DNA of 64,000 nt. Source: Synechococcus sp. 1G10 (lineage in GTDB: Bacteria > Cyanobacteriota > Cyanobacteriia > PCC-6307 > Cyanobiaceae). The stretch covers positions 1 to 64,000 of the forward strand of contig NZ_NQKW01000011.1 of NCBI RefSeq assembly GCF_002252625.1, in the 5' to 3' direction. Shown one piece after another: positions 1 through 64,000 of the stretch (position 1 is the stretch's first letter; each line of letters begins with the position of its first letter). Under the pieces are notes generated by a model. It worked only from the letters and a program-made list of their open reading frames with translations. It was not told where the DNA came from and did not search any database. Both the position numbers and the translations under genes were made by a program.

Positions 1-406
1 AACTGTTCAGCTCACGCCGCCGCGTCCTTGGCCCCTCAGCGGTATGCGGTCAGGCGTGGATTACAGAGCTCGTGCGTACCGCCCTCTGAACGGGTACCTC
101 AAGCATTAGGCCTCCCTCGCGTCCAGAAGCGGATGGCGCATCCCGTGAAAGCGCAGAAACAGTCGTACCCAGTGGAATACAGGCAAAAGCAGCAGAACCG
201 CCTTCAGGGTCCCCTGGTCCGACCATCCCGGGCCAGGAGCAAAGGGTTGCCAGGGGCCTTGGAGGGGAGCAGCCAGCACACCTCCAGATGGAGAAACCTC
301 TCCACTGATCGCAGTTGCTCCTGCTGAGTTACCCCGCCTCCCGAGAAGTTGCTTCGGGCCATGGAAGGGCTTCTCTCACGTGCGCGCCGCCGTAGCGTGA
401 GTCCCG
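1..406. other. No supported gene
   Basis: I see no convincing gene before the first coding sequence at 407. A short open plus-strand frame (28-327) has no recognisable features. On the minus strand, about 110-210 reads as a hydrophobic stretch followed by a basic segment that ends at a stop codon. This could be a remnant of a membrane-associated protein, but it is too short to name. No tRNA, repeat or clear terminator was found. Confidence 0.4.
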
Positions 407-1711
407 ATGGCCCACGCTCTGGTGTTGCTGGCGAGCGCGTCGCGCGTGGAGGAGCTGCTCCACTGGCTGGATCGGCATGGCCGATCCCTGGCCGGCTTTC
501 CCCTGCTCGCCACCGCCGAACTCGCCCGCCGCCTGCGCGAGGTTGTCCCAGCTGGCGATCATTCGCTCGCTGAGCTGCCCGCCCTGGCAGATGGGGGCGA
601 CATCGTGGCCGCCGCGCGTGTGCTCGCCGGCGAGGTGGTGGCGGTGATCGCTTTCGCTGACTCCTGCGAGCTGCCGGGCTCCGCGCCCGATCCGGCGCTC
701 TTGCTGCGCGCCTGCGACCTGGCCGGAGTGCCCCTGGCGCTTAACGCGGCCACCGCCGACCTGGCCCTGCGCGGCCTGGCCCATGGCCGCATGGCCTATC
801 TCCTCTTCAATCCGGTGGCCGGCCAGGGGGATCCCAATGCCGATCTGGCTCTGATCCGCTCGATCCTTGAGCCGCAGTTACTGGTCACCGTGCTGCTCAC
901 CCGTGCAGATCTCGATCCGGCCGAGCAGACGCGCGAACTCGTCGACATCCTGCAGGCGCGGCCAGACGGCGATCCCGGCGACGTGATGATCGTGGCCTGC
1001 GGCGGCGACGGCACCGTTTCGGCGGTGGCGGGAGCAGTAGCCGGCACCGGCATTGTTCTCGGTGTGATTCCCCGCGGCACTGCCAACGCCTTCGCTGCGG
1101 CTCTGGGCATCCCAACCGACCTGATCGGCGCCTGCGACACCATTCTGGCGGGCCATACCCATGTGGTGGATGCCGCCCGCTGCAACGACGTGCCGATGAT
1201 CCTGCTGGCCGGCCTCGGCTTCGAGGCCGGAATGGTGGATCGCACCACGCGAGAGCTCAAGACCATGCTGGGTCCGATCGCCTACGTGCTCGCCGGCGCC
1301 CAGCAGCTTGTGGCCCAGCAGTCCTTTCAGGCTCGCGTCGAGATCGACGGTGCTCTCACCGTGGTGCAGGCCGCCGCCATCACCGTGGCGAATGTGGCTC
1401 CCGCCACCTCCGTGCTCGCCCAGGGCTTTGGACAGGTGATCCCCGACGACGGTCTTCTGGAGGTCACCATTGCCTCCCCCACCACCCGCCTCCAGGGCTT
1501 CAACGCCCTGGCCTCCCTGCTCGCCTCCGCCGTGGTGCAGTCGCCCACCACCCATCCCGACCTGCTCTGCCTGCGCGCTCGACAGATCACGATCACCACC
1601 GATCCACCCCAGAAGCTGGTGATCGATGGCGAAATGCTGGAGGCCGATCCCGTCACCTTCACCTGCCTGCCAGGCGCCCTGACGGTGTTCGCCCCGTTGC
1701 CGCTTCCGTGA
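407..1711 (+). CDS. Methylglyoxal-synthase-like / diacylglycerol kinase fusion
   Basis: A 434-residue two-domain protein. Residues 1-127 align by eye with methylglyoxal synthase: the GGD motif is at 63-65 and an LNAATADL segment at 112-119. From residue 130 it is a diacylglycerol/lipid kinase catalytic domain with NPVAGQG at 135-141, the nucleotide-binding GGDGT at 199-203 and PRGTANAF at 222-229. The kinase half should phosphorylate a lipid such as diacylglycerol or a long-chain base. In the first half the residues matching the E. coli MgsA His19-Asp20 pair and Lys23 are Ser, Ala and Val, so synthase activity is doubtful and a sensory role is possible. The stop overlaps the GTG start of the next gene, so the two are probably co-translated. 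A frameshifted paralogue lies at 48829-50132. Confidence 0.85.
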   Translation: MAHALVLLASASRVEELLHWLDRHGRSLAGFPLLATAELARRLREVVPAGDHSLAELPALADGGDIVAAARVLAGEVVAVIAFADSCELPGSAPDPALLLRACDLAGVPLALNAATADLALRGLAHGRMAYLLFNPVAGQGDPNADLALIRSILEPQLLVTVLLTRADLDPAEQTRELVDILQARPDGDPGDVMIVACGGDGTVSAVAGAVAGTGIVLGVIPRGTANAFAAALGIPTDLIGACDTILAGHTHVVDAARCNDVPMILLAGLGFEAGMVDRTTRELKTMLGPIAYVLAGAQQLVAQQSFQARVEIDGALTVVQAAAITVANVAPATSVLAQGFGQVIPDDGLLEVTIASPTTRLQGFNALASLLASAVVQSPTTHPDLLCLRARQITITTDPPQKLVIDGEMLEADPVTFTCLPGALTVFAPLPLP

Positions 1712-3285
1712 CTTTCGCGTCCGAGGCGGGCATCGCCACCAAGATCCGCCGCATGGCGGCGCGGGTGCGCTGGGGCCATCCCGAGTTCGCCCGCCACGGC
1801 ATCGATCCCTGCCGCCTGGCGATCGAGGGGGATCCGGGCACCCCCGAGGCCTTCTCCTTCCTTGTACTGGGCGACAGCGGCACCGGGCGCCACCGCCGCA
1901 GCAGTCCCCAACGCCAGGTGGCCGAGCAGCTGCTCAGCCATGGGGCCGATGCCCGCTTCCTGCTCCACACCGGCGACGTCGTCTACCTGACTGGCTCCAG
2001 CGAGCAATACCGCGACAACTTCATCCGCCCTTACCGCGAGTGGCTCGTGGGGGGCGATGCCTGGCGCCGTCTTCGCTACGACCAGCTCGTGTTCCGGGTG
2101 CCCTTCCTGCCGGTGCTCGGCAACCACGACTACTACGACCTCCCCCTGCCGCTCAGCCTGCTCGCCGGCCTCACGGCACCGCCGCGCCGCCTGCTGCGTT
2201 CCTGGATCGACCTCGACGTGGGCTGGCACGGCTCCTTCGTGGGTCAGGCCTGGTCACGGGCCTTCCTCGACATGCTCGACGCCGTGCCGGAGGCTCGCCT
2301 CAGTGACCATCTCATGCGCACCCGCAGCGCCGTGGTCGACGGGGCCCGCTGCCTGCTCTACCGCCCCGGTGTCTCCACCCGGCTGCCCAACCGCTACTAC
2401 GCCATGCGCTGGGCCGGCATCGATGTGTTCGCGCTCGACTCCAACACCTTCAACCAGCCCCTGCCGCCCGATCCTGCCGACCTGGCAGAAGCGACCCGCC
2501 GCGATGATGCCCTGAACCGCCGCCGCCGCTCGCTCGCAGCCGAGCGCCTGGCCCTGCTGAACGATCTCGTCCGCGACCCCGGCGACAACGAGGTGGAGGC
2601 CCGGGAGGATCGGGCCGCCAAGGCGGAGCAGCTCGACGAGCAGATCCGCGACATCGACAAGCAGCTGGCCAGCGGGCTTCGGGCCCGCACAGGCAGGGCG
2701 CCGGAGCTCGACGACGCCCAGCTCGACTGGTTCGCCGCGGCCCTGATCGCCTCCTGGCGCAACCCAGCGGTGCGCGGCCGCCTGCTGGTGCTGCACCATC
2801 CACCCTTCGTCACCGAAGCCACCAAGTGGGATCAGGGGCAGACCCTGGCCGTGCGCGCCCAGCTGCGCCGCGTGCTCGATCGCGTGGCCGCCGCCCTGGG
2901 CGATCGCCCGGCCGGCAGGCCCCTGCTCGATCTGGCCTTCAGCGGCCATGCCCACTGCCTCGAGGTGGTGCAGGTGGAGGACACCGGCCATGGCGATGCC
3001 GGCATTCCCTGGGTGATCTGCGGCGGCAGCGGTTACAGCCTGCGGCGGCAGCGGCCGGAGGGTGAGGAGCTGCGCGAGGGGCCGCCCGGCGCTGATCGCG
3101 TCGTGGCCCGCTCCCAGCTGTTCGTGGGCCGCAGCGGCCGCGGCTCCAGCTTGCGCCGCGCCTACTCCGCCCTGCGCGTCGACGTGGCGGAGGGCACTCC
3201 ACTGCGGATCAGCCTCACGCCGCTGGTGAGCGAAAAAGCCGAAGGGCGCTGGCAGTCGAGCCAGCTGCCGGCGATTCAGCTGTAG
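1708..3285 (+). CDS. Calcineurin-like metallophosphoesterase
   Basis: A 525-residue metallophosphoesterase. The metal-binding blocks appear in the family order: GDSG at 55-58, HTGD at 87-90, GNHD at 138-141, LHHPP near 362 and GHAH near 413. A charged, probably coiled segment lies around 270-320. No signal peptide is seen, so it is probably cytoplasmic. The GTG start overlaps the stop of the lipid kinase gene, which suggests that kinase and phosphatase act on the same lipid or signalling route; the substrate is unknown. The gene has a close paralogue at 50129-51700, again directly behind a kinase gene. A later start at the ATG coding for Met16 is possible. Confidence 0.85.
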   Translation: MTFASEAGIATKIRRMAARVRWGHPEFARHGIDPCRLAIEGDPGTPEAFSFLVLGDSGTGRHRRSSPQRQVAEQLLSHGADARFLLHTGDVVYLTGSSEQYRDNFIRPYREWLVGGDAWRRLRYDQLVFRVPFLPVLGNHDYYDLPLPLSLLAGLTAPPRRLLRSWIDLDVGWHGSFVGQAWSRAFLDMLDAVPEARLSDHLMRTRSAVVDGARCLLYRPGVSTRLPNRYYAMRWAGIDVFALDSNTFNQPLPPDPADLAEATRRDDALNRRRRSLAAERLALLNDLVRDPGDNEVEAREDRAAKAEQLDEQIRDIDKQLASGLRARTGRAPELDDAQLDWFAAALIASWRNPAVRGRLLVLHHPPFVTEATKWDQGQTLAVRAQLRRVLDRVAAALGDRPAGRPLLDLAFSGHAHCLEVVQVEDTGHGDAGIPWVICGGSGYSLRRQRPEGEELREGPPGADRVVARSQLFVGRSGRGSSLRRAYSALRVDVAEGTPLRISLTPLVSEKAEGRWQSSQLPAIQL

Positions 3286-3359
3286 GGCAGCAGGGCTCTT
3301 CCTCGCCGCTGCCGGTAGAGAGGCCGATCACAATCAGCATCCCGCCGTGTTCTGAGGTC

Positions 3360-3524
3360 TTGAGCCTCGCTATCGCCCTGCTCACGGTCTCCGACCGGCG
3401 CAGCCCCGAGCCTCCAGCGGCCATCCCTCCGTGGACGCCCTGCAGGAGCGGCACCGTGATCTTCGTGCTGCCGTGCTCCCTCGATGCCGTCACCACGGCC
3501 TGGGACAGCCTGATCCGCGGCTGA
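3360..3524 (+). pseudogene. moaB: moaB-like remnant with internal deletion
   Basis: A 54-codon open stretch joins two separated parts of a MoaB/MogA-type molybdopterin biosynthesis protein. It begins with LAIALLTVSDRR, which resembles the family N-terminus, and ends with GTVIFVLPCS followed by TAWDSLIRG, which resembles the C-terminal substrate loop and helix. The middle of the protein, roughly 70-100 residues including the TGGTG-type motif, is absent. No good ATG start or ribosome site is visible. It lies in the same window as moaA and mobA, so it is probably a leftover of an older cofactor gene arrangement. A chance match is possible but unlikely, because both ends fit in one frame. Confidence 0.6.
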
Positions 3525-3569
3525 GCGAATCCCCACACCGGCCGGCCTGAAGCCGCTGCAGGGGCCCGG

Positions 3570-4670
3570 TCATCGACTCGGGGCAAGGCGGCTGTAAGCG
3601 CGCACCAGCAGGGCCAGGATGCCTCCGAGCGCCAGCAGGGCTGCCGCCAGGGGAACCATGGAGGTGGCGGAGATTCCCGCAGCCATGGCCACCAGCAGGC
3701 CCGTTCCCTCCTGCTGCAGGAAGCCCGTCAGCGCCGTGGCCTGTCCGGCCTGGGCGGGGAAGGCCTGCATCGGCATGGCCAGCCCGATCGGCACCAGGAG
3801 GCCGGCTCCCAGCGTGACAACGAGCATCGGCAGCAGCAGGGAGACGGCATCGAAGCGGCCTGCCAACCCCAGCACAAGCATCACCCCCGCGCCGGCCAGA
3901 ACGGCGCCGAGCCCGCCGCGCAGCAACCGCTCCTGGCCCAGGCCCACCACCCAGCGACTCACGATGGCGGCGCCCAGCAGATAGGGCACGCTCAGGCTGA
4001 GGGAGATGGCTCCGAACTGAGACGGGCTGAAGTCAAATCCCTTCTCGAAATCAAATGGACTGACCGCGCCATAGACCACCATCAGTCCGGTGCCGAAGGT
4101 GGCAATCAAGGTGGGCACCAGGAAGCGGGAATCACGGGCCAGGCGGCCATAGCCCAAGGCGATCTCACCCAGGCGCAACCCTGCTCGCCGCTCCGCCGGG
4201 GCCAGTCGGCGGACTTCCTTGAGCCCCCGGGAGAGCACCGCGGCCGTGGCCGCCCCCAACAGCGCCAGCAGCAGAAAATCAGCGCGCCACGGAGCCACCC
4301 GGGCGATCAGTCCGCCCAGAAAGGGCGCCAGGCCTAGGGCCACGGCATAGCTCATGGCAACGAAAGACATGGCCCGGGTCAGCAGCCGGTCGCTGAAGAC
4401 ATCGCGCAGGCAGGCCCGTGACACCGAGGTGCCGCAGCCGGCGCCGATGCCCTGGATCAGGCGCATGATCAGGAATGGAGCAAAGCCCGAGACCACCACA
4501 AGCAGCAGGCTGGCCAGGCTGAACAGGGCAAGGCCCGTGAGAGCCGTGGGCCGGCGTCCCCAGCGATCGGAGAGAGGGCCCCAGACCAGCTGCGAGAAGC
4601 CATAGCCCAGCGCGTAGGCGGTGATCGACTCCTGACTGCCAGCGGCGCTCACCTGAAAGTCGCGCGCCAT
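3570..4670 (-). CDS. MFS drug-resistance-type transporter (Bcr/CflA-like)
   Basis: A 366-residue major facilitator protein made of about eleven hydrophobic segments. The loop motif GPLSDRWGRRP after the first listed helix is typical of drug:H+ antiporters. The family normally starts one helix earlier, and that helix is readable upstream in the same frame (about 4671-4760, ending in DLPSLPLMARDF). Between an in-frame stop near 4828 and the ATG at 4670 I find no ATG, GTG or TTG. The annotated start therefore removes the first membrane segment. Either a rare start codon is used, the start has been lost, or the base sequence has an error. It is divergent from the oxidoreductase gene. Substrate unknown. 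Confidence 0.7.
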   Translation of the reverse strand: MARDFQVSAAGSQESITAYALGYGFSQLVWGPLSDRWGRRPTALTGLALFSLASLLLVVVSGFAPFLIMRLIQGIGAGCGTSVSRACLRDVFSDRLLTRAMSFVAMSYAVALGLAPFLGGLIARVAPWRADFLLLALLGAATAAVLSRGLKEVRRLAPAERRAGLRLGEIALGYGRLARDSRFLVPTLIATFGTGLMVVYGAVSPFDFEKGFDFSPSQFGAISLSLSVPYLLGAAIVSRWVVGLGQERLLRGGLGAVLAGAGVMLVLGLAGRFDAVSLLLPMLVVTLGAGLLVPIGLAMPMQAFPAQAGQATALTGFLQQEGTGLLVAMAAGISATSMVPLAAALLALGGILALLVRAYSRLAPSR

Positions 4671-4868
4671 CAGCGGCAGCGAGGGCAGATCGATGAACAG
4701 CCCCGACTGGCCCAGGAACGTGCCGGCGCAGCCGTAGAAAATCTGGCTTCGGTGCGCTGCGACTGGGGGGATGCCGGATCCTGCAGCTGGGCCCTGATCG
4801 TATCGGCAGCAACAAGCCGAAACCCCCGCCTAGGCCCTGCGGGCGGTGGCGCGCGCCATCCTGAACGC

Positions 4869-7187
4869 GTGGCCGTCGCAGCGAGCATCTTGAAGGCAGA
4901 AGCGCCCGGATCCAGCGGCACACCCAGCGTGGGCGGCGGCTGGCCGGTGATCGAGGGCTGGGCCAAGGCCACCCTTTCCCCCCGCGGCCCGCTGCTCTGG
5001 CAGACGCTGCTGCACAAGAGCGCCTGCCTCTCCTGCGCCTGGGGCACCGGCGGTCAGAACGGCGGCTTTGTCGATGAGCTGGGTGAACCGCTGCAGCGCT
5101 GCCTCAAGAGCGTCGAGGCGATCAGCGCCGAACTGCAGCCCGCGGTGCCGGAATCCGTCTTCTCCGGCCGCAGCGTCAGCGAGCTCCAGCACCTGAGCTC
5201 CCTGGAAGCGGACCGGCTCGGCCGGCTCAGCCATCCCCTGATCCTGCGCGAGGGCCGCAGCCACTATGAGCGCCTCGGTTGGGACGACGTCTTCGAGCTG
5301 GCCGAGGCCGCCTTCAAGGTGCCGCCGGAGCGGCTGGCCTCCTACAGCTCCGGCCGCTCCTCCAACGAGGCCGCCTACCTGCTGCAGCTGCTGCTGCGGG
5401 CAATGGGCTCGAACAACCTGGCCGACTGCTCCGATCTCTGCCACGCCCCCTCCACCGTGGGGCTGGGCGAGGTGTTCGGCTCGGGCACCTCGATGGTGAG
5501 CCTGGAGAGCCTGCAGCAGGCCGACTGCGTGGTGCTGGTGGGCTCCAACGCGCCGGCCAACCACCCGCGGCTGATGAACGAGCTGATCCGCCTGCGCGAG
5601 CGCGGCGGAGCTGTGATCGTGATCAACCCGGTGCTGGAGGTTGGCCTGCTCAAGTTCGGCTCGCCCGCCTTTCCGATCAAATCGATGCTGCGGGGTTCGG
5701 AGATCGCCTCGCTATTCCTGCAGCCGGTGCCGGGCAGCGACACGGCCGTGTTTGTGGGGATCCAGAAGGCGTTGCTGGAAACCGGCCACGTGCGCCATGA
5801 CTTCCTCGCCGCCCACACCGAAGGGTCCGAGGCGGTGCTGGAGCAGCTGCGCGCCACCGCCTGGGAGACGATCACCGCCTGCTGTGGCCTCAGCCGTGAG
5901 GAGATCGAGCACGCCGCCGCTGTGATCGCCCGCGCCAGGGGCGTGGTGTTCGCCTGGGCGATGGGCATCACCCATCACGCCAACGGCACCAACAACGTGC
6001 ACGCCATCGCCAACACGGCCCTGCTGAGCGGCAACGCCGGCCGAAGCGGAGCGGGCACGATGCCGATCCGCGGCCACTCCAACGTGCAGGGCTTCGGCTC
6101 GATGGGCGTCACGGTGAAGCTGCGCGCCGAGATGCAGCAGGCACTGGAGCAGCTGCTCGGCCGCCCGCTCAGCCGCATACCCGGCTACGACACCCGCGCC
6201 CTGATCGGGGCCGCCGAAGCCAGTGCTGTCGACACCCTGCTCTGCCTGGGCGGCAATCTCTGGGGCGCCAACCCGGATTCGGAGCAGGCCCGCCGCGCCC
6301 TCGGCCGTATCGACACCGTGATGTACCTGGCCACCAAGCCCAACCAGGGGCATTTCCACGGGCTCGGGGGCCGCCAGACCCTGGTGCTGCCGGTGTTCAA
6401 CCGCTTCGAAACACCGCACCGCACCACCACCGAAGCGGGCAACAACTTCGTGCGCCTCAACGAACCGGGCCAGACCCACCTGAAACGAGCCGATCTGATC
6501 AGCGAGGTGGGCTTCCTGGCCGAGCTGGCCCGGCGGCTGATGGGCGCAGACCCGATCGACTGGGGCCGCCTGCAGGATCCCGTCTATGTGCGCCAGCTGA
6601 TCGCCCGCACCGTGCCCGGCTACGGCCCGATCGCACGCATCGATGAAACGAAGCGGGAATTCAGCGTGGAAGGGCGGCTGTTCGAGCGGCCCAGCTTCCC
6701 GACCCCATCAGGGAAAGCACGGATGGCCCCCACACCCCTGCCGGCGCTTGAGCTCCCCGAGCCAGCCCAGTTCGGCGGCCTGGCGCCGGGAGAAGCCGGC
6801 CTGGTGCTGGCCCTGATCACCGCCCGCAGCTACTCCCAGCACAACACTGTTGTCTACAAGCAGGGAGATGCCTACCGGGGCATGCCGCACCGCCAGACCA
6901 TCCTGATGAACCGGGCCGATCTGGCCCGCTCAGGCCTGAGCGCCCACCAGCGCGTGACGGTGCAGGGCGAGGCCGGAACCCTGGAGGACATCGAGATCAT
7001 CCCCGGCGAGATCCGCGAGGGCGCCGCCCTGATGTTTTATCCGGAGGTGAATGCGATCATCCGCGCCCCGGTGGATCCCCGCAGTGGCACGCCGGCCTTC
7101 AAACGGGTGCCGGTGCTGGTGCGGGGCGGGCTCAGGCAGGCGGCGATGGCGTCAGGCGCCGCGTCAGCCGGTGCAGGGGAAAGCTGA
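4869..7187 (+). CDS. FdhF/YdeP-family molybdopterin oxidoreductase
   Basis: About 772 residues from the chosen GTG start, the usual length for the YdeP group of the DMSO-reductase superfamily. The N-terminus has an SCAWGTGG segment, which in this group replaces the full four-cysteine iron-sulphur motif of nitrate reductase. The rest follows the molybdopterin-binding fold (for example SSGRSSNEA, NAPANHP and RGHSNVQG) with a C-terminal dinucleotide-binding domain. The natural substrate of this family is not firmly known; E. coli YdeP has been linked to acid resistance. It needs molybdenum cofactor, which fits the nearby moaA, mobA and narB. Starts upstream of 4869 in the same frame look non-homologous. 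Its 3' end overlaps the permease gene by 56 bases. Confidence 0.8.
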   Translation: MAVAASILKAEAPGSSGTPSVGGGWPVIEGWAKATLSPRGPLLWQTLLHKSACLSCAWGTGGQNGGFVDELGEPLQRCLKSVEAISAELQPAVPESVFSGRSVSELQHLSSLEADRLGRLSHPLILREGRSHYERLGWDDVFELAEAAFKVPPERLASYSSGRSSNEAAYLLQLLLRAMGSNNLADCSDLCHAPSTVGLGEVFGSGTSMVSLESLQQADCVVLVGSNAPANHPRLMNELIRLRERGGAVIVINPVLEVGLLKFGSPAFPIKSMLRGSEIASLFLQPVPGSDTAVFVGIQKALLETGHVRHDFLAAHTEGSEAVLEQLRATAWETITACCGLSREEIEHAAAVIARARGVVFAWAMGITHHANGTNNVHAIANTALLSGNAGRSGAGTMPIRGHSNVQGFGSMGVTVKLRAEMQQALEQLLGRPLSRIPGYDTRALIGAAEASAVDTLLCLGGNLWGANPDSEQARRALGRIDTVMYLATKPNQGHFHGLGGRQTLVLPVFNRFETPHRTTTEAGNNFVRLNEPGQTHLKRADLISEVGFLAELARRLMGADPIDWGRLQDPVYVRQLIARTVPGYGPIARIDETKREFSVEGRLFERPSFPTPSGKARMAPTPLPALELPEPAQFGGLAPGEAGLVLALITARSYSQHNTVVYKQGDAYRGMPHRQTILMNRADLARSGLSAHQRVTVQGEAGTLEDIEIIPGEIREGAALMFYPEVNAIIRAPVDPRSGTPAFKRVPVLVRGGLRQAAMASGAASAGAGES

Positions 7188-8520
7188 GCAGGATCAGGCC
7201 GAGGGCGCCGGCGCTGTTGGCGGTGTCGTTGCGGATGGCGGCGATGAGGAAGGCGAAGGACCCCAGCCACACGATCGCCGCGCTGATCGGATAGCCCGGA
7301 TCGCGGAAGGGCCGCTCCAGATCCGGCTCCCGCCAGCGCAGCAGCACCAGGGCGGTGATCCCGCTCAGGTAGAGCAGCACATAGAGAAAGGAGGCAATGC
7401 CCAACAGGATCGTGAAGTCGCCGAAGATCACCAGAAGGCCGGCGCTTGCGGTGGTCACCACCAGCCCCAGCACGGGGGTGCCGCTGGAGCTCACCGCAGC
7501 GAACTGGGGTAGGAAGAGGCCGTCGCGGCTGAGGCCGAAGAGGATGCGCGGCGCGCCCATCACCACGGCATTGACAAGCCCGAACGAGGAGACCAAGGCC
7601 AGCACCACGATCAGCTGAGCGCTCCAGGCCCCGAAGATCACCTCGGCGGCATCGGCCAGCGGCAGCACCGACCCGGCGATCCGCGAGACCGGCAGCAGCC
7701 GCAACAGCGCCAGATTCACCAGCAGATACAGCCCCGCCACGCTGAGCACTCCACCCACCAGGGAGCGGGGCAGATCCGAGCTGGGCTCGGCGAATTCCTC
7801 GGCGAAATAGATCGGGCTGTGCCAGCCGTCGTAGGTGGTGATCACGGCCTGCATGGCAAATACCACGCCGATGCCGAGGCTGATGCCTGAGGCAGCGATC
7901 GGCTCTGCGGGCTCAGCGGCGTCGAGCAGCGGTTCAGCCAAGCCCGCCAGATCTCTCAGAGGAGCATGCAGGAAGCAGGCCATGATCAGGCCGAGGAAGG
8001 CGATGGCCTTGCCGAGGCTGAGGATCTTCTGGCTGAGGCTGCCGGCTTCGAGGCCCAGCTGCTGGATCAGGGCGAAGGCCAGCAGCACCAGCAGGGCCAC
8101 CACCTTGCTGCCCACGGGCAGGGCCGGCAGCAGACCGATCGTGTAGTCGCCGATGGTCACGGCCACCCAGGCCAGGCCGGCGCAGTGCCCCACCCAGTCG
8201 ATCCAGCCCACGGAGAAGCCGGCCTGATCACCCAGGGCCCGCCGGGCATACACGGTCCAGCCGCCGGCACGGGGCAGGCTGGCGCCCAGCTCAGCCACCG
8301 CGAGCGCACCGAGCAGGGCATAGAGCGCGCCCGCCACCCAGGCGGCCACGATCAAGGGGCCGCTGCCCAGTTGCGCAGCCACCAGACCCGGCGTGCGCAG
8401 GATGCCGGCACCCACGGTGCCCCCCACCGCCCCTGCGATCCCGAAGCTCACCCCCAGGATGTGCAGCAGGGTGGACGGCGGAGCTTCAGCAGTTTCCGCA
8501 GCCTGGTCGGGTGGGGACAT
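7132..8520 (-). CDS. APC-family amino acid permease
   Basis: A 462-residue protein with about twelve hydrophobic segments. The first one contains VGAGILRTPGLVA, close to the substrate-binding unwound helix (GSGIF-type) of the amino acid-polyamine-cation superfamily. The ATG at 8520 (MSPPDQ) is preferred over upstream codons because the family motif begins about 20 residues later. It should import an amino acid or amine across the cytoplasmic membrane. The glutamine-synthetase-like gene lies upstream on the same strand, and a cysteine hydrolase is divergent from that, so the three may form one uptake and breakdown module. The 3' end converges into the oxidoreductase gene. Confidence 0.85.
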   Translation of the reverse strand: MSPPDQAAETAEAPPSTLLHILGVSFGIAGAVGGTVGAGILRTPGLVAAQLGSGPLIVAAWVAGALYALLGALAVAELGASLPRAGGWTVYARRALGDQAGFSVGWIDWVGHCAGLAWVAVTIGDYTIGLLPALPVGSKVVALLVLLAFALIQQLGLEAGSLSQKILSLGKAIAFLGLIMACFLHAPLRDLAGLAEPLLDAAEPAEPIAASGISLGIGVVFAMQAVITTYDGWHSPIYFAEEFAEPSSDLPRSLVGGVLSVAGLYLLVNLALLRLLPVSRIAGSVLPLADAAEVIFGAWSAQLIVVLALVSSFGLVNAVVMGAPRILFGLSRDGLFLPQFAAVSSSGTPVLGLVVTTASAGLLVIFGDFTILLGIASFLYVLLYLSGITALVLLRWREPDLERPFRDPGYPISAAIVWLGSFAFLIAAIRNDTANSAGALGLILLSFPLHRLTRRLTPSPPA

Positions 8521-8617
8521 CGAGCACCTGGCGATCAGCGCGGGATCCGAACCGGCTCCCACCACGGGCGAGTCTGCTCGCTGGCCTGGCGTTGAGGGGG
8601 AGCCGCAGCTGGGCTGC

Positions 8618-9967
8618 TCAGGCGGGCCAGGCGCGGGTGGAGGCGATCAAGGCCTCGTCGGGCAGGGCATCACTGCGGCGCACCTCAGCCTGGCGTGACT
8701 CCGCCAAAGTGCGGTGCAGAGCCTCCCCCATCGCCTCCCTCAGCACCGGGCTGGCCTCGAACGCCCGTACCGCCTCCGAGAGGGTCTGGGGCAGCCTCGG
8801 CGCCACCGCGGCAGACGCGGCGGCGGGATCTCCCGAAAGCGGTGGCGGCAGGGGCCTGGGCTGCTGCAGGGCGTTCTGCGCCATCGCCAGCACAGACCCC
8901 ACCAGCAGATAGGGGTTGGCGCTGAGATCGGCCACCTTGAGCTCCAGTTGGCCGGGTTCGCCCCCGCCGGCCGGCACCAGGCGCAGAGCCGCCTCCCGGT
9001 TCTCCACCCCCCAGATCTGGAAAGGCGCCGCCCAGCGCCCCGGGGCCAGCCGCTTGTACGACACCGCCAGGGCACAGGCCACAGGCATCAGGGCCGGTAG
9101 CTGCTCCAGCAGACCCGCCAGCAGCGCCTCTCCCCGGGTTGTGAGGCCAGCAGTGCCCGTGCCGCCACCGAGAAGGGGCACACCCTGGTCCGTCACGCTC
9201 AGGTGCAGGTGGCCGCCATTGCCCACCAGATCAGCCGTCACCACAGGGGCAAAGCTGCAGATCCAGCCGAAGCGACGGCTCACCTGCTGGATCACCAGCC
9301 GCGCCGCCACCAGGCGATCGGCGGCCTCGAGCGGCGGCGTTGGCGCCAGCGACAGCTCGAACTGGCCGGCGCCGTACTCCGGGTGCAGCTGCAGCCAGGG
9401 CAGCTCGGCCGCATCGAGGGCCTCGGCCACTGCGGTGAGGTAATCGAGCCCCTGCACCAGGCGATCTGCGCCGTAGGGGCCGCCCACCACCGCCGGACAC
9501 CAACCCACGGCACTGCCAACCGGCTGGGGCAGCCCCACCATCCACTCGATCTCGAAACCGGCCAGGGCGCTCAGGCCGGCAGCCGCGAAAGCCGCCTGCT
9601 GCCGGGCGCAGAAGCCGCGCTGATCCAGGCCATAGACCTCACCATCGCGGCCATGGCGGACGCCCGGAGCCCAGGCCCAGCCGGAGGCAGGGTCGAGCGG
9701 GCGCAGCGCGGTGAGATCGGGCTTCAGGCGCAGGTCGCCATCAGGGCGGGCCAGGCTCTGCTGCGGATCGATCAGGCCCGTGGCCCCGAAGGCATCGGCC
9801 ACCGGTGAAAAGCCCACTCCCTGGCTTGCCACCAGCGCCAACCGCTCCAGCGGCACCCCCTTCACCAGCACCGATCCGGCGTGATTCACGAAGGTGATCG
9901 CCAGCCGGCGCAGACCGCGCTCCAGCAGTTCCGCAGTTTGGGCAGTGGCGCTGGGGAGGTCCGGCAC
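8618..9967 (-). CDS. Glutamine-synthetase-like ligase (gamma-glutamyl ligase family)
   Basis: A 449-residue protein of the glutamine synthetase fold. Visible blocks are FEIEWMVG (first metal-binding glutamates), GNGGHLHLS (matches the family block for ATP and metal binding), a KRLAPGRWA segment, ENREAALRLVP (active-site arginines) and ELKVADLSANPYL near the end. It lacks the longer regulatory segments of the main cyanobacterial GlnA and is more like gamma-glutamyl-amine ligases (PuuA type). It probably ligates glutamate to an amine for catabolism rather than assimilating ammonium. Support comes from the permease downstream and the hydrolase starting 52 bases away in the opposite direction. 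A degenerate housekeeping GlnA is less likely. Confidence 0.75.
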   Translation of the reverse strand: MPDLPSATAQTAELLERGLRRLAITFVNHAGSVLVKGVPLERLALVASQGVGFSPVADAFGATGLIDPQQSLARPDGDLRLKPDLTALRPLDPASGWAWAPGVRHGRDGEVYGLDQRGFCARQQAAFAAAGLSALAGFEIEWMVGLPQPVGSAVGWCPAVVGGPYGADRLVQGLDYLTAVAEALDAAELPWLQLHPEYGAGQFELSLAPTPPLEAADRLVAARLVIQQVSRRFGWICSFAPVVTADLVGNGGHLHLSVTDQGVPLLGGGTGTAGLTTRGEALLAGLLEQLPALMPVACALAVSYKRLAPGRWAAPFQIWGVENREAALRLVPAGGGEPGQLELKVADLSANPYLLVGSVLAMAQNALQQPRPLPPPLSGDPAAASAAVAPRLPQTLSEAVRAFEASPVLREAMGEALHRTLAESRQAEVRRSDALPDEALIASTRAWPA

Positions 9968-10018
9968 GGCAGGCAGGCACGGGCCAGGAAATCATTGCCC
10001 GATTCGGTGACAGAGGCC

Positions 10019-10672
10019 ATGGTGGAGGCTGCGGCCCCTGCTCCCTTGGCTTCCACGGCCCTGCTCCTGGTTGACATCCAGAACGGCACCTGCGGACCGG
10101 CCGGTCCCACCGGCAGCGCTGGAGCCACCCAGCCATCCACGCTGCCGCATCCGCCGCAGCCACCCCGGCCGGCCGGCTTCGATGCCCACTTCCAGGCGGC
10201 TGTCCTGCCCCGGCTGGAGCAGGCGCTGGGCCACGCCCGCTCAAGCGGCCTGGAGGTGATCCACACCGTGATCGCCAACCTCACCGCCGATGGCCGCGAC
10301 CGCAGCCTCGACTACAAACGCTCCGGCATGGGCTTTGCCCCGGGCAGCTGGGAGGCACTGGTGATCGAGGCCCTCGCTCCCTGGCCCGATGAACTGGTGC
10401 TGCCGAAGAGTTCCTCCTCCCCCTTCAACTCCACCAGCCTTGATTACCTGCTGCGCAACATCGGCATCACCGAGCTGGTGGTGGCAGGCTTGCTCAGCGA
10501 TCAATGCATCGATCACACCGTCAAGGATGCGGCCGATCGCGGCTACCTCGTGACCTGTTTGACCGATGCCTGCATGGCCGAATCAGCTGAGCGACACCGG
10601 GCGGCCCTCAGCTGCTTTCGGGGCTACTGCAGGCAGCTCTGCGTGGCTGAGTTCATCAGCACGTTGGTTTGA
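10019..10672 (+). CDS. Isochorismatase-family cysteine hydrolase
   Basis: A 217-residue protein. The family triad is visible: Asp in LLLVDIQNG, Lys in LPKSSSSPF and the nucleophile Cys in LLSDQCIDH. Members hydrolyse small amides such as nicotinamide, ureidoacrylate or N-carbamoyl compounds; the substrate here cannot be told. A proline-rich insertion lies at about residues 28-52. The ATG at 10019 was chosen because the catalytic Asp block follows 18 residues later. The gene is divergent from the glutamine-synthetase-like gene with 51 bases between starts, which suggests a shared promoter region and a related pathway. Confidence 0.8.
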   Translation: MVEAAAPAPLASTALLLVDIQNGTCGPAGPTGSAGATQPSTLPHPPQPPRPAGFDAHFQAAVLPRLEQALGHARSSGLEVIHTVIANLTADGRDRSLDYKRSGMGFAPGSWEALVIEALAPWPDELVLPKSSSSPFNSTSLDYLLRNIGITELVVAGLLSDQCIDHTVKDAADRGYLVTCLTDACMAESAERHRAALSCFRGYCRQLCVAEFISTLV

Positions 10673-10690
10673 ATCGGAGTTCCAGAGGCC

Positions 10691-11086
10691 TCACTGTGCT
10701 TTCACTGCCTCACCGGCTCCTGAACGCGTCTCTGGGAGTGGTGGACACTCCAGGTTCCCCTGCCAGGCACCCCCACCGTTCGGATTGGCCGTCCAGATGA
10801 TGCCCGGGCGACCGTCACGCACCACTGCCTTGCACGAGCGCTGGGCTCCGGCAGGGGTGGTGAGCAGAGCTTCGCCGCTCTGGCAGCTGTAGACCTCCTT
10901 CATCCCCTTACCACTGGCTGCACAGCCGCTCAGATTGGAGAAGGACACCCTTGAGCCGTCCTCCATCGCTTTCTTACCGAGATAGATGGCAAACGAGGTG
11001 GGATCGGGCTTGAAGGGCAGGGCGAGGACCGACAGCGGCAAGCTGATCACCGAGATGGCGAGCGCGACCTGAAACGTGTGGCGCAT
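10691..11086 (-). CDS. Small exported protein of unknown function
   Basis: A 131-residue protein beginning with a basic residue and a hydrophobic run ending around LSVLA, a likely Sec signal peptide. The mature part has four cysteines (SGCAAS, YSCQSG, RSCKAV, LECPPL), which would allow two disulphide bonds in the periplasm. I do not recognise the family. It stands alone between the convergent cysteine hydrolase and the moaA gene upstream on the same strand. Confidence 0.55.
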   Translation of the reverse strand: MRHTFQVALAISVISLPLSVLALPFKPDPTSFAIYLGKKAMEDGSRVSFSNLSGCAASGKGMKEVYSCQSGEALLTTPAGAQRSCKAVVRDGRPGIIWTANPNGGGAWQGNLECPPLPETRSGAGEAVKAQ

Positions 11087-11134
11087 GGACAGGAAAGCGA
11101 TTGACAGCTGAGCGCATGGGCGTCAGAAGAATCA

Positions 11135-12211
11135 TCACCCCCCCAAGTAGGCCATCTCAGCGTGGGAGCGTTGAATCGTGACGGTCCCTGAAGAATGCTC
11201 TTCGGCGCGCTCCTCGCTGTAACGGTCGTGGCGCCGGCTCCAGAGACTCCGCATCGCCCTGCTCAGGGTCTCCCGAGGGGCGGAAGGCGAGCGCAACCAG
11301 GGCTTGAGGTCCAGGCCACTGGAGGCGAACAGGCAGGTGTAGGCCACCCCGTCGGCGGTGATGCGCAGTCGGTCGCAGTCGCCGCAGAAGGGGGCCGAGA
11401 TCGAGGCCACCACGGCGAGATTCCCCCCGCCATCGCGGTAGCGCCAGCGGCTGGCCGTGCCATGGGCCTGGCGGCCCAGGGGCTCAAGGGGCCAGTGGGC
11501 GCCGATCCGCCGCACCATCTCGGCGGCGGGCAGCACCAGATCCGGCTGCCAGCCATTGCGGTTGCCCACATCCATGAACTCGATCAGCCGCAACTCGATT
11601 CCCCGTTGCCGGGCCAGCTCCGCCAGGGACAGCAGCTGATCCTCGTTGCGGCCGCGGGCGATCACAGCGTTGAGCTTGAGAGCACCCCTGGCGGGATCGA
11701 AACCAGCATCGCAGGCATGATCGAGAGCTCTGAGCACCTTCTCGAGCAACGCCTCTCCGGCCCTGGCCCCGCCGGCGAGGCCCGCCATGCGCGCCACGCT
11801 GGCGCCATCGGTGCCATCGAGGCTCACGGTGATCCGATCCAGGCCCGCTGCCCACAGCTCCCGGGCCCGCTCGGAGCTGAGCAACACCCCATTGGTGGTG
11901 AGGGCGATCTCGCTCAGCCCCATCGAACCTGAGCCGTCCCGATGTCCGCGCAGGGGCCGCAGGGCCGCCACCAGCTCCTCCAGGCCCCGGTGCAGCAGGG
12001 GCTCACCGCCAGTCAGCCGCAACCTGCTGAAACCCAGCTCCGCCGCCGCACTCACCAGCTGGAGCCGCTCTGTGTGGCTCAGCAGCTCCGGCGGGTCCTG
12101 GCTGTCCGGGCAGCAGTAGGGGCAGGCGAGGTTGCAGCGGGCGGTGAGGGAGAGACGCAGCACCCCTGGTGGGCGGCCCAGTTGATCGAGGGGAGGGGTC
12201 GGAGCTGCCAC
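11135..12211 (-). CDS. moaA: GTP 3',8-cyclase (molybdenum cofactor biosynthesis MoaA)
   Basis: A radical SAM enzyme that starts molybdopterin synthesis from GTP. The first iron-sulphur cluster motif is CNLACPYC and the second, C-terminal cluster uses FCGDCDRLR plus a later Cys in AYTCLF. The SAM-binding LTGGEPLL is present. From the GTG at 12211 it has 358 residues, near the family length. This start leaves a 34-base gap after mobA; the next alternative upstream, an ATG at 12313, would lie inside mobA. It ends in a Gly-Gly pair, as MoaA proteins do (needed for activity in the family). It follows mobA on the same strand and serves NarB and the YdeP-like enzyme. Confidence 0.9.
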   Translation of the reverse strand: MAAPTPPLDQLGRPPGVLRLSLTARCNLACPYCCPDSQDPPELLSHTERLQLVSAAAELGFSRLRLTGGEPLLHRGLEELVAALRPLRGHRDGSGSMGLSEIALTTNGVLLSSERARELWAAGLDRITVSLDGTDGASVARMAGLAGGARAGEALLEKVLRALDHACDAGFDPARGALKLNAVIARGRNEDQLLSLAELARQRGIELRLIEFMDVGNRNGWQPDLVLPAAEMVRRIGAHWPLEPLGRQAHGTASRWRYRDGGGNLAVVASISAPFCGDCDRLRITADGVAYTCLFASSGLDLKPWLRSPSAPRETLSRAMRSLWSRRHDRYSEERAEEHSSGTVTIQRSHAEMAYLGG

Positions 12212-12245
12212 ATCTGCCCGGCCTGGGCGGCCGGCTGCGGGGGGC

Positions 12246-12926
12246 TCAGCCTGGCGCAGACCCGCTGAAACCGTCGCCTGACCCTGGCCCGTAATCCCCA
12301 GGCGTGTTGGCATTGAGCAGCTGGGCTGGATCGAGCTCCACGGCACGGACGCAGCGGGTCTGCTCGAGCCAACGCAGCAGGCTGCGCCCGCCCCGGCCGG
12401 TGAAGGCGTCCGCCGCCGCTCGGTTGGAGGGAGTGGCCGGATAGAGACCCAGCAGGGGCTGCAGCCGGCGGCCATCGTGGGCCAGATGGATGGTGTCGGG
12501 ATCGAAGCCGGCCTCTGCAGCCGCCACCAGGGCCCGCAGGCTCTCGAGCTCCAGCCGGGGCATGTCCACCGGGGCGAGCAGCAGGCGCTGGCCGGGGTGA
12601 AGCGCCATCAGCCGGGTGAGGGCCAGCAGCGGCCCCTCCCGGGGGGGCGGCTCCAGCAGCACCTCGATCTCCAGCCCGAGCCGCTCGTTCAACTCGCGGG
12701 CGAGTTGGGCGTGGGCGCGATGCCGACTCACCAGGGTGAGCGGTGCCCCGAGACCGGCCAGCAGCCGCAGGGCATGCTCCAGCCAGGTGCCGCCGTTGGG
12801 GTGACTCAGCAGGGCCTTGTCGGTGCCCATGCGCCGGCTGTCGCCGCCGCTGAGCAGGCAGGTCCGCAGCGGGGCCGGCTCAGGTCTGGGGTCAAGGCGC
12901 GACGGGCCGCCGGCTGATCCGCTCAT
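12246..12926 (-). CDS. mobA: Molybdenum cofactor guanylyltransferase
   Basis: A 226-residue nucleotidyltransferase that attaches GMP to molybdopterin to make the bis-MGD cofactor needed by NarB. The nucleotide-binding start LLSGGDSRRMGTDKAL is clear, and VDMPRL carries the metal-binding Asp. The ATG at 12926 was chosen because the motif follows 20 residues on; an upstream ATG at 12950 is also open. moaA follows on the same strand with a short gap, so the two probably share a transcript. Confidence 0.88.
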   Translation of the reverse strand: MSGSAGGPSRLDPRPEPAPLRTCLLSGGDSRRMGTDKALLSHPNGGTWLEHALRLLAGLGAPLTLVSRHRAHAQLARELNERLGLEIEVLLEPPPREGPLLALTRLMALHPGQRLLLAPVDMPRLELESLRALVAAAEAGFDPDTIHLAHDGRRLQPLLGLYPATPSNRAAADAFTGRGGRSLLRWLEQTRCVRAVELDPAQLLNANTPGDYGPGSGDGFSGSAPG

Positions 12927-13167
12927 GGACGAACTGAAGCACGGTCGCAATCACGGCTCCTTGCTCGCCATCACGGAAGAGCTCATGGCCGCAGCGGCCG
13001 CAGACCATCACGTTCAGCTGCAGGAAGGAGAGCAGGGCCTCGATCGGCACCTGCACCACGAGTCCGAGCTGGATCAGGGCTGGCTCAAGGGCACTGAAGG
13101 TGGCTGTGCTGCCGCTGAAGCCATGCAGCAGCAGACCAACCGGGCCCCGGAGGGGCTGGGAACTCAC
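12892..13167 (-). CDS. Possible small protein between psiE-like gene and mobA
   Basis: A 91-residue frame whose ATG overlaps the stop of the psiE-like gene by four bases, and whose end overlaps the mobA start by about 35 bases. It contains a CGRCG pair of cysteines and no clear membrane segment. I recognise no family. The tight ATGA overlap is the main argument that it is real; a competing frame on the other strand (12926-13173) covers the same bases. Confidence 0.3.
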   Translation of the reverse strand: MSSQPLRGPVGLLLHGFSGSTATFSALEPALIQLGLVVQVPIEALLSFLQLNVMVCGRCGHELFRDGEQGAVIATVLQFVHERISRRPVAP

Positions 13168-13706
13168 TCGTGAAAGAAGGGGCCCGTCCTCATCCGCTCG
13201 GAAACCTTGGCTTCCGGATCCACCCCAGCGAAGGTGGGCGGCAACCAGACCCTCACCACCATCAACACGGCCATGGTGATCAGGAACATGCAGACCGCCA
13301 GGATCTGGTGCCAGTCGGTTTCCAGCACGCCGTTCACGATCACCTCCCGCAGCACCGACACGATTGCAATCTCCACAGACACGCCGATCGACACCCGCTG
13401 CTCCTGCAGATAAATGATCAGCAGGCGGAACAATTCCACCAGGATCAGGATGAAGAGGATGTCGGCGGTGATCTCATGGAACTGAGGCGCCGAGAGCAGC
13501 GTGGAGTAGAGGATGCGCATCTGCAGCACCATCACGCAGAACAGCCCCACACAGAGCGAGACCGCGATCAGATCCTGAATCGCCTCGAGCGACTGAACGA
13601 TCTGGATCCGGCGGAACTGCTGGTACCAGGGCACCACGCCCGGGGGTGCGGCGAGTGGCCGCTCGACGGTGATTGGATCGACGGCAGTGGGGATGGTCGT
13701 GCTCAC
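13164..13706 (-). CDS. PsiE-like small membrane protein
   Basis: A 180-residue protein with four hydrophobic segments (about 44-64, 82-100, 112-128 and 138-154). The pattern, including an EIAIVSVLREVIV segment and an acidic-basic tail, resembles the PsiE family, named for phosphate-starvation induction in E. coli; its activity is unknown. The gene is divergent from narB with 154 bases between them. On the other side it runs into the small frame at 13167 and mobA, so it may be the first gene of a psiE-mobA-moaA transcript. Confidence 0.65.
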   Translation of the reverse strand: MSTTIPTAVDPITVERPLAAPPGVVPWYQQFRRIQIVQSLEAIQDLIAVSLCVGLFCVMVLQMRILYSTLLSAPQFHEITADILFILILVELFRLLIIYLQEQRVSIGVSVEIAIVSVLREVIVNGVLETDWHQILAVCMFLITMAVLMVVRVWLPPTFAGVDPEAKVSERMRTGPFFHE

Positions 13707-13860
13707 AGGGTTCAGGCTCTCCAGCCGGGGGTCAGTGGCCGAACCTTAGTCGGCGTTTTTCTTATGGGTCAACCTGCGATTGATGAGCTTCGATGATTGC
13801 CCCCATAGGCCCAGCCCTCGCCCCGCCTTCGCCCGTCACCAACGCAGCCCATGGGTCAGC

Positions 13861-16056
13861 ATGGACAACGACTCCCGTTGCACCACCTGCCCAGTGCCCG
13901 CTCCTGCCAAGGCTCAATGCCCCTACTGCGGGGTCGGCTGTGGCCTGGAGCTCAAACCACCGGCAGCGGACACCAACAATCCGGACACCCCAGGCCAAGC
14001 ACCAGCACCAGCCGAGGCGATCTGGAGCGTCCGGGGTGACCGGCAGCATCCCTCCTCCCTCGGCCAGGTGTGCGTGAAGGGGGCCACCGTGACCGAAACC
14101 CTTCACCACAACCGCCTGACCACACCGTTGTGGCGCGAGCAGCGCGACCAACCCTTTGAGGCGATCAGCTGGGAGCGGGCCTTCACGATTCTGGTGGAGC
14201 GAATCCAGGCGATTCAGGCCGAGCGGGGATCCAGCGCCATCGCGATGTACGGCTCCGGCCAGTTCCTCACCGAGGACTACTACGTCGCCAACAAACTGAT
14301 CAAAGGGGCCCTGGGCACGAACAATTTCGATGCCAATTCACGGCTGTGCATGAGCTCGGCGGTGTCGGGCTACAAGCTCAGCCTGGGCTCCGATGGCCCC
14401 CCCTGCTGCTACGACGACCTCGACCTGGCCGAAACGGTGGTGCTGATCGGCACCAACACGGCCGAGTGCCATCCCGTGCTGTTCCAGCGACTGCTGAAGC
14501 GCAAGCGCCGCCAGAAAGAGGCGCTGCAACTTGTCGTTATTGATCCCCGTGCCACCGCCACCAGCGATGTGGCCGACCTGCACCTGGCCATTCGCCCCGG
14601 CACGGATCTGGTGCTGCTGCACGGTGTGGGTCATCTGCTGCTGGAGAGGGGTGCCCTTGACCCTGAGCGGGTGGCGGCCACGGCCGACGGCTTCCCTGAG
14701 CTGGCGGCCCTCTGGGCCGGCTGGACACCGGAGAGGGTCTGCGCCCTCTGCGGGATCGAGGAAGAGGCGCTACGGCAGCTGACGGCGCTCTGGGCCGCCA
14801 GCTCCGGAGTGCTCAGCCTCTGGTCGATGGGGGTGAACCAAAGCGTGGAGGGCACCGCCACCGTGGCGGGGATCATCAACCTGCATCTGGTCAGCGGCCA
14901 GATCGGCAAACCCGGCGCCGGACCCTTCTCGCTCACCGGGCAACCCAATGCCATGGGCGGACGGGAAGCAGGCGGTCTGGCCGCGCTGCTGCCTGGGTAT
15001 CGCTCGATCCATGAAGCCAGCCACCGCGCCCAGATCGAGCAGCACTGGGCCTTCCCCCCAGGCGCGATCTCCGAGCGCGATGGCCTCTCGGTGTGGGAGC
15101 AGATCGAGGCGATGGAACGGGGCGAGCTGGGCCTGTGGTGGGTGGCGGCCACCAACCCGCTGGTGAGCCTGCCCTGGCTGGATCGGGTGCGCCAGGCTGT
15201 GGCCCGCTGCCCCCTTGTGGTGCTGAGCGAGGCCTACGCCGGCACCGAAACCGAAGCGGTGGCCCATCTGGTGCTGCCTGCCGCCCAGTGGAGCGAAAAG
15301 GTGGGCGTGATGACCAACTCGGAGCGCCGGGTCACCCTCTCCCAGGCCTTCCGGGAGCCCCCGGGCGAAGCCCGCCCCGACTGGTCCATCTTTGCGGAAG
15401 TGGGCCGGCGGCTGGGCTTTGGCCAGCAGTTCGCCTACGGCTCCTCGGCTGAGGTCTACGCCGAGTTCGCGGCGATCACCGCCGGGCGGCTCTGCGACCA
15501 CAGCGGCCTCAGCCATGGCCTGCTGGGAGAACACGGGCCCCAGCAGTGGCCCTTCCCGGCCGGCACGGCGGCGGGGGGCGGCCAGGCGCGACTGCACACC
15601 GGCATCTACCCCACGCCCAACGGCAAGGCCCGTCTCGTCGCCCAGCAACCCCTGGGGCTGGGGGAGCCACCGGATGCCGGCTTCCCCCTGGTGCTCACGG
15701 TGGGGCGCTACCTCGGCCACTGGCACACCATGACCCGCACCGTCCATGTGGAGCGGGTGCGCCGCAGCCACCCTGAACCCCTGCTGGAGATCCACCCGGC
15801 AGACGCCGAGCGCTGCAACCTCGAGGATGGCGGTCTGGCCCGGGTGAGCTCACGCCGCGGCGATCTGACAGTGAAGGTGCAGATCAGCGATCGGATTCGC
15901 CCGGGCACCGTGTTCCTGCCGATGCACTGGGGTGCCGCCCAGGAGCAGGCCTGTGAGGCCAACCGGCTGATGCATGCCCTGGGCTGCCCGATCTCGAAAC
16001 AACCCGAACTCAAGGCCGCCGCCGTGCGAGTGGAGCGGGCCGAGACAGCTGGCTAG
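13861..16056 (+). CDS. narB: Ferredoxin-dependent assimilatory nitrate reductase
   Basis: A 731-residue molybdopterin enzyme that reduces nitrate to nitrite in the cytoplasm using reduced ferredoxin. The N-terminal 4Fe-4S cluster ligands are visible at C20, C23, C27 and C71 (CPYCGVGC and GQVCVKG). The molybdenum-ligand Cys is C163 in SRLCMSSAV, the same position as in NapA/NarB. The C-terminal MGD-binding domain includes GRYLGHWHTMTRT. The ATG at 13861 is preferred because the cluster motif starts 19 residues later. No GTAN8TAC box was found in the 154 bases upstream. The gene converges with the regulator gene, only three bases apart. Confidence 0.95.
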   Translation: MDNDSRCTTCPVPAPAKAQCPYCGVGCGLELKPPAADTNNPDTPGQAPAPAEAIWSVRGDRQHPSSLGQVCVKGATVTETLHHNRLTTPLWREQRDQPFEAISWERAFTILVERIQAIQAERGSSAIAMYGSGQFLTEDYYVANKLIKGALGTNNFDANSRLCMSSAVSGYKLSLGSDGPPCCYDDLDLAETVVLIGTNTAECHPVLFQRLLKRKRRQKEALQLVVIDPRATATSDVADLHLAIRPGTDLVLLHGVGHLLLERGALDPERVAATADGFPELAALWAGWTPERVCALCGIEEEALRQLTALWAASSGVLSLWSMGVNQSVEGTATVAGIINLHLVSGQIGKPGAGPFSLTGQPNAMGGREAGGLAALLPGYRSIHEASHRAQIEQHWAFPPGAISERDGLSVWEQIEAMERGELGLWWVAATNPLVSLPWLDRVRQAVARCPLVVLSEAYAGTETEAVAHLVLPAAQWSEKVGVMTNSERRVTLSQAFREPPGEARPDWSIFAEVGRRLGFGQQFAYGSSAEVYAEFAAITAGRLCDHSGLSHGLLGEHGPQQWPFPAGTAAGGGQARLHTGIYPTPNGKARLVAQQPLGLGEPPDAGFPLVLTVGRYLGHWHTMTRTVHVERVRRSHPEPLLEIHPADAERCNLEDGGLARVSSRRGDLTVKVQISDRIRPGTVFLPMHWGAAQEQACEANRLMHALGCPISKQPELKAAAVRVERAETAG

Positions 16057-16059
16057 GAA

Positions 16060-16662
16060 TCAGCCGATCGGCAGCATCGCCTCCACCAGCTCAGGCGATA
16101 GGCGCAACACAGGAGGGCCACTGCCGGCGGGATGGTCGTCCACCAAGCCCGACTGACGCAACCGCGTGAACATCTTGGTGACGGTGACGCGGGTGTTGCC
16201 GATCAACTCAGCCAGGCGCTCATGGGTGATCCGGATCGGCAGCTCGTACCAGATGCCATTGCGACGACCCATCCGCTCCACCAGCAACGCCAGCAACGCC
16301 CTCAGTCGCTTTTCGGTGTCGGGGTGATGGCGGATCATCAACAGCTCCAGGGTCCAGGTGCTCAGATCCGTGAGATCGCCCAGCTCTTCCCTGCGCTCGA
16401 CCCGCTCGATCTGCACCAGGGTGAGGGCTTCGAGGCCAACCCAATCGCGACGAAGGGTCAGGGCATCGCAGACATCATCCGGCTGCAGAAAGCCGATCGT
16501 GATTTCCTGGCCCGAGGAGGCAAGCAGAAACACCCGGAGGATGCCCGAGAGGACCCGCATCGGCGAGGTGGCGGCAGTGTGGCCGCCATCAAGCAGCAGG
16601 GTCTGGCCAACGGCCATCGACAACTGGCAGAAAGACTGATGAGCCGGAAGGGCTGTGCTCAC
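16060..16662 (-). CDS. Crp/Fnr-family regulator, NtcA-like, last gene of nrt operon
   Basis: A 200-residue regulator. The C-terminal winged helix-turn-helix has ITHERLAELIG followed by NTRVTVTKMF, close to the recognition helix of cyanobacterial NtcA (which reads like STRVTVTR). The N-terminal sensor half is short and divergent, so the ligand is not clear. Its start overlaps the nrtD stop by four bases, which makes it the fifth gene of nrtABCD. It may be an NtcA paralogue that feeds back on nitrate genes; it is not likely to be NtcA itself, which is normally about 222 residues and encoded elsewhere. Confidence 0.75.
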   Translation of the reverse strand: MSTALPAHQSFCQLSMAVGQTLLLDGGHTAATSPMRVLSGILRVFLLASSGQEITIGFLQPDDVCDALTLRRDWVGLEALTLVQIERVERREELGDLTDLSTWTLELLMIRHHPDTEKRLRALLALLVERMGRRNGIWYELPIRITHERLAELIGNTRVTVTKMFTRLRQSGLVDDHPAGSGPPVLRLSPELVEAMLPIG

Positions 16663-17492
16663 GTGTCGTCGTGGGCGAAACGGCGATAGAGAAAATCGAG
16701 GGCGCGGTTGCGGTAGTCGAAGTATTCGGGAAGCTCCATCAGCCGGGCCCGATCGCGGGGCTGTGGGAAGGGAAGGTCAAGGATTTCGCCGATCTTCGCC
16801 GCCGGTCCATTGGTCATCATCACCACCCGATCCGCCAGGAACAAGGCCTCATCGATGTCGTGGGTGATCATCAAGACGGTGACCTTGTGCTCGGCCCAGA
16901 TCTTGAGAAGCTCTTCCTGGAGCTCCTCCCTGGTGATCGGATCAAGGGCGCCGAACGGTTCATCGAGCACCAGGACCTTGGGTTGCAGGGCAAGGGCGCG
17001 GGCGATCGACACCCGCTGCTTCATGCCACCGGAGAGGCTCCCTGGCTTCTTGGCTGCGGCTTCGGTGAGGCCCACCATCGCCAGATGCTTCTCCACCAGG
17101 GCCCTGGCCTGGCCGTTGCGCTTGAGCTCAGGAAAAACATTGTTCACCGCCAGGGCGATGTTGTCGTAAGCCGACAGCCAGGGGAGCAGGCAATAGTTCT
17201 GGAACACCACCATGCGATCGGGGCCGGGCTCCACGATCGGCTCCGATTCCAGCCGCACCTGTCCTGTGGTGGGCTCGCGAAAGCCGGAGACCATGTCGAG
17301 CAGGGTGGATTTGCCGCAACCGGAGTGGCCGATGACGCAGATGAACTCCCCTTCACGCACCTCGAGGTGAACATCATCAAGGACGGTATAAGGGCCGTTG
17401 GGTGTGGGATACACCTTCGAGACCCCATCGATCACCAGGAACGGCTCCGATCCCTTTGTGGTGGCTGCGGTAGTGGTGGGGAGAGTCTGCAT
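16659..17492 (-). CDS. nrtD: Nitrate ABC transporter ATPase NrtD
   Basis: A 277-residue ATPase that powers nitrate/nitrite import. Walker A is GHSGCGKST (55-63), the ABC signature is LSGGMKQR, and Walker B is [12 protein letters not shown]; the switch His is in MITHD. It is the stand-alone partner of the NrtC ATPase. It lies 20 bases after nrtC and overlaps the following regulator gene by four bases. Confidence 0.93.
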   Translation of the reverse strand: MQTLPTTTAATTKGSEPFLVIDGVSKVYPTPNGPYTVLDDVHLEVREGEFICVIGHSGCGKSTLLDMVSGFREPTTGQVRLESEPIVEPGPDRMVVFQNYCLLPWLSAYDNIALAVNNVFPELKRNGQARALVEKHLAMVGLTEAAAKKPGSLSGGMKQRVSIARALALQPKVLVLDEPFGALDPITREELQEELLKIWAEHKVTVLMITHDIDEALFLADRVVMMTNGPAAKIGEILDLPFPQPRDRARLMELPEYFDYRNRALDFLYRRFAHDDT

Positions 17493-17512
17493 CGGTTGAA
17501 GGGTTAAGGAGC

Positions 17513-19540
17513 TCAGCGGAGCGACGCAGCTGGCTCGAGGGAGCTGGCTCTGGCGGGCAAAGGGACGGTTTCGTAACGGATGGGCCCGGCGGTCTGCAGT
17601 TGCTTGAGGTAGGCGATCGGATCGTTGGGATCCAGGGGCTGGTTTTCGAACAGCGGCACAGGCAGCAGACGCTGGCCATTGGCGCTGGGCTCAGCAGGGA
17701 AGTCGGCGCTGGCCTGGGCGAAGAGATCCGGTCGCTGAACGCGATCGAGCACGTCTCTCCAGTTCTCGGGGAAGACGCTGATCCCCCAGCGGGCCAGTTG
17801 GGTCAGGATCCAGAGGCCGTCGCGGCTGGAAGGAGCATTGACCTGGGCGCCGAAGAACTGGTTGAACTCCGGAATCAGCTCAGGAGTGCCGGTACCACGA
17901 TCGTAAGGATCAACCAGGCCAGGAAGGAGCGTGTCCAGCTCAGTGCCCACGTACTCCCGACGCGACAGCAGTGCCGCCACATCAGGGCGATTGGCGGGGT
18001 CCTGGCAGTACTGACAAGCAGCCAGCAACGCCTTGATCAGGGCCTGGTGGGTGCGGGGATGGTTGGCGGCCCAGTCTTCGCGGACTCCAAGCACCTTTTC
18101 GCAGTGGCCGGGCCAGAGATCGGCATCGGTGGCGATCACCGTGCCCAGCTGTTGCTGAACGGCACGGGTATTCCATGGTTCACCGACACAGAAGCCATCG
18201 ATGGTGCCCGCCTTGAGAGTGGCCACCATCTGGGGCGGCGGTATCACGATCAGGCTGACGTCGCGCTCTGGATCGATACCGCCCGAGGCCAGCCAGGCCC
18301 GCATGATCAGGTTGTGCATCGACGCGGAGTGCACCATCGCCAGCACCGGCTTGCGCTCGGGATGGGCGACGATCCAGGCCTTGAAGTCGGCCAGGCTGCG
18401 CACACCAGCATCGTGGAAGCGGCGGTGCAGGGTGATCGCATTGCCATTGCGAGAGAGGGTGAGGGCCGTGACCATCGGCAGGGGCGACGTTCCCTTGCTT
18501 CCCAGAGTGATGGCCAGGGGCATGCCGGCCACCATCTGACCACCATCGATCACCCCCTGGCGCAGGTCGGCCTCGAGAGTTTTCCAGTTGGTTTCCCGCC
18601 GGAGACTGACCTGATCGAGGCCGTACCTGGCAAAGAATCCCTTCTCGTGCGCAACCACCAGCGGGGCACAGTCGGTGAGGGGAATGAAGCCGAGAGTGAG
18701 GTTGATCTTCTCGAGATCGCTGGAGGCAATGGCCGCCGAGGGGTTGAGGCGCTGTTTGCGGGCTTCCTTCTGCTGGGTGAGAAACTGCACCACTTCACCC
18801 CGCAGGCTGTAGTAGCGGGGGTCCTTCACCACGGTGAGGTGAGTGCGGGGCCGGGGCAGGGGCACGTCGAGAATCTGACCGATGTAGGCCTCTGGCCCAT
18901 TGGTCATCAGCACCACCCGGTCGGAGAGCAGCAGAGCTTCATCAACATCGTGGGTGACCATCACCGTGGTGACCTGGGCCTCCTCGCAGATGCGCATCAA
19001 CTGCTCCTGGAGATTGCCCCGAGTGAGGGCATCAAGGGCACCGAAGGGCTCATCCAGAAGCAGCAGCTTGGGGCGCAGGGCAAGGGCCCGGGCGATCGCC
19101 ACCCGCTGCTTCATTCCACCAGAAATTTCATGGGGAAACTTCTCAGCTGCAGCCACCAAGCCAACAAGCTTAATGTTGTAATCGATGATCGCTTCGCGCT
19201 CCTCCCTGGAGGATCCCCGCATCACATTGTCAACGGCGAGCGCGATGTTCTCACGAACGTTTTTCCAAGGCAGCAATGAGTAGTTCTGGAATACGACCAT
19301 TCGGTCGGGTCCAGGCTCGGTGACCTCTCGGCCGTTCATCAGGATGCCGCCTTCGCTGGCCAGGGTGAGGCCGGCCAGCAGATTCAGCAGCGTCGACTTG
19401 CCACAACCCGAGTGACCCACCAGGGAGAGAAACTCCCCTTGTGCCACGTTCAGAAAAATATCCTTGAGCGCCACATAGGTGCTTCCATCCCGCAAAGGGA
19501 AGGTCTGGGTGACGTTATCAACAGTGAAGAGAGCCGGCAT
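17513..19540 (-). CDS. nrtC: Nitrate ABC transporter ATPase-sensor fusion NrtC
   Basis: A 675-residue protein of two parts. Residues 1-260 are an ABC ATPase (Walker A 42-50, LSGG-type signature ISGGMKQR, Walker [12 protein letters not shown]). From about 285 it carries a domain like the nitrate-binding protein NrtA, beginning [13 protein letters not shown]. In Synechococcus elongatus this C-terminal domain mediates ammonium-promoted inhibition of uptake. The length matches the known cyanobacterial NrtC. It lies two bases after nrtB and 20 bases before nrtD in the transcript. Confidence 0.94.
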
Positions 19541-19542
19541 GG

Positions 19543-20376
19543 TCAGTGGCCGCCTCCACTCATCTTCCAGCCAACGAAGGCAACGAGGCGGTCGAGGGCG
19601 AGACCCACAAGGCCAACATAAACAATGGCCAGGATAATCTGACTAGAACTGGAGTCACCGCCAGCGTTGTAAGCGTCCCAGATGAAATAGCCGATGCCAC
19701 CATCAGCCTTGAGCATCTCTGCGGCCACGATGGCCAGCCAGGCAAGACCGATTGCAATCCTCAGGCCGGTAAAAACGTAGGGAACCGTGGATGGTATAAC
19801 AATTTCGCGGATGTAGGCACTTTTGCTGAGTCTCAATACTCTGGAAACATTCGTATAATCCTGGGGAATCTGGCGGATGCCTACTGCAGTATTGATGATG
19901 ATAGGCCAGATGGCGGTGATAAAGATAACGAAAACAGCTGAGGTATTCGCATCCTGGAACAACATCAGAGCGATGGGGAACCAGGCGAGCGGCGGCACTG
20001 TCCGCAACACCTGAATGACAGGGTCAAAGCCCTTGCCGATGAAACGGTTCAAGCCGAGCAAGCCACCAATCGCTATGCCTACCACAGCAGAAAGAACGTA
20101 GCCGATGCCGACACGCTGCAATGAAATCAGGATTTGCCAGCCCAGCCCTTTGCTGGTGCCTCCTTCATCGAAAAATGGCTGACTGATATAGGGGTCCCAG
20201 GTATCAATCAGCACGTTGATCGGCCCTGGCAATCGGGCGACTCCGAGCAAGCCTGAGAGCAGTTGCCAGAGCAGAAGGAAGACACCGATACAGACCAGAT
20301 AGGGCAGAAACCCCTTGAGCAGTGCCGATCGGCGTGATCGTGTACGGCGCCTTCCGGCGGCGGCTGTGAGAGTCAT
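19543..20376 (-). CDS. nrtB: Nitrate ABC transporter permease NrtB
   Basis: A 277-residue inner-membrane permease with about six hydrophobic segments. The coupling loop that meets the ATPases is visible as an EIVIPSTVPYVFTGL segment near the middle, the usual EAA-type motif. It forms the membrane channel of the nitrate/nitrite importer. It lies 14 bases after nrtA and two bases before nrtC. Stretches of the gene are somewhat more A+T-rich than nrtC and nrtD. Confidence 0.94.
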   Translation of the reverse strand: MTLTAAAGRRRTRSRRSALLKGFLPYLVCIGVFLLLWQLLSGLLGVARLPGPINVLIDTWDPYISQPFFDEGGTSKGLGWQILISLQRVGIGYVLSAVVGIAIGGLLGLNRFIGKGFDPVIQVLRTVPPLAWFPIALMLFQDANTSAVFVIFITAIWPIIINTAVGIRQIPQDYTNVSRVLRLSKSAYIREIVIPSTVPYVFTGLRIAIGLAWLAIVAAEMLKADGGIGYFIWDAYNAGGDSSSSQIILAIVYVGLVGLALDRLVAFVGWKMSGGGH

Positions 20377-20390
20377 GGAGTCGGCTCGAG

Positions 20391-21698
20391 TCAGGCCAGG
20401 GCTTTGATCTTCAGGCCATCGAGGTATCCCTTGGGATTCTCGGGATCGAAGACCACGCCATCAAAGAAAGTTTCCTTGCCGCGGGAATCACTGGCCGGGA
20501 TCGCCTTCTCCTGGCCGATGGCCTTGGCAGCCTCCTTCCAGAGGTCGGCCCGGTTCACCTTGTTCACCAGCGCATCGATGTCGGTGCTGGCCGGCAGATA
20601 GCCCCAGCGGATGTCCTCGACCACGAACCACTGGTCGTGGCTCTTGTAGGGGAAAGAGGCACTATCCTCCCAGAAGCGCATCTTGAACGGGCTGTTCTTC
20701 ACCACCCGGCCATCGCCGTAGTCCACATCACCTGCCAAGCGGGGACGGATGTCCTTGACGTTGGCCTTGATATACTTGTCTTTGGCGAGGATCGCGCACA
20801 TCTCATCAAGATTGGCCGGATCATCGCACCACATCTGGGCTTCCAGAACGCCCTGCAGCAGGGCCTGGGTTGCCTTGGGGTTCTTCTCCGCCCAGTCGGC
20901 CCGCATCGAGAAGGCCTTCTCAGGATGGAGCTTCCAGAACTCGCCGGTCTGGGCGGCGGTGTAGCCCAGCTTCTTGTTGACAAGCCGCTGGTTCCAGGGC
21001 TCGCCCACGCAGAACGTGTCCATGGTGCCGGTCTGCATGTTCGCCACCATCTGCGGCGGCGGAACCACCACGAGGTCGGCGGTCTTGTTGGGATCAATGC
21101 CGTTGGCCGACAGCCAGTAACGCATCCAGAGGTCATGGTTCCCGCCTGGGAAGGTCACCGCTGCCTTGAACTTCTTGCCTTTCTCAGCAGCTGCCGCAAC
21201 GGCTGCCTCGAGGCCGGCCCTGTTGTCAATCGTGAGTTTGTTGGCCAGAAAGTCCTTGGAGACCGAGAAGCCCTGACCCTGCAGGTTCAAGCGCGCCAGG
21301 GTCACCATTGGCAACGGCTGGTTGGACTTGGTGATCGTTCCTGCCGTCAGCAGCAGGGGCATCGGCGAAAGGATATGGGCACCGTCGATGCCACCGCCAT
21401 CTGAACCCAACTCCAGGTTGTCTCGGGTGGCCGCCCAGGAGGTCTGCTTCACCACCTTCACATCGGGCATGCCGTGCTTGGCGAAGAATCCCTTCTCCTT
21501 GGCGATGATCAAAGGGGCGCAGTCTGTGAGGGCAATGAACCCCAGGGTGGCCCCTTTCACCTCTGAATCACTGGCCCCGGAAGCAGCCGGAGCGGAGGTG
21601 GTTTCTGGCTTCTTACCACCGCAGGCACTCAACCAGACCGCACCAGCGGCAGTGCCGGCTGCGGTGATGAGGAATCTACGGCGTGAAAGATCTGACAT
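20391..21698 (-). CDS. nrtA: Nitrate-binding lipoprotein NrtA
   Basis: A 435-residue periplasmic solute-binding protein that captures nitrate and nitrite. The N-terminus has a twin-arginine-like SRRRFL (5-10) and a lipobox LSAC with the lipidated Cys at 26. The mature part begins with LGFIALTDCAPLI, the block shared with the NrtC sensor domain, and PPPQMVANMQ and GEPWNQR are conserved ligand-site neighbours. It is the first gene of the nrtABCD-regulator operon. Confidence 0.95.
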   Translation of the reverse strand: MSDLSRRRFLITAAGTAAGAVWLSACGGKKPETTSAPAASGASDSEVKGATLGFIALTDCAPLIIAKEKGFFAKHGMPDVKVVKQTSWAATRDNLELGSDGGGIDGAHILSPMPLLLTAGTITKSNQPLPMVTLARLNLQGQGFSVSKDFLANKLTIDNRAGLEAAVAAAAEKGKKFKAAVTFPGGNHDLWMRYWLSANGIDPNKTADLVVVPPPQMVANMQTGTMDTFCVGEPWNQRLVNKKLGYTAAQTGEFWKLHPEKAFSMRADWAEKNPKATQALLQGVLEAQMWCDDPANLDEMCAILAKDKYIKANVKDIRPRLAGDVDYGDGRVVKNSPFKMRFWEDSASFPYKSHDQWFVVEDIRWGYLPASTDIDALVNKVNRADLWKEAAKAIGQEKAIPASDSRGKETFFDGVVFDPENPKGYLDGLKIKALA

Positions 21699-21820
21699 TG
21701 AGCCTGGAACGGTTGGGGAAGTGTCGGGCTGCGACGAGTCGCAATCCGGACGGGCTCCGCAATCAAGCGCACCGAACCGGGATAACGCTGGCGCTCAGGC
21801 TGACCAACGCACTCAGATCA

Positions 21821-21856
21821 TCACGAACGACTACCTCTCGGGGTGTTCATTGATAC
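21821..21856 (-). promoter_or_regulatory. Candidate NtcA-type boxes upstream of nrtA
   Basis: Two imperfect matches to GTA-N8-TAC lie 120-160 bases before the nrtA start. Read on the minus strand they are GTATCAATGAACAC (21856-21843) and GTAGTCGTTCGTGA (21834-21821). Each keeps the first half site and has a changed second half. A convincing -10 hexamer at the usual distance is not obvious. Found by eye only. Confidence 0.25.
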
Positions 21857-21892
21857 CAAGAACAGGGAATGAGGACGGTTCTCCGCGCCTGG

Positions 21893-22348
21893 CTAAATGC
21901 CGAACTCCCGCAGGGCCCGGGGCAGATTGCGGTGCTCGTGGCCGGGATGGCTGAGCTTGACCAGGGCAAAACGCTGAAGTTCATCCAGTGATTGCCATTG
22001 GCTGGGCTCAAGTGACGCACCCAGCTGAGCGCAGGCGGCCTGCAGCCGCTCGGGAATGTCGACTGCCTGCTGCCAGTCGAGGCCGGCGGCCGGTTCAATC
22101 CCCCGGGCGGGGCCATCGGCAAGGGTGGCCGTTCGCCGCTGCAACCAAAGCCGCAGATCACTGATGGCTTCGGGGTGATCCAGCCACGCCAGCAGCTCTG
22201 CCCTCTCCTCCACTGTGAAGGCATGCCAGTGGCTGAGCCGGAGTTTGACGCCGGCCAGATCGAGCTTGCGGCGCACCGCCATCGGCAGGCAGCGCAGATC
22301 AGCCACGAAATCGTCTTCGAACGCGAAGCAACGGTCGTGCAGGCTCAT
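21893..22348 (-). CDS. narM: Nitrate-reductase-associated protein NarM
   Basis: A 151-residue protein of the cyanobacterial nitrate-reductase-associated family. The start FAFEDDFVADLRCLPM and the segment GVKLRLSHWHAF, plus a C-terminal LVKLSHPGHEHRNL, fit this family. NarM is required for nitrate reductase activity in Synechococcus elongatus, probably in cofactor insertion or maturation of NarB. The ATG at 22348 was chosen because it overlaps the stop of the upstream gene by four bases and the family start follows directly. It lies just upstream of the nrtA promoter region, reading toward it. Confidence 0.85.
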   Translation of the reverse strand: MSLHDRCFAFEDDFVADLRCLPMAVRRKLDLAGVKLRLSHWHAFTVEERAELLAWLDHPEAISDLRLWLQRRTATLADGPARGIEPAAGLDWQQAVDIPERLQAACAQLGASLEPSQWQSLDELQRFALVKLSHPGHEHRNLPRALREFGI

Positions 22349-23373
22349 GCCGAGAGCTCCTGACGCAAACGCTCGCCGCTGCGGGCCGCCAGCAACCCCC
22401 TGGCCTGCTCCAGTCCGGCTTCGAGGCAGTCGCAGCGGTCGGCCTGCCACCAGTACACAGCCAGATTCCAGAGCAGGGCATCGGCCAGGGGACCCACCCC
22501 CACCAGAGCCGCCAGGGCCTGATCGCGCCAGATCTCCAGGTTCTGCCATGAAACCTCCTGGGCGGTGATGCCGTGATCGCGGGGATGCAACAGGATCCGG
22601 GTCATGGTGCCGTGGCGCAGCCGTGCCGAGATGCCGGCCCTGGTGGTGGGCAGGTCGGTGGAACCCTCCAGGCCCTTGACCGTGTACACATCGGTTTCAG
22701 CGGCGTGGCCGAGGGCTTCCCAGGCCCGGCTTTCCGTGGGGGGATGCACGAAGCCACTCACCAGCAGGTGCTGCCCCTGGTGAGGCGTCCAGAGCAACTC
22801 CAGGCTGGCCACCGGCGGCCGCTTGCCGATGGCGTCGCGGACCGGCAGCAGACGCTCGGCTCGCGGGAAGTGATCAGCCTGGTGGGTGAGGGCCAGGCCA
22901 TGGCGATCCAGCCGTAGTTGCACTGCTTCCAGGCTCAGCCCCCGCCATTCGATTCCCAGGGCGGCGAACAACTCCGCCAGGGTGACGCCGTATTTCACCG
23001 GCATGGGGCCACCGCCGTGCAGCACAACGGGCTGATCCGCCGAAGCCAGCACCAGGGCCAGCAGCGGCAGCACCGGTGCCGTGCGGCTGCGGCCGTCGTA
23101 GGGGACGCCAAAACAAAGGGGCCTGAGCCCCGGGGTGACCAGGGTGGGGCCCAGGGCCCGGTAGCTGTCGAGCATGCCGGTGAGCTCGATCGGTGAAGGC
23201 CGGCGAATGCGGTGGGCGATCAGAAAAGCCCCCAGCTGGGCATCGCTCACCTGGCCCAGAAGCATCAGGTCCATGGCCTCGCGGGCCTCGGCGCGGGTCA
23301 GCCCCGTGCTGGTGTGCTCGCCGCTGCCCACCTTGGCCAGCAGCTCCCGGAAACGCACCGCCTCGGGAGGCAT
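22345..23373 (-). CDS. Anthranilate phosphoribosyltransferase-like protein (TrpD-like)
   Basis: A 342-residue protein with the fold of the nucleoside phosphorylase/TrpD family: an N-terminal helical domain (DLMLLGQVSDAQLGAFL) and a phosphoribosyl-binding half. The normally glycine-rich PRPP loop reads VPYDGRSRTAP, unlike the KGTGGD-type motif of true TrpD. It is therefore probably a paralogue with another role rather than the tryptophan enzyme. It overlaps narM by four bases (ATGA), which suggests a nitrate-linked function. An upstream ATG at 23436 is open, but using it would place the candidate nirA operator inside the gene. Confidence 0.75.
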   Translation of the reverse strand: MPPEAVRFRELLAKVGSGEHTSTGLTRAEAREAMDLMLLGQVSDAQLGAFLIAHRIRRPSPIELTGMLDSYRALGPTLVTPGLRPLCFGVPYDGRSRTAPVLPLLALVLASADQPVVLHGGGPMPVKYGVTLAELFAALGIEWRGLSLEAVQLRLDRHGLALTHQADHFPRAERLLPVRDAIGKRPPVASLELLWTPHQGQHLLVSGFVHPPTESRAWEALGHAAETDVYTVKGLEGSTDLPTTRAGISARLRHGTMTRILLHPRDHGITAQEVSWQNLEIWRDQALAALVGVGPLADALLWNLAVYWWQADRCDCLEAGLEQARGLLAARSGERLRQELSA

Positions 23374-23423
23374 CGGCGGCCGCCTTGTCAACTCCCCACG
23401 GATCCCCTCTGGAGCCAGGTTTG

Positions 23424-23437
23424 GTAAAGCTTGCAAC
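23424..23437. promoter_or_regulatory. Candidate NtcA-type box between trpD-like gene and nirA
   Basis: GTAAAGCTTGCAAC, with the first half site of GTA-N8-TAC intact and the second half reading AAC. It lies 61 bases before the nirA start and 50 bases before the trpD-like start, so it could serve both directions. A TAGTGG at 23465-23470 is only a weak -10 candidate. By-eye match. Confidence 0.25.
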
Positions 23438-23497
23438 AGGGTGACGGGGCTCGTGCTGAGACGCTAGTGGGTCAGGTCTCAGCATTCGGGAGCGACC

Positions 23498-25078
23498 GTG
23501 AGCGCAGCTCAAGCATCCGCCGGGGGGCCAGCGTCCCAGGCCTACAGCAGCGCGAAGTTGAACAAGGTGGAGAAGGCCAAGGCTGAAGCCTGCGGGCTGG
23601 ATCTGGCCCCGCGCCTGGCCGAACTGGGAGCCGCGGGCTGGGAATCCCTGGATGAGGCCACCCTCACCATCCATCTCAAGTGGCTGGGCATCTTTTTCAG
23701 GCCCGTGACTCCGGGGCGCTTCATGGTGCGCCTGCGGCTGCCCAACGGGGTGATCAGCGCCGATCAACTGGAGGTGCTGGCCGACGTCATCGATCGCTGC
23801 GGCGAGCACGGGAGTGCCGACATCACCACCCGGCAGAACATTCAGCTGCGGGGCCTGCTGCTGGAGGACATGGCCCCCCTGATGAGCGCCCTGGAGTCAG
23901 TGGGGCTCACCAGCCGCCAGTCAGGCCACGACAACCCCCGCAACGTCACCGGCAATCCACTGGCGGGCCTGGATCCTGAGGAATTCCTCGACACCCGCCC
24001 CCTGGTGGACTCCATTCAGGAGGCTCTGCTGGGACCAGACGGCCCCCGCAACCTCCCCCGCAAGTTCAACGTGGCCGTGGGCGGGGCGCCCGACAGCTTC
24101 CTGCTGCACAACGATCTGGCCTTCCTGCCGGCCCATCACGGAGGTGAGCTGGGCTTCACGGTGATGGTGGGCGGATTCTTCTCCGCCCAGCGCAACGAGC
24201 TGGCCGTTCCCCTGGGGCTGTGGCTGAGAGGCGAGCAACTGCCTGCCTTCAGCCTGGCGGTGCTTCGCCACTACGAGCGTGAAGGCAGCCGCGAGAATCG
24301 CAACAAGACCCGGTTGATGTATCTCATCGACGCCCTCGGGCTGGAGGACTACCGCTCCCAGGTGCTGGATACGTTCGCGGAGTTCGTGGGTGTGGAGGAA
24401 GCCGCCGCCACCCCCACCCACGACGGCTCCCATCTTGTGTGCCAGGCCCCACGTGACATCTGCGGCGTCCACGCTCAGAAGCAGGAGGGCCTGCACTGGG
24501 TTGGCCTGCACGTGCCGATGGGCCGGCTTGATGCCGCCAGCATGGTGGAACTCGCCCGTCTCGCCCGGGACTACGGCACGGGCGAACTGCGGCTGAGCGA
24601 AAGCCAGAACGCCCTGATCGCCAATGTGCCCGAGGACAGGCTTGATGCACTGCTGGTGGAACCCCTGCTGGAACGCTTCCAGGTGAACCCGGGGCCGCTC
24701 CAGGCCGAGGCGGTGAGCTGCACCGGCAACCGCTATTGCAGCTTCGCTCTCATTCCCACCAAGAGCACGGCCCAGGCGGTGGTCGACGAACTGGAGCGGC
24801 GTCTGGAGCTGCCCCATGGGGTGCGGACCCACTGGACCGGTTGCCCCAACGCCTGCGGCCAGCCCTACATGGGTCAGATCGGCCTGATGGGCGCCAAGAC
24901 CCGGGTGGATGGTCAGATGGTGGAAGCCGCCAAGATCTTCCTCGGTGGCGCCATGGACGCCAACCCCAAACTGGCGGCTCTGCACGACAAGGGCGTGCCC
25001 CTCAGCGAGCTCCCGGACGTGCTGGAGGCGTTGCTGGTGGAGCACTACGGCGCCCGCCCGCGCGGGGCTGCGAGCTGA
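23498..25078 (+). CDS. nirA: Ferredoxin-nitrite reductase
   Basis: A 526-residue siroheme/4Fe-4S enzyme that reduces nitrite to ammonium with six electrons from ferredoxin. The cofactor ligands are C408 and C414 (CTGNRYC) and C449 and C453 (CPNAC), the C-x5-C / C-x3-C pattern of this family. Two ferrodoxin-like half domains are visible, the first including TRQNIQLRG and the second LSESQNALI. Length agrees with other cyanobacterial NirA proteins without an extra C-terminal ferredoxin domain. The GTG start follows a short leader. The siroheme genes lie downstream on the same strand. Confidence 0.95.
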   Translation: MSAAQASAGGPASQAYSSAKLNKVEKAKAEACGLDLAPRLAELGAAGWESLDEATLTIHLKWLGIFFRPVTPGRFMVRLRLPNGVISADQLEVLADVIDRCGEHGSADITTRQNIQLRGLLLEDMAPLMSALESVGLTSRQSGHDNPRNVTGNPLAGLDPEEFLDTRPLVDSIQEALLGPDGPRNLPRKFNVAVGGAPDSFLLHNDLAFLPAHHGGELGFTVMVGGFFSAQRNELAVPLGLWLRGEQLPAFSLAVLRHYEREGSRENRNKTRLMYLIDALGLEDYRSQVLDTFAEFVGVEEAAATPTHDGSHLVCQAPRDICGVHAQKQEGLHWVGLHVPMGRLDAASMVELARLARDYGTGELRLSESQNALIANVPEDRLDALLVEPLLERFQVNPGPLQAEAVSCTGNRYCSFALIPTKSTAQAVVDELERRLELPHGVRTHWTGCPNACGQPYMGQIGLMGAKTRVDGQMVEAAKIFLGGAMDANPKLAALHDKGVPLSELPDVLEALLVEHYGARPRGAAS

Positions 25079-25454
25079 TGACGCCTCGGCGGGGTGCTCC
25101 GCCACCCCAGCCCCAGCGGAACCCACCCCGGGGCTGGGCGGCAGGCTGCTGCTGGCTCCAGCTCGCATCAAGGGCCATCAGGCCCTGGCGGTCGTCGCAG
25201 GGGTGTCCGCCATAGAGCAGGGCGGTGACGCGATCTGGATCGATCTCCAGCAGCGCCACTTCCTCCCAGAGGCGGCGGGTCAGCTCCCGGTCGGCGCGCA
25301 CGAACTGGGCTTCGGCCAACTGGCGCACCAGGGTGAACACCAGCTGCTGCTGCTTGAGATCGGAGAAACTGGCCGACGACTGACTCTTTGGCCCGGCGTC
25401 GGTGCGGACACAGGCTCCTCGATCGATCGAGAGTTCTGCGGTGGCGTGGTCCAT
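25002..25454 (-). CDS. Hypothetical protein overlapping nirA end
   Basis: A 150-residue frame starting MDHATAELS at 25454. The first 90 residues look protein-like, with a helical middle (QQQLVFTLVRQLAEAQF and RLWEEVALLEIDPDRV); the last 60 are proline-, glycine- and arginine-rich and may be low-complexity or past the true domain. It overlaps the nirA coding end by 77 bases in the opposite direction. I do not recognise the family. An upstream ATG at 25484 is possible. Confidence 0.5.
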   Translation of the reverse strand: MDHATAELSIDRGACVRTDAGPKSQSSASFSDLKQQQLVFTLVRQLAEAQFVRADRELTRRLWEEVALLEIDPDRVTALLYGGHPCDDRQGLMALDASWSQQQPAAQPRGGFRWGWGGGAPRRGVISSQPRAGGRRSAPPATPPARPGAR

Positions 25455-25608
25455 GGCGTCCTTGTCCTGACGGCTGTGTCTCAATCCTTGCTAAATGGGC
25501 TGTGGCACCACGCCAGTGCTGCCCCATAAAACGTATCAGTGGAGACACTTTGCGATTCAGCTCAGGTTCCGGGCGACGCCTGATGACACAGGGACAGGGT
25601 CAGCCCCA

Positions 25609-26907
25609 GTGACTCCTCTTCCGTCCCAGCTGCCGCCTGAAGGCAGCCAGGAGCGCTGGCCCTGGCTGCAGCGTCTCAGGCGGTCGGAAGCGGTGGCCAC
25701 AGGCCCCTGGCTGGAGGCACTGGAGCAGGGCCTGCTGCCTGCGGCCAGTGACCTGATGGCGGTGCTGGTGGAGAAGCTCGATGGGGCAGGATCAGCCCGT
25801 CTGCTGCGCTGGTGGCTCAGCCTGCCCGAACCCAGCGAGCCCGCCGAGGTGGCTCAGCGACAGGAGCTGCTGGATCTGATCGGTCGCCGCCGGGATCCCG
25901 CCTGCGCTGCCCAGCTGCGAGTTGCCGTGGCTGAGCGGTCGAATCTGTCCCTCTTGCCCCTGCTCGGGCACCAACGCGACAGCCAGGACTTCGCCTGTCT
26001 CGAGCATCTGGCGCGCCAGCCCGGCCCGTCTGCGTTGCGGCGCGCTGCCCTGGAAGGCCTGGCCGTGGGACTGAGCGTCTGGCCCCAGGCGGCGCTGCAG
26101 CTGCTGCTGATTGAGCTCTGCAGCGATCTCGATGGAGCGCTCGCCTCCCAGGCCGTGGATCTGCTCGCCCGCCTGCCGAGCGGCCGCCAGGGCATCGAGC
26201 AGGTGCTGGCCCGCCCCCTCGACCCTGGGGCCGAAGCCCGGGCCCGGCGGCGGCTGGCGGTCCTGCCCCGCAGCCCGCTCCTGCTGGTGGTTCATGGCCG
26301 CGCCGGGGGGGTGATCCCCGAGGAGCTGCAGGCCCTGGCCCTCGACCTGGAGCGCCGCCGGCGCGCTCCTGTGCGGCTTCAGCCCCTGACTGGCAGCTTG
26401 GCTCAGCCCGATCCCGCCGACCCGGTGCTGGGGAACGCCCAGCGGCCGCTCACCCTGGTGCCCCTGCTGCTGCTGCCCGGCACCCACGTGCGCCACGACA
26501 TCCCGGCGATCGCGGCGGCCTGGCGCCGCCGCGGCCCCCTGCGGAGGCTTCCCTTCCTGGGGGCCTGGCCCAGCTGGCAGGCGGCGATCGCCGCCGAACT
26601 GGCTGACCTGGCGGCCAGCCAAGGCCAGGAACCGCCGCCCCTGTTGCTGCATCATCCGCTCGAACCTGGCCTGGCCGACCGCTATCTGGCGCACCTTGCG
26701 CGCCGCTGTTCAGCGACTTGTCAAGCCGCTCCATACACTGCGACTGATCTCGAGGATCTGACTCTGGCAATCCGCGGCGCTGCCCTGCCCCTGGCCCTGG
26801 CCGCGAACCGGCTCACCGAGAGCCTGCCCGCTGCGCTGGGTGCCCCGCTGCTGCAACGTCCACGCTTCCAGGCCCTGCTGCTCGATCAGCTCGAGGCCCT
26901 GCCATGA
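25609..26907 (+). CDS. CbiX/SirB-like chelatase with helical N-terminal domain
   Basis: A 432-residue protein from a GTG start. Residues 1-215 are alpha-helical and HEAT-like by eye. Residues from about 223 match the small chelatases of siroheme and cobalamin synthesis: LLVVHGRAGG with His229, and LLLLPGTHVRHDIP with His293, the two metal-handling histidines. It probably inserts ferrous iron into sirohydrochlorin to make siroheme for NirA. The gene overlaps cobA by four bases, which places it in the siroheme pathway. The true start could also be further upstream, in a region that reads as non-homologous. Confidence 0.75.
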   Translation: MTPLPSQLPPEGSQERWPWLQRLRRSEAVATGPWLEALEQGLLPAASDLMAVLVEKLDGAGSARLLRWWLSLPEPSEPAEVAQRQELLDLIGRRRDPACAAQLRVAVAERSNLSLLPLLGHQRDSQDFACLEHLARQPGPSALRRAALEGLAVGLSVWPQAALQLLLIELCSDLDGALASQAVDLLARLPSGRQGIEQVLARPLDPGAEARARRRLAVLPRSPLLLVVHGRAGGVIPEELQALALDLERRRRAPVRLQPLTGSLAQPDPADPVLGNAQRPLTLVPLLLLPGTHVRHDIPAIAAAWRRRGPLRRLPFLGAWPSWQAAIAAELADLAASQGQEPPPLLLHHPLEPGLADRYLAHLARRCSATCQAAPYTATDLEDLTLAIRGAALPLALAANRLTESLPAALGAPLLQRPRFQALLLDQLEALP

Positions 26908-27719
26908 GCGCAGGCACGGCAGATCCTGCGCAGCCAGCTGTCGAGGCTCTGGGCACCGTGTATCTGGTGGGCGCCGGCCCGGGCGATCCCGAGCTGATCA
27001 CGCTCAAGGCCCACCGGCTGCTGCAGTGCTGTGATGCGCTCGTCTACGACTCCCTCGTACCGACAGCTCTGCTGGAGCTGACCCCGGCAGGCTGCGAGCG
27101 GCACTTCGTGGGCAAGCGCCGGGGGCACCATTCCGTCCCCCAGCCGAGCACCAACGCCGTGCTGGTCGACCTGGCCCACCGCCACCGCACGATCGTGCGT
27201 CTCAAAGGCGGTGATCCATTCCTGTTCGGCCGTGGCGGCGAGGAAGCGGCTCACCTGGCCAGCCAAGGGGTGCCCGTGCAGGTGGTCCCGGGCGTCACCG
27301 CCGGCATCGCCGCACCGGCCTACGCCGGCATCCCTGTCACCCACCGCAAAGCGGGCTCCAGCGTCACCTTCGTGACAGGCCATGAGGAGATCGACAAGGG
27401 GCGGCCCGGGGTTGATTGGCGGGGCCTGGCCCGCAGCAGCGATGGGCTGGTGATCTACATGGGGCTGCACAACCTCCGCCGCATCTGCGATGAGCTGATC
27501 GCCGGCGAGCTGGCGCCAGACACCCCCGCGGCGGTGATCCAGCAGGGGACTGTGAGCGGCCAGCGGCAGTTGGTGAGCACTTTGGTGGAGCTGGCTGATG
27601 CGGCCGAAGCCGAGGGCTATGGCTCCCCCTCGATCGTGGTGATCGGCCATGTGGTTCACGAGCGGGTGGCGGCCTGCGCGCCCCCACCGGCGGATGTGGA
27701 GATGCCGATCCCGTTCTGA
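26904..27719 (+). CDS. cobA: Uroporphyrinogen-III C-methyltransferase
   Basis: A 271-residue SAM-dependent methyltransferase making precorrin-2, the first step from uroporphyrinogen III to siroheme. The family blocks are LVGAGPGDPELIT (GAGPGD at 23-28), VRLKGGDPFLFGRG, and VVPGVTAGIAAPAYAGIPVTHR. It is a single-domain SumT, without the CysG oxidase/chelatase part. It overlaps the chelatase-like gene by four bases, so both are probably co-translated and serve nitrite reductase. Confidence 0.93.
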   Translation: MSAGTADPAQPAVEALGTVYLVGAGPGDPELITLKAHRLLQCCDALVYDSLVPTALLELTPAGCERHFVGKRRGHHSVPQPSTNAVLVDLAHRHRTIVRLKGGDPFLFGRGGEEAAHLASQGVPVQVVPGVTAGIAAPAYAGIPVTHRKAGSSVTFVTGHEEIDKGRPGVDWRGLARSSDGLVIYMGLHNLRRICDELIAGELAPDTPAAVIQQGTVSGQRQLVSTLVELADAAEAEGYGSPSIVVIGHVVHERVAACAPPPADVEMPIPF

Positions 27720-27819
27720 ACCAGATGGGAAGGCAGAACGCCCTGCCCTGGGACGGGGTACGGCAAGCCGACCAACAGAGGACCGTCACAGCTTGTAACG
27801 TTATGTAAAAATAACTGAC

Positions 27820-27996
27820 ATGAACACCTCCCTCTCCCGCGAATTCTCCACCGCCGTGCACTCACGGGCCATCGACAACTGCAACGACATCGAAGAGCTG
27901 CGCCAGGTTGCCAAGACCCTGCTGCGCGCCTGGCAGCTCCAAGCCGACTTCACAGCCGACTACGGCGCCAAACTGCTGAACATCAAGCCCCGCTGA
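27820..27996 (+). CDS. 58-residue protein of unknown function
   Basis: A short reading frame from the ATG at 27820 to TGA at 27996. It has a mixed N-terminus (MNTSLSREFS) and an amphipathic helix around IEELRQVAKTLLRAW, and ends in basic residues. No signal peptide or membrane segment. It resembles small conserved proteins of picocyanobacteria as I remember them, but I cannot assign a role. Codon use is like the neighbouring genes, and an AT-rich segment just upstream (27801-27818) could carry a promoter. Confidence 0.6.
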   Translation: MNTSLSREFSTAVHSRAIDNCNDIEELRQVAKTLLRAWQLQADFTADYGAKLLNIKPR

Positions 27997-28005
27997 GGAA
28001 CCGGC

Positions 28006-28878
28006 TCAACGCCAGTGGCCGGAATCACTCCAGCTGCAGCACCCCACGGGTGCGCTCACGCCGCTGCTGGTCCTGAGCTCAAAGCTGGCCATGCAGTTGC
28101 CCTTGGGCACCAGCAGGCAGCTCACATAGCTGGAGGCATCGATCAGTGCAGCACGGATGGCCTTGGCAGCTGGGGTGCGCTGGGCCTCGGAACTGTTGGA
28201 GCCGAAGCGCAGTGTGCCGGCAGCCGCAGTGAGGCCCTGACCGGTGCGGCCCATGTTGGGGGCGAGGAAAAGGGCGAGAGCTGCGGCCGGCAGCAGATTC
28301 ACCCCATCTTCACGGCTGGCAGCCGTATTGCTGGTCCTCCCCTCCACCGTGCGCTGGCCCACCACTTCACCGGTGGTGCTGTCCACCACGCGCACGTCGA
28401 TCGCCACGTAATCCTTGGTTTCGGCCTGCTGCTTGTCGGTGCCGAAGCCCAGCAGACCGAAATTGCTACCTGAGGTTTTGCTCTCGACGTTGGACTCATA
28501 CGAGCTGACCGTACCGAGCACGATGTAGCGGGCCCCGGTCATCTGCCCGCGCTGAGCCGAATTGGCGCTCTTGCGCACGATTCCAAGCTCCGCGAGCTCC
28601 TGCTCGGAAAGCACCGCCTTGAGGTTGTTGCGCTCCACCACCTGGATATCGCCGGTGGCCTGGAGTTCATTGGAAAGCATCGCCGCCAGATCGGTGGCCA
28701 CGGGTCCCTGCCACCACCAGGTCTGCTGGGTGACGGTGTTCTTGAAATCGGGCACCGAGACGGTGGGCCGGCCCGCGGGCCGGGTCTGCGACAGAGCCGG
28801 GCCCGCTGCGACGCCCAGACCAAGCCCAGCGGCCAGGAGCGCAACGGTGAAGACGATGGGGCGAACGGGCAAGGCCAT
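28006..28878 (-). CDS. Exported CsgG-family protein
   Basis: A 290-residue protein with a signal peptide (hydrophobic run about 7-27, ending PALSQ). Family features are VSVPDFKNTV after the signal, IQVVERNNLKAVLSEQELAELG and GARYIVLGTVSSYE, all typical of CsgG-type proteins. In enterobacteria CsgG is the curli export pore; in other bacteria the family acts in stress- or envelope-related lipoproteins. No lipobox Cys is visible and no other curli genes are nearby, so a curli role is not supported. Two cysteine pairs lie near the C-terminus. Start at 28878 chosen because the signal peptide follows directly. Confidence 0.75.
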   Translation of the reverse strand: MALPVRPIVFTVALLAAGLGLGVAAGPALSQTRPAGRPTVSVPDFKNTVTQQTWWWQGPVATDLAAMLSNELQATGDIQVVERNNLKAVLSEQELAELGIVRKSANSAQRGQMTGARYIVLGTVSSYESNVESKTSGSNFGLLGFGTDKQQAETKDYVAIDVRVVDSTTGEVVGQRTVEGRTSNTAASREDGVNLLPAAALALFLAPNMGRTGQGLTAAAGTLRFGSNSSEAQRTPAAKAIRAALIDASSYVSCLLVPKGNCMASFELRTSSGVSAPVGCCSWSDSGHWR

Positions 28879-29144
28879 GGATCCCAGTGAACGTCCATTC
28901 AAACGACGATGACCAGGAATTCCAGGGGTACGCCCGAGGAAGGCTGGCCGGTGGCTGGCCGTCATGACCGGATCGGCATCTGTCCGATGCGAGCCGGTTC
29001 CGTAGCGTCCTGCACGTCCACGGGGACAGCGGCTCTGTTGGAATGGAGAGACTTCACACCGCCTGGCCGTCAGTGCCGACGGTTGCCGCCATGGCCGCAT
29101 CTTTAATCCGTAACAGTGAACAGAAAGGGCCCAGGCCGGCTCCG

Positions 29145-29621
29145 ATGTTCGAACTGATTCCCTACGAGAAGTTCCGGGACACCCCGGCAGTGCGCTTCTT
29201 CGACATCACGGTGCCCACCTCCAACGCCAGGGATCTGGTGGTGCATACCGGTCCGGCCGTGAGCCCCCCCGACGACCCCGAGACCGGCGCCTGGCAGTTC
29301 TACCTCCATCCCCACCAGGAGGACAACCTGCTGGCGATGCACGGCGGCCGCACCTTCTTTCTGGTCAACCTGGGCTGGAACTACCCCTTCCACATCGTCC
29401 GCCTCGATACCGGTGGCGACATCCTGCGTATCCCCCCTGGCACCTTCCACCGCTCGGTCTCCGATCCCGATGGCTCACTGGTGCTCAACCAGGCCGTGCG
29501 CGAGAAGGGAGCCTCGCTTGTGCGCGAGTTCCGCGTCTACAACAGCCACAACATTCCCCGGCTGTTCGCCGTCACCAGCCAGACGGCGCCCCTGCCGAAG
29601 TTGCATGGTGTGAGCTGGTGA
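29145..29621 (+). CDS. Cupin-domain protein
   Basis: A 158-residue protein. The middle reads as a cupin barrel: YLHPHQEDNLLAMHGGRTF has two His and a Glu, and LRIPPGTFHRSVSD supplies the later His, which together would bind a metal. Such proteins can be epimerases, dioxygenases or binding proteins; the substrate is unknown. The ATG at 29145 (MFELIPYEKF) was chosen over an upstream ATG at 29043 because the upstream part is low-complexity. It lies just before the tRNA gene on the other strand. Confidence 0.7.
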   Translation: MFELIPYEKFRDTPAVRFFDITVPTSNARDLVVHTGPAVSPPDDPETGAWQFYLHPHQEDNLLAMHGGRTFFLVNLGWNYPFHIVRLDTGGDILRIPPGTFHRSVSDPDGSLVLNQAVREKGASLVREFRVYNSHNIPRLFAVTSQTAPLPKLHGVSW

Positions 29622-29637
29622 AAGGCTGAATGATTGA

Positions 29638-29710
29638 TGGGGGTCGCGAGGATCGAACTCGCCTAAGGCGGATTATGAGCCCGCTGCATTCACCAGATTG
29701 CTAGACCCCC
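29638..29710 (-). tRNA. tRNA-Met (anticodon CAT)
   Basis: Cloverleaf read on the minus strand: acceptor GGGGGTC pairs with GACCCCC, discriminator A at 29638. The D arm is short (GCA/TGC), the anticodon arm is GCGGG-CTCATAA-TCCGC with one G-T pair, the variable loop is CTTAG, and the T arm is GCGAG-TTCGATC-CTCGC. The CCA end is not encoded. There is no initiator-type unpaired first base, so it is elongator Met, although a CAT tRNA modified to read isoleucine cannot be excluded. Confidence 0.93.
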
Positions 29711-29726
29711 TGGCTTGTGTGTTCCT

Positions 29727-30359
29727 TCACCAGAGCCCACGCACCGGTTGACGCATGGGGGAGCTTTCGATGGGCAGTTCCGTCGGGAAATAGTTGGCTC
29801 CCGGCTGAGCGACTTCCACCGGAACCGAGATCGGGGCCACCTGCAGGCTGGCGGAGAAGATTGAAGGGAGATCGGTATTGCGCCAGGGCATCGGAGCGCT
29901 TTGCTCCTCAAGCAGGGCTGCAGTTGTGTTGGTGATGGCGGAAGAATCCCAGATGATGGCCTGCTCGGGGAAGCCCAGCCCCATCACCCGGTTGCCCTCG
30001 GGGCCTCCCATCGCGATGCCGAGGATGTCGGTGATCTGGTGGGTCAGGCTGACCCCACGGGCGAATGTGGAGCGCCAGGTATAGGCACGCTGCTGGAAAA
30101 GTTCCGCGGTGGTCTGGACCTCGTCACAACGGGTGACTTCCACCGGAGCACTGAGCGGCTGGGTGCTGTTGCCGGTGCCGGCCAGGGGCGCCTCAAGGGT
30201 GGTGGTGCAGATCACCGGGCCCGCAACAGCGGGAGTTGAGGGGAACAGAGCCAGGGCGCCGCCAGCCAGGGCGCCAAGCACCACAGGCACCGTACGGGCC
30301 GGTTCAACCCACACGGAGCTGGGGATGGCGTCTGAGGGCATGGCTTTGCGGCAGTTCAT
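29727..30359 (-). CDS. Exported or membrane-anchored hypothetical protein
   Basis: A 210-residue protein. After a 20-residue leader it has a hydrophobic segment (about 23-45, ending AVAGP) that may be a signal peptide or anchor. The rest is soluble, with two cysteines (VICTTTL and TRCDEVQ) and Thr/Gln-rich parts. An IMGGPEGNR-like glycine segment lies near the middle. I do not recognise the family; it resembles conserved cyanobacterial proteins of unknown function. The end lies 17 bases from the tRNA gene. Confidence 0.55.
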   Translation of the reverse strand: MNCRKAMPSDAIPSSVWVEPARTVPVVLGALAGGALALFPSTPAVAGPVICTTTLEAPLAGTGNSTQPLSAPVEVTRCDEVQTTAELFQQRAYTWRSTFARGVSLTHQITDILGIAMGGPEGNRVMGLGFPEQAIIWDSSAITNTTAALLEEQSAPMPWRNTDLPSIFSASLQVAPISVPVEVAQPGANYFPTELPIESSPMRQPVRGLW

Positions 30360-30488
30360 GGCTCAGGCGGCCAGCAGGTGAACGGAATGGGCATTACACC
30401 CTGATCATCGCGCAAACTAGGCCGTTGAGCCGTGCTCTGCCAGGGGCCTTGGCCGGAGCGCCGCCGCCCCCGCTCACTCTCCGCTCCG

Positions 30489-31091
30489 ATGCCACTGCCG
30501 ATGCCATTGACCCCCATCCCCGACACAGCCCCGGGGCGCCGCCAGGTCCTGCTGGAGCTGCTCGCCGTCAAGGCCTACCGCCACGGCCAGTTCACCCTGG
30601 CATCGGGCCGCAGCAGCGACCACTACGTGAACTGCAAGCCAGTGAGCCTCAGCGGCTACGGCCTGGCCCTGCTGGCCATGGCGCTGCTGGAGCAGGTGGA
30701 AGGGGACGCTGCGGCCGTGGCCGGCCTCACCCTCGGCGCCGATCCCCTGGTGAGTGGCGTGGCGATGGCGGCAGCCCAGGCGGGGCTTCCCCTCGACGCC
30801 CTGATCGTGCGCAAACAGGCCAAGGGGCACGGCACCGGCGCCTGGCTGGAGGGCCCCCTGCCCGCCACAGGAAGCCGAATCACCGTGCTGGAAGACGTGG
30901 TGACCACGGGCGGCTCGTCGCTGCAGGCGGTGCAGCAGTTGCGCCAGGCCGGCTACGTGGTGGAGCGGGTGGTCACGATCGTCGATCGCCAGGAAGGGGG
31001 ATTGGATGCCATGACGGCGGCAGGTCTGGAGCTGCGCAGCCTGTTCCTGCTGGAAGAGATCGCCGCCGCCGCCCAGACTTTGCAAGGGTGA
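30489..31091 (+). CDS. pyrE: Orotate phosphoribosyltransferase
   Basis: A 200-residue enzyme of pyrimidine synthesis that joins orotate and PRPP. The PRPP-binding motif [12 protein letters not shown] is at 133-144, and [14 protein letters not shown] near the start and [12 protein letters not shown] in the middle are typical of PyrE. The ATG at 30489 was chosen; a second ATG at 30501 is possible. The next gene starts 19 bases downstream. Confidence 0.93.
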
Positions 31092-31110
31092 GCCCATCGC
31101 TGACCACGCC

Positions 31111-32064
31111 ATGGACCTGAACCACTCCACCTCCCCAGGCCCCTGGGACTGGCGGCCCGCCAGTCCCAGCCGCTGGGAGCAGCCCGTGAGCCTGATCCGC
31201 CTGGAAGGGCCTGACAGCCTGCGCTTCCTCCATGGCCAGAGCAGCCAGGACCTGGAGCGTGCCCAGCCCGGCCAGTGCCTGGCCACCTGCTGCCTCACCC
31301 CCACCGCCCGGGTGCGCGGCCTGGCGGATGTGCTGGTCGACGCCAGCGGCGCCTGGCTGGTGATCACCGCCGGCGAGGGGGTGGCCATTCATCAGGCCCT
31401 CGACCGGGTGCTCTTCCCGGCCGATCAGGTGAACCTGGGGCCGCTGCTGTCCGGGACGCTGATCCACCTGGAGGGAGCTGCCGGAGCGATTCAGAACACC
31501 AGCGTGGGCTGGCGACTTCCCGGCGATCGGCTGGTGCTCAGGGATGGGGAGTGCCTCAGCGCCGAGCTCGAGGCCATCCCGGCCCTTGGGCCGATCGAGA
31601 TCGAGCGCTGGCGCCTCAGCCAGGGGCGGCCGCTGGCCCCCAACGAGATCAGCGAGGAGGTGAACCCCTTCGAGCTCGGGCTGGCGGATCGGGTCAACCT
31701 CAGCAAGGGTTGCTATGTGGGCCAGGAAACCCTGGCCAAGCTGGCCACCTACGACGGCGTCAAACAGCAGCTGCGGCGCTGGTGCTGGGCGGAACCGGCC
31801 GCCAGCACCGCTCGCACGGACACAGAGCCGGTGGTGGGGGCAGTGCTGCGCACCATCAGCGGTGAGCGGGCCGGGCGGATCACCTCCAGGCTGCAGCTGA
31901 ACGCCGGGCCCGATGGCACCAGCCTCTGGCTGGGGCTGGCCCTGGTGCGGCGTCAGGCGCTGGCGGAACCGCTGCTGCTGGCCGGCGAGGGGATCACCCT
32001 GGAGATCTCCGAACCCATAGGAGTGGTGGCGCCACCGGTGGGGGCTGGCAGCGCTGCGTCCTGA
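31111..32064 (+). CDS. ygfZ: YgfZ/GcvT-like folate-binding protein
   Basis: A 317-residue protein of the tetrahydrofolate-binding YgfZ family, which helps the assembly or repair of iron-sulphur enzymes. The signature KGCYVGQE lies near residue 203. The N-terminal part has LEGPDSLRFLHGQSSQDL, typical of the family. It follows pyrE after 19 bases. The 3' end overlaps the RecB-like gene on the opposite strand by 112 bases. Confidence 0.85.
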   Translation: MDLNHSTSPGPWDWRPASPSRWEQPVSLIRLEGPDSLRFLHGQSSQDLERAQPGQCLATCCLTPTARVRGLADVLVDASGAWLVITAGEGVAIHQALDRVLFPADQVNLGPLLSGTLIHLEGAAGAIQNTSVGWRLPGDRLVLRDGECLSAELEAIPALGPIEIERWRLSQGRPLAPNEISEEVNPFELGLADRVNLSKGCYVGQETLAKLATYDGVKQQLRRWCWAEPAASTARTDTEPVVGAVLRTISGERAGRITSRLQLNAGPDGTSLWLGLALVRRQALAEPLLLAGEGITLEISEPIGVVAPPVGAGSAAS

Positions 32065-33545
32065 TCCAGCAGCCAGCGGGCCACCGCCCAGGTGGCCAGA
32101 CAGTCGTCGTGGTTGTAGCGGAAGATCCGGCGCAGGCCATGGAGACTGCCCCGGTCCGCCGGGGTGCCATCGCCGCGCCACTGGCGCCACCAGAGCAGGC
32201 AACGGGCCCCATCCACTCCCTTCTGGCTCCAGGCAAAGCCAAGCCAGCCGGCCACCGCCTTGAGGCCATAGCTGTTCACCGGCAGTAACCAGTGCTGGCG
32301 CAAGCGCTGATGCAGGTCCACCAGGCGCCGGCGCAGGGCCACCAGCTCCCGCTCGCTTGCCCCCTGGCGCTGGGCCAGGCGCACCAGGGCGATCGACTCG
32401 GTTTCGCCGTAGTGGAGCAGGGGCCAATCGGAGGGCGTGGCCACCAGCAGCCGGCGCAGCCGCTGCCAGAGCCTGGCCTCGCCGTGTTCCTGCAGGGCCA
32501 GCAGCGGGCGGTAGCAGCCGATGCGGGTAGCGAGCCCTGCGGGCCAGCGGCCAGCGGCATCCCTCTCGATGCGCAGGAAGCCATGCAGAAAGTCGTCGCG
32601 GGCATCGGGATCGGATTCGATGTCGTACACGAGCATCCCGCTGGCGGTGGCCAGCTCGGGCAGGGCTGTGGCTGGCTGGCCAGGCTCCACCGGCAGGCGC
32701 AGGGGCTCCCCCCGCTGCTGCACGCGGGCCTGGGCCACCAGCCGCGCCGCCACCTCGCGGTGCTGCTCGCCGTGCACCTCCAGCGCATCCGCGAGGACCT
32801 CGGGATCGGCGGCGGCCAGGGCACTGAGCTGGGACAGGCCGAGCTCGAGCAACAGCTCACGCCGCTTGGCGCCGATGCCGCTGACCTCGCTGAGGTGGCC
32901 CTGCACGGCCGCCTCCTGATCGCAGAGGCCTCGCCAGGAGCAGAGCACGCACTTCTTGCGGTCGCTCACCAGCGCTGGCGGCGTGGGGCGCTCCAGGTCG
33001 GCCGCCACTTTGGGCAAGGCCTCATCCAGCTGGCGCAGCAGTCCATCCCCGAGCACCAGCCGCTCCCGCTCGAGCCGCCCGGAGCCTGTCGCCACCACCA
33101 GGCCATGGCTGACAGGCCCCTGCTGCCACCCCGAGAGCAGCTGCCCCCATAGCCCCATCACAAGCCGGTGCTCACGGGTGAGGCGGCGGCCTTGACGAGC
33201 CATGACGGGCTCGTAGGCGTAGGCCCCCCAGCGGCTTTCCCCGGTGCTGCGCCGCAACAGCGGTGGATGGGCCTCCAGCGCCAGGCCGGCGGGGCCCCTT
33301 CCCCTGAGTCGAACTCCGACCACCGCAGGGGCCCCGTCGGCACAGGCGGCCTCCCCTGCCAGGGGCTGCTGCTCGAGCAAGCTCACGAAACAGCGCTGCT
33401 GGTGGTCGAGCTGAAGGGCCCGGTGGGCGCTCCAGATCCGCTGGTCGGGATCACCGTGGCGATCGAGCCAGGCACGGCGCCGACAGCGCAGCCAGCTGCG
33501 CAGCAACCGGTCGGTCACCAGCTGGTTGGACGGTTCAGCCGACAT
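31953..33545 (-). CDS. RecB-like nuclease of the TM0106 family
   Basis: A 530-residue protein. Its N-terminal half resembles RecB/Cas4-type nucleases and includes a cysteine group CVLCSWRGLC, as in iron-sulphur nucleases. A helix-hairpin-helix-like stretch follows (VSGIGAKRRELLLELG). The C-terminal half is an RNase H-like domain with LVYDIESDPDARDDF and NHDDCLATWAVARWLL. The order matches the TM0106 group of putative nucleases, whose role is unknown. The last 36 residues are variable and lie in the 112-base overlap with ygfZ. Confidence 0.8.
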   Translation of the reverse strand: MSAEPSNQLVTDRLLRSWLRCRRRAWLDRHGDPDQRIWSAHRALQLDHQQRCFVSLLEQQPLAGEAACADGAPAVVGVRLRGRGPAGLALEAHPPLLRRSTGESRWGAYAYEPVMARQGRRLTREHRLVMGLWGQLLSGWQQGPVSHGLVVATGSGRLERERLVLGDGLLRQLDEALPKVAADLERPTPPALVSDRKKCVLCSWRGLCDQEAAVQGHLSEVSGIGAKRRELLLELGLSQLSALAAADPEVLADALEVHGEQHREVAARLVAQARVQQRGEPLRLPVEPGQPATALPELATASGMLVYDIESDPDARDDFLHGFLRIERDAAGRWPAGLATRIGCYRPLLALQEHGEARLWQRLRRLLVATPSDWPLLHYGETESIALVRLAQRQGASERELVALRRRLVDLHQRLRQHWLLPVNSYGLKAVAGWLGFAWSQKGVDGARCLLWWRQWRGDGTPADRGSLHGLRRIFRYNHDDCLATWAVARWLLDQDAALPAPTGGATTPMGSEISRVIPSPASSSGSASA

Positions 33546-33647
33546 GGAAGGAGGCTACGGCGGGGGGTGGCCTGCCGCCAGGCCGGCACCTGCTGGCGCC
33601 CAGGCCGGCCGGCCGACTGCTACGAGCTACTGAACACCGATGCCCCC

Positions 33648-35159
33648 ATGGCTTCTGCCCCCCTGCCCCTGGAGCCCAGTCCCATCCGTTTCGGCACCGA
33701 CGGCTGGCGCGGCATCCTCGGCGTCGATGTGACCCTGGAGCGCCTGCTGGTGGTGGCCGCGGCCGCGGCCCGCGAACTGGAGCGCGCCGCCCCTGCGGCA
33801 CTCACGAGCCGCGAGGTGGTGATCGGCTATGACCGGCGCTTCCTGGCACCGGAGCTGGCCGAAGCCATCGCCAGCGCCGTGCGCGGCGCCGATCTCGAGC
33901 CGGTGCTCACCGATTCAGCCGTGCCCACACCCGCCTGCAGCTGGGCCGTGGTGGAGCGGGGCGCCCTCGGAGCTCTGGTGATCACCGCCAGCCACAACCC
34001 TCCCGAGTGGATCGGCCTCAAGATCAAGGGCCATTTCGGCGGATCGGTGGAGGAGGCCTTCACCGCCGATGTGGAGAAGCGCCTGGAGGCGGGGGGCATC
34101 ACCGTGCCGATCCCCGGAGACACCCCACGCTTCGATGGCTGGGGCGGCTACCTGGCGGGCCTGCGCCAGCTGGTCGACACCGGCGCCCTGCGCCGGGGAC
34201 TGGAGGAGATGGGTCTTCGGGTGATCGTGGATCCCATGCACGGCTCCGCGGCCGGAGGGCTACCGGCCCTGCTGGGGGGCGGCTCTGGGACCGGTGAAGA
34301 AGCCGCTGACGGTCACGGTGAGGAATGCATTGGTGATGAATGCATTGAGGAGATCCGCTCCTGGCGTGATCCGCTGTTCGGCGGCCACCCCCCCGAGCCG
34401 CTGGCGCCCTACCTGCAGGAGCTGATCGCGGCAGTGCGCGCCAGCGGCGAGGCCGGCCGGCCGGCGGTGGGGATCGTTTTCGACGGCGACGGCGATCGCA
34501 TCGCCGCCATCGATGAACGGGGCCGCTACTGCAGCACCCAGCTGCTGATGCCCCTGCTGATCGATCACCTGGCCCGGGCCCGGTCGCTGCCGGGCGCCGT
34601 GATCAAGACCGTGAGCGGCTCCGACCTGATGCAGCTGGTGGCCGAGGGGCTCGGACGGCCGGTGATCGAGAAGCCGGTGGGCTTCAAGTACATCGCCAGC
34701 GAGATGCTCGCCGGCGGGGTGCTGGTGGGCGGCGAGGAATCCGGCGGAGTGGGCTTCGGCCTGCACCTGCCTGAGCGGGATGCCCTGTTCGCCGCCCTGC
34801 TGGTGCTGGAAGCACTGGTCGAGGGTGGCCTGCCCCTGGGGGAGCGTCTCGACCGGCTGCAGGCTGACCACGGCGGAGCCAGCGCCTACGACCGGCTCGA
34901 CCTGCGCCTCAGGGACATGGCCAGCCGGGAGCGGCTGGAGCGCCAGCTTGCCCAGGATCCCCCCACCAGCGTGGCCGGCTGGCCGGTGCAGGAAGTGGTG
35001 AGCACCGATGGGGTGAAGCTGCGCCTCGGGCCCAGCCACTGGCTGATGCTGCGCTTCTCAGGCACCGAACCGCTTCTGCGCCTCTACAGCGAGGCAGCGA
35101 GCGAGGAGCGGGTGGGCCAGATCCTGGCGTGGGCCCGCCAGTTCGCCGAAACAGCATGA
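33648..35159 (+). CDS. Phosphoglucomutase/phosphomannomutase
   Basis: A 503-residue alpha-D-phosphohexomutase that interconverts 1- and 6-phosphates of hexoses. The active-site serine is S115 in TASHNP (113-118), the magnesium loop is DGDGDR (279-284), the sugar-binding GGEESGG follows and RFSGTEP near the end binds the phosphate. A Glu-rich insertion after a Gly-rich run (about 208-235) is encoded by a 15-base repeat and looks dispensable. The ATG at 33648 was chosen because the family start IRFGTDGWRG follows 12 residues on. It overlaps the next gene by four bases. Confidence 0.88.
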   Translation: MASAPLPLEPSPIRFGTDGWRGILGVDVTLERLLVVAAAAARELERAAPAALTSREVVIGYDRRFLAPELAEAIASAVRGADLEPVLTDSAVPTPACSWAVVERGALGALVITASHNPPEWIGLKIKGHFGGSVEEAFTADVEKRLEAGGITVPIPGDTPRFDGWGGYLAGLRQLVDTGALRRGLEEMGLRVIVDPMHGSAAGGLPALLGGGSGTGEEAADGHGEECIGDECIEEIRSWRDPLFGGHPPEPLAPYLQELIAAVRASGEAGRPAVGIVFDGDGDRIAAIDERGRYCSTQLLMPLLIDHLARARSLPGAVIKTVSGSDLMQLVAEGLGRPVIEKPVGFKYIASEMLAGGVLVGGEESGGVGFGLHLPERDALFAALLVLEALVEGGLPLGERLDRLQADHGGASAYDRLDLRLRDMASRERLERQLAQDPPTSVAGWPVQEVVSTDGVKLRLGPSHWLMLRFSGTEPLLRLYSEAASEERVGQILAWARQFAETA

Positions 35160-35770
35160 ACACCCCCAGCCCAACTGCGGCCCCGAAGCTGCTGGTGATC
35201 GCCAGCGGCAATGCCGGCAAGCTCAGGGAATTCACGGCCTTGCTGGCCTCGGCGGGCCCTGGGCTGAACCTCGAGCTGCGCAGCCAGCCCGAGGGCTTGG
35301 AGGTAGAGGAGACCGGCGACAGCTTCGCCGCCAACGCCCGCCTCAAAGCGGAGGCGGTGGCACGGATCACGGGGCAATGGGCCCTGGCCGATGATTCCGG
35401 GCTGAGCGTGGAGGCCCTCGGCGGAGCCCCCGGCATCCACTCCGCCCGCTACGCCAGCAACGACCAGGAACGGATCGCGCGGCTGCTGCGGGAGCTGGCC
35501 GGCGAGGGCAACCGGCGAGCGACGTTCACGGCTGCCCTGGCCGTGGCCGATCCCAGCGGCCAGACGGTTCTGGAGGTGGAGGGACACTGCCAGGGGGAAA
35601 TCCTGGAAGCCCCGGGCGGAGAGGCTGGTTTCGGCTACGACCCGGTGTTCCTGGTGCCCGAGACGGGCCTGAGCTTCGCCCAGATGGACCCGGAGCTCAA
35701 ACGGCGCCTGGGCCACCGCGGCCGGGCCCTGGAGGCGCTCCTACCCCGGCTGAGGCCTCTGCTGGGCTGA
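35156..35770 (+). CDS. rdgB: XTP/dITP diphosphatase (RdgB/HAM1)
   Basis: A 204-residue pyrophosphatase that removes non-standard purine nucleotides such as XTP and dITP. Family motifs are LVIASGNAGKLREF, EETGDSFAANARLKA, ADDSGLSVEAL and EAGFGYDPVFLVP. The start overlaps the phosphohexomutase stop by four bases, so they are probably co-translated. Confidence 0.92.
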   Translation: MNTPSPTAAPKLLVIASGNAGKLREFTALLASAGPGLNLELRSQPEGLEVEETGDSFAANARLKAEAVARITGQWALADDSGLSVEALGGAPGIHSARYASNDQERIARLLRELAGEGNRRATFTAALAVADPSGQTVLEVEGHCQGEILEAPGGEAGFGYDPVFLVPETGLSFAQMDPELKRRLGHRGRALEALLPRLRPLLG

Positions 35771-35775
35771 ACCGC

Positions 35776-37014
35776 TCAGCCGAAGGGCTGCTCGCCGAAA
35801 GGCTGCGCTGGCCAAGGGGGCAAGGTGCTGCCGTTGGGCATGGCGTGGTAGCCGAGGGAGAGGATCTCCACCCCAGCCCTGGAGAACTGGTCCTGGATGG
35901 CCCTGAGCAGATCGGAGAGCGTGCGGGGGTGCTGTCCACGTCGCTCACTTAGGCATTGAGCTCGTAGCTGATGAGGAAGCCGTTGAGAGAGGTCTGGAGC
36001 ACAAAGGGGAGCTCCTGGCTGATGCAGGTGGTGGTGGCGGCGGCCTCGAGCAGCAACTGATGCACTTGGCGCCAGGGGAGGTCGTAGCCGATGAAGACCG
36101 TAGTGGCGATCACCACGGGTTCGTTGATCTCCCGACGGGCCAGGCTGTCATTGGTGATCGACGCCGCGAGGACGGTGGCTTTGGAGAGGCTCACCACCTC
36201 ATTGCGGATCTTGCACGCGGGTAAGGACCAGGGCGCAGTCGTGAACGATGACGATGGTGACGTTGGTGCTTTATCGATCACCCTCTCGGAAGGCGCTGGT
36301 GTAGGCGAGCATCAACCCTTCGATCAGGTTCGCGGCCACGGCGCTGGAGCCCAGGAGCAGGATACCGATCGCCACCAGCCGGGCCGTCGGCCGCGCCCAC
36401 TCGGAATAGAACCAGCGCAGGCGCAGGTTCCCCAGCTCCACCGCCTTGAACCAGGCGTTGCTGGCGCGCAGCAGCAGCAGCATGGCTCCATGGTCGATCC
36501 GGGGCAGAGGATCAAGCAGTCCTCAAAGCTGGTCGGCGGTGAGCAACTGGTTGCCGCCCACAACCAACCCCGCAGGGCGACGGCTTCCGAGAGGGATCAG
36601 CGATCCAGCGCTGGATCCGTTGGTTGAGGGCCATCTGGCCCCGCAGCCAGAGGATGTAAAGCCCAGGGCCAGCAGAACCAGGGTCGTGCCTCGGATCCAG
36701 TCTTGGCGGCAGTGAGTGTTGCGGTAGCGCTCGAACGCGCCCCGAATCTGCAACAGGTAGCGCTGGGCCAATTGCTGGCGGCTGAGGCCAAAGCTGGCCG
36801 CGTTGCGGTCGTCGGAACTGATCTGGGGGTCGAACACCCCGTCCTTGAGCAGGCCGATGCAGGTTAAGTGAAGGCCCTCGGGGATCAAGCTGCGCGGGCT
36901 CGACTCTGTAATCGGCCGCCTGGGCAGAATCCTGCGGAACGTTGCCTGCCGGTGCTGTCGGTAGCGCCGCCACCGCTAGGGCCGTCGCCAGCAAGGGAGT
37001 AATGAGACCCCCAT
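35776..37014 (-). pseudogene. Decayed mscS-type mechanosensitive channel gene
   Basis: Several short minus-strand frames together match, in order, the channel gene at the window end. Seen are a signal-like start (ATALAVAALP), then a segment with LSRQQLAQRYLLQIRGAF, then ARLVAIGILLLGSSAVAANLIEG, then SLARREINEPVVIATT and PWRQVHQLL, and finally AGVEILSLGYHAMPNG. At least four frame changes or stop codons separate them, and the loop before the ISQELP part is shortened. The gene is broken and cannot give a full channel. It is closely related to the gene at 63308-64000. Confidence 0.75.
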
Positions 37015-37102
37015 CAGTAGTTCCTATTCACTCACATCAGGTGGGAGTCACGGTGAGATGACACCAACCTGAGCTTCCCACTTCGCCAGAGTCAACCTGG
37101 TC

Positions 37103-39487
37103 TTACTGCCTGGCCAGTGCCACTTTGAGGAGCTCATCAGATGAGATCAGTCGATCCACATCCTTGGCATCCTTGTCGATGTCGATCTGGACCCAGTTCA
37201 CCTTGCCGCTGAACTTGTTGGCTGTGCCGCGTGGGGTGGGATAGTCGTTGATCACGGGTGAGCCTCGGTCAAGCCCAATATCGAGGGTCTCAGTAAGGGT
37301 GAAGACGAGCGGCATGGTCCGATCCACTCGGCCTTCACCCGCCTTCTGGTCATCGACATACAGCGTGACGGTGCCACCCTTGGCCAACCCGCCACCATCG
37401 TAGGCAAACTCAATGCGCACCTGATGAATTCCGGGTGAAATCGGGATCGACCCTTCGATGGTGGAGCGCTCGAAGCTGAAGAAGTTGTAGCAGTACTTGA
37501 GTCTGCTGTCTCTGGCGTAGAGACTCCAGCCGCCCTCGACGCCACCCTGGGCCACGATCACCCCTTCGGCCCCCGATTCGGGCACAACCACCTCAGCGGT
37601 GATGGCATGAGACTTGTTCTTGGTGTTGATCACTGAGTTCTCGGAGAGTCGCTCCATACCTCCGAAGAGAACCTGCCGGTTACCCGTGATCAGCTGAGGA
37701 CGGCCGGCAAGTTCGGAGTTGGCCCGCTCGGCCAAGCGATCATCCAGCGGCAGCACGTTGTACTTCGTCGCTTCGATCAGGAACAGCCGTTGCAGTTCAC
37801 GCAACTTGTCCGGATGTTCCGTGGCGAGGTCGTTCGCCTGCGACCAGTCGCTGTTGGTGTCGTACAACTCCCAGACATCATCATCAAAAGCCGGGAGAGC
37901 CACGAATCCCGTCTCCCAAGGGATGCGATGGCGGGTGATCGCCGTCCAGCCCTTGTGGTAGATGCCACGGTTGCCAGATAGTTCGAAGTACTGTGTTTCC
38001 CGACGTTCTGCGGCATTGGCAGCGTTGAAGGAATAGGCCATGCTGACCCCTTCGATCGGGCGCTGCTGCGTTCCATTGACAAAGGCCGGTGCTGGCAGTC
38101 CGGCCACTTCCAGGAACGTGGGCGTCATGTCGATCACATGATGAAACTGGTTGCGTATCTCGCCTTTAGCCTGAATCCCATTGGGCCAGTGGACGACCGT
38201 CGCGACGCGGGTGCCCCCCCAATGGGAGGCGATCTGCTTCGTCCACTGGTATGGAGTGTCCGTGGCGTGGGCCCAGCCCGAGGAATAGTGGATGTAGGAC
38301 TCAGGGCCACCGAAGAGATGCAGCCGCTCAGTTAAGGACTCGACCGTCTCCAGGCCAGGAAAACCCGAGAGCGGAGCGATTTCATTGAAGGCCCCGTTAA
38401 TGGAGCCTTCAGCGGAGGCCCCGTTATCGCTGTAGAGCACATAGATTAATGTATCATCGAGAACACCCATGTTTTCGAGCCTGTCCACCAACCGCCCAAC
38501 GTGATGGTCGGTATGCTCCAAAAAGCCGGCATAAATTTCCATCTGCCGTGCCAGAATCGGCTTCAACTCCGTTGGCATCTCTTCCCAAGAGGGCAACTGC
38601 GATGGTCGATCGGTCAGCTGGCAATCGGACGGAATCACGCCTAGTTGCTTCTGGCGGGTGAAAATCTCCTCGCGCAGTACGTCCCAGCCTTGGTCGAACT
38701 TGCCTTTGTATTTGTCCGACCATTCCGGCCCCACCTGCAGTGGGGCATGGCAAGCTCCGGGGGCATAGTAGATGAAGAAAGGCTTGTCGGGCATCAGGGC
38801 CTTTTGCTGGCCGACCCACTTGATCGCTTTGTCGGTCATGTCGTCGGTGAAGTGATAGCCCTGCTCCGGGGTTTTGTCCGCTTCGATCGGGGTGGTCCCT
38901 TCATAAATGGTGGGGTAGTACATGTTGGTTTCCCCGCCTACAAAGCCATAGAAGTACTCGAAGCCGTTGCCACCTGTCGGCCAGTGGTCGAAAGGTCCCA
39001 TCGGGCTGGTTTCCCAGGGGGGGACTTCATGGCACTTGCCAAACTGCGCGGTCGAATAGCCATTGAGTTTGAGGGTTGTGGCGATCGTGGCGCAGCTCTT
39101 GGGCCGGACTGAGTTGTAGCCGGGAGCGGAGGTAGCAATTTCTGTGATGCCGCCCGCGCCCACGGAATGGTGATTGCGCCCGGTGAGCATGGCCGACCGC
39201 GTGGGAGAGCACAGGGCGCAGGTGTGGAAGCGCGTGTAGCTCAGGCCGTTCGCCGCCAGTTTCCCGATGTTGGGGGTCTGGCAAGGCCCACCGAAGGTGC
39301 TGGGGGCACCGAACCCAACGTCGTCCAGCATGATGACGAGGATGTTGGGCGCACCTGATGGAGGGCGCAGTTGCTGGATCGGGGGAAATCTCGTGTCTGG
39401 ATCTTTCGCGTCGTAGGTGGTCAAACCGACGTGAAACTGATCAGGAATCGGCAGAATCGTGCGGTTGATGCCGTTCGGAGCGCTCAT
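37103..39487 (-). CDS. Sulfatase (arylsulfatase family), CSPTR type
   Basis: A 794-residue sulfatase. The metal-binding pair DD is at 55-56 and the formylglycine motif CSPTR at 93-97, within CALCSPTRSAMLTGR. A second metal-site loop YSDNGASAEG follows in the middle. The C-terminal 200 residues form a beta-rich domain (ATVTL-type strands, VDDQKAGEG) like the jelly-roll end of long arylsulfatases. No signal peptide is visible, so it is probably cytoplasmic unless exported in another way. A ribosome site AGAGGA precedes the start. It is the third gene of a minus-strand sulfatase run, 54 bases after the second. Substrate unknown (sulfate ester or phosphonate). Confidence 0.88.
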   Translation of the reverse strand: MSAPNGINRTILPIPDQFHVGLTTYDAKDPDTRFPPIQQLRPPSGAPNILVIMLDDVGFGAPSTFGGPCQTPNIGKLAANGLSYTRFHTCALCSPTRSAMLTGRNHHSVGAGGITEIATSAPGYNSVRPKSCATIATTLKLNGYSTAQFGKCHEVPPWETSPMGPFDHWPTGGNGFEYFYGFVGGETNMYYPTIYEGTTPIEADKTPEQGYHFTDDMTDKAIKWVGQQKALMPDKPFFIYYAPGACHAPLQVGPEWSDKYKGKFDQGWDVLREEIFTRQKQLGVIPSDCQLTDRPSQLPSWEEMPTELKPILARQMEIYAGFLEHTDHHVGRLVDRLENMGVLDDTLIYVLYSDNGASAEGSINGAFNEIAPLSGFPGLETVESLTERLHLFGGPESYIHYSSGWAHATDTPYQWTKQIASHWGGTRVATVVHWPNGIQAKGEIRNQFHHVIDMTPTFLEVAGLPAPAFVNGTQQRPIEGVSMAYSFNAANAAERRETQYFELSGNRGIYHKGWTAITRHRIPWETGFVALPAFDDDVWELYDTNSDWSQANDLATEHPDKLRELQRLFLIEATKYNVLPLDDRLAERANSELAGRPQLITGNRQVLFGGMERLSENSVINTKNKSHAITAEVVVPESGAEGVIVAQGGVEGGWSLYARDSRLKYCYNFFSFERSTIEGSIPISPGIHQVRIEFAYDGGGLAKGGTVTLYVDDQKAGEGRVDRTMPLVFTLTETLDIGLDRGSPVINDYPTPRGTANKFSGKVNWVQIDIDKDAKDVDRLISSDELLKVALARQ

Positions 39488-39541
39488 GGCTGATTTCCTC
39501 TGGTTCGTTAGTAACAGGCGGTATTCGGCGGTAGGTGTCGC

Positions 39542-41902
39542 TCAGTTAGCGCCCATGATCGCGTTAGCCAGCATCTCCTGGAGCCTTTGCTGATCCTCAG
39601 GGCTCAGCTTCTCCGGCTCCAGCACCACCATGAAACGATGCAATGTGCCGGTGAAGGCATAGGGCATCTTGTCCACATAGTCCTCCGATGTCGGCGTGCC
39701 GAGGTCCATGCCGATGTCAAAGGTCTCGTCGAGCGAGTAGCGCGCGATCGTCGTGTGCTCGACCCGGCCTTCGGCAATCTGTTGGTCGTCAACGAACAGC
39801 GTCGCCACGCCGCCCTTGCCGATGCCGCCGCCGTCATACTTGAACCTCACGCGGACGACGTGGTGCCCAGGCGGAATCCGCTTTTCGGAGGCCGTCTTGT
39901 ACTTGTGTGCGGGCTGGTTGGAGTAGGCGGAGACGAAGCGCGGACGACTGTCGTCCAGCCATAGACTCCAGCCTCCGTAGCGCCCGCCGACCGTCGCGAG
40001 CACGCCGCTGGCGCCACCTGAGGGGATGACGATCTCGGCGGCGATCGTGAACGACTTGTTCTTGAAGTCGGGTGCCGCAGGCTCGGGGATCCGTACCGTC
40101 CCTGCGTAGTAGGTGTACTCGGTGCGGCCGCCCTGGAGTGTCGGCTTGATGCCCGGGTAGAACCTAGGCACGAAACCCGAATCGAGCGGGTAGACGTTGA
40201 ATTTCTTCGCTTCCACGTCGAAGGCCGCCTGCAGTTCCTTGAGCTTCTCGGGATGCTGGGCCGCGAGGTTGTTCGCCTGACTGAAGTCTTCAGCCACGTG
40301 ATAGAGCTCCCATTGGAAGTCATCGGGGTCGACCTCGGCCCTGGTCAGCCACGGCAGCCGCAACGGTGTGGTGCTGGCCATCCAGCCATCCTTGTATAGC
40401 CCGCGGTTGCCCAATAACTCGAAATACTGAACCGGGCGGCGCGTTGCAGCCGCCCCGTCGTCGAGGGAATAGATCATGCTGACTCCGTCGATCGGCTTCT
40501 GCTCGACCCCGTCGAGGACATCGGGCGGCGTGATGCCGGCCGCCTCGTAGATCGTGGGCGCGATGTCGATCACGTGGTGGAACTGCGAGCGGATCTCACC
40601 CAGCTGCTTGATCCGATCGGGCCAGGACACCACCAGCCCGTTGCGCGTGCCGCCGAAGTGCGACGCGACCTGCTTCATCCATTGCAGCGGCGAGTCCATC
40701 GCGTGGGCCCAGCCGACCGGGTAGTGGTTGTAAACCTTGGGCCCGCCGAGTTCGTCGATCATCGACAGCAGGAAGGGCAGGTCCTCCGGCACACCCTGAG
40801 CGGCGCCGACCTCGTTGGTCGTGCCCTGCGGCGTCGTGCCCTCGGCGCTGGCACCGTTGTCGCCCATCAGGTAGAAGATCAGCGTGTTGTCGAGCTGGCC
40901 TGATTGCTCCAGCTCATCGAGGATGCGGCCCACCTGGTGGTCGCAGAACGCGAGCGCCGCTGCGTACACCTCCATCATGCGGCTGAAGAGACGCTTGCGA
41001 TCGGGATCAAGCGAGTCCCAGGCTGAGATCACGTCCGGTCGCGGCGTGAGCTTGGTGCCCGGCGGCACGATGCCCATCCGGATCTGGCGGGCCAGTGTTT
41101 CTTCGCGGATCTTGTCCCAGCCCTGGTCGTACTTGCCCTTCTGCTTGGCGATCCACTCCTTCGGCGCGTGGTGGGGCGCATGCGCAGTTCCCGTCTGGTA
41201 GTTGATCAGCCAGGGCTTGTCCGGCGCAACGGCATTGCGGTCGCGGATGAACTTGATCGCGTGATCGGCAAGATCGGCGTCCAGGATGTAGTCAGACTTG
41301 CCCGTTGCTGGTTGGATCGGGGTGATGTTCTCGTAGAGGTTCGGGTGCCATTGACAGGAGTCACCGCCCAGGAATCCGTAGAAGTACTCGAAACCCAGCC
41401 CGACCGGCCAGAGATCGAACGGGCCAGCCTGGCTCGTCATCCAGTCGGGCGTGTGATGAGCCTTGCCGAACCAGGCCGTGTTGTAACCGTTGGCCTTGAG
41501 CACGGAGCCGATTGTGCCCGCGCTCTTCGGCAGGATGGAGTTGTAGCCGGGGTAGCCCGTAGCCATCTCGGTGATCACGCCGCTGGCAACGGAGTGATGG
41601 TTACGGCCGGTGATCATCGCCGCCCGCGTCGGTGAACACAGGGCAGTTGTGTGGAAGGTGTTGTAGCGCAGGCCGGTGGCGGCCAGGCGCTCGAAGTTGG
41701 GCAGCTCAATTGGGCCGCCGAAGGGCGAGGTGGCTCCAAAGCCGACATCATCGGTGAGGATGATGAGCACGTTTGGTGCTCCCTTTGGAGCCTCGACTCC
41801 CTTGGGAAAGTCTGGGGTGGAGGCCTTGGCGGTACGGCCGATCGTTCCTTGGAAGGGTTGTTCCGGCTTGGGCAGGATGACCCGATCGTTCTCGTTCGTC
41901 AT
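39542..41902 (-). CDS. Sulfatase (arylsulfatase family), CSPTR type, paralogue
   Basis: A 786-residue sulfatase, a paralogue of the gene at 37103-39487 along its whole length. DD lies at 51-52 and CSPTR at 89-93. The central YLMGDNGASAEGT and the C-terminal beta-rich domain with VDDQQIAEGRVEHT correspond to those in the sister. No signal peptide. A strong ribosome site AAGGAG sits before the start. It follows the third sulfatase gene after 110 bases. Substrate unknown. Confidence 0.88.
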   Translation of the reverse strand: MTNENDRVILPKPEQPFQGTIGRTAKASTPDFPKGVEAPKGAPNVLIILTDDVGFGATSPFGGPIELPNFERLAATGLRYNTFHTTALCSPTRAAMITGRNHHSVASGVITEMATGYPGYNSILPKSAGTIGSVLKANGYNTAWFGKAHHTPDWMTSQAGPFDLWPVGLGFEYFYGFLGGDSCQWHPNLYENITPIQPATGKSDYILDADLADHAIKFIRDRNAVAPDKPWLINYQTGTAHAPHHAPKEWIAKQKGKYDQGWDKIREETLARQIRMGIVPPGTKLTPRPDVISAWDSLDPDRKRLFSRMMEVYAAALAFCDHQVGRILDELEQSGQLDNTLIFYLMGDNGASAEGTTPQGTTNEVGAAQGVPEDLPFLLSMIDELGGPKVYNHYPVGWAHAMDSPLQWMKQVASHFGGTRNGLVVSWPDRIKQLGEIRSQFHHVIDIAPTIYEAAGITPPDVLDGVEQKPIDGVSMIYSLDDGAAATRRPVQYFELLGNRGLYKDGWMASTTPLRLPWLTRAEVDPDDFQWELYHVAEDFSQANNLAAQHPEKLKELQAAFDVEAKKFNVYPLDSGFVPRFYPGIKPTLQGGRTEYTYYAGTVRIPEPAAPDFKNKSFTIAAEIVIPSGGASGVLATVGGRYGGWSLWLDDSRPRFVSAYSNQPAHKYKTASEKRIPPGHHVVRVRFKYDGGGIGKGGVATLFVDDQQIAEGRVEHTTIARYSLDETFDIGMDLGTPTSEDYVDKMPYAFTGTLHRFMVVLEPEKLSPEDQQRLQEMLANAIMGAN

Positions 41903-42012
41903 GACTTCTCCTTGGGGTGTGTGAAGGGGGTTTTCATCGTGAGTTGTTTAGATCTAGGGCCAGCATGCAGTTGGAAAGATTCCAAGCGATGGGGAACGGG
42001 TGGGTAGGCTGT

Positions 42013-43377
42013 TCATGGGCTCAATGCCTGCTTCGGGTTGAAGTCGAGCGGTGCGCCCTTGGGCACGGCGTCGCCCTGGAGTGATCGCCGGAACGCAGTG
42101 GCCCTGGGTGCAAAAATCTTATACATGACCCAGGAATGGAGCTGACCATAGTTGTAGGGCGTGTTCTCATCGGGATTCACCGTGAGGTTGTAGATGTGGG
42201 GTGTCGCCAGCTGCTGGATGGCTGCTGCGCCATGCTCGATGATGTGGGTGAGAACCTTGAAGTTGCGATAGCGCATGCCAACAAACAATTCATCGAAGAA
42301 CATCCAGAAATGTTCGCGCTCGGAGTGGTCCTGAGCTCCAGACAAAAAGCTGGATTGATCGATTCCATCGAGCACTCGATCAGTTGGCAGCAGTTCCTCG
42401 TGGCCGATCAGGTGCAGAAGCGACGGGTACCAGTCGACGATGTGAAACATCTCATCGCTGGCACCCTCGCGGAGCTTGCCGGGCCACTGCGCGAGACCAA
42501 CGGTTCGGTTGTTGCCTTCATAGGTGGAGAAGTAGCCGCCCCGCCAATTGCCCTGAGCCCCTTGATTGTTGGGAGCATGGAATGTGGTATCGCGGCCGTT
42601 GTCGCCGGCGAAGATCACGATGGTGTCATCGCGCACGCCAAGCTCGTCGAGCAGGTCGAGCAGGCGCTGAAAATCAGCGTCGATCATCTGAATGCAGTCG
42701 GCCACTTCGCCGCCATCGGAGGAGTCGAGGAAATCCTGACGCGGCAGCATGGGGAAGTGGGTCTGCGAGTGGTTGAAGTAGACGAAAAATGGCTCTTCGG
42801 CGGTCACGGCGTCGCGCATCCACCCCTCGGCCTTCTCGAGGAACTCCAAGTCGATGGTCCTGCGGACCTCAAGATCCAGGACCTTGATCTTCTCGAGATG
42901 GCCGGGCCCGGTTGACTCGATCACATGCTCGGGCTCAAGGCCGGCGCGCTGGAACCACTTATCGCTCGGCCACAGGGCCACATCCCAGGTCTCACCGATG
43001 CCGTACCAGTAGTCAAAGCCGTGATCGGTGGCATAGCGGCCGGGCTCATTGCCACAGTGCCATTTGCCGAGGATCGCATTGCGGTAACCGAGCTGCTTGA
43101 GCGAATCGGCCAGTGTCACCTCCCACGCCACCAGCCCAACTCCTGGCAATGCCGAGGTACAGCCGGTCCGCAGCGAATGGCGTCCGGTCATCAGCGCTGA
43201 GCGCGACGGGGTGCACTGGGCCTCGACGTTGTAATTGGTGAGCTTGAGACCATCGTCTGCGAAGCGGTCGATGTTGGGCGTCTTCGCGCCGATGGTGATG
43301 CCGCCGCCGTAGCAGCCGACGTCACCAGTGGAAATATTCTCCACATGAAAGAATAGGATATTCGGACACTTTCCCAT
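42013..43377 (-). CDS. Sulfatase-like protein with altered metal site
   Basis: A 454-residue sulfatase, shorter than the two downstream. The formylglycine motif CTPSR is at 55-59, and the loop FAGDNGRD supplies the second metal site. The first metal pair, usually DD, reads E-N at 13-14 (HVENIST). It has no signal peptide. It is the first gene of the minus-strand sulfatase run and has 250 bases of A+T-rich DNA in front, which may contain the promoter. It may be a sulfatase with a changed metal or a different reaction. Confidence 0.8.
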   Translation of the reverse strand: MGKCPNILFFHVENISTGDVGCYGGGITIGAKTPNIDRFADDGLKLTNYNVEAQCTPSRSALMTGRHSLRTGCTSALPGVGLVAWEVTLADSLKQLGYRNAILGKWHCGNEPGRYATDHGFDYWYGIGETWDVALWPSDKWFQRAGLEPEHVIESTGPGHLEKIKVLDLEVRRTIDLEFLEKAEGWMRDAVTAEEPFFVYFNHSQTHFPMLPRQDFLDSSDGGEVADCIQMIDADFQRLLDLLDELGVRDDTIVIFAGDNGRDTTFHAPNNQGAQGNWRGGYFSTYEGNNRTVGLAQWPGKLREGASDEMFHIVDWYPSLLHLIGHEELLPTDRVLDGIDQSSFLSGAQDHSEREHFWMFFDELFVGMRYRNFKVLTHIIEHGAAAIQQLATPHIYNLTVNPDENTPYNYGQLHSWVMYKIFAPRATAFRRSLQGDAVPKGAPLDFNPKQALSP

Positions 43378-43627
43378 GATTCAAGACTCTAAACTGATGG
43401 CTGTCGGGCCAGCATCTGCATCATAACTGCTGCATTCGTTGGCTTCATTAAATCTTGCTTAAGGCATCAAGTCCAGCGTATGTAGAATCGTTAAGCATGG
43501 CTGCCGGCGGCGCACGAGGTCCATTGATACGTCTAAAATAATTAGGTTAGCAATGTGCATTTATCTCAAGATAATGTGATACATTGCTGCCAAGTCAAAT
43601 CAAACGCGCCGTTCTCGTAGCCGACAA

Positions 43628-43972
43628 ATGGAATCAAATTCAGAAATCGTCAAGGCAGCAGATTCATCCTTACGAACTAATCATGTCACGGCTACCAATG
43701 GAATTGACGAAGTAACGGAAGCAGCTCAAGCGTTAATTGATGCGCTGCAGAGATTGGCGCAGAGCGAGATCCAATCTGTATCCGACCATACGGAGGAACT
43801 GTATCAAGGTATCGATAAAGCGGTGAAGAAACTCAGAGATGAACATGACCGTACTGTGCAAAAAGTTAGCAATCAGGTTGATGACATTGACGAACGCCTA
43901 ACTGAAGCAGCCAAAGCGGCTTGGGCAATCCTCACCGCTCCTTCATCCAATTCCGAGTCTGCTTCAAGATAA
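43628..43972 (+). CDS. Small coiled-coil protein
   Basis: A 114-residue, acidic protein made mostly of helix, with a likely coiled coil over about 25-100 (repeating patterns such as ALIDALQRLAQSE and VKKLRDEHDRTVQKV). It has no signal peptide or membrane segment. The base composition is richer in A+T than the nearby sulfatase genes. I do not recognise the family. It stands alone, divergent from the first sulfatase gene. Confidence 0.55.
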   Translation: MESNSEIVKAADSSLRTNHVTATNGIDEVTEAAQALIDALQRLAQSEIQSVSDHTEELYQGIDKAVKKLRDEHDRTVQKVSNQVDDIDERLTEAAKAAWAILTAPSSNSESASR

Positions 43973-44104
43973 AAGCATCTTGATTAGATAATACGTCTTG
44001 GCGGCTTTTGGGAGTCTCAGTTTGTGGGAGGCGCCGCAACAAGCCGCCATCAATTAATTCATCGCTAATGGAACACAGCGGCTGTAGTATCTCAGGAGAG
44101 AGCA

Positions 44105-44203
44105 ATGAGTTTCCGGCAGCAGAGAGGCAAGATCTGCACCCGTTTCAGAGCGGATCTAGTACTTTACCTCAGCAGGGGTTCGCATGAATGTTGTGCGTCT
44201 TAG
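44105..44203 (+). CDS. Possible 32-residue peptide
   Basis: A short frame with a good ribosome site (AGGAGAG ending four bases before the ATG). The product would be MSFRQQRGKI followed by an arginine- and cysteine-containing tail. No relative is known. The rest of 43973-44289, 317 bases between the coiled-coil protein and the outer-membrane protein, is A+T-rich and shows nothing else recognisable. Confidence 0.2.
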   Translation: MSFRQQRGKICTRFRADLVLYLSRGSHECCAS

Positions 44204-44289
44204 CTGCAAGTGTGATGATCGCAAGTATTCAGCATAGTTTTACCACTTGGATGCATTCCCAAGGCTGTACGATGAGGCGATGAGTAACT

Positions 44290-45501
44290 TTATCTCTTCG
44301 GGAAGAGTAGCCGAATCTCGAATCGGAGAGTCCAGTCAGGCGCGTTATCTGGTTTGACAACATTCACAAACCCTTGCGCAATAGCATTGACCTTTTGTCC
44401 GCCAATGCCAAAAACACGACCAATGCCTCCCCCAACAGGAACCAGCCACTGATTCCCCTTATCGGCCATAAAGTTAGCTTGTACAATGGGGCTACTGGTT
44501 AAATACCAGCCACTATTAAGATTATAATTTACAAATGGTTGAATCGTCAGTTGGCTCACTTCGAGGCGATTGCTATCTCCGCCAACGGACCAGACATTGT
44601 TGGCAACACCCCCGAAGACGAAACGGTCAACGACTGCGGTGAAGATCGCTGCTGGGCCGATACTCCACTTGCCTTGACCCAAAGACCTGCTGGTCGCCGT
44701 AGGTGCGACAAACGTTGGGCCAAAACCCCAATTGATACTGCTGGCGCGCTTGGGCGAAAAGTAGAATTGCGGTTGGATGTCACCTAAACCAAATCGATTC
44801 GAGTCAGTTTCACTGAATGGCGGTTGATAGATAACGGGTACAATAGTACGAGTAATCAGCACAACATCATTGCTAATTGAAATGGGAATGATCGGCTGGA
44901 TCAGCATCACGTTTTGGGCTTTTTCTAGGAGCCCCGATCCAAGGTTAATATTGTTCTGAAACGGCACACTGATCATGTTAGCGATCGGATTCTGATTCTT
45001 CCTTGCTAGTACTGAATCACTATCTGAGTAGAGAGGATCAGAGAAGTAGTTTATTTGTGTGGTCGCCTTTGAATCTGGCGATGCCTGCAAGTCGCCGTCC
45101 GCTATGAGATGAGAGCCATTGCTGAGAAGTTCATCCTTTGAAACCGACAGAAATCCAGTAGATTTAAGCTCATCGGGGAGAAGGTCACAAGCAGAATAGT
45201 TAGCCTTGTATTTCATACGTTTGTGATCAGCACCATCTCTATTACTTTTGGGGCCTGACGCAGCAAGCCTTGCATGCGGAGCGAAGCAGGCTTGCCCCGT
45301 CTGCTGGTCTCTTTTGCCAATGGGCTGAGTAACTGATGATTGCGGTGTTAAGAAAGTTGCCTGAGCATGAACGGGCATTGACCAAATGAATGCAGATATA
45401 GCCGAACATGCAGCGAAGAGCCAACCCATTCTTAAGGGTGAGGCCTTAGCAATCAAGATGTGGCGAATTGACTCTCGTTGATAAGAGAATTGGCTATGCA
45501 T
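44290..45501 (-). CDS. Outer-membrane barrel protein (transporter/porin-like)
   Basis: A 403-residue protein with a hydrophobic N-terminal signal (about 25-45, ending VHAQA) and a C-terminal half of alternating beta strands. The core NPIANMISVPFQNN and the later GLGDIQPQFYFSPKR and LIQPIIPIS are typical of the transporter family found in cyanobacteria and proteobacteria next to catabolic genes (a Phenol_MetA_deg-type domain). It probably forms an outer-membrane channel. It is A+T-rich compared with the island and reads toward the coiled-coil gene. Confidence 0.75.
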   Translation of the reverse strand: MHSQFSYQRESIRHILIAKASPLRMGWLFAACSAISAFIWSMPVHAQATFLTPQSSVTQPIGKRDQQTGQACFAPHARLAASGPKSNRDGADHKRMKYKANYSACDLLPDELKSTGFLSVSKDELLSNGSHLIADGDLQASPDSKATTQINYFSDPLYSDSDSVLARKNQNPIANMISVPFQNNINLGSGLLEKAQNVMLIQPIIPISISNDVVLITRTIVPVIYQPPFSETDSNRFGLGDIQPQFYFSPKRASSINWGFGPTFVAPTATSRSLGQGKWSIGPAAIFTAVVDRFVFGGVANNVWSVGGDSNRLEVSQLTIQPFVNYNLNSGWYLTSSPIVQANFMADKGNQWLVPVGGGIGRVFGIGGQKVNAIAQGFVNVVKPDNAPDWTLRFEIRLLFPKR

Positions 45502-45626
45502 TCTGATTTCAGCACTTGGATCAAGTCAGAGTTGTTTTGACTGATTCTTGATTCGGGTCTGGCTAGTCCTCGTCCGTGAAGACTGGCAAGGGAACAGAAT
45601 TCTGTACCCTCGTGCTGACGATCCAC

Positions 45627-46130
45627 CTAAGGCGTCGACGGAGAGTCTGCGGAGGCGAGTGCTTCACGCAGCTCTGACTCGCGCGTTTCGTCGAGCGAGG
45701 TGTGCAACACGACGCCACCGTGAACCTTGATCTCTGCCAGCACCTTGTCGGCAGTCATGTCCTGGACAAGAACAAACAGGGCGGCATCGCCAGGCTTGAG
45801 GGCTGCTCCGAGCTCCATCATGAACGCATCGTTGATCCCAACGTCGCTCAGCGCACCGGAGATCGCTCCCCCTGCCGCTCCGGCAGCCACACCCAAGAGT
45901 GGATTGAGGAAAATCATCCCGATCAGCAGGCCCCAGAAGCTGCCGCCAGCTGCACCGGATGCGGTGGTGTTGAACAGCTGATTGAGCTTCACCCTCCCCT
46001 TGTCGTCGCGGGTGACGATGACCAGGTCGTTGAATTTGATCAGATAGCGCGTCGCGAGGTCGAAGACAAGGTCGCGAACGTCCTCCGCCTTCTTTTCGGA
46101 GGGGTAAACAATGGCAACCAAGCTAGACAT
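45627..46130 (-). CDS. DUF1269-type membrane protein
   Basis: A 167-residue protein of the DUF1269 group. The N-terminus SSLVAIVYPSEKKAEDV and the central glycine-rich hydrophobic hairpin (SFWGLLIGMIFLNPLLGV, then GAAGGAISGAL) are typical. The family is found in many bacteria and is of unknown function. It is divergent from the AraC-type gene (142 bases between starts). Confidence 0.75.
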   Translation of the reverse strand: MSSLVAIVYPSEKKAEDVRDLVFDLATRYLIKFNDLVIVTRDDKGRVKLNQLFNTTASGAAGGSFWGLLIGMIFLNPLLGVAAGAAGGAISGALSDVGINDAFMMELGAALKPGDAALFVLVQDMTADKVLAEIKVHGGVVLHTSLDETRESELREALASADSPSTP

Positions 46131-46272
46131 GTAAACTTTAAATTTTATCTTTACCTATAATGGCGTAATCAACACCAATCAAGTGGCCCCGTTCTTGCAA
46201 TTTATTTCCGACAAGCCCGCAGGTGCCTTATGATCTCTTCATATTTGGTTTGTGGTTGACCTTCGGCGTGGC

Positions 46273-47259
46273 ATGGACAGCCCTAACCCCGAAAAGAAAC
46301 CCACAGAGCTGATCCTTCAGCGCTCCTATATCGATATAGATGATTTGGCTGCGAGCCTGGGTGCGCGTCGCTCCTTGCAGTTGATGCGTCTTGATATTCA
46401 GAGTTTCCAGGCCAATCTGACACTCGCGGAGTTCGATTCCTTCCAGCTGCTGGTGACAGAATCTGCCTGCCCCCTACATATCGTTGGCGATCGAGTCGGA
46501 GACTACCTCGATTTTGCCTGTATTCTGCGACCCGGAAAGGATCGGCCTGTCTCTCATAAGATACCCGTCAGCCTGGACATGCTGTTTGGCTTTGACCCCA
46601 GCCGGGGAGGAGACCTTGTCTTGCCGGCCAGTTGCAGAATGGCGGTGTTTCAAATCAAGCAAACAGTGTTTGAGGACTATTTGCAGATTATGAATCGATC
46701 AGATATTGATCAACGCTTCTTGTCAAGACATTGTATTCGCCTTCCAGCCGAGATGCCAGCCATCCGGGGCTATCTCAATCAGCTGCTCCATGTGAGCCAA
46801 CGCCATCCCCATCTTCTGCGTCAACCCCATCTGCAACGACTGGTGCTTGAAGACTTCCTGCAACTGTTGGTCAGCAGCTTGCCAGCTCCAACTCACAAAC
46901 AGTTCTTGTCCCCAAAGCCTTTTCGACGCGCTGAGCTTGTCGATCATGCCGTAACGCACATGAGAGCCAACGTTAGTCGAGCACTGACCCTCAAGGATCT
47001 CTGCATGGCATTGAGTACCAGCAGTCGAGCCCTTAATTATGGATTTAATGAGGTGTTTGGAACCAGCCCCATGGCCTACCTCAAATACTTGAGGTTGCAT
47101 AGTGTCCGCAGAGCCCTGCAGGCAGCGGATCCAAGCGAAGCCACCGTGTGGTCGATCTCCACGCAGTTCGGATTTTGGAGTAGAGGGCATTTTGCGAGTG
47201 CCTATGCTGAGCTGTTTGGCGAGACTCCCAGCGCAACATTGGCGAAGGCTCGGCTGTGA
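46273..47259 (+). CDS. AraC-family transcription regulator
   Basis: A 328-residue regulator. The C-terminal 100 residues hold two helix-turn-helix motifs (LTLKDLCMALSTSSRAL and TVWSISTQFGFWSRGHFASAY), the AraC pattern. The N-terminal 200 residues would sense a ligand. It is a paralogue of the regulator at 56180-57157, sharing the GFDPS block in the sensor half and the same DNA-binding architecture. The ATG at 46273 is preferred over a GTG 21 bases upstream. Targets unknown; nearby candidates are the divergent DUF1269 gene and the sulfatase genes. Confidence 0.85.
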   Translation: MDSPNPEKKPTELILQRSYIDIDDLAASLGARRSLQLMRLDIQSFQANLTLAEFDSFQLLVTESACPLHIVGDRVGDYLDFACILRPGKDRPVSHKIPVSLDMLFGFDPSRGGDLVLPASCRMAVFQIKQTVFEDYLQIMNRSDIDQRFLSRHCIRLPAEMPAIRGYLNQLLHVSQRHPHLLRQPHLQRLVLEDFLQLLVSSLPAPTHKQFLSPKPFRRAELVDHAVTHMRANVSRALTLKDLCMALSTSSRALNYGFNEVFGTSPMAYLKYLRLHSVRRALQAADPSEATVWSISTQFGFWSRGHFASAYAELFGETPSATLAKARL

Positions 47260-47461
47260 TTGTAGTACTTAAAGTATGGCTTTTAGCTGTCAAACTCTGA
47301 TCAATCTTAGTCCATACTGGAGTGATTGAATTCCTGCGAACCAGGCCGATTCTTCCAGTCTTGGCCGGGCCCACAGGGGCGCAATAAGTCAAGCAAGTGG
47401 ATGAATCTATGATTAGTTCTATAAATTAGCTCTCCACCCTTGAAGGCTCCTTGGGCGCTTC

Positions 47462-48166
47462 TCAGCCTGCCTGATTCAGCCACTTAACATAGGGGCTGCG
47501 GCGAACGTCGAAATAGTGCGACAACACCTGATACCAACTGAGCAGTGTCGTCACTAGCAGCGAGCCTGCAATCCGATCCATAATTCCAAGCGTCCACTCT
47601 CGAACAGCAGGATCTCTCAGCCCGCCCACCACAATGCCTCGAAAGGCTGGGAAGGTGGCTGTCAAGAGAAGGGTGGAGACGACGATGGAGAAGGCACCGA
47701 CGATGCTCTCCGCACGACGCTCGCGTAGCGCATTGAAAAAGCCCTTGGAGGTGATCGTACCAACGATATGTGATTGTCCTTTTGTGCTTAACAGGTACAC
47801 GTGTCTTTCGAAGCGAAGTCGCTTCGATCGCCTTAGGCCCCTCGATACGATATGCAGCCTGCCCACGATTTCTTCAACGCTGCTCATCAGACGTTCGGGA
47901 TCGTCGTTCACTAGTCGGAAGACGTAGCTGTTGTGTTCCGGATGACTGACAACACCCCCTGTTTTGGTGCGATAGTGTTGAATTGGATACTTGAGAGAGG
48001 CGCGGGCTGAGTTATTTTCAGCCTCTGACAGATTCTGCATGGCCTGCTCTGCTGCAGCAAGAAGGTCTAACTCCTCTGAATCGCTTGGCCACCAACTAGC
48101 TGCTAAAAGCAGCTCCTGGAGAGCCCTGGGTGCGACTGAAGTTGTGAGCGTCAGCCTGACTTGCAC
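47462..48166 (-). CDS. Membrane protein of unknown function
   Basis: A 234-residue protein. The first 140 residues are soluble, with basic runs (RGLRRSKRLRFERH), and two hydrophobic segments lie near the C-terminus (about 153-175 and 198-218). No signal peptide. I do not recognise the family. It stands alone between the AraC gene and the amphi-Trp gene. Confidence 0.5.
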   Translation of the reverse strand: MQVRLTLTTSVAPRALQELLLAASWWPSDSEELDLLAAAEQAMQNLSEAENNSARASLKYPIQHYRTKTGGVVSHPEHNSYVFRLVNDDPERLMSSVEEIVGRLHIVSRGLRRSKRLRFERHVYLLSTKGQSHIVGTITSKGFFNALRERRAESIVGAFSIVVSTLLLTATFPAFRGIVVGGLRDPAVREWTLGIMDRIAGSLLVTTLLSWYQVLSHYFDVRRSPYVKWLNQAG

Positions 48167-48320
48167 ATTACACCTCGGCTTCGGCCGACAATGACCTCAA
48201 GAGGAGGCGCGATGACTGATCCCGAGGCAATGCTCTGCCTATGGAATTCCACCTTTTTGCGCCGAGGATGCCTGTTCATTAGCCTGTCCATAGGCGGAGA
48301 AACTGATAATCAGAAGTAGC

Positions 48321-48545
48321 TCACTCTCTGGACCACTTCAGCTGAAACTCAATTTCTTCGTCTTCCTCCGAACGTTCGTGTTCAATGCTGAATTTGGCAC
48401 GAACTGGTACATAGATGCGCTCGCCTGCAATCTGGATCTCGAAGCGCTCTCCACTCTCAATGGCATCGGCCAGACGCCGAAGCTTGGCAACGACATCGGC
48501 CTTTGGGTAATCTTTCTCAACATCTCGTTGTGGCTTTTTACCCAT
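48321..48545 (-). CDS. Amphi-Trp domain protein
   Basis: A 74-residue protein with the amphi-Trp pattern: a basic start, a helix (AKLRRLADAIESG), then strands FEIQIAGERIYVPV and EIEFQLKWSRE. Small proteins of this type are widespread and of unknown function. The ATG at 48545 was chosen; an upstream ATG at 48683 would add a low-complexity leader. Confidence 0.7.
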   Translation of the reverse strand: MGKKPQRDVEKDYPKADVVAKLRRLADAIESGERFEIQIAGERIYVPVRAKFSIEHERSEEDEEIEFQLKWSRE

Positions 48546-48828
48546 TGTTCCAGTCTTTGATTGATTGTTTTGCGAAGACACGCTGCTCATCATTAATCGG
48601 TTCCAAGGACTAGACGACATGGATACTACACAAGAGTGCTGGGGCTGCTCATCTGTTTCAGCCAGTTTTGGCGCCATTACCACTTTGCTTGATGAGACCC
48701 CGCAACAGCTTCCCTTCCGTTAGCACAGCTCAGACTTGGAGGGAGGGTGTTCAAGTCTCCGAGGCTGAGTTAATGGGGTCAGATCAAGCTTTGGGTTGAT
48801 TAGGGTTCTGCTTGGAGCACTTGTTGTG

Positions 48829-50132
48829 ATGGCTCACACTCTGGCGCTGCTGGCAAGTTCCTCGCGTGTCGACGAGCTGCTCGACTGGCTCGCTCGTCAG
48901 ACGCCCTCACTTGCCGGCTTGCCCCTGCTGACCACCGCTGAGCTGGCCCAGCGGCTGCGGGCCGATTCCCGCACCGCCCAGCTGCCGGCCAAGGCGCTCG
49001 AGGCTGTTGACGCAGGTGGTGACGTCCAGCTGGCCGCCCGGGTTCTTACCGGTGAAGTGGCCCTGGTGGTGGCCTTTCTGGAGCCAGGATCGTCAGCGGG
49101 CACGCCTCCCGATGCACAACTCCTGATCCGCTCCTGTGACCTGGGCGCCGTGCCCCTGGCGCTCAACGCCGCCACCGCCGACCTGGCGCTGCGCGGCCTG
49201 GCCCATGGCCGGACGGCCTACCTGCTCTTCAACCCGGTGGCCGGCCAGGGGAATGCCAATGCCGATCTGGCCTTGATTCGCTCGATCCTCGAGCCTCAGG
49301 TTCTGGTCAACGTGCTGCTCACCCGGCCCGATGTGGATCCAGCCGAGCAGACGCGCGAGCTCGTCCACATCCTGCAAGCGCGGCCTGCCGGCGAACCCGG
49401 CAGCGCCATGATCGTGGCCTGCGGCGGCGACGGCACGGGTACGCTGTGGCGGGAGCGGTGGCCGGCACCGGCCTTCCCCTTGGTGTGATTCCCCGGGGCA
49501 CCGCCAACGCCTTCGCTTCGGCGCTGAGTATCCCCACCGACCTGATCGGCGCCTGCCACACAATCCTCGCGGGCCACACCCATGTGGTTGACGCCGCCCG
49601 CTGCAACGACGTGCCGATGACACTGCTGGCCGGGCTCGGCTTCGAGGCCGGGATGGTCGATCGGGCCACCCGTGAGCTCAAGACCATGCTCGGCCCCACC
49701 GCTTATCTGCTCGCCGGCGCCCAGCAGCTCGTCACCCAGCAGCCCTTCCAGGCCCGGATAGAGATCGACGGCGTCGTCACCGAGATGAAAGCCGCCGCCA
49801 TCACCGTGGCGAATGCGGCTCCCGCCACCTCCGTGCTGGCCCAGGGCTTTGGCCAGGTGATCCCCGACGACGGTCTGCTGGAGGTCACCATCGCCTCGCC
49901 CGCCAACCTGCTGCAGGGGTTCAACACCCTGGCCTCCCTGCTGGCCTCCGCCGTGGTGAAGTCGCCCACCAACCGCCCCGACCTGCTCTGCCTGCGCGTC
50001 GCATGCCTCACGATCAGCACCGATCCAGTTCAGAAGCTGGTGATCGACGGCGAGATGCTGGAGGCCGATCCTGTGACCTTCACCTGCCTGCCTGGCGCCC
50101 TCACCGTGTTCGCACCCCTGCTGATTCCGTGA
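48829..50132 (+). pseudogene. Frameshifted copy of MGS-like/lipid kinase fusion
   Basis: A paralogue of the gene at 407-1711. The first frame (48829-49488) covers the MGS-like domain, NPVAGQG and GGDGT and then ends at a stop. The homologous reading continues in another frame at 49446-50132, from AGAVAGTG and PRGTANAF to the end. Aligned with the first copy, one base is missing about 49434-49448, just after GGDGT. The kinase would be cut in half unless the shift is a sequencing error or is bypassed. As in copy 1, the MGS His-Asp pair is replaced (SS). The stop overlaps the next gene's GTG. Confidence 0.8.
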
Positions 50133-51700
50133 ACCTCGCCTCCGAGGCGGGCGTCGCCACCAAAATCTGCCGCATGGGGGCGCGGGTGCGCTGGGGCCAT
50201 CCCGAGTTCGCCCGCCTCGGTATCGATCCCTGTCGCCTGGCGCTCGAGGGGGATCCCGGCACCGCCGAGGCCTTCAGCTTTCTCGTGCTCGGCGACAGTG
50301 GCAGCGGCCGCCGCCGCCGCCACAGTCCCCAGCGCAAGGTGGCCGAACAGCTGCTCGCCCACGGCGCCGACGCCAGCTTCCTGCTGCACACCGGAGACGT
50401 TGTCTACCTGGTGGGATCGAGCGAGCAGTATCCCGAGAACTTCATCCGCCCCTACCGCGAGTGGATCGAGGGAGGCGACGACTGGCGTGGTCTCCGCTAC
50501 GACCAGCTCTTGTTCCGGGTGCCCTTCCTGCCGGTGCTCGGCAACCACGACTACTACGACCTCCCCTTTCCCCTGGGCCTGCTCTCCGGTCTAACGGCCC
50601 TACCCCGACGGCTTCTGGGTTCCTGGATCGATTCCGATGTGGGCTGGCACGGTTCCTTTGTTGGCCAGGCCTGGGCCAATGCCTTCATCGACGTGCTTGC
50701 CGCCGTGCCGGAGGCCCAGCTGGCCGGTCATCTCGAGCGCACCCGCAGCGCCACGGTGCAGGGCCGGCGCTGCCTGCTCTACCGCCCCGGGGCCTTCACC
50801 CGCCTGCCGCACCGCTACTACGCCGCTCGCTGGGCCGGGGTCGACGTCTTCGCGCTCGACTCCAACACCTTCAACGAACCGCTGTCGCCGCAGGCCAGCG
50901 CTGAAGTGGACGACCCAGCCCTGCTGCAATCGCGCCGCCACGACTTGGCGGCCAGGCGCTCCTCCCTGCTGCGCTCCCTGGCCGATCCCTGGTCAGCCGA
51001 TGACGACGACGATCTCCTTGATGACCGCCTCGCCGAGGCCGAACAGCTCGAGGAAGACATCCGCGACATCGACAAGCGCCTTGCCAGCGGCGCGGCCGCC
51101 CGTGCCGGCCAGTCGCCAGCGCTCGATCAGGAGCAGCTCGACTGGTTCGTGGAGGCCCTGGTGTCTTCCTGGCACGATCCGGCGGTGCGCGGGCGCCTGC
51201 TGGTGCTCCATCACCCGCCGGTGGTCACCGAGGCCAGCAAGTGGAATCAGGGCCAGACGCTGGCGGTGCGTCATCACCTGCGAATCGCCCTCGATCGGGT
51301 GGCGGCCGCGCTGGGTGAGCAGCACGGCGGCCGGCCCCTGCTGGATCTGGCCATCGCTGGCCATGCCCACTGCCTTGAAGTGCTGCGGGTGGGCCCGACG
51401 GGCCATGGCGATGCCGGCATCCCCTGGCTGATCTGCGGCGGCAGTGGCTACAGCCTGCGCCGGCAGCGACCGGAAGGACCTGTGCTGCGGGAGGGTCCGC
51501 CCAGCGCCGTCCGGGAGCTGGCCCGCTCCAGCTTGTTTCTGGGTCGCAGCGGGCATGGTTCAGCCCTGTGCCGCTCCTACTCCGCCGTGCGCGTCGATGT
51601 GGAGGCAGGCACGCCCTTTCGGCTCAGCGTCACGCCCCTGGTGGCGGAGCGGACCCAGGGCCGCTGGCGCTCCCATCGCCTGCCGTCGTTCGCGCCCTGA
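50129..51700 (+). CDS. Calcineurin-like metallophosphoesterase, second copy
   Basis: A 523-residue protein, paralogue of the gene at 1708-3285 along the whole length. GDSG, HTGD, GNHDYYDL, LHHPPVV and GHAHCLEV are all present, so the active site is intact. By eye about three quarters of the residues are the same in the first half. The charged middle segment differs most. The GTG start overlaps the stop of the broken kinase gene. It is likely functional even though its partner gene is frameshifted. Confidence 0.85.
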   Translation: MNLASEAGVATKICRMGARVRWGHPEFARLGIDPCRLALEGDPGTAEAFSFLVLGDSGSGRRRRHSPQRKVAEQLLAHGADASFLLHTGDVVYLVGSSEQYPENFIRPYREWIEGGDDWRGLRYDQLLFRVPFLPVLGNHDYYDLPFPLGLLSGLTALPRRLLGSWIDSDVGWHGSFVGQAWANAFIDVLAAVPEAQLAGHLERTRSATVQGRRCLLYRPGAFTRLPHRYYAARWAGVDVFALDSNTFNEPLSPQASAEVDDPALLQSRRHDLAARRSSLLRSLADPWSADDDDDLLDDRLAEAEQLEEDIRDIDKRLASGAAARAGQSPALDQEQLDWFVEALVSSWHDPAVRGRLLVLHHPPVVTEASKWNQGQTLAVRHHLRIALDRVAAALGEQHGGRPLLDLAIAGHAHCLEVLRVGPTGHGDAGIPWLICGGSGYSLRRQRPEGPVLREGPPSAVRELARSSLFLGRSGHGSALCRSYSAVRVDVEAGTPFRLSVTPLVAERTQGRWRSHRLPSFAP

Positions 51701-52065
51701 TCCACGGCAAGAGCGAGACATCCATCAGGCGCCAGGTTGACCGACTGATGTCTGCATGAAACTTCAAACCAACACTGCAAACGCCACCAACATTGCGCAA
51801 CCGTGCTGATGGATTCCGCCAAGAGTGAATGGATTGGCAGCTGACGCTCGGTGCGTTTCATGGCGGGTTCGCCAGACCAGCCGCAGGCCGCTTGGGAGGC
51901 TTCAGAGCCACTCATGACTGTTCGTGCCTGACAAGCGAAGAGAGGTATATTCCAGATGGCCGTCTCATGAGAGAACAGGCCAGATGCTTGATTCGAAAAT
52001 GGCAACTTACGCTAGTTGTCCAAGCAGGGCCAAAGTTTTTATCCCGAATCCTGAATCACAACGAC
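51701..52065. other. Gap without a supported gene
   Basis: 365 bases between the phosphoesterase and the BASS-type transporter. Open frames exist, but none shows a family motif. A+T content rises toward the right-hand end, from about 51940. I see no tRNA and no clear terminator; it may hold the promoter of the transporter pair. Confidence 0.4.
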
Positions 52066-52947
52066 ATGAAAGATGCTATTCAAGTGATCGCAGACCTCAG
52101 CAGTCTGGTATTTGTGGTTGGCACAATGCTATCGCTGGGGCTGAGTCTGACCCTGCGGCAAATTTTGCATCCGCTGCAAAGCACTGGTTTCGTGATGAGA
52201 ATTCTAGTGGCAAACTTTGTGTTGGTACCATTGTTAGCCTACCTGCTGAAGAGCTTTATTCCACTTGATCCATCCGCAACGATTGGCCTGATTTTGCTGG
52301 CAACAGCCGCAGGAGCACCGATCCTGCCGAAATTGGCAGAAGCATCCAAAAGTGATGTGCCCCTGAGCGCAGGCCTTATGGTTCTGCTGGCGGTGGCATC
52401 AATTTTGTACATGCCAATCGTTATCCCATTGCTACTGCCAGGAGTGCAAGTAGCTCCAATGGATATGGCTGGTTCGCTGATCAACATGATGCTGGTTCCT
52501 TTGGTAATTGGCCTGATCATTCATGCCCGCTACAGAAACGTTGCTGATTCGATACAACCTTATATGGCCCAGGCATCGAGCACCAGCTTGATCGCCTTAG
52601 TGGTGTTGCTGGCTGGCCTTAACGCCAGGAGCTTTGTGGCAACAATTGGCAGTGGGATCATCGCTGCGTTGTTAATCATGATCGCTGTTTCCTGGGTAAT
52701 TGGCTACGGGTTAGCAGGGCAATCGCGCGATGCGAAACTGGTGTCTGGATTCGCAACAGCAAAGCGCAATTTTGCCGCCGCTATGGTGGTCGCAGCTGCG
52801 AACTTTAGTGATGATCCCAAGGTTCTTACGATCGTTTTACTTGGCGCCATGTTGATGATTGCGATCCTGATGGTAGCCGCTCAGGAAATCGGTAGAAGTA
52901 CAACAAGGCTAGACGGAAAGATGCGCGCGGAGGAGGCAACAGTCTGA
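52066..52947 (+). CDS. BASS-type (bile acid:sodium symporter-like) transporter
   Basis: A 293-residue membrane protein with about nine hydrophobic segments. It starts SLVFVVGTMLSLGLSLTL, and the later ATAAGAPILPKLAEASKSD and FATAKRNFAAAMVVAAANF contain the GxP and conserved Asn/Phe blocks seen in the BASS superfamily. Members move organic anions with sodium; the substrate here is unknown. The gene is A+T-richer than its neighbours. It precedes the SulP gene by 29 bases, so they are probably one transcript. The ATG at 52066 was chosen because the first helix follows. Confidence 0.65.
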   Translation: MKDAIQVIADLSSLVFVVGTMLSLGLSLTLRQILHPLQSTGFVMRILVANFVLVPLLAYLLKSFIPLDPSATIGLILLATAAGAPILPKLAEASKSDVPLSAGLMVLLAVASILYMPIVIPLLLPGVQVAPMDMAGSLINMMLVPLVIGLIIHARYRNVADSIQPYMAQASSTSLIALVVLLAGLNARSFVATIGSGIIAALLIMIAVSWVIGYGLAGQSRDAKLVSGFATAKRNFAAAMVVAAANFSDDPKVLTIVLLGAMLMIAILMVAAQEIGRSTTRLDGKMRAEEATV

Positions 52948-52976
52948 TTAAGTTCTTTTGAATACCAGGTCCATAG

Positions 52977-54680
52977 TTGATCAAAAACCCTTTCCCCATC
53001 CCTGTGAAGCTTCCTTTCCAAAGACGAGGATTGTTCAATCCAGCAACGATTCGCGAAGACCTCAGTGCTGGATTGGTGCTGGGAATTCAGAGCATTCCCG
53101 ATGGCCTGGCCTGCGGACTGCTTGCCATGGTGAATCCGGTTTACGGGCTGTACAGCTACATGACAGCTGTCTTCACGGGGGCCTTCTTCACCAGCTCAGT
53201 CTTCACCTCCGTCCAGGCCACCTCCACGATGGCGTTGATCATCGCCAACGTTCCTGCCGTGACGCAGGCGCAGAGCCCCAACATCCCGCTGTTCACTCTG
53301 GCCGTGCTCACCGGAGTGCTGATGCTCACAGCAGGCCTGTTCAAGCTAGGCAGCCTGGTTCGTTTCGTGCCGAATTCAGTCATGGTCGGCTTCATCAATG
53401 CCGTGGCTCTGCTGATCGTGCTGGGTCAACTTGATAGCTTCACCGGTTACCAAAGCACAGGGCCAAACCGCGTCGTCAGAGCGTTTGATATCTCACGCAA
53501 TTTCGACCAGATTCATGTGCCGACGCTCGTTATCGGCGTATTGACGATCATCCTGATTCTCACCCTGGAGCAGACACGGCTCAATGCCCTGGGCATGGTG
53601 GTGGCCATCTTCTTCGCCTCGCTGGTCGTGCCCCTGGCTGGAGCGGACAAGGTTCAACTGGCCCGCGATGTGGCCAACATTCCCAACTCCTTGCCAACTC
53701 CCATCCTTCCCTCGCTCCAGCTCGTTCCCGACCTGCTCATCTCCGCGCTGGCGCTGACGTTCGTGGGGTTGGTGCAGGGTGCCGGCATCAGTGCCTCGAT
53801 TCCCAATCCCGATGGCCACTCTCCCGATGCCTCAGGTGATTTCGTCGGCCAGGGGGTGGCGGGGATTGTCGCTGGACTGTTCCAAGGGATGCCCGTCGGG
53901 TCCTCGATGTCTGCCACATCGCTGGTGGTCGCTGCGGGTGCCCGCTCGCGCCTGGCCAACATTTTCGCCGGCGTCGTGATCGCCCTCAGCATTGTCTTTT
54001 TCGGGCGTCTGGTGGGCTTGATCGCCATGCCCGCCCTGGCAGGGCTCCTGATCGTCATCGGCTTCCGCACGCTGAAGCTCAGCCAACTGACCAACGTCTG
54101 GAAGACCGGACTGACCCAGCAGGTGGTGATGCTGATCACGTTCATCGCCTGCTTGCTGATTTCGCTTCAGTACGCCGTGCTGATCGGCGTTGGTCTGGCG
54201 ATGCTCCTGTTCGTGAACAGAAATTCAAATCAGGTACGGGTGGTTGCCTGGCAGCTGGAGCCTGGCCAGCTCCCCCGGGAAGTGGCGCCGCCCAAGGAGG
54301 TGCCCGGAGGGCAGGTGACGATACTTGTACCCTATGGCAGTCTATTTTATGCGGCTGCACCCGTATTCAATGAGCAGTTACCAAAGGTGACCGAAGATTC
54401 ACGCTACGCAGTGATCATTTTGAGTTTAAGAAGCGAAACTGAGCTTGGCAGCACCTTTCTGGGGGTGCTCAACCAATACGGCGAAGCCTTGCGTCAGCAG
54501 AAGAGCCTACTCATGCTGGCGGGTGTGGCACCCACGATCAAGCAGCAACTGGCGCGGACCGGCATGTTGCGGTCGCTGGGTCGTGACAACGTCTTCCTCT
54601 GTGACTCGATCATCGGTCAAAGCCTGCAGGAGGCGATAGACGCCGCTGAGACCTGGATCGCTGCCCGTTCAGAACCGTAG
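52977..54680 (+). CDS. SulP-family anion transporter with STAS domain
   Basis: A 567-residue protein from a TTG start. About ten to twelve membrane segments are followed by a soluble STAS-like domain from about residue 440. The N-terminal AGLVLGIQSIPDGLACGLLA and the later QGMPVGSSMSATSLVVAAG are SulP signature regions. The family moves sulfate, bicarbonate or other anions. Its place in a sulfatase island makes sulfate a sensible guess, but bicarbonate uptake is a common role of SulP in cyanobacteria and cannot be excluded. It follows the BASS-type gene after 29 bases. Confidence 0.88.
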   Translation: MIKNPFPIPVKLPFQRRGLFNPATIREDLSAGLVLGIQSIPDGLACGLLAMVNPVYGLYSYMTAVFTGAFFTSSVFTSVQATSTMALIIANVPAVTQAQSPNIPLFTLAVLTGVLMLTAGLFKLGSLVRFVPNSVMVGFINAVALLIVLGQLDSFTGYQSTGPNRVVRAFDISRNFDQIHVPTLVIGVLTIILILTLEQTRLNALGMVVAIFFASLVVPLAGADKVQLARDVANIPNSLPTPILPSLQLVPDLLISALALTFVGLVQGAGISASIPNPDGHSPDASGDFVGQGVAGIVAGLFQGMPVGSSMSATSLVVAAGARSRLANIFAGVVIALSIVFFGRLVGLIAMPALAGLLIVIGFRTLKLSQLTNVWKTGLTQQVVMLITFIACLLISLQYAVLIGVGLAMLLFVNRNSNQVRVVAWQLEPGQLPREVAPPKEVPGGQVTILVPYGSLFYAAAPVFNEQLPKVTEDSRYAVIILSLRSETELGSTFLGVLNQYGEALRQQKSLLMLAGVAPTIKQQLARTGMLRSLGRDNVFLCDSIIGQSLQEAIDAAETWIAARSEP

Positions 54681-55123
54681 CCTGGCTCGAAAGGAACATC
54701 CCCGCTGCAGAACTCCTGCATGGCCTCATCAACGAACCTATCGAGACCAGGTCTGATGGCAGGCAACAGGAAGGGATTGGTTCACTCTGTCGACGTACCC
54801 TCACCAGCAGCACCCTGATGTCGTGGGGAACGGACTCCATTGCGGCTCGGATCGACTGAAACGCAGCTTTTCCCCGCACACCCGAGGTGGTCATCGGCGC
54901 CATCGCCACGAGTGGGGACCTCAGTTGCTTCCCTTGGTGGGAGTCGAAGGTGCGGCCCTGTGCTTCATGGCCGTGATGGTGGTGATCTTCCTGGTCATCT
55001 CTATGGACAGCCCCGACCTGGCCTGCGTTGAGTCCCTGAGTGAACGGGCCGCGCCGCCAACAGTCACCCCTTGAAAGAGAGGCGGCATCATGTCCACAGA
55101 ACAGAAATCACCTAGGCGCCGCC
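54681..55123. other. Gap with a possible short membrane peptide
   Basis: 443 bases between the SulP gene and the HAD-type phosphatase. A plus-strand frame (54823-55074, 83 codons) contains one strongly hydrophobic stretch (ALCFMAVMVVIFLVISM). It could be a small membrane protein or a remnant; I see no ribosome site or family, so it is not listed as a gene. Nothing else stands out. Confidence 0.35.
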
Positions 55124-56302
55124 ATGAGTAGAGGGTTAAGCCGTCGGTGGCTGCTGGGTGCCGCACTCGGACTGCCAATGGTTGCCAACCTTGCCGCTTC
55201 CGGGCGGCAACGGCATCCAGATCAGCCAACGGTCGACTCCCTGTTGACCAACCCACTGCCTTCGTGGAAACAGGGGAAAGCCAAGCAACGGATCTTCGCC
55301 TTCATCGAGGCCGTGACCATCCCAGGAAGCCCCAGCTTCGTGCCGCCGGCTGAGCGCATCGCCGTGTTCGACAACGACGGCACGCTCTGGTCGGAACAGC
55401 CGATGTACGTGCAGCTGGCCTTTGCGATCGAGCGGGCCCGCGCCCTGGTGGCCCAGCAACCCGAACTGGCCAGCAATCCGGTGCTTGCCGCGGCCTCCGC
55501 GGCCGGAAACGGCGAGGCGGTGCTGACCATGGGCACCAAAGGCCTGCTCGAGCTGGTGGCACTCACCCATGCCGGCATGAGCACCGAGGTGTTCCGGGAT
55601 CTGGTGCGCGAGTGGCTCGATGGCGCCTGCCACCCGAGCCTGAAGCGTCCCTACACCACCCTTACCTACAAACCGATGCGGGAGCTCCTCGACTACCTGC
55701 GCGCCAACGGCTTTCGCACCTACATCGTGTCCGGTGGTGGCGTGGAGTTCATGCGGGTGTTCAGCGAAGAGGTCTACGGAGTCCCCCCCGAGCAGGTGAT
55801 CGGCTCGACCGTGGGCAGCCAATACAGCAACCGGGCCGGCCTGCCGGTGATCCTGCGCAAGCCCGAGGTTCAGGTGATCAACGACCACGCGATCAAACCG
55901 GTGATGATCGAACAGGTGATCGGCCGCCGGCCCATCGCCGCTTTCGGCAACTCCGACGGCGACTTCGAGATGCTGGAGTGGACCACCAGCCAGCCGGGAG
56001 AGCGTCTGGGGGTGATCATTCACCACGATGACCCGGAGCGGGAGGTGGCCTACGACAGCCAGTCCTCCTTCGGCCGCCTCGATCGGGGGCTGCGGGAAGC
56101 CTCGCGGCGAGGCTGGTCGGTGGTGTCCATGCGCGACGACTGGGCCCAGGTGTTCGCCGCCCCTCCGGCTTCAACCGGATCAGACGGAGCCGGAGGGGCC
56201 AACCGCTGTGAGCGTGGCGCTGGGCAACTCCCCGAACAACCGGCGGTAATCCCGGGCGAAGTGCCCCGGATTGAGGAAGCCCCAGCGGGCCGCCAGCCCT
56301 GA
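55124..56302 (+). CDS. Exported HAD-family phosphatase
   Basis: A 392-residue haloacid-dehalogenase-type phosphatase. The nucleophile motif is IAVFDNDGTLW, motif II is in TYIVSGGG and motif III in AFGNSDGDFEM. The N-terminus carries a twin-arginine-like SRRWLLGAALGL, so it is probably exported. It resembles phosphoserine-phosphatase-like exported hydrolases; the substrate is unknown. The last 40 residues are low-complexity and overlap the AraC gene on the other strand by 123 bases. The ATG at 55124 was chosen because the signal follows. Confidence 0.8.
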   Translation: MSRGLSRRWLLGAALGLPMVANLAASGRQRHPDQPTVDSLLTNPLPSWKQGKAKQRIFAFIEAVTIPGSPSFVPPAERIAVFDNDGTLWSEQPMYVQLAFAIERARALVAQQPELASNPVLAAASAAGNGEAVLTMGTKGLLELVALTHAGMSTEVFRDLVREWLDGACHPSLKRPYTTLTYKPMRELLDYLRANGFRTYIVSGGGVEFMRVFSEEVYGVPPEQVIGSTVGSQYSNRAGLPVILRKPEVQVINDHAIKPVMIEQVIGRRPIAAFGNSDGDFEMLEWTTSQPGERLGVIIHHDDPEREVAYDSQSSFGRLDRGLREASRRGWSVVSMRDDWAQVFAAPPASTGSDGAGGANRCERGAGQLPEQPAVIPGEVPRIEEAPAGRQP

Positions 56303-57157
56303 GATCGTGACCGTCCCCGGCCGCGCCGCCAGCAGCGCCCGGCGCACACCATGGAGCCGCTGCAGCTTGAAGTACGCCATCGGGCCCATGCCCAGGTGCT
56401 CCTGGAAGCCCAGGATCAGGCTGCGTCGGCCGGCATACCCCTCACGGCAGAGCGACTCGAGGCTGATCGGCTCCAAGGGGTGCGCCTCCACCCAGTGCTG
56501 CAAATGCTTGACCAGTTCGATGCGCGCCGGGGGGCGGCTGGGCCCGCCCCGCTGATGGAGCCCATGCTCCAGAGCCTCCACCAACAGCGGCAGCAGGCTG
56601 TCCTCCCCACTCCCCAGCGCTGACGGCGACTCCTCCCCTGCTGACGGCAGCTCCTCCCGCAGGGGCAACCGGTTGAGCAACCAACGCTGAAGCTGGACGG
56701 CACAGGAGGCACCAATGGGCAGGCAGTTGGAGCGGAAGGCTTTCGTCTCCAGGTCTGGAAAAACCTGATCAGCACTCCAGCCCGGCAGGGCGGAGGGGTT
56801 GAGCATCACCACCGCCAGATCCAGCTGCTCGGGAGTGGAGAGGTGAACCTCCACACTGGGATCAAGGCCGAACAACGCCTCCGGACCGATGGGAGTGCCG
56901 TGGGCCCGAAGCGGCGGAGCGCAGCCGTGGGGCAGCAGGCTCAAGGCGATCATCCGTTGGTCCCGGGGCTTTGCGCCGGCCACGTGCAGGCGACGGTTGA
57001 CCTGAAGCCGGAGCAACTGCAACCGCCCAAGCCTGCTGGTGACGAGGGCACCGTTGAGACGGCCGTTGGAGAGCTGGCTCAGCCTCAGATCAAGCCCCGC
57101 CCGCCGCAACTGAGCTTCCAGTTGCTCGACAGCCTCGAACCGCTGGAACGAAACCAT
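56180..57157 (-). CDS. AraC-family transcription regulator, paralogue
   Basis: A 325-residue regulator with the two C-terminal helix-turn-helix motifs (ISLESLCREGYAGRRSL and TISGLAARWGFLNPGHFARDY). Its sensor half has GLDPS and a similar layout to the regulator at 46273-47259. It is divergent from the sulfatase at 57249, with 91 bases between starts, so it probably controls that gene pair. The ATG at 57157 was preferred; an upstream ATG at 57220 is also open. The 3' end overlaps the HAD gene by 123 bases. Confidence 0.85.
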   Translation of the reverse strand: MVSFQRFEAVEQLEAQLRRAGLDLRLSQLSNGRLNGALVTSRLGRLQLLRLQVNRRLHVAGAKPRDQRMIALSLLPHGCAPPLRAHGTPIGPEALFGLDPSVEVHLSTPEQLDLAVVMLNPSALPGWSADQVFPDLETKAFRSNCLPIGASCAVQLQRWLLNRLPLREELPSAGEESPSALGSGEDSLLPLLVEALEHGLHQRGGPSRPPARIELVKHLQHWVEAHPLEPISLESLCREGYAGRRSLILGFQEHLGMGPMAYFKLQRLHGVRRALLAARPGTVTISGLAARWGFLNPGHFARDYRRLFGELPSATLTAVGPSGSV

Positions 57158-57248
57158 CGGCGCTTGCACTTTTTGAGTGTCACCACACTGCCATGGGCGG
57201 CAACTTGAACAAGAGTGCATTCATGCGCCAACTACCGGCCCTCCTCCC

Positions 57249-58757
57249 ATGCCCAACGGACAGCCCAACATCCTCATCCTCTGGGGCGATGACATCGGCC
57301 AGAGCAACCTGAGCTGCTACAGCGATGGCCTGATGGGGTATCAGACCCCCAACATCGACCGCGTCGCCAAGGAGGGCGGCCGCTTCATCCATTACTACGC
57401 CGAGCAGAGCTGCACCGCCGGGAGGGCAGCCTTCATCACCGGCCAGAGCGTCTTCCGCACCGGCCTGAGCAAGGTGGGCCTGCCGGGCGCCGCGGCGGGC
57501 TTCCAGGCCGAGGATCCCACCATCGCCGAGCTGCTCCAGCCGCTGGGCTACCGCACCGGCCAGTTCGGCAAGAACCACTTCGGCGACCGCGACGAGCATC
57601 TGCCGACGATGCACGGCTTCGATGAGTTCTTCGGCAACCTCTATCACCTCAACGCCGAGGAAGAACCCGAGCTGCGCGACTATCCCAAAGAAGACGATCC
57701 TGAGTTCCCGAACTTCCGCAAGCGTTTTGCCCCGCGCGGTGTGCTGCACTGCTGGGCCAACGGTGACGGCACCCAGCGGATCGAGAACACCGGCCCGCTC
57801 ACCAAGAAGCGGATGGAAACCGCCGACGAGGAGTTCATGGCCGAGGCCAAGCGCTTCATCCGCGATGCGGTGGCCTCCGGTGAGCCCTTCTTCGTGTGGT
57901 TCAACACCACCCACATGCACTTCCGCACCCACGCGCGGCCCCAGGATGTGGGCCAGTCAGGGCGTTGGCAGTCGGAGTACCACGACGTGATGATCTATCA
58001 CGACAACTGCATCGGCCAGATGCTGGATCTGGTGGATGAGCTGGGCATCGCGGGCGACACGATCGTGATGTACAGCACCGACAACGGCCCGCACATGAAC
58101 AGCTGGCCCGATGCCGGCATGACCCCCTTCCGCAACGAGAAGAACTCCAACTGGGAGGGGGCCTACCGGGTGCCCGCCCTGGTGCGCTGGCCGGGCCAGA
58201 TCGAACCCGGCACCCTGTTCACGGGCGTTGTCAGCCATCTCGACTGGCTGCCCACGCTGCTGGCCGCCGCCGGCGAGCCCGAGATCAAGCAGAAGCTGCT
58301 CGATGGCCATCAGGTGGGAAGCAAGAACTTCCACATCCACCTCGATGGCTACAACATGCTCGATTACTGGACGGGCAAGGCAGGCAAGAGCCCCAGGGTG
58401 GAGTTCTTCTACTTCTCTGACGACGGCGATCTGACCGGTCTGCGCTACGACAACTGGAAGTTCGTGTTCGCCGAGCAGCGCGTGGCCGGCTCGCTGCAGG
58501 TGTGGGCCGAGCCCTTCACCGTCCTGCGGCTGCCGAAGATCTTCAACCTGCTCACCGATCCCTACGAGCGGGCCGACATCACCTCCAACACCTACTGGGA
58601 CTGGATGCTCGACCACGCCTTCATGCTGGTCCCGGCGCAGTCCTTCGTGGCGGAGTTCCTCGGGTCGTTCAAGGACTACCCCCCCCGCCAGAAGGCCGCC
58701 AGCTTCACGGTGGGTGATGTGCTCGAGAAGATGGTCTCCGCCGGGGGCGCGAGCTGA
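57249..58757 (+). CDS. Sulfatase, CTAGR type
   Basis: A 502-residue sulfatase. DD is at 14-15 and the formylglycine motif is CTAGR at 55-59; the usual Pro at the third position is Ala, a variant known in sulfatases. The central YSTDNGPHMNSWPD is the second metal loop. No signal peptide, so probably cytoplasmic. The ATG at 57249 was chosen because the family start follows. It is divergent from the AraC gene and separated from the next sulfatase by a terminator. Substrate unknown. Confidence 0.88.
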   Translation: MPNGQPNILILWGDDIGQSNLSCYSDGLMGYQTPNIDRVAKEGGRFIHYYAEQSCTAGRAAFITGQSVFRTGLSKVGLPGAAAGFQAEDPTIAELLQPLGYRTGQFGKNHFGDRDEHLPTMHGFDEFFGNLYHLNAEEEPELRDYPKEDDPEFPNFRKRFAPRGVLHCWANGDGTQRIENTGPLTKKRMETADEEFMAEAKRFIRDAVASGEPFFVWFNTTHMHFRTHARPQDVGQSGRWQSEYHDVMIYHDNCIGQMLDLVDELGIAGDTIVMYSTDNGPHMNSWPDAGMTPFRNEKNSNWEGAYRVPALVRWPGQIEPGTLFTGVVSHLDWLPTLLAAAGEPEIKQKLLDGHQVGSKNFHIHLDGYNMLDYWTGKAGKSPRVEFFYFSDDGDLTGLRYDNWKFVFAEQRVAGSLQVWAEPFTVLRLPKIFNLLTDPYERADITSNTYWDWMLDHAFMLVPAQSFVAEFLGSFKDYPPRQKAASFTVGDVLEKMVSAGGAS

Positions 58758-58770
58758 GCTTCCGATGACG

Positions 58771-58803
58771 GCTGCTTCCAGCATCAGCTGGGAGCAGCTT
58801 TTT
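58771..58803 (+). terminator. Rho-independent terminator between sulfatases
   Basis: A 12-base stem with one G-T pair: GCTGCTTCCAGC, loop ATCA, GCTGGGAGCAGC, followed by TTTTT. It lies 14 bases after the first sulfatase stop, so it should end or attenuate that transcript before the next sulfatase gene. Confidence 0.75.
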
Positions 58804-58846
58804 ATGGGATGGCGATCAACTGCAACCATCAACGAAGGAGTTCAAG

Positions 58847-60313
58847 ATGAGTGAAACCAGCAAACCCAACATCTTGATCATCTGGGGCGACGATGTCGGC
58901 ATGTGGAACATCAGCGCCTACCACCGCGGAATGATGGGTGGCAGCACGCCGAACATCGACCGGATCGGCAGGGAGGGCATGACCTTCATGGATCACTACG
59001 GCGAGGCCTCCTGCACGGCGGGACGCGCGGCGTTCATCACGGGGCAGTACCCGATCCGGGTGGGTCTGGCCACCGTCGGCCTGCCGGGTGCGGAACAGGG
59101 CCTCAGCAAGGCTGATCCAACGCTGGCCAGCCTGCTCAAACCGCTCGGTTACGCCACGGGACAGTTTGGCAAGAACCACCTGGGCGATCGCGATGAGCAC
59201 CTGCCCACCGCCCACGGCTTCGATGAGTTCTTCGGCATCCTGTATCACCTCAATGCCGGGGAATACACGGAGCAGTACGACTTTCCGAAAGACCCCGAAG
59301 TCGCCAAGCAGTTCGCCCAGCGCGGCGTCATTCACTCCTGGGCACATCCGGATGGCACGCAGAAGATTGAAGACAAAGGCCCGTTCGGGCAGCAGCGCCA
59401 GCGGACGCTGGATGCTGAAATCCTTGTGGAATCCAAGCGCTTCATCAACGACGCGGTTGAGTCAGACACACCGTTCTTCGTCTGGCACAACACCACGCGG
59501 ATGCACTACCGCACCAACCTGTCGCCCAAGTACGAGGGCAAGAGTGGCTATGGCCTCTATGCCGACGGCATGATGGAACTCGACGACACAGTCGGCGAAC
59601 TCCTCAAGCAGCTCGACGACCTAGGTGTCGCGGACAACACGATCGTGATGTTCTCCACTGACAACGGTCCGGCCATGAACAGTTGGCCCGATGGCGGCAA
59701 CACCCCGTTCGGCGGTGAGAAAGGCGTCGGCGGCAAGGAAGGCGGTTTCCGCGTGCCGATGCTGGTCAAGTGGCCCGGCAGGATCCCCGCGGGCCAGACG
59801 ACCGGTGAGTTCATGACCATGCAGGACTGGATTCCCACCCTCATGGCCGCCGCCGGCGAGCCGAACGTGAAGGAGAAGCTCCTCACCAGTTACCAGGCCG
59901 GTGACCAGACCTACACCCGCATCCACCTGGATGGGTACGACCAGACCGACCTGATCACCGGCAAGGGCAAGTCCAAGCGCAAGGAGTTCTACTACTTCAC
60001 TGAAACCAAGCTCCACGGCATCCGCTACGGCGACTGGAAGTTCCTGTTCGTCAAGCAGGACAAGTGGTTCAACGGCGTCCAGCAGAACATGGTGACGCCG
60101 CTGGTCACCAACCTGAAGCTTGATCCGTTCGAGCGCATGCATGAGGCACGCGGTTTCGACGAATGGCAGGAGAACCACGCCTGGACCTATGCACCCGCCT
60201 TCGCTCAGGTCGGCGTGCTGATGAAGTCGCTCAAGGAGTATCCGCCGCGCATGGCGAGCCTGGACTTCGATATCGACGAAGCCATGAAGTCGCTCACACC
60301 CAAGGGGGATTGA
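58847..60313 (+). CDS. Sulfatase, CTAGR type, paralogue
   Basis: A 488-residue sulfatase, paralogue of the gene just upstream. DD is at 16-17, CTAGR at 56-60, and FSTDNGPAMNSWPDGG is the second metal loop. A strong ribosome site AAGGAG sits seven bases before the ATG. No signal peptide. It is separated from the first by the terminator at 58771-58803 and is followed after 92 bases by the DUF1254-type genes, with which it may share a transcript. Confidence 0.88.
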   Translation: MSETSKPNILIIWGDDVGMWNISAYHRGMMGGSTPNIDRIGREGMTFMDHYGEASCTAGRAAFITGQYPIRVGLATVGLPGAEQGLSKADPTLASLLKPLGYATGQFGKNHLGDRDEHLPTAHGFDEFFGILYHLNAGEYTEQYDFPKDPEVAKQFAQRGVIHSWAHPDGTQKIEDKGPFGQQRQRTLDAEILVESKRFINDAVESDTPFFVWHNTTRMHYRTNLSPKYEGKSGYGLYADGMMELDDTVGELLKQLDDLGVADNTIVMFSTDNGPAMNSWPDGGNTPFGGEKGVGGKEGGFRVPMLVKWPGRIPAGQTTGEFMTMQDWIPTLMAAAGEPNVKEKLLTSYQAGDQTYTRIHLDGYDQTDLITGKGKSKRKEFYYFTETKLHGIRYGDWKFLFVKQDKWFNGVQQNMVTPLVTNLKLDPFERMHEARGFDEWQENHAWTYAPAFAQVGVLMKSLKEYPPRMASLDFDIDEAMKSLTPKGD

Positions 60314-60405
60314 GACCGCTTCAGGTCGTTCACGCTTGGCCAGCTGAACCAGAGCTTTAGCTGGCGCAATTAAGCAGGCTCATGAAACCATAAGGAGAGA
60401 TCAGG

Positions 60406-61482
60406 ATGGATCGCACCACCTTCAGTGCCTTGAACCTCGCTGGCGTTGTGATGGCGTTGTGCGGGGCGACCGTCGCACAGCCAGTCTGCGCGCAAAGCCC
60501 CGTTCCCAAGCAGAACATGACGCAATTACGCCCCCCTCAAGGCGGTGTCAAGGTGACGCCAAAAACCTACATCCGGGCCGAAACCGATCGGCAGTTCGCC
60601 GAGATCGTGAAAATGGCTGGGGGCATCAATCGCTTCTATCACTTCCGCACTCCCACGCCGCTCGATAAGCAGAACGTCGTGAGGATGAACCGCGATACGC
60701 TTTACTCCATGGGCGTTGTCGATACATCCAAAGGCGCAACAATTACTGTCCCTGAATTACCAAAAGATCGCTACGCATCGGTGTATCTCGTGGACAACGA
60801 CCACTACACACCGTTCGTGATCTACACCGCTGGAACTCACGAACTGCCGAAAGACACCAAATATCTGGCCATCGGAGTGCGCATCCAGGTGCTCAATCCG
60901 AAAGACCCAGGCGAAATCGCCTTGATTAACACGTTGCAGGATCAGTTCGTCATCAAGGCGGGCAGCGCCGATCCACTGCCCGCATTCAAGTGGGACCGTC
61001 CGTCGCTGAAGGCCATGACCGCTCAGTATGAAAAGGATTCTGCGCAATACAGCAGTTGGAAGGGGATGCAGGGGCCACGCGGCAAGGTTGATGAAAAGAC
61101 CCGTCACATTGCTGCCGCGGCGGCCTGGGGGCTCTTCCCTGAATGGGATGCCACCTACCTGAACTACAACGGGGGCCATGATCCAAAGGTGTGCCACAAA
61201 GCCACCTACGCCGTGCCGGAGAACAAAGCCTTCTGGTCGATTTTGATTTACGGCAACGACGGCTTCATCAAGAGAGAGAACAGTCTGGTCAATTCCTCGA
61301 ATGTGAAGCTGAATGCCGATGGCACGTTCACCGTGTCTTTCGGATCGAAGGAGGTTTGTGGCGACGTCTCCAACCGGCTGGATGTGACCGATGGCTGGAA
61401 CTTCCTGATGCGCATATACCGCCCGGGGCCGTCTGTTCTGGACGGAAGCTACAAGCTGCCTAAGGCAACGCCCATTCAATGA
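60406..61482 (+). CDS. Exported DUF1254/DUF1214 protein
   Basis: A 358-residue protein with a signal peptide (hydrophobic run about 9-25, cleavage near VCAQS). The N-terminal half carries the DUF1254 pattern (NVVRMNRDTLYSMGVVD) and the C-terminal half DUF1214 (SILIYGNDGFIKRENS and FLMRIYRPG). The family is common near catabolic genes and of unknown function. A strong ribosome site AAGGAG precedes the start. The second copy begins six bases after the stop. Confidence 0.8.
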   Translation: MDRTTFSALNLAGVVMALCGATVAQPVCAQSPVPKQNMTQLRPPQGGVKVTPKTYIRAETDRQFAEIVKMAGGINRFYHFRTPTPLDKQNVVRMNRDTLYSMGVVDTSKGATITVPELPKDRYASVYLVDNDHYTPFVIYTAGTHELPKDTKYLAIGVRIQVLNPKDPGEIALINTLQDQFVIKAGSADPLPAFKWDRPSLKAMTAQYEKDSAQYSSWKGMQGPRGKVDEKTRHIAAAAAWGLFPEWDATYLNYNGGHDPKVCHKATYAVPENKAFWSILIYGNDGFIKRENSLVNSSNVKLNADGTFTVSFGSKEVCGDVSNRLDVTDGWNFLMRIYRPGPSVLDGSYKLPKATPIQ

Positions 61483-61488
61483 GCAGAG

Positions 61489-62487
61489 ATGACAAACTCA
61501 ACATTCGCTTCACCGTCTGATTTTGGAGTGACAGACACCGCTTACAAAGTCTCGGAGACTGATTTCAACATCAAACGCAGCCTTGCCAAGGCGGGTATCA
61601 ATGCGTGGGCGCACCAGCGCGACGTCAGCAATGTCAAGACACAGCAGGTCATCCGGGAGAATCAGGATGTCATCTATTCCAGCGCCGTCGTTGACGTCCG
61701 GAACGGTGCGACCTTCTCCGTACCCAACAGCAACACCTATCACATCATCGAGATCATCGACCAGCAGAACTACATCGTTGGCGTGGTGTATCCCGGCAAA
61801 ACTCTCACCATTACGCCCGACAATCTGACATACGGCAATTACGTCTATCTCAACATGCGCATCCGAAAGCTTCCGGAAGAGCAGGGTGGACTCGCTGCCA
61901 CCCACACCCTTCAGGGGATGGCAACCATCGAGGCGGCCTCAGCCGTTCCCTATGAAGCCCCCGATATTGTGATCGATCAGAAGCAGATGGAGGCGATCCG
62001 TATGGCGCTGATCAAGGACGTTCAGGCTGGAAAACTGCCTGACACCAGCAGGGCCCAGGGCGGAGTGACGGATACCGAACCGCAGGATCATCTCTACGCC
62101 ACCGCCTACGGATGGGGCGGTCTCTCAGTCGAACATGCAGCCTACGCTCCGATCGCGAATCGTACGGAGATCAAGGAGGGCAAGGCGTTGCCATCGAGCC
62201 TCACCTTTGTGCCGCCGGAAATCGATCATGACCGAGGCGGTTTCTGGTCGATCACCACTTACAACAGTGAAGGCTGGCTGGCCAGGGACAAGGCCGCCCT
62301 ATCGAATTCTGAGGCAACTCCCAACCCAGACGGGTCCTACACGATCCGGTTCAATTCTCCAGGCAGTGCGAACAACGTCGAGACACCTTCACCCTTCAGC
62401 GCCCTGCTGCGTATCTACGTTCCCAGGTCAAAGGAGAGTGCCATCCAGTTTCTAAAGAATGACAGCAAGACTCTGCTGATTCAATAG
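61489..62487 (+). CDS. DUF1254/DUF1214 protein without signal peptide
   Basis: A 332-residue paralogue of the gene just upstream, with the same halves (QVIRENQDVIYSSAVVD; FWSITTYNSEGWLARDK; ALLRIYVPRS). It lacks a signal peptide, so it should stay in the cytoplasm, unlike its neighbour. The six-base gap suggests co-translation. The 300 bases that follow (62488-62787) show no gene I can support; a short inverted repeat GGTGGC/GCCACC at about 62503-62527 has no T-run. Confidence 0.78.
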   Translation: MTNSTFASPSDFGVTDTAYKVSETDFNIKRSLAKAGINAWAHQRDVSNVKTQQVIRENQDVIYSSAVVDVRNGATFSVPNSNTYHIIEIIDQQNYIVGVVYPGKTLTITPDNLTYGNYVYLNMRIRKLPEEQGGLAATHTLQGMATIEAASAVPYEAPDIVIDQKQMEAIRMALIKDVQAGKLPDTSRAQGGVTDTEPQDHLYATAYGWGGLSVEHAAYAPIANRTEIKEGKALPSSLTFVPPEIDHDRGGFWSITTYNSEGWLARDKAALSNSEATPNPDGSYTIRFNSPGSANNVETPSPFSALLRIYVPRSKESAIQFLKNDSKTLLIQ

Positions 62488-62787
62488 CCATGATCTCGCA
62501 AAAGGTGGCGTTTCGATCTGGTGCCACCATAGAAGCCGACGTCAAGGGAGTGGCTGTCATGTCACTTCAGAGTGGCGTGAGTGATGGGGCTTGGTAGACC
62601 ACTAATATCAAGATCCAGTGCATGTGGTCTGCAGCGTTGGGCTCTGGCCTCACACCTCCGGGTGGTCCCGGCCGATCGGCCAGGGTATCCGGCCGCCAAG
62701 CCAGGAGCCCTGCCTGGCAAGGTGGTGAAGGGGAGAATCACCTCCACCGGCCACATGGGCTTCCGTTGAATCGTGAGGAGCTGACCC

Positions 62788-63186
62788 GTGCTTGAGATCC
62801 CCCTTGTGGAATGGCTGGAAGTTTTCGCCGTTGGCCTGCGCTTAGTGCTGGAGAGTGTCTCGGTGGTGTGCGTGGCGCTGGGGTTCCTGGCCACTGTGCG
62901 CCAGACGCTTCGCCTGCGCCGGAGCAGCCAACCCCGGGGCCGGCGATTCAACAGCATCCGACTCACCTTCGGCAGCTGGCTGTCGATGGCGCTGGAGTTT
63001 CAGCTGGCCGCAGATATCGTGGCCACCACAACAGCACCATCCAGTCAGAACCTGATCCAGCTGGGGGTGATCGCTGTGATCAGGACCTTCCTCAACGTCT
63101 TTCTCGGCCGGGAAGTGGAAGCGGAACAGAAGTTCGAAGAGGCCCAGTCCCAGCAGAATTCCAACATCTCCATCACCCCCATCTGA
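62788..63186 (+). CDS. DUF1622-type membrane protein
   Basis: A 132-residue protein with three hydrophobic segments (about 20-40, 65-80 and 90-110). The pattern, with FGSWLSMALEFQLAADIV and IAVIRTFLNVFLGREVE, is typical of the DUF1622 family of inner-membrane proteins of unknown function. The GTG start at 62788 follows a GAGGAG ribosome site. It converges with the mscS-type gene. Confidence 0.8.
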   Translation: MLEIPLVEWLEVFAVGLRLVLESVSVVCVALGFLATVRQTLRLRRSSQPRGRRFNSIRLTFGSWLSMALEFQLAADIVATTTAPSSQNLIQLGVIAVIRTFLNVFLGREVEAEQKFEEAQSQQNSNISITPI

Positions 63187-63307
63187 TGGCCAACCTCAGC
63201 AACGAACTGGCCCATTGGCACTACGTCGTGGCGTCGTGGTGTTGTCCTGCTTGTCAGTGGGATTCCGATCAGCGAATCGCTCCAACGACGACCTCTCGGT
63301 TGCCCCC

Positions 63308-64000
63308 TCACCCGTCTTGGCCGGTGACCTTCGGGACGGTGCTGCGGTTGCCATTGCGAATGGCGTGATAGCCGGGGGAGAGGATTTCCACGCCGGCGGC
63401 CGCGAACTGGTCCTGGATGGCCGCCAGAAGGCCCGAGAAGGTGAGACGGTAGGTGTCCACATTTTCTACGCAGGCATTGAGCTCGTAGCTGATGTGGAAG
63501 TCGTTTAGAGAGGTCTGCAGCACGAAAGCCGGCAGCTCCTGGCTGATGCCTGCAGTGGCGTGGGCCGCGTCCAGCATCAGTTGGTGCACCTGTCGCCAGG
63601 GCACGTCGTAGCCGATGGTGACGGTGGCGGCGATCACAACTGGTTTGCCGAGCTCCCGTCTGGCGAGGGTGTAATTGACGATCGAAGCCCCCAGCACGGT
63701 GGCGTTGGGGATATTGACCAGCTCATTCCAGGGTGTTCTCAGGCGCGTGGTCAGCAAGGCCGTGTCTTCCACGATGCCGATCGTGTCGTTGATCTTCACC
63801 CGATCACCCTCCTGATAGGCGCGGGTATAGGTGAGCATCAGGCCGCCGATCAGGTTGGAGGCCACGGCGCTCGAGCCCAGGGCCGCAAGCACCCCCAGGA
63901 ACAGACCGGCCCCCTGAAAGGCCTTGCTGCTGGTCCCCGGCACATAGGGATAGGCGAACACCAGCCCTCCCAGAAGGATCATGATCGCCACCAGTCGGGC
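63308..64000 (-). CDS. MscS-type mechanosensitive channel, partial at window end
   Basis: The C-terminal 230 residues of a small-conductance mechanosensitive channel. ARLVAIMILLGGLVFAY is the end of a membrane segment, and the pore helix LGVLAALGSSAVASNLIGGLML follows. Then comes the beta domain (EGDRVKINDTIGIVED) and the C-terminal domain (PVVIAATVTIGYD). The gene begins beyond 64000. It is a close relative of the decayed copy at 35776-37014. Confidence 0.88.
   Translation of the reverse strand, partial: ARLVAIMILLGGLVFAYPYVPGTSSKAFQGAGLFLGVLAALGSSAVASNLIGGLMLTYTRAYQEGDRVKINDTIGIVEDTALLTTRLRTPWNELVNIPNATVLGASIVNYTLARRELGKPVVIAATVTIGYDVPWRQVHQLMLDAAHATAGISQELPAFVLQTSLNDFHISYELNACVENVDTYRLTFSGLLAAIQDQFAAAGVEILSPGYHAIRNGNRSTVPKVTGQDG

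Follow-up and report, generated by a model that had tools for sequence, protein, structure and literature searches.

The stretch of DNA analysed here (the window) comprises the first 64,000 nucleotides of contig NZ_NQKW01000011.1 of Synechococcus sp. 1G10. Close to its start lies a gene for a two-domain protein, in which an N-terminal domain resembling methylglyoxal synthase (MGS; MgsA in E. coli) is fused to a predicted lipid kinase, and this gene is directly followed by one for a metallophosphoesterase (Table 1). A molybdopterin oxidoreductase-like protein of 811 residues is encoded close by (4752-7187). A second kinase–phosphoesterase pair was found at 48829-51700.

Table 1. Coordinates of the fusion genes, their parts and the adjoining genes in the window.
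Feature	Position	Strand	Description
Fusion gene, copy 1	407..1711	+	434 aa; degenerate MGS-like domain followed by DAGK_cat and YegS_C (putative lipid kinase)
Degenerate MGS-like domain	407..781	+	residues 1-125; phmmer match to MgsA 2xw6, model match to 1wo8
SASRV, residues 10-14	434..448	+	stands at E. coli His19-Asp20-His21-Cys22-Lys23
Asp65	599..601	+	aligned with Asp71, the catalytic base of MgsA; kept
Ser92	680..682	+	at the position of E. coli His98
Arg122-Gly123	770..775	+	junction between the MGS-like and kinase domains
Putative lipid kinase part	794..1711	+	PF00781 and PF19279; PRK00861
Kinase GGDGT motif	1001..1015	+	invariant in 98/98 fusions
Calcineurin-like metallophosphoesterase	1708..3285	+	PF00149; likely GTG start overlaps the kinase stop
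Fusion gene, copy 2	48829..50132	+	Ser-Ser...Val; frameshift at about 49440-49442
Metallophosphoesterase, copy 2	50129..51700	+	open frame

Residues 1-125 of copy 1 matched eleven distinct solved MgsA sequences, the best being 2xw6 (E 1.1e-16), and a chance resemblance was thereby ruled out; E. coli MgsA (1b93) was recovered at E 8.3e-6. These eleven were among 12 sequence matches, none of which was CarB or PurH. The alignment with E. coli MgsA, gap-free over the first 19 core residues in the initial annotation, here runs without gaps over query residues 7-58 against the mutant 1s89. The Pfam MGS family (PF02142) gave no match to the domain at E up to 1, and the MgsA profile TIGR00160 scored 43.4 or 46.1 bits, short of its curated cut-off of 146.9. 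A predicted structure of the whole protein (mean pLDDT 81.9) placed the MGS part on Thermus MgsA (1wo8) with Z 21.0 and an rmsd of 1.5 over 122 residues; in this model, the degenerate domain keeps the MgsA fold.

Residues were numbered after E. coli MgsA taken from NC_000913. Against this reference, the reading of the catalytic His-Asp pair as Ser-Ala and of the lysine as Val was borne out (His19 to Ser10, Asp20 to Ala11, Lys23 to Val14), and Thr47, Thr48 and His98 are replaced by Glu38, Leu39 and Ser92. Ser65-Gly66 corresponds to Ala59-Leu60 in the MAFFT alignment or to Glu56-Leu57 in that from HMMER, Ser-Gly being present in neither, and Thr45 is the only residue of the phosphate loop (Thr45-Gly49) that is kept. 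To describe the domain as lacking its catalytic residues is nonetheless an overstatement: most are lost, whereas Asp71 (window Asp65), together with the preceding Gly-Gly, and Arg107 (window Arg101) remain. According to PMC7843640, Asp71 is the catalytic base of MgsA, His19 stabilises O3, the phosphate is held by Lys23, Ser65 and Thr45-Gly49, and His98 assists, perhaps without being critical. Since His19, Lys23 and the phosphate-loop residues are changed and Asp71 is present, the residues indicate a domain that has lost phosphate binding and the helper groups and has kept the base. The window domain has in common with E. coli and Thermus MgsA the fold, Gly-Gly-Asp71 and Arg107, and differs from them in the missing His19, Asp20, Lys23, His98 and phosphate loop and in being fused to a kinase. 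Trp29, Arg32 and His33, cited earlier as conserved, are indeed identical to E. coli; however, the shared Trp probably does not reflect common descent, because the 22 active cyanobacterial fusions (see below) carry Phe (19/22) or Leu (3) at this position.

Copy 2 was 69% identical to copy 1 over residues 1-204 and 86% over residues 206-434. The earlier statement that it shows the same loss holds for the positions of His19, Asp20 and Lys23, the last again being Val, although the pair reads Ser-Ser instead of Ser-Ala. A base present in copy 1 is lacking from copy 2 near position 49442, around the kinase GGDGT motif, and as the frame is open on both sides, the break is either recent or a sequence error. 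The eight further genomes of this genus all lacked a full-length second match, although G393 has one to residues 288-432 only; this partial kinase end (L183, about 42-52% identical) is likewise followed by a phosphoesterase homologue. Two full-length copies were detected in a filamentous relative, Nodosilinea sp. P-1105.

That the domain is fused to a lipid kinase, also part of the initial annotation, was supported. Residues 130-428 combine the catalytic domain of diacylglycerol kinases with the C-terminal domain of YegS (PF00781 and PF19279, 85.3 and 69.9 bits, both well over the Pfam cut-offs), and the putative lipid kinase profile PRK00861 scored 401.1 bits against a cut-off of 293. TIGR00147 fell just below its cut-off of 118.65 (111.1 bits; 132.7 in the active fusion L143). 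The modelled kinase part matched diacylglycerol kinases with Z up to 29.3, as against 15.8 for the best NAD kinase. Together with the 14.5 bits obtained with the NAD kinase family PF01513 (cut-off 25.5), this weaker structural match ruled out NAD kinase identity for the window protein; PF01513 just exceeded its cut-off in the active fusion L143 (27.8) and in L067 (26.8), as expected of distant relatives. The window protein is most likely a working lipid kinase of the YegS/DAGK type. Residues 125-434 share sequence, fold and motifs with the lipid kinases DgkB and YegS (2qv7, 2bon), which, unlike the window fusion, are listed without an MGS domain. The MGS domain was also absent from all 20 standalone kinase relatives fetched, so that a kinase of this kind does not need it. 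One kinase relative (L188) bears a 243-residue N-terminal extension that looks PRC-barrel-like by eye.

A screen of 386 genomes belonging to the phylum gave matches at E 1e-10 or better, ranging from full fusions to distant kinases, in 185. Together with named contigs, these yielded 98 distinct fusion genes after merging identical coding sequences (150 to 98) and omitting hits that started after query residue 20, ended before residue 425 or were shorter than 1150 bases; four partial loci (L122, L144, L161, L166) were dropped from the first table, and L156 also lies outside the 98. Five key residues (His19, Asp/Asn20, Lys23, Asp71 and His98) were used to class the domains as complete, partial (three or four present) or degenerate (two or fewer). 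The alignment of cyanobacterial fusions, which had been suggested as a check, placed 72 of the 98 genes in the degenerate class, while 22 keep all five key residues and 4 are partial. All 14 scored residues were present in 18 of the 22 complete fusions. Among the 72 degenerate forms, His98, Gly66 and Thr47 were never retained and Lys23 and Asp20 only 2 and 3 times, and Arg107 was kept in 69; since Asp71 was kept in 65 and His19 in 24, "without its catalytic residues" is too strong for the degenerate fusions in general as well. In the kinase part, GGDGT, GTAN and DG were invariant in 98/98 fusions, and Glu409 was Glu in 94 and Asp in 4. Two loci, L066 (2744-4762, +) and L067 (2237-4200, +), encode a degenerate MGS domain, the lipid kinase and a C-terminal PAP2 phosphatase in one protein.

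A tree of the kinase part was built from 56 of the 98 fusions (below 90% kinase identity) and 20 standalone kinases, 6 of which entered the clade test. On this quick tree, with SH-aLRT as its only support measure, the label "degenerate" takes four changes to explain, and well supported branches force three of these. A single clade of all 32 degenerate tree rows, a group defined by the trait itself, was rejected (p-AU 4.88e-8), and for this reason loss of the MGS active site has probably occurred repeatedly. We infer that the complete site is the ancestral state of the fusions, given that the majority of complete forms agree with E. coli throughout the scored sites and that re-evolution of a complete site is improbable.

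Within the main degenerate set (n=62), protein length was confined to 430-438 residues in all members, Asp71 and Arg107 were both kept in 62/62, and an acid (Asp or Glu) occupied the Thr47 position of the phosphate loop in 61/62. Other residues have become fixed anew: Ile66, which follows Asp71 (62/62), Trp20 (61/62) and, at the domain junction, Gly123 (62/62). Its neighbour Arg122 is present in 54/62, and both junction residues are variable in active fusions. The degenerate L145 and L009 stand outside this set, although L145 belongs to the same tree clade; they have neither Asp71, Arg107 nor the acid at Thr47, and share Trp20 and Gly123. With both included, the counts become 62/64 for Asp71 and Arg107, 61/64 for the acid, 62/64 for Ile66, 63/64 for Trp20 and 64/64 for Gly123.

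Evolutionary rates were compared as the median dN of each part over whole-gene dS, in pairs with a whole-gene dS of 0.05-0.8. The groups compared for rate and entropy were defined from patterns of residues and not from the tree, and the 32 fusions labelled "Cyanobium" include two from filamentous strains (L163, L173) and two from a sister branch (L154, L127). In the window's group, the values were 0.55 for MGS and 0.19 for the kinase (375 pairs, 4 of them at or above 1), compared with 0.12 and 0.05 in the Nodosilinea group (20 pairs), 0.13 and 0.05 in marine Synechococcus (9 pairs) and 0.09 for both parts in active fusions (6 pairs), all being simple counts in GC-rich genes from pairs that are not independent. 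The MGS part thus outpaced the kinase by a factor of 2.2 to 2.8 in the degenerate groups and evolved at about the same rate in active fusions; the much faster evolution in the window's group fits relaxed constraint. The idea that the old pocket has become a newly conserved one found no support in an entropy test, in which no difference was significant: mean entropy of pocket versus rest was 1.36 versus 1.11 and 1.05 versus 0.70 (the fraction of random position sets reaching the pocket value being 0.18 and 0.08, respectively), and 0.56 versus 0.71 in the marine group. At 3 of 63 loci (L122, L156 and L161, all outside the 98) the MGS part is broken and the kinase match continues; L122 is frameshifted in MGS, L156 has two stops, and L161 has its start out of frame and a stop in the kinase. 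These breaks possibly stem from errors in draft or single-cell sequence. Such cases are undercounted, because an open and nearly full-length frame was a condition for entry into the 98.

A phosphoesterase homologue followed the fusion within 700 bases in 27 of 31 members of the window's group (the misses being L117, L125, L126 and L163), in 11/11 of the marine group with a 1.2 kb flank and in 5/6 of the unassigned fusions. None was found within 700 bases in the Nodosilinea group (0/15), active (0/14), other degenerate (0/9) or partial (0/4) fusions, whereas among kinases lacking an MGS domain, 5 of 18 had one alongside. A search with the window phosphoesterase itself returned nothing from PDB sequences (E up to 0.1) or NCBIfam (0.01). 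By association only, this linkage and the PAP2 fusions tie the protein to lipid phosphate turnover.

We consider it somewhat more probable than otherwise that the N-terminal domain is a non-catalytic MGS pseudoenzyme with a regulatory or assembly role on a working lipid kinase. The domain would descend from a methylglyoxal synthase and would now, as a non-catalytic module, set the activity or the oligomeric state of the kinase, presumably without binding phosphate or DHAP in the manner of MgsA; the kinase product would be phosphatidate or a related phospholipid, and the adjoining phosphoesterase may act on the same lipid pool. Control of the kinase by the domain is plausible in view of the kept fold, some degree of constraint, the newly fixed residues, including the one at the junction, and the kept kinase motifs. 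The main rival, a slowly decaying MGS part without any job, which need only fold and not harm the kinase, appears rather unlikely, even with the fast relative evolution of the domain in the window's group (0.55), a former pocket that in two of the three degenerate groups varies no less than other positions, the three loci with a broken MGS part and the existence of the kinase without this domain on its side. It sits poorly with the narrow length range of all 62 members of the main degenerate set, with the stronger constraint in two degenerate groups (0.12 and 0.13) and with the newly fixed residues.

The retention of Asp71 and Arg107 in most degenerate fusions, and in every member of the main set, could alternatively reflect a changed enzyme in which both serve another reaction. 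This is improbable: within a single group, position 20 varies (Ala 12, Glu 11 and Pro 7 of 32) as does position 23 (Leu 6, Arg 6, Val 5), both residues are absent together from L145 and L009, and Gly64-Asp65 start a helix in the model, so that the role of Asp65 may be structural. In CarB, an MGS-like allosteric domain serves to control another enzyme, as is proposed here for the window domain, but binds phosphorylated ligands; no CarB chain was among the sequence matches. This precedent for ligand sensing by MGS folds, the structure of MgsA solved with phosphate (2xw6) and the binding of DHAP by MgsA described in PMC7843640 speak for a sensor that would hold phosphate or DHAP in the former active-site pocket; the initial annotation had envisaged a ligand sensor and named these two ligands. 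Sensing of these ligands is disfavoured, and we regard it as very improbable, as Lys23, Thr47, Thr48, Ser65 and Gly66 are lost and an acid stands at Thr47 in all but one of the 62. That the window domain is still a methylglyoxal synthase is scarcely credible: Asp71 is kept, yet His19, Asp20, Lys23, His98 and the phosphate loop are absent and TIGR00160 gives 43-46 bits, and on these residues and this score an active MGS was ruled out for the window protein. Returning to the non-catalytic module, we advance only tentatively the wider proposal that, in several cyanobacterial lineages, the synthase half of a bifunctional synthase–lipid kinase became an allosteric pseudoenzyme, which bears an acid in what had been the phosphate loop and contacts the kinase through a new interface; the lipid kinase would then be controlled by a ligand or assembly state not known from other diacylglycerol kinases.

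The two-domain architecture of the window fusion is shared with Sll0036 of Synechocystis sp. PCC 6803, which PMC11897720 describes as MGS with an "NADK motif", confined to certain cyanobacteria and judged unlikely to be a kinase; its knockout is reported to have contained less methylglyoxal and grown faster with glucose. This lower methylglyoxal content rests on PMC11897720, since PMC7407080, which included a synthase deletion as control strain, detected methylglyoxal in neither wild type nor mutant unless it was added. Compared by eye, the Sll0036 reverse primer given in PMC11897720 encodes NIFAPVENS, the last residues of L034, and the forward primer implies a start resembling that of L034 (8/10 residues). 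L034 and L035 are likely relatives of Sll0036, and both possess the five key MGS residues, in contrast with the lost site of the window domain. The kinase part of L034 scored 89.9 and 57.8 bits with the DAGK and YegS families and 25.1 with NAD kinase (cut-off 25.5), which suggests that the kinase half of Sll0036 is a lipid kinase and that the wrong family may underlie the published conclusion that kinase activity is lacking. Rereading the "NADK motif" in this way predicts lipid kinase activity in a model cyanobacterium, for a protein whose knockout phenotype had been credited to methylglyoxal. Our searches, which covered mainly open-access journal papers, found no literature joining methylglyoxal synthase with diacylglycerol kinase and cyanobacteria, or with lipid kinase, and the degenerate fusion form was not met in titles and abstract openings; sll0036 itself occurred in two papers. 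The fusion itself has been published as Sll0036, and the degenerate form is apparently undescribed. The family joins central sugar metabolism and membrane lipid metabolism in one polypeptide, and because full, partial and lost active sites coexist in it, it offers a place to test how an enzyme turns into a regulator. Picocyanobacterial genes of the window type should not be annotated as methylglyoxal synthase.

In the window's genome (completeness 99.9%), TIGR00160 matched nothing beyond the two fusion copies. Across 300 genomes of the family, 69 had a match and one of these barely reached the MgsA cut-off (146.6 bits alone). The protein concerned, L056 (1462-2403, -), is not a kinase fusion; like L069 (2182-3147, +), it carries MGS behind a cyclic-nucleotide-binding domain, with a near-complete site and Asn at Asp20, and proteins resembling it occur in some relatives. 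On the basis of this arrangement, they are possibly signal-gated methylglyoxal synthases. L074, L075 and L076 contain a degenerate MGS domain in a frame of about 269 residues, preceded in L076, the single member scanned, by a weak cyclic-nucleotide-binding domain (23.5 bits, under the cut-off). Finally, L070 (2902-4923, -), L071, L072 and L073 encode large proteins that end in a degenerate MGS domain with Tyr in place of Asp71, and a Pfam scan of L070, the single member covered, detected an FHA domain.
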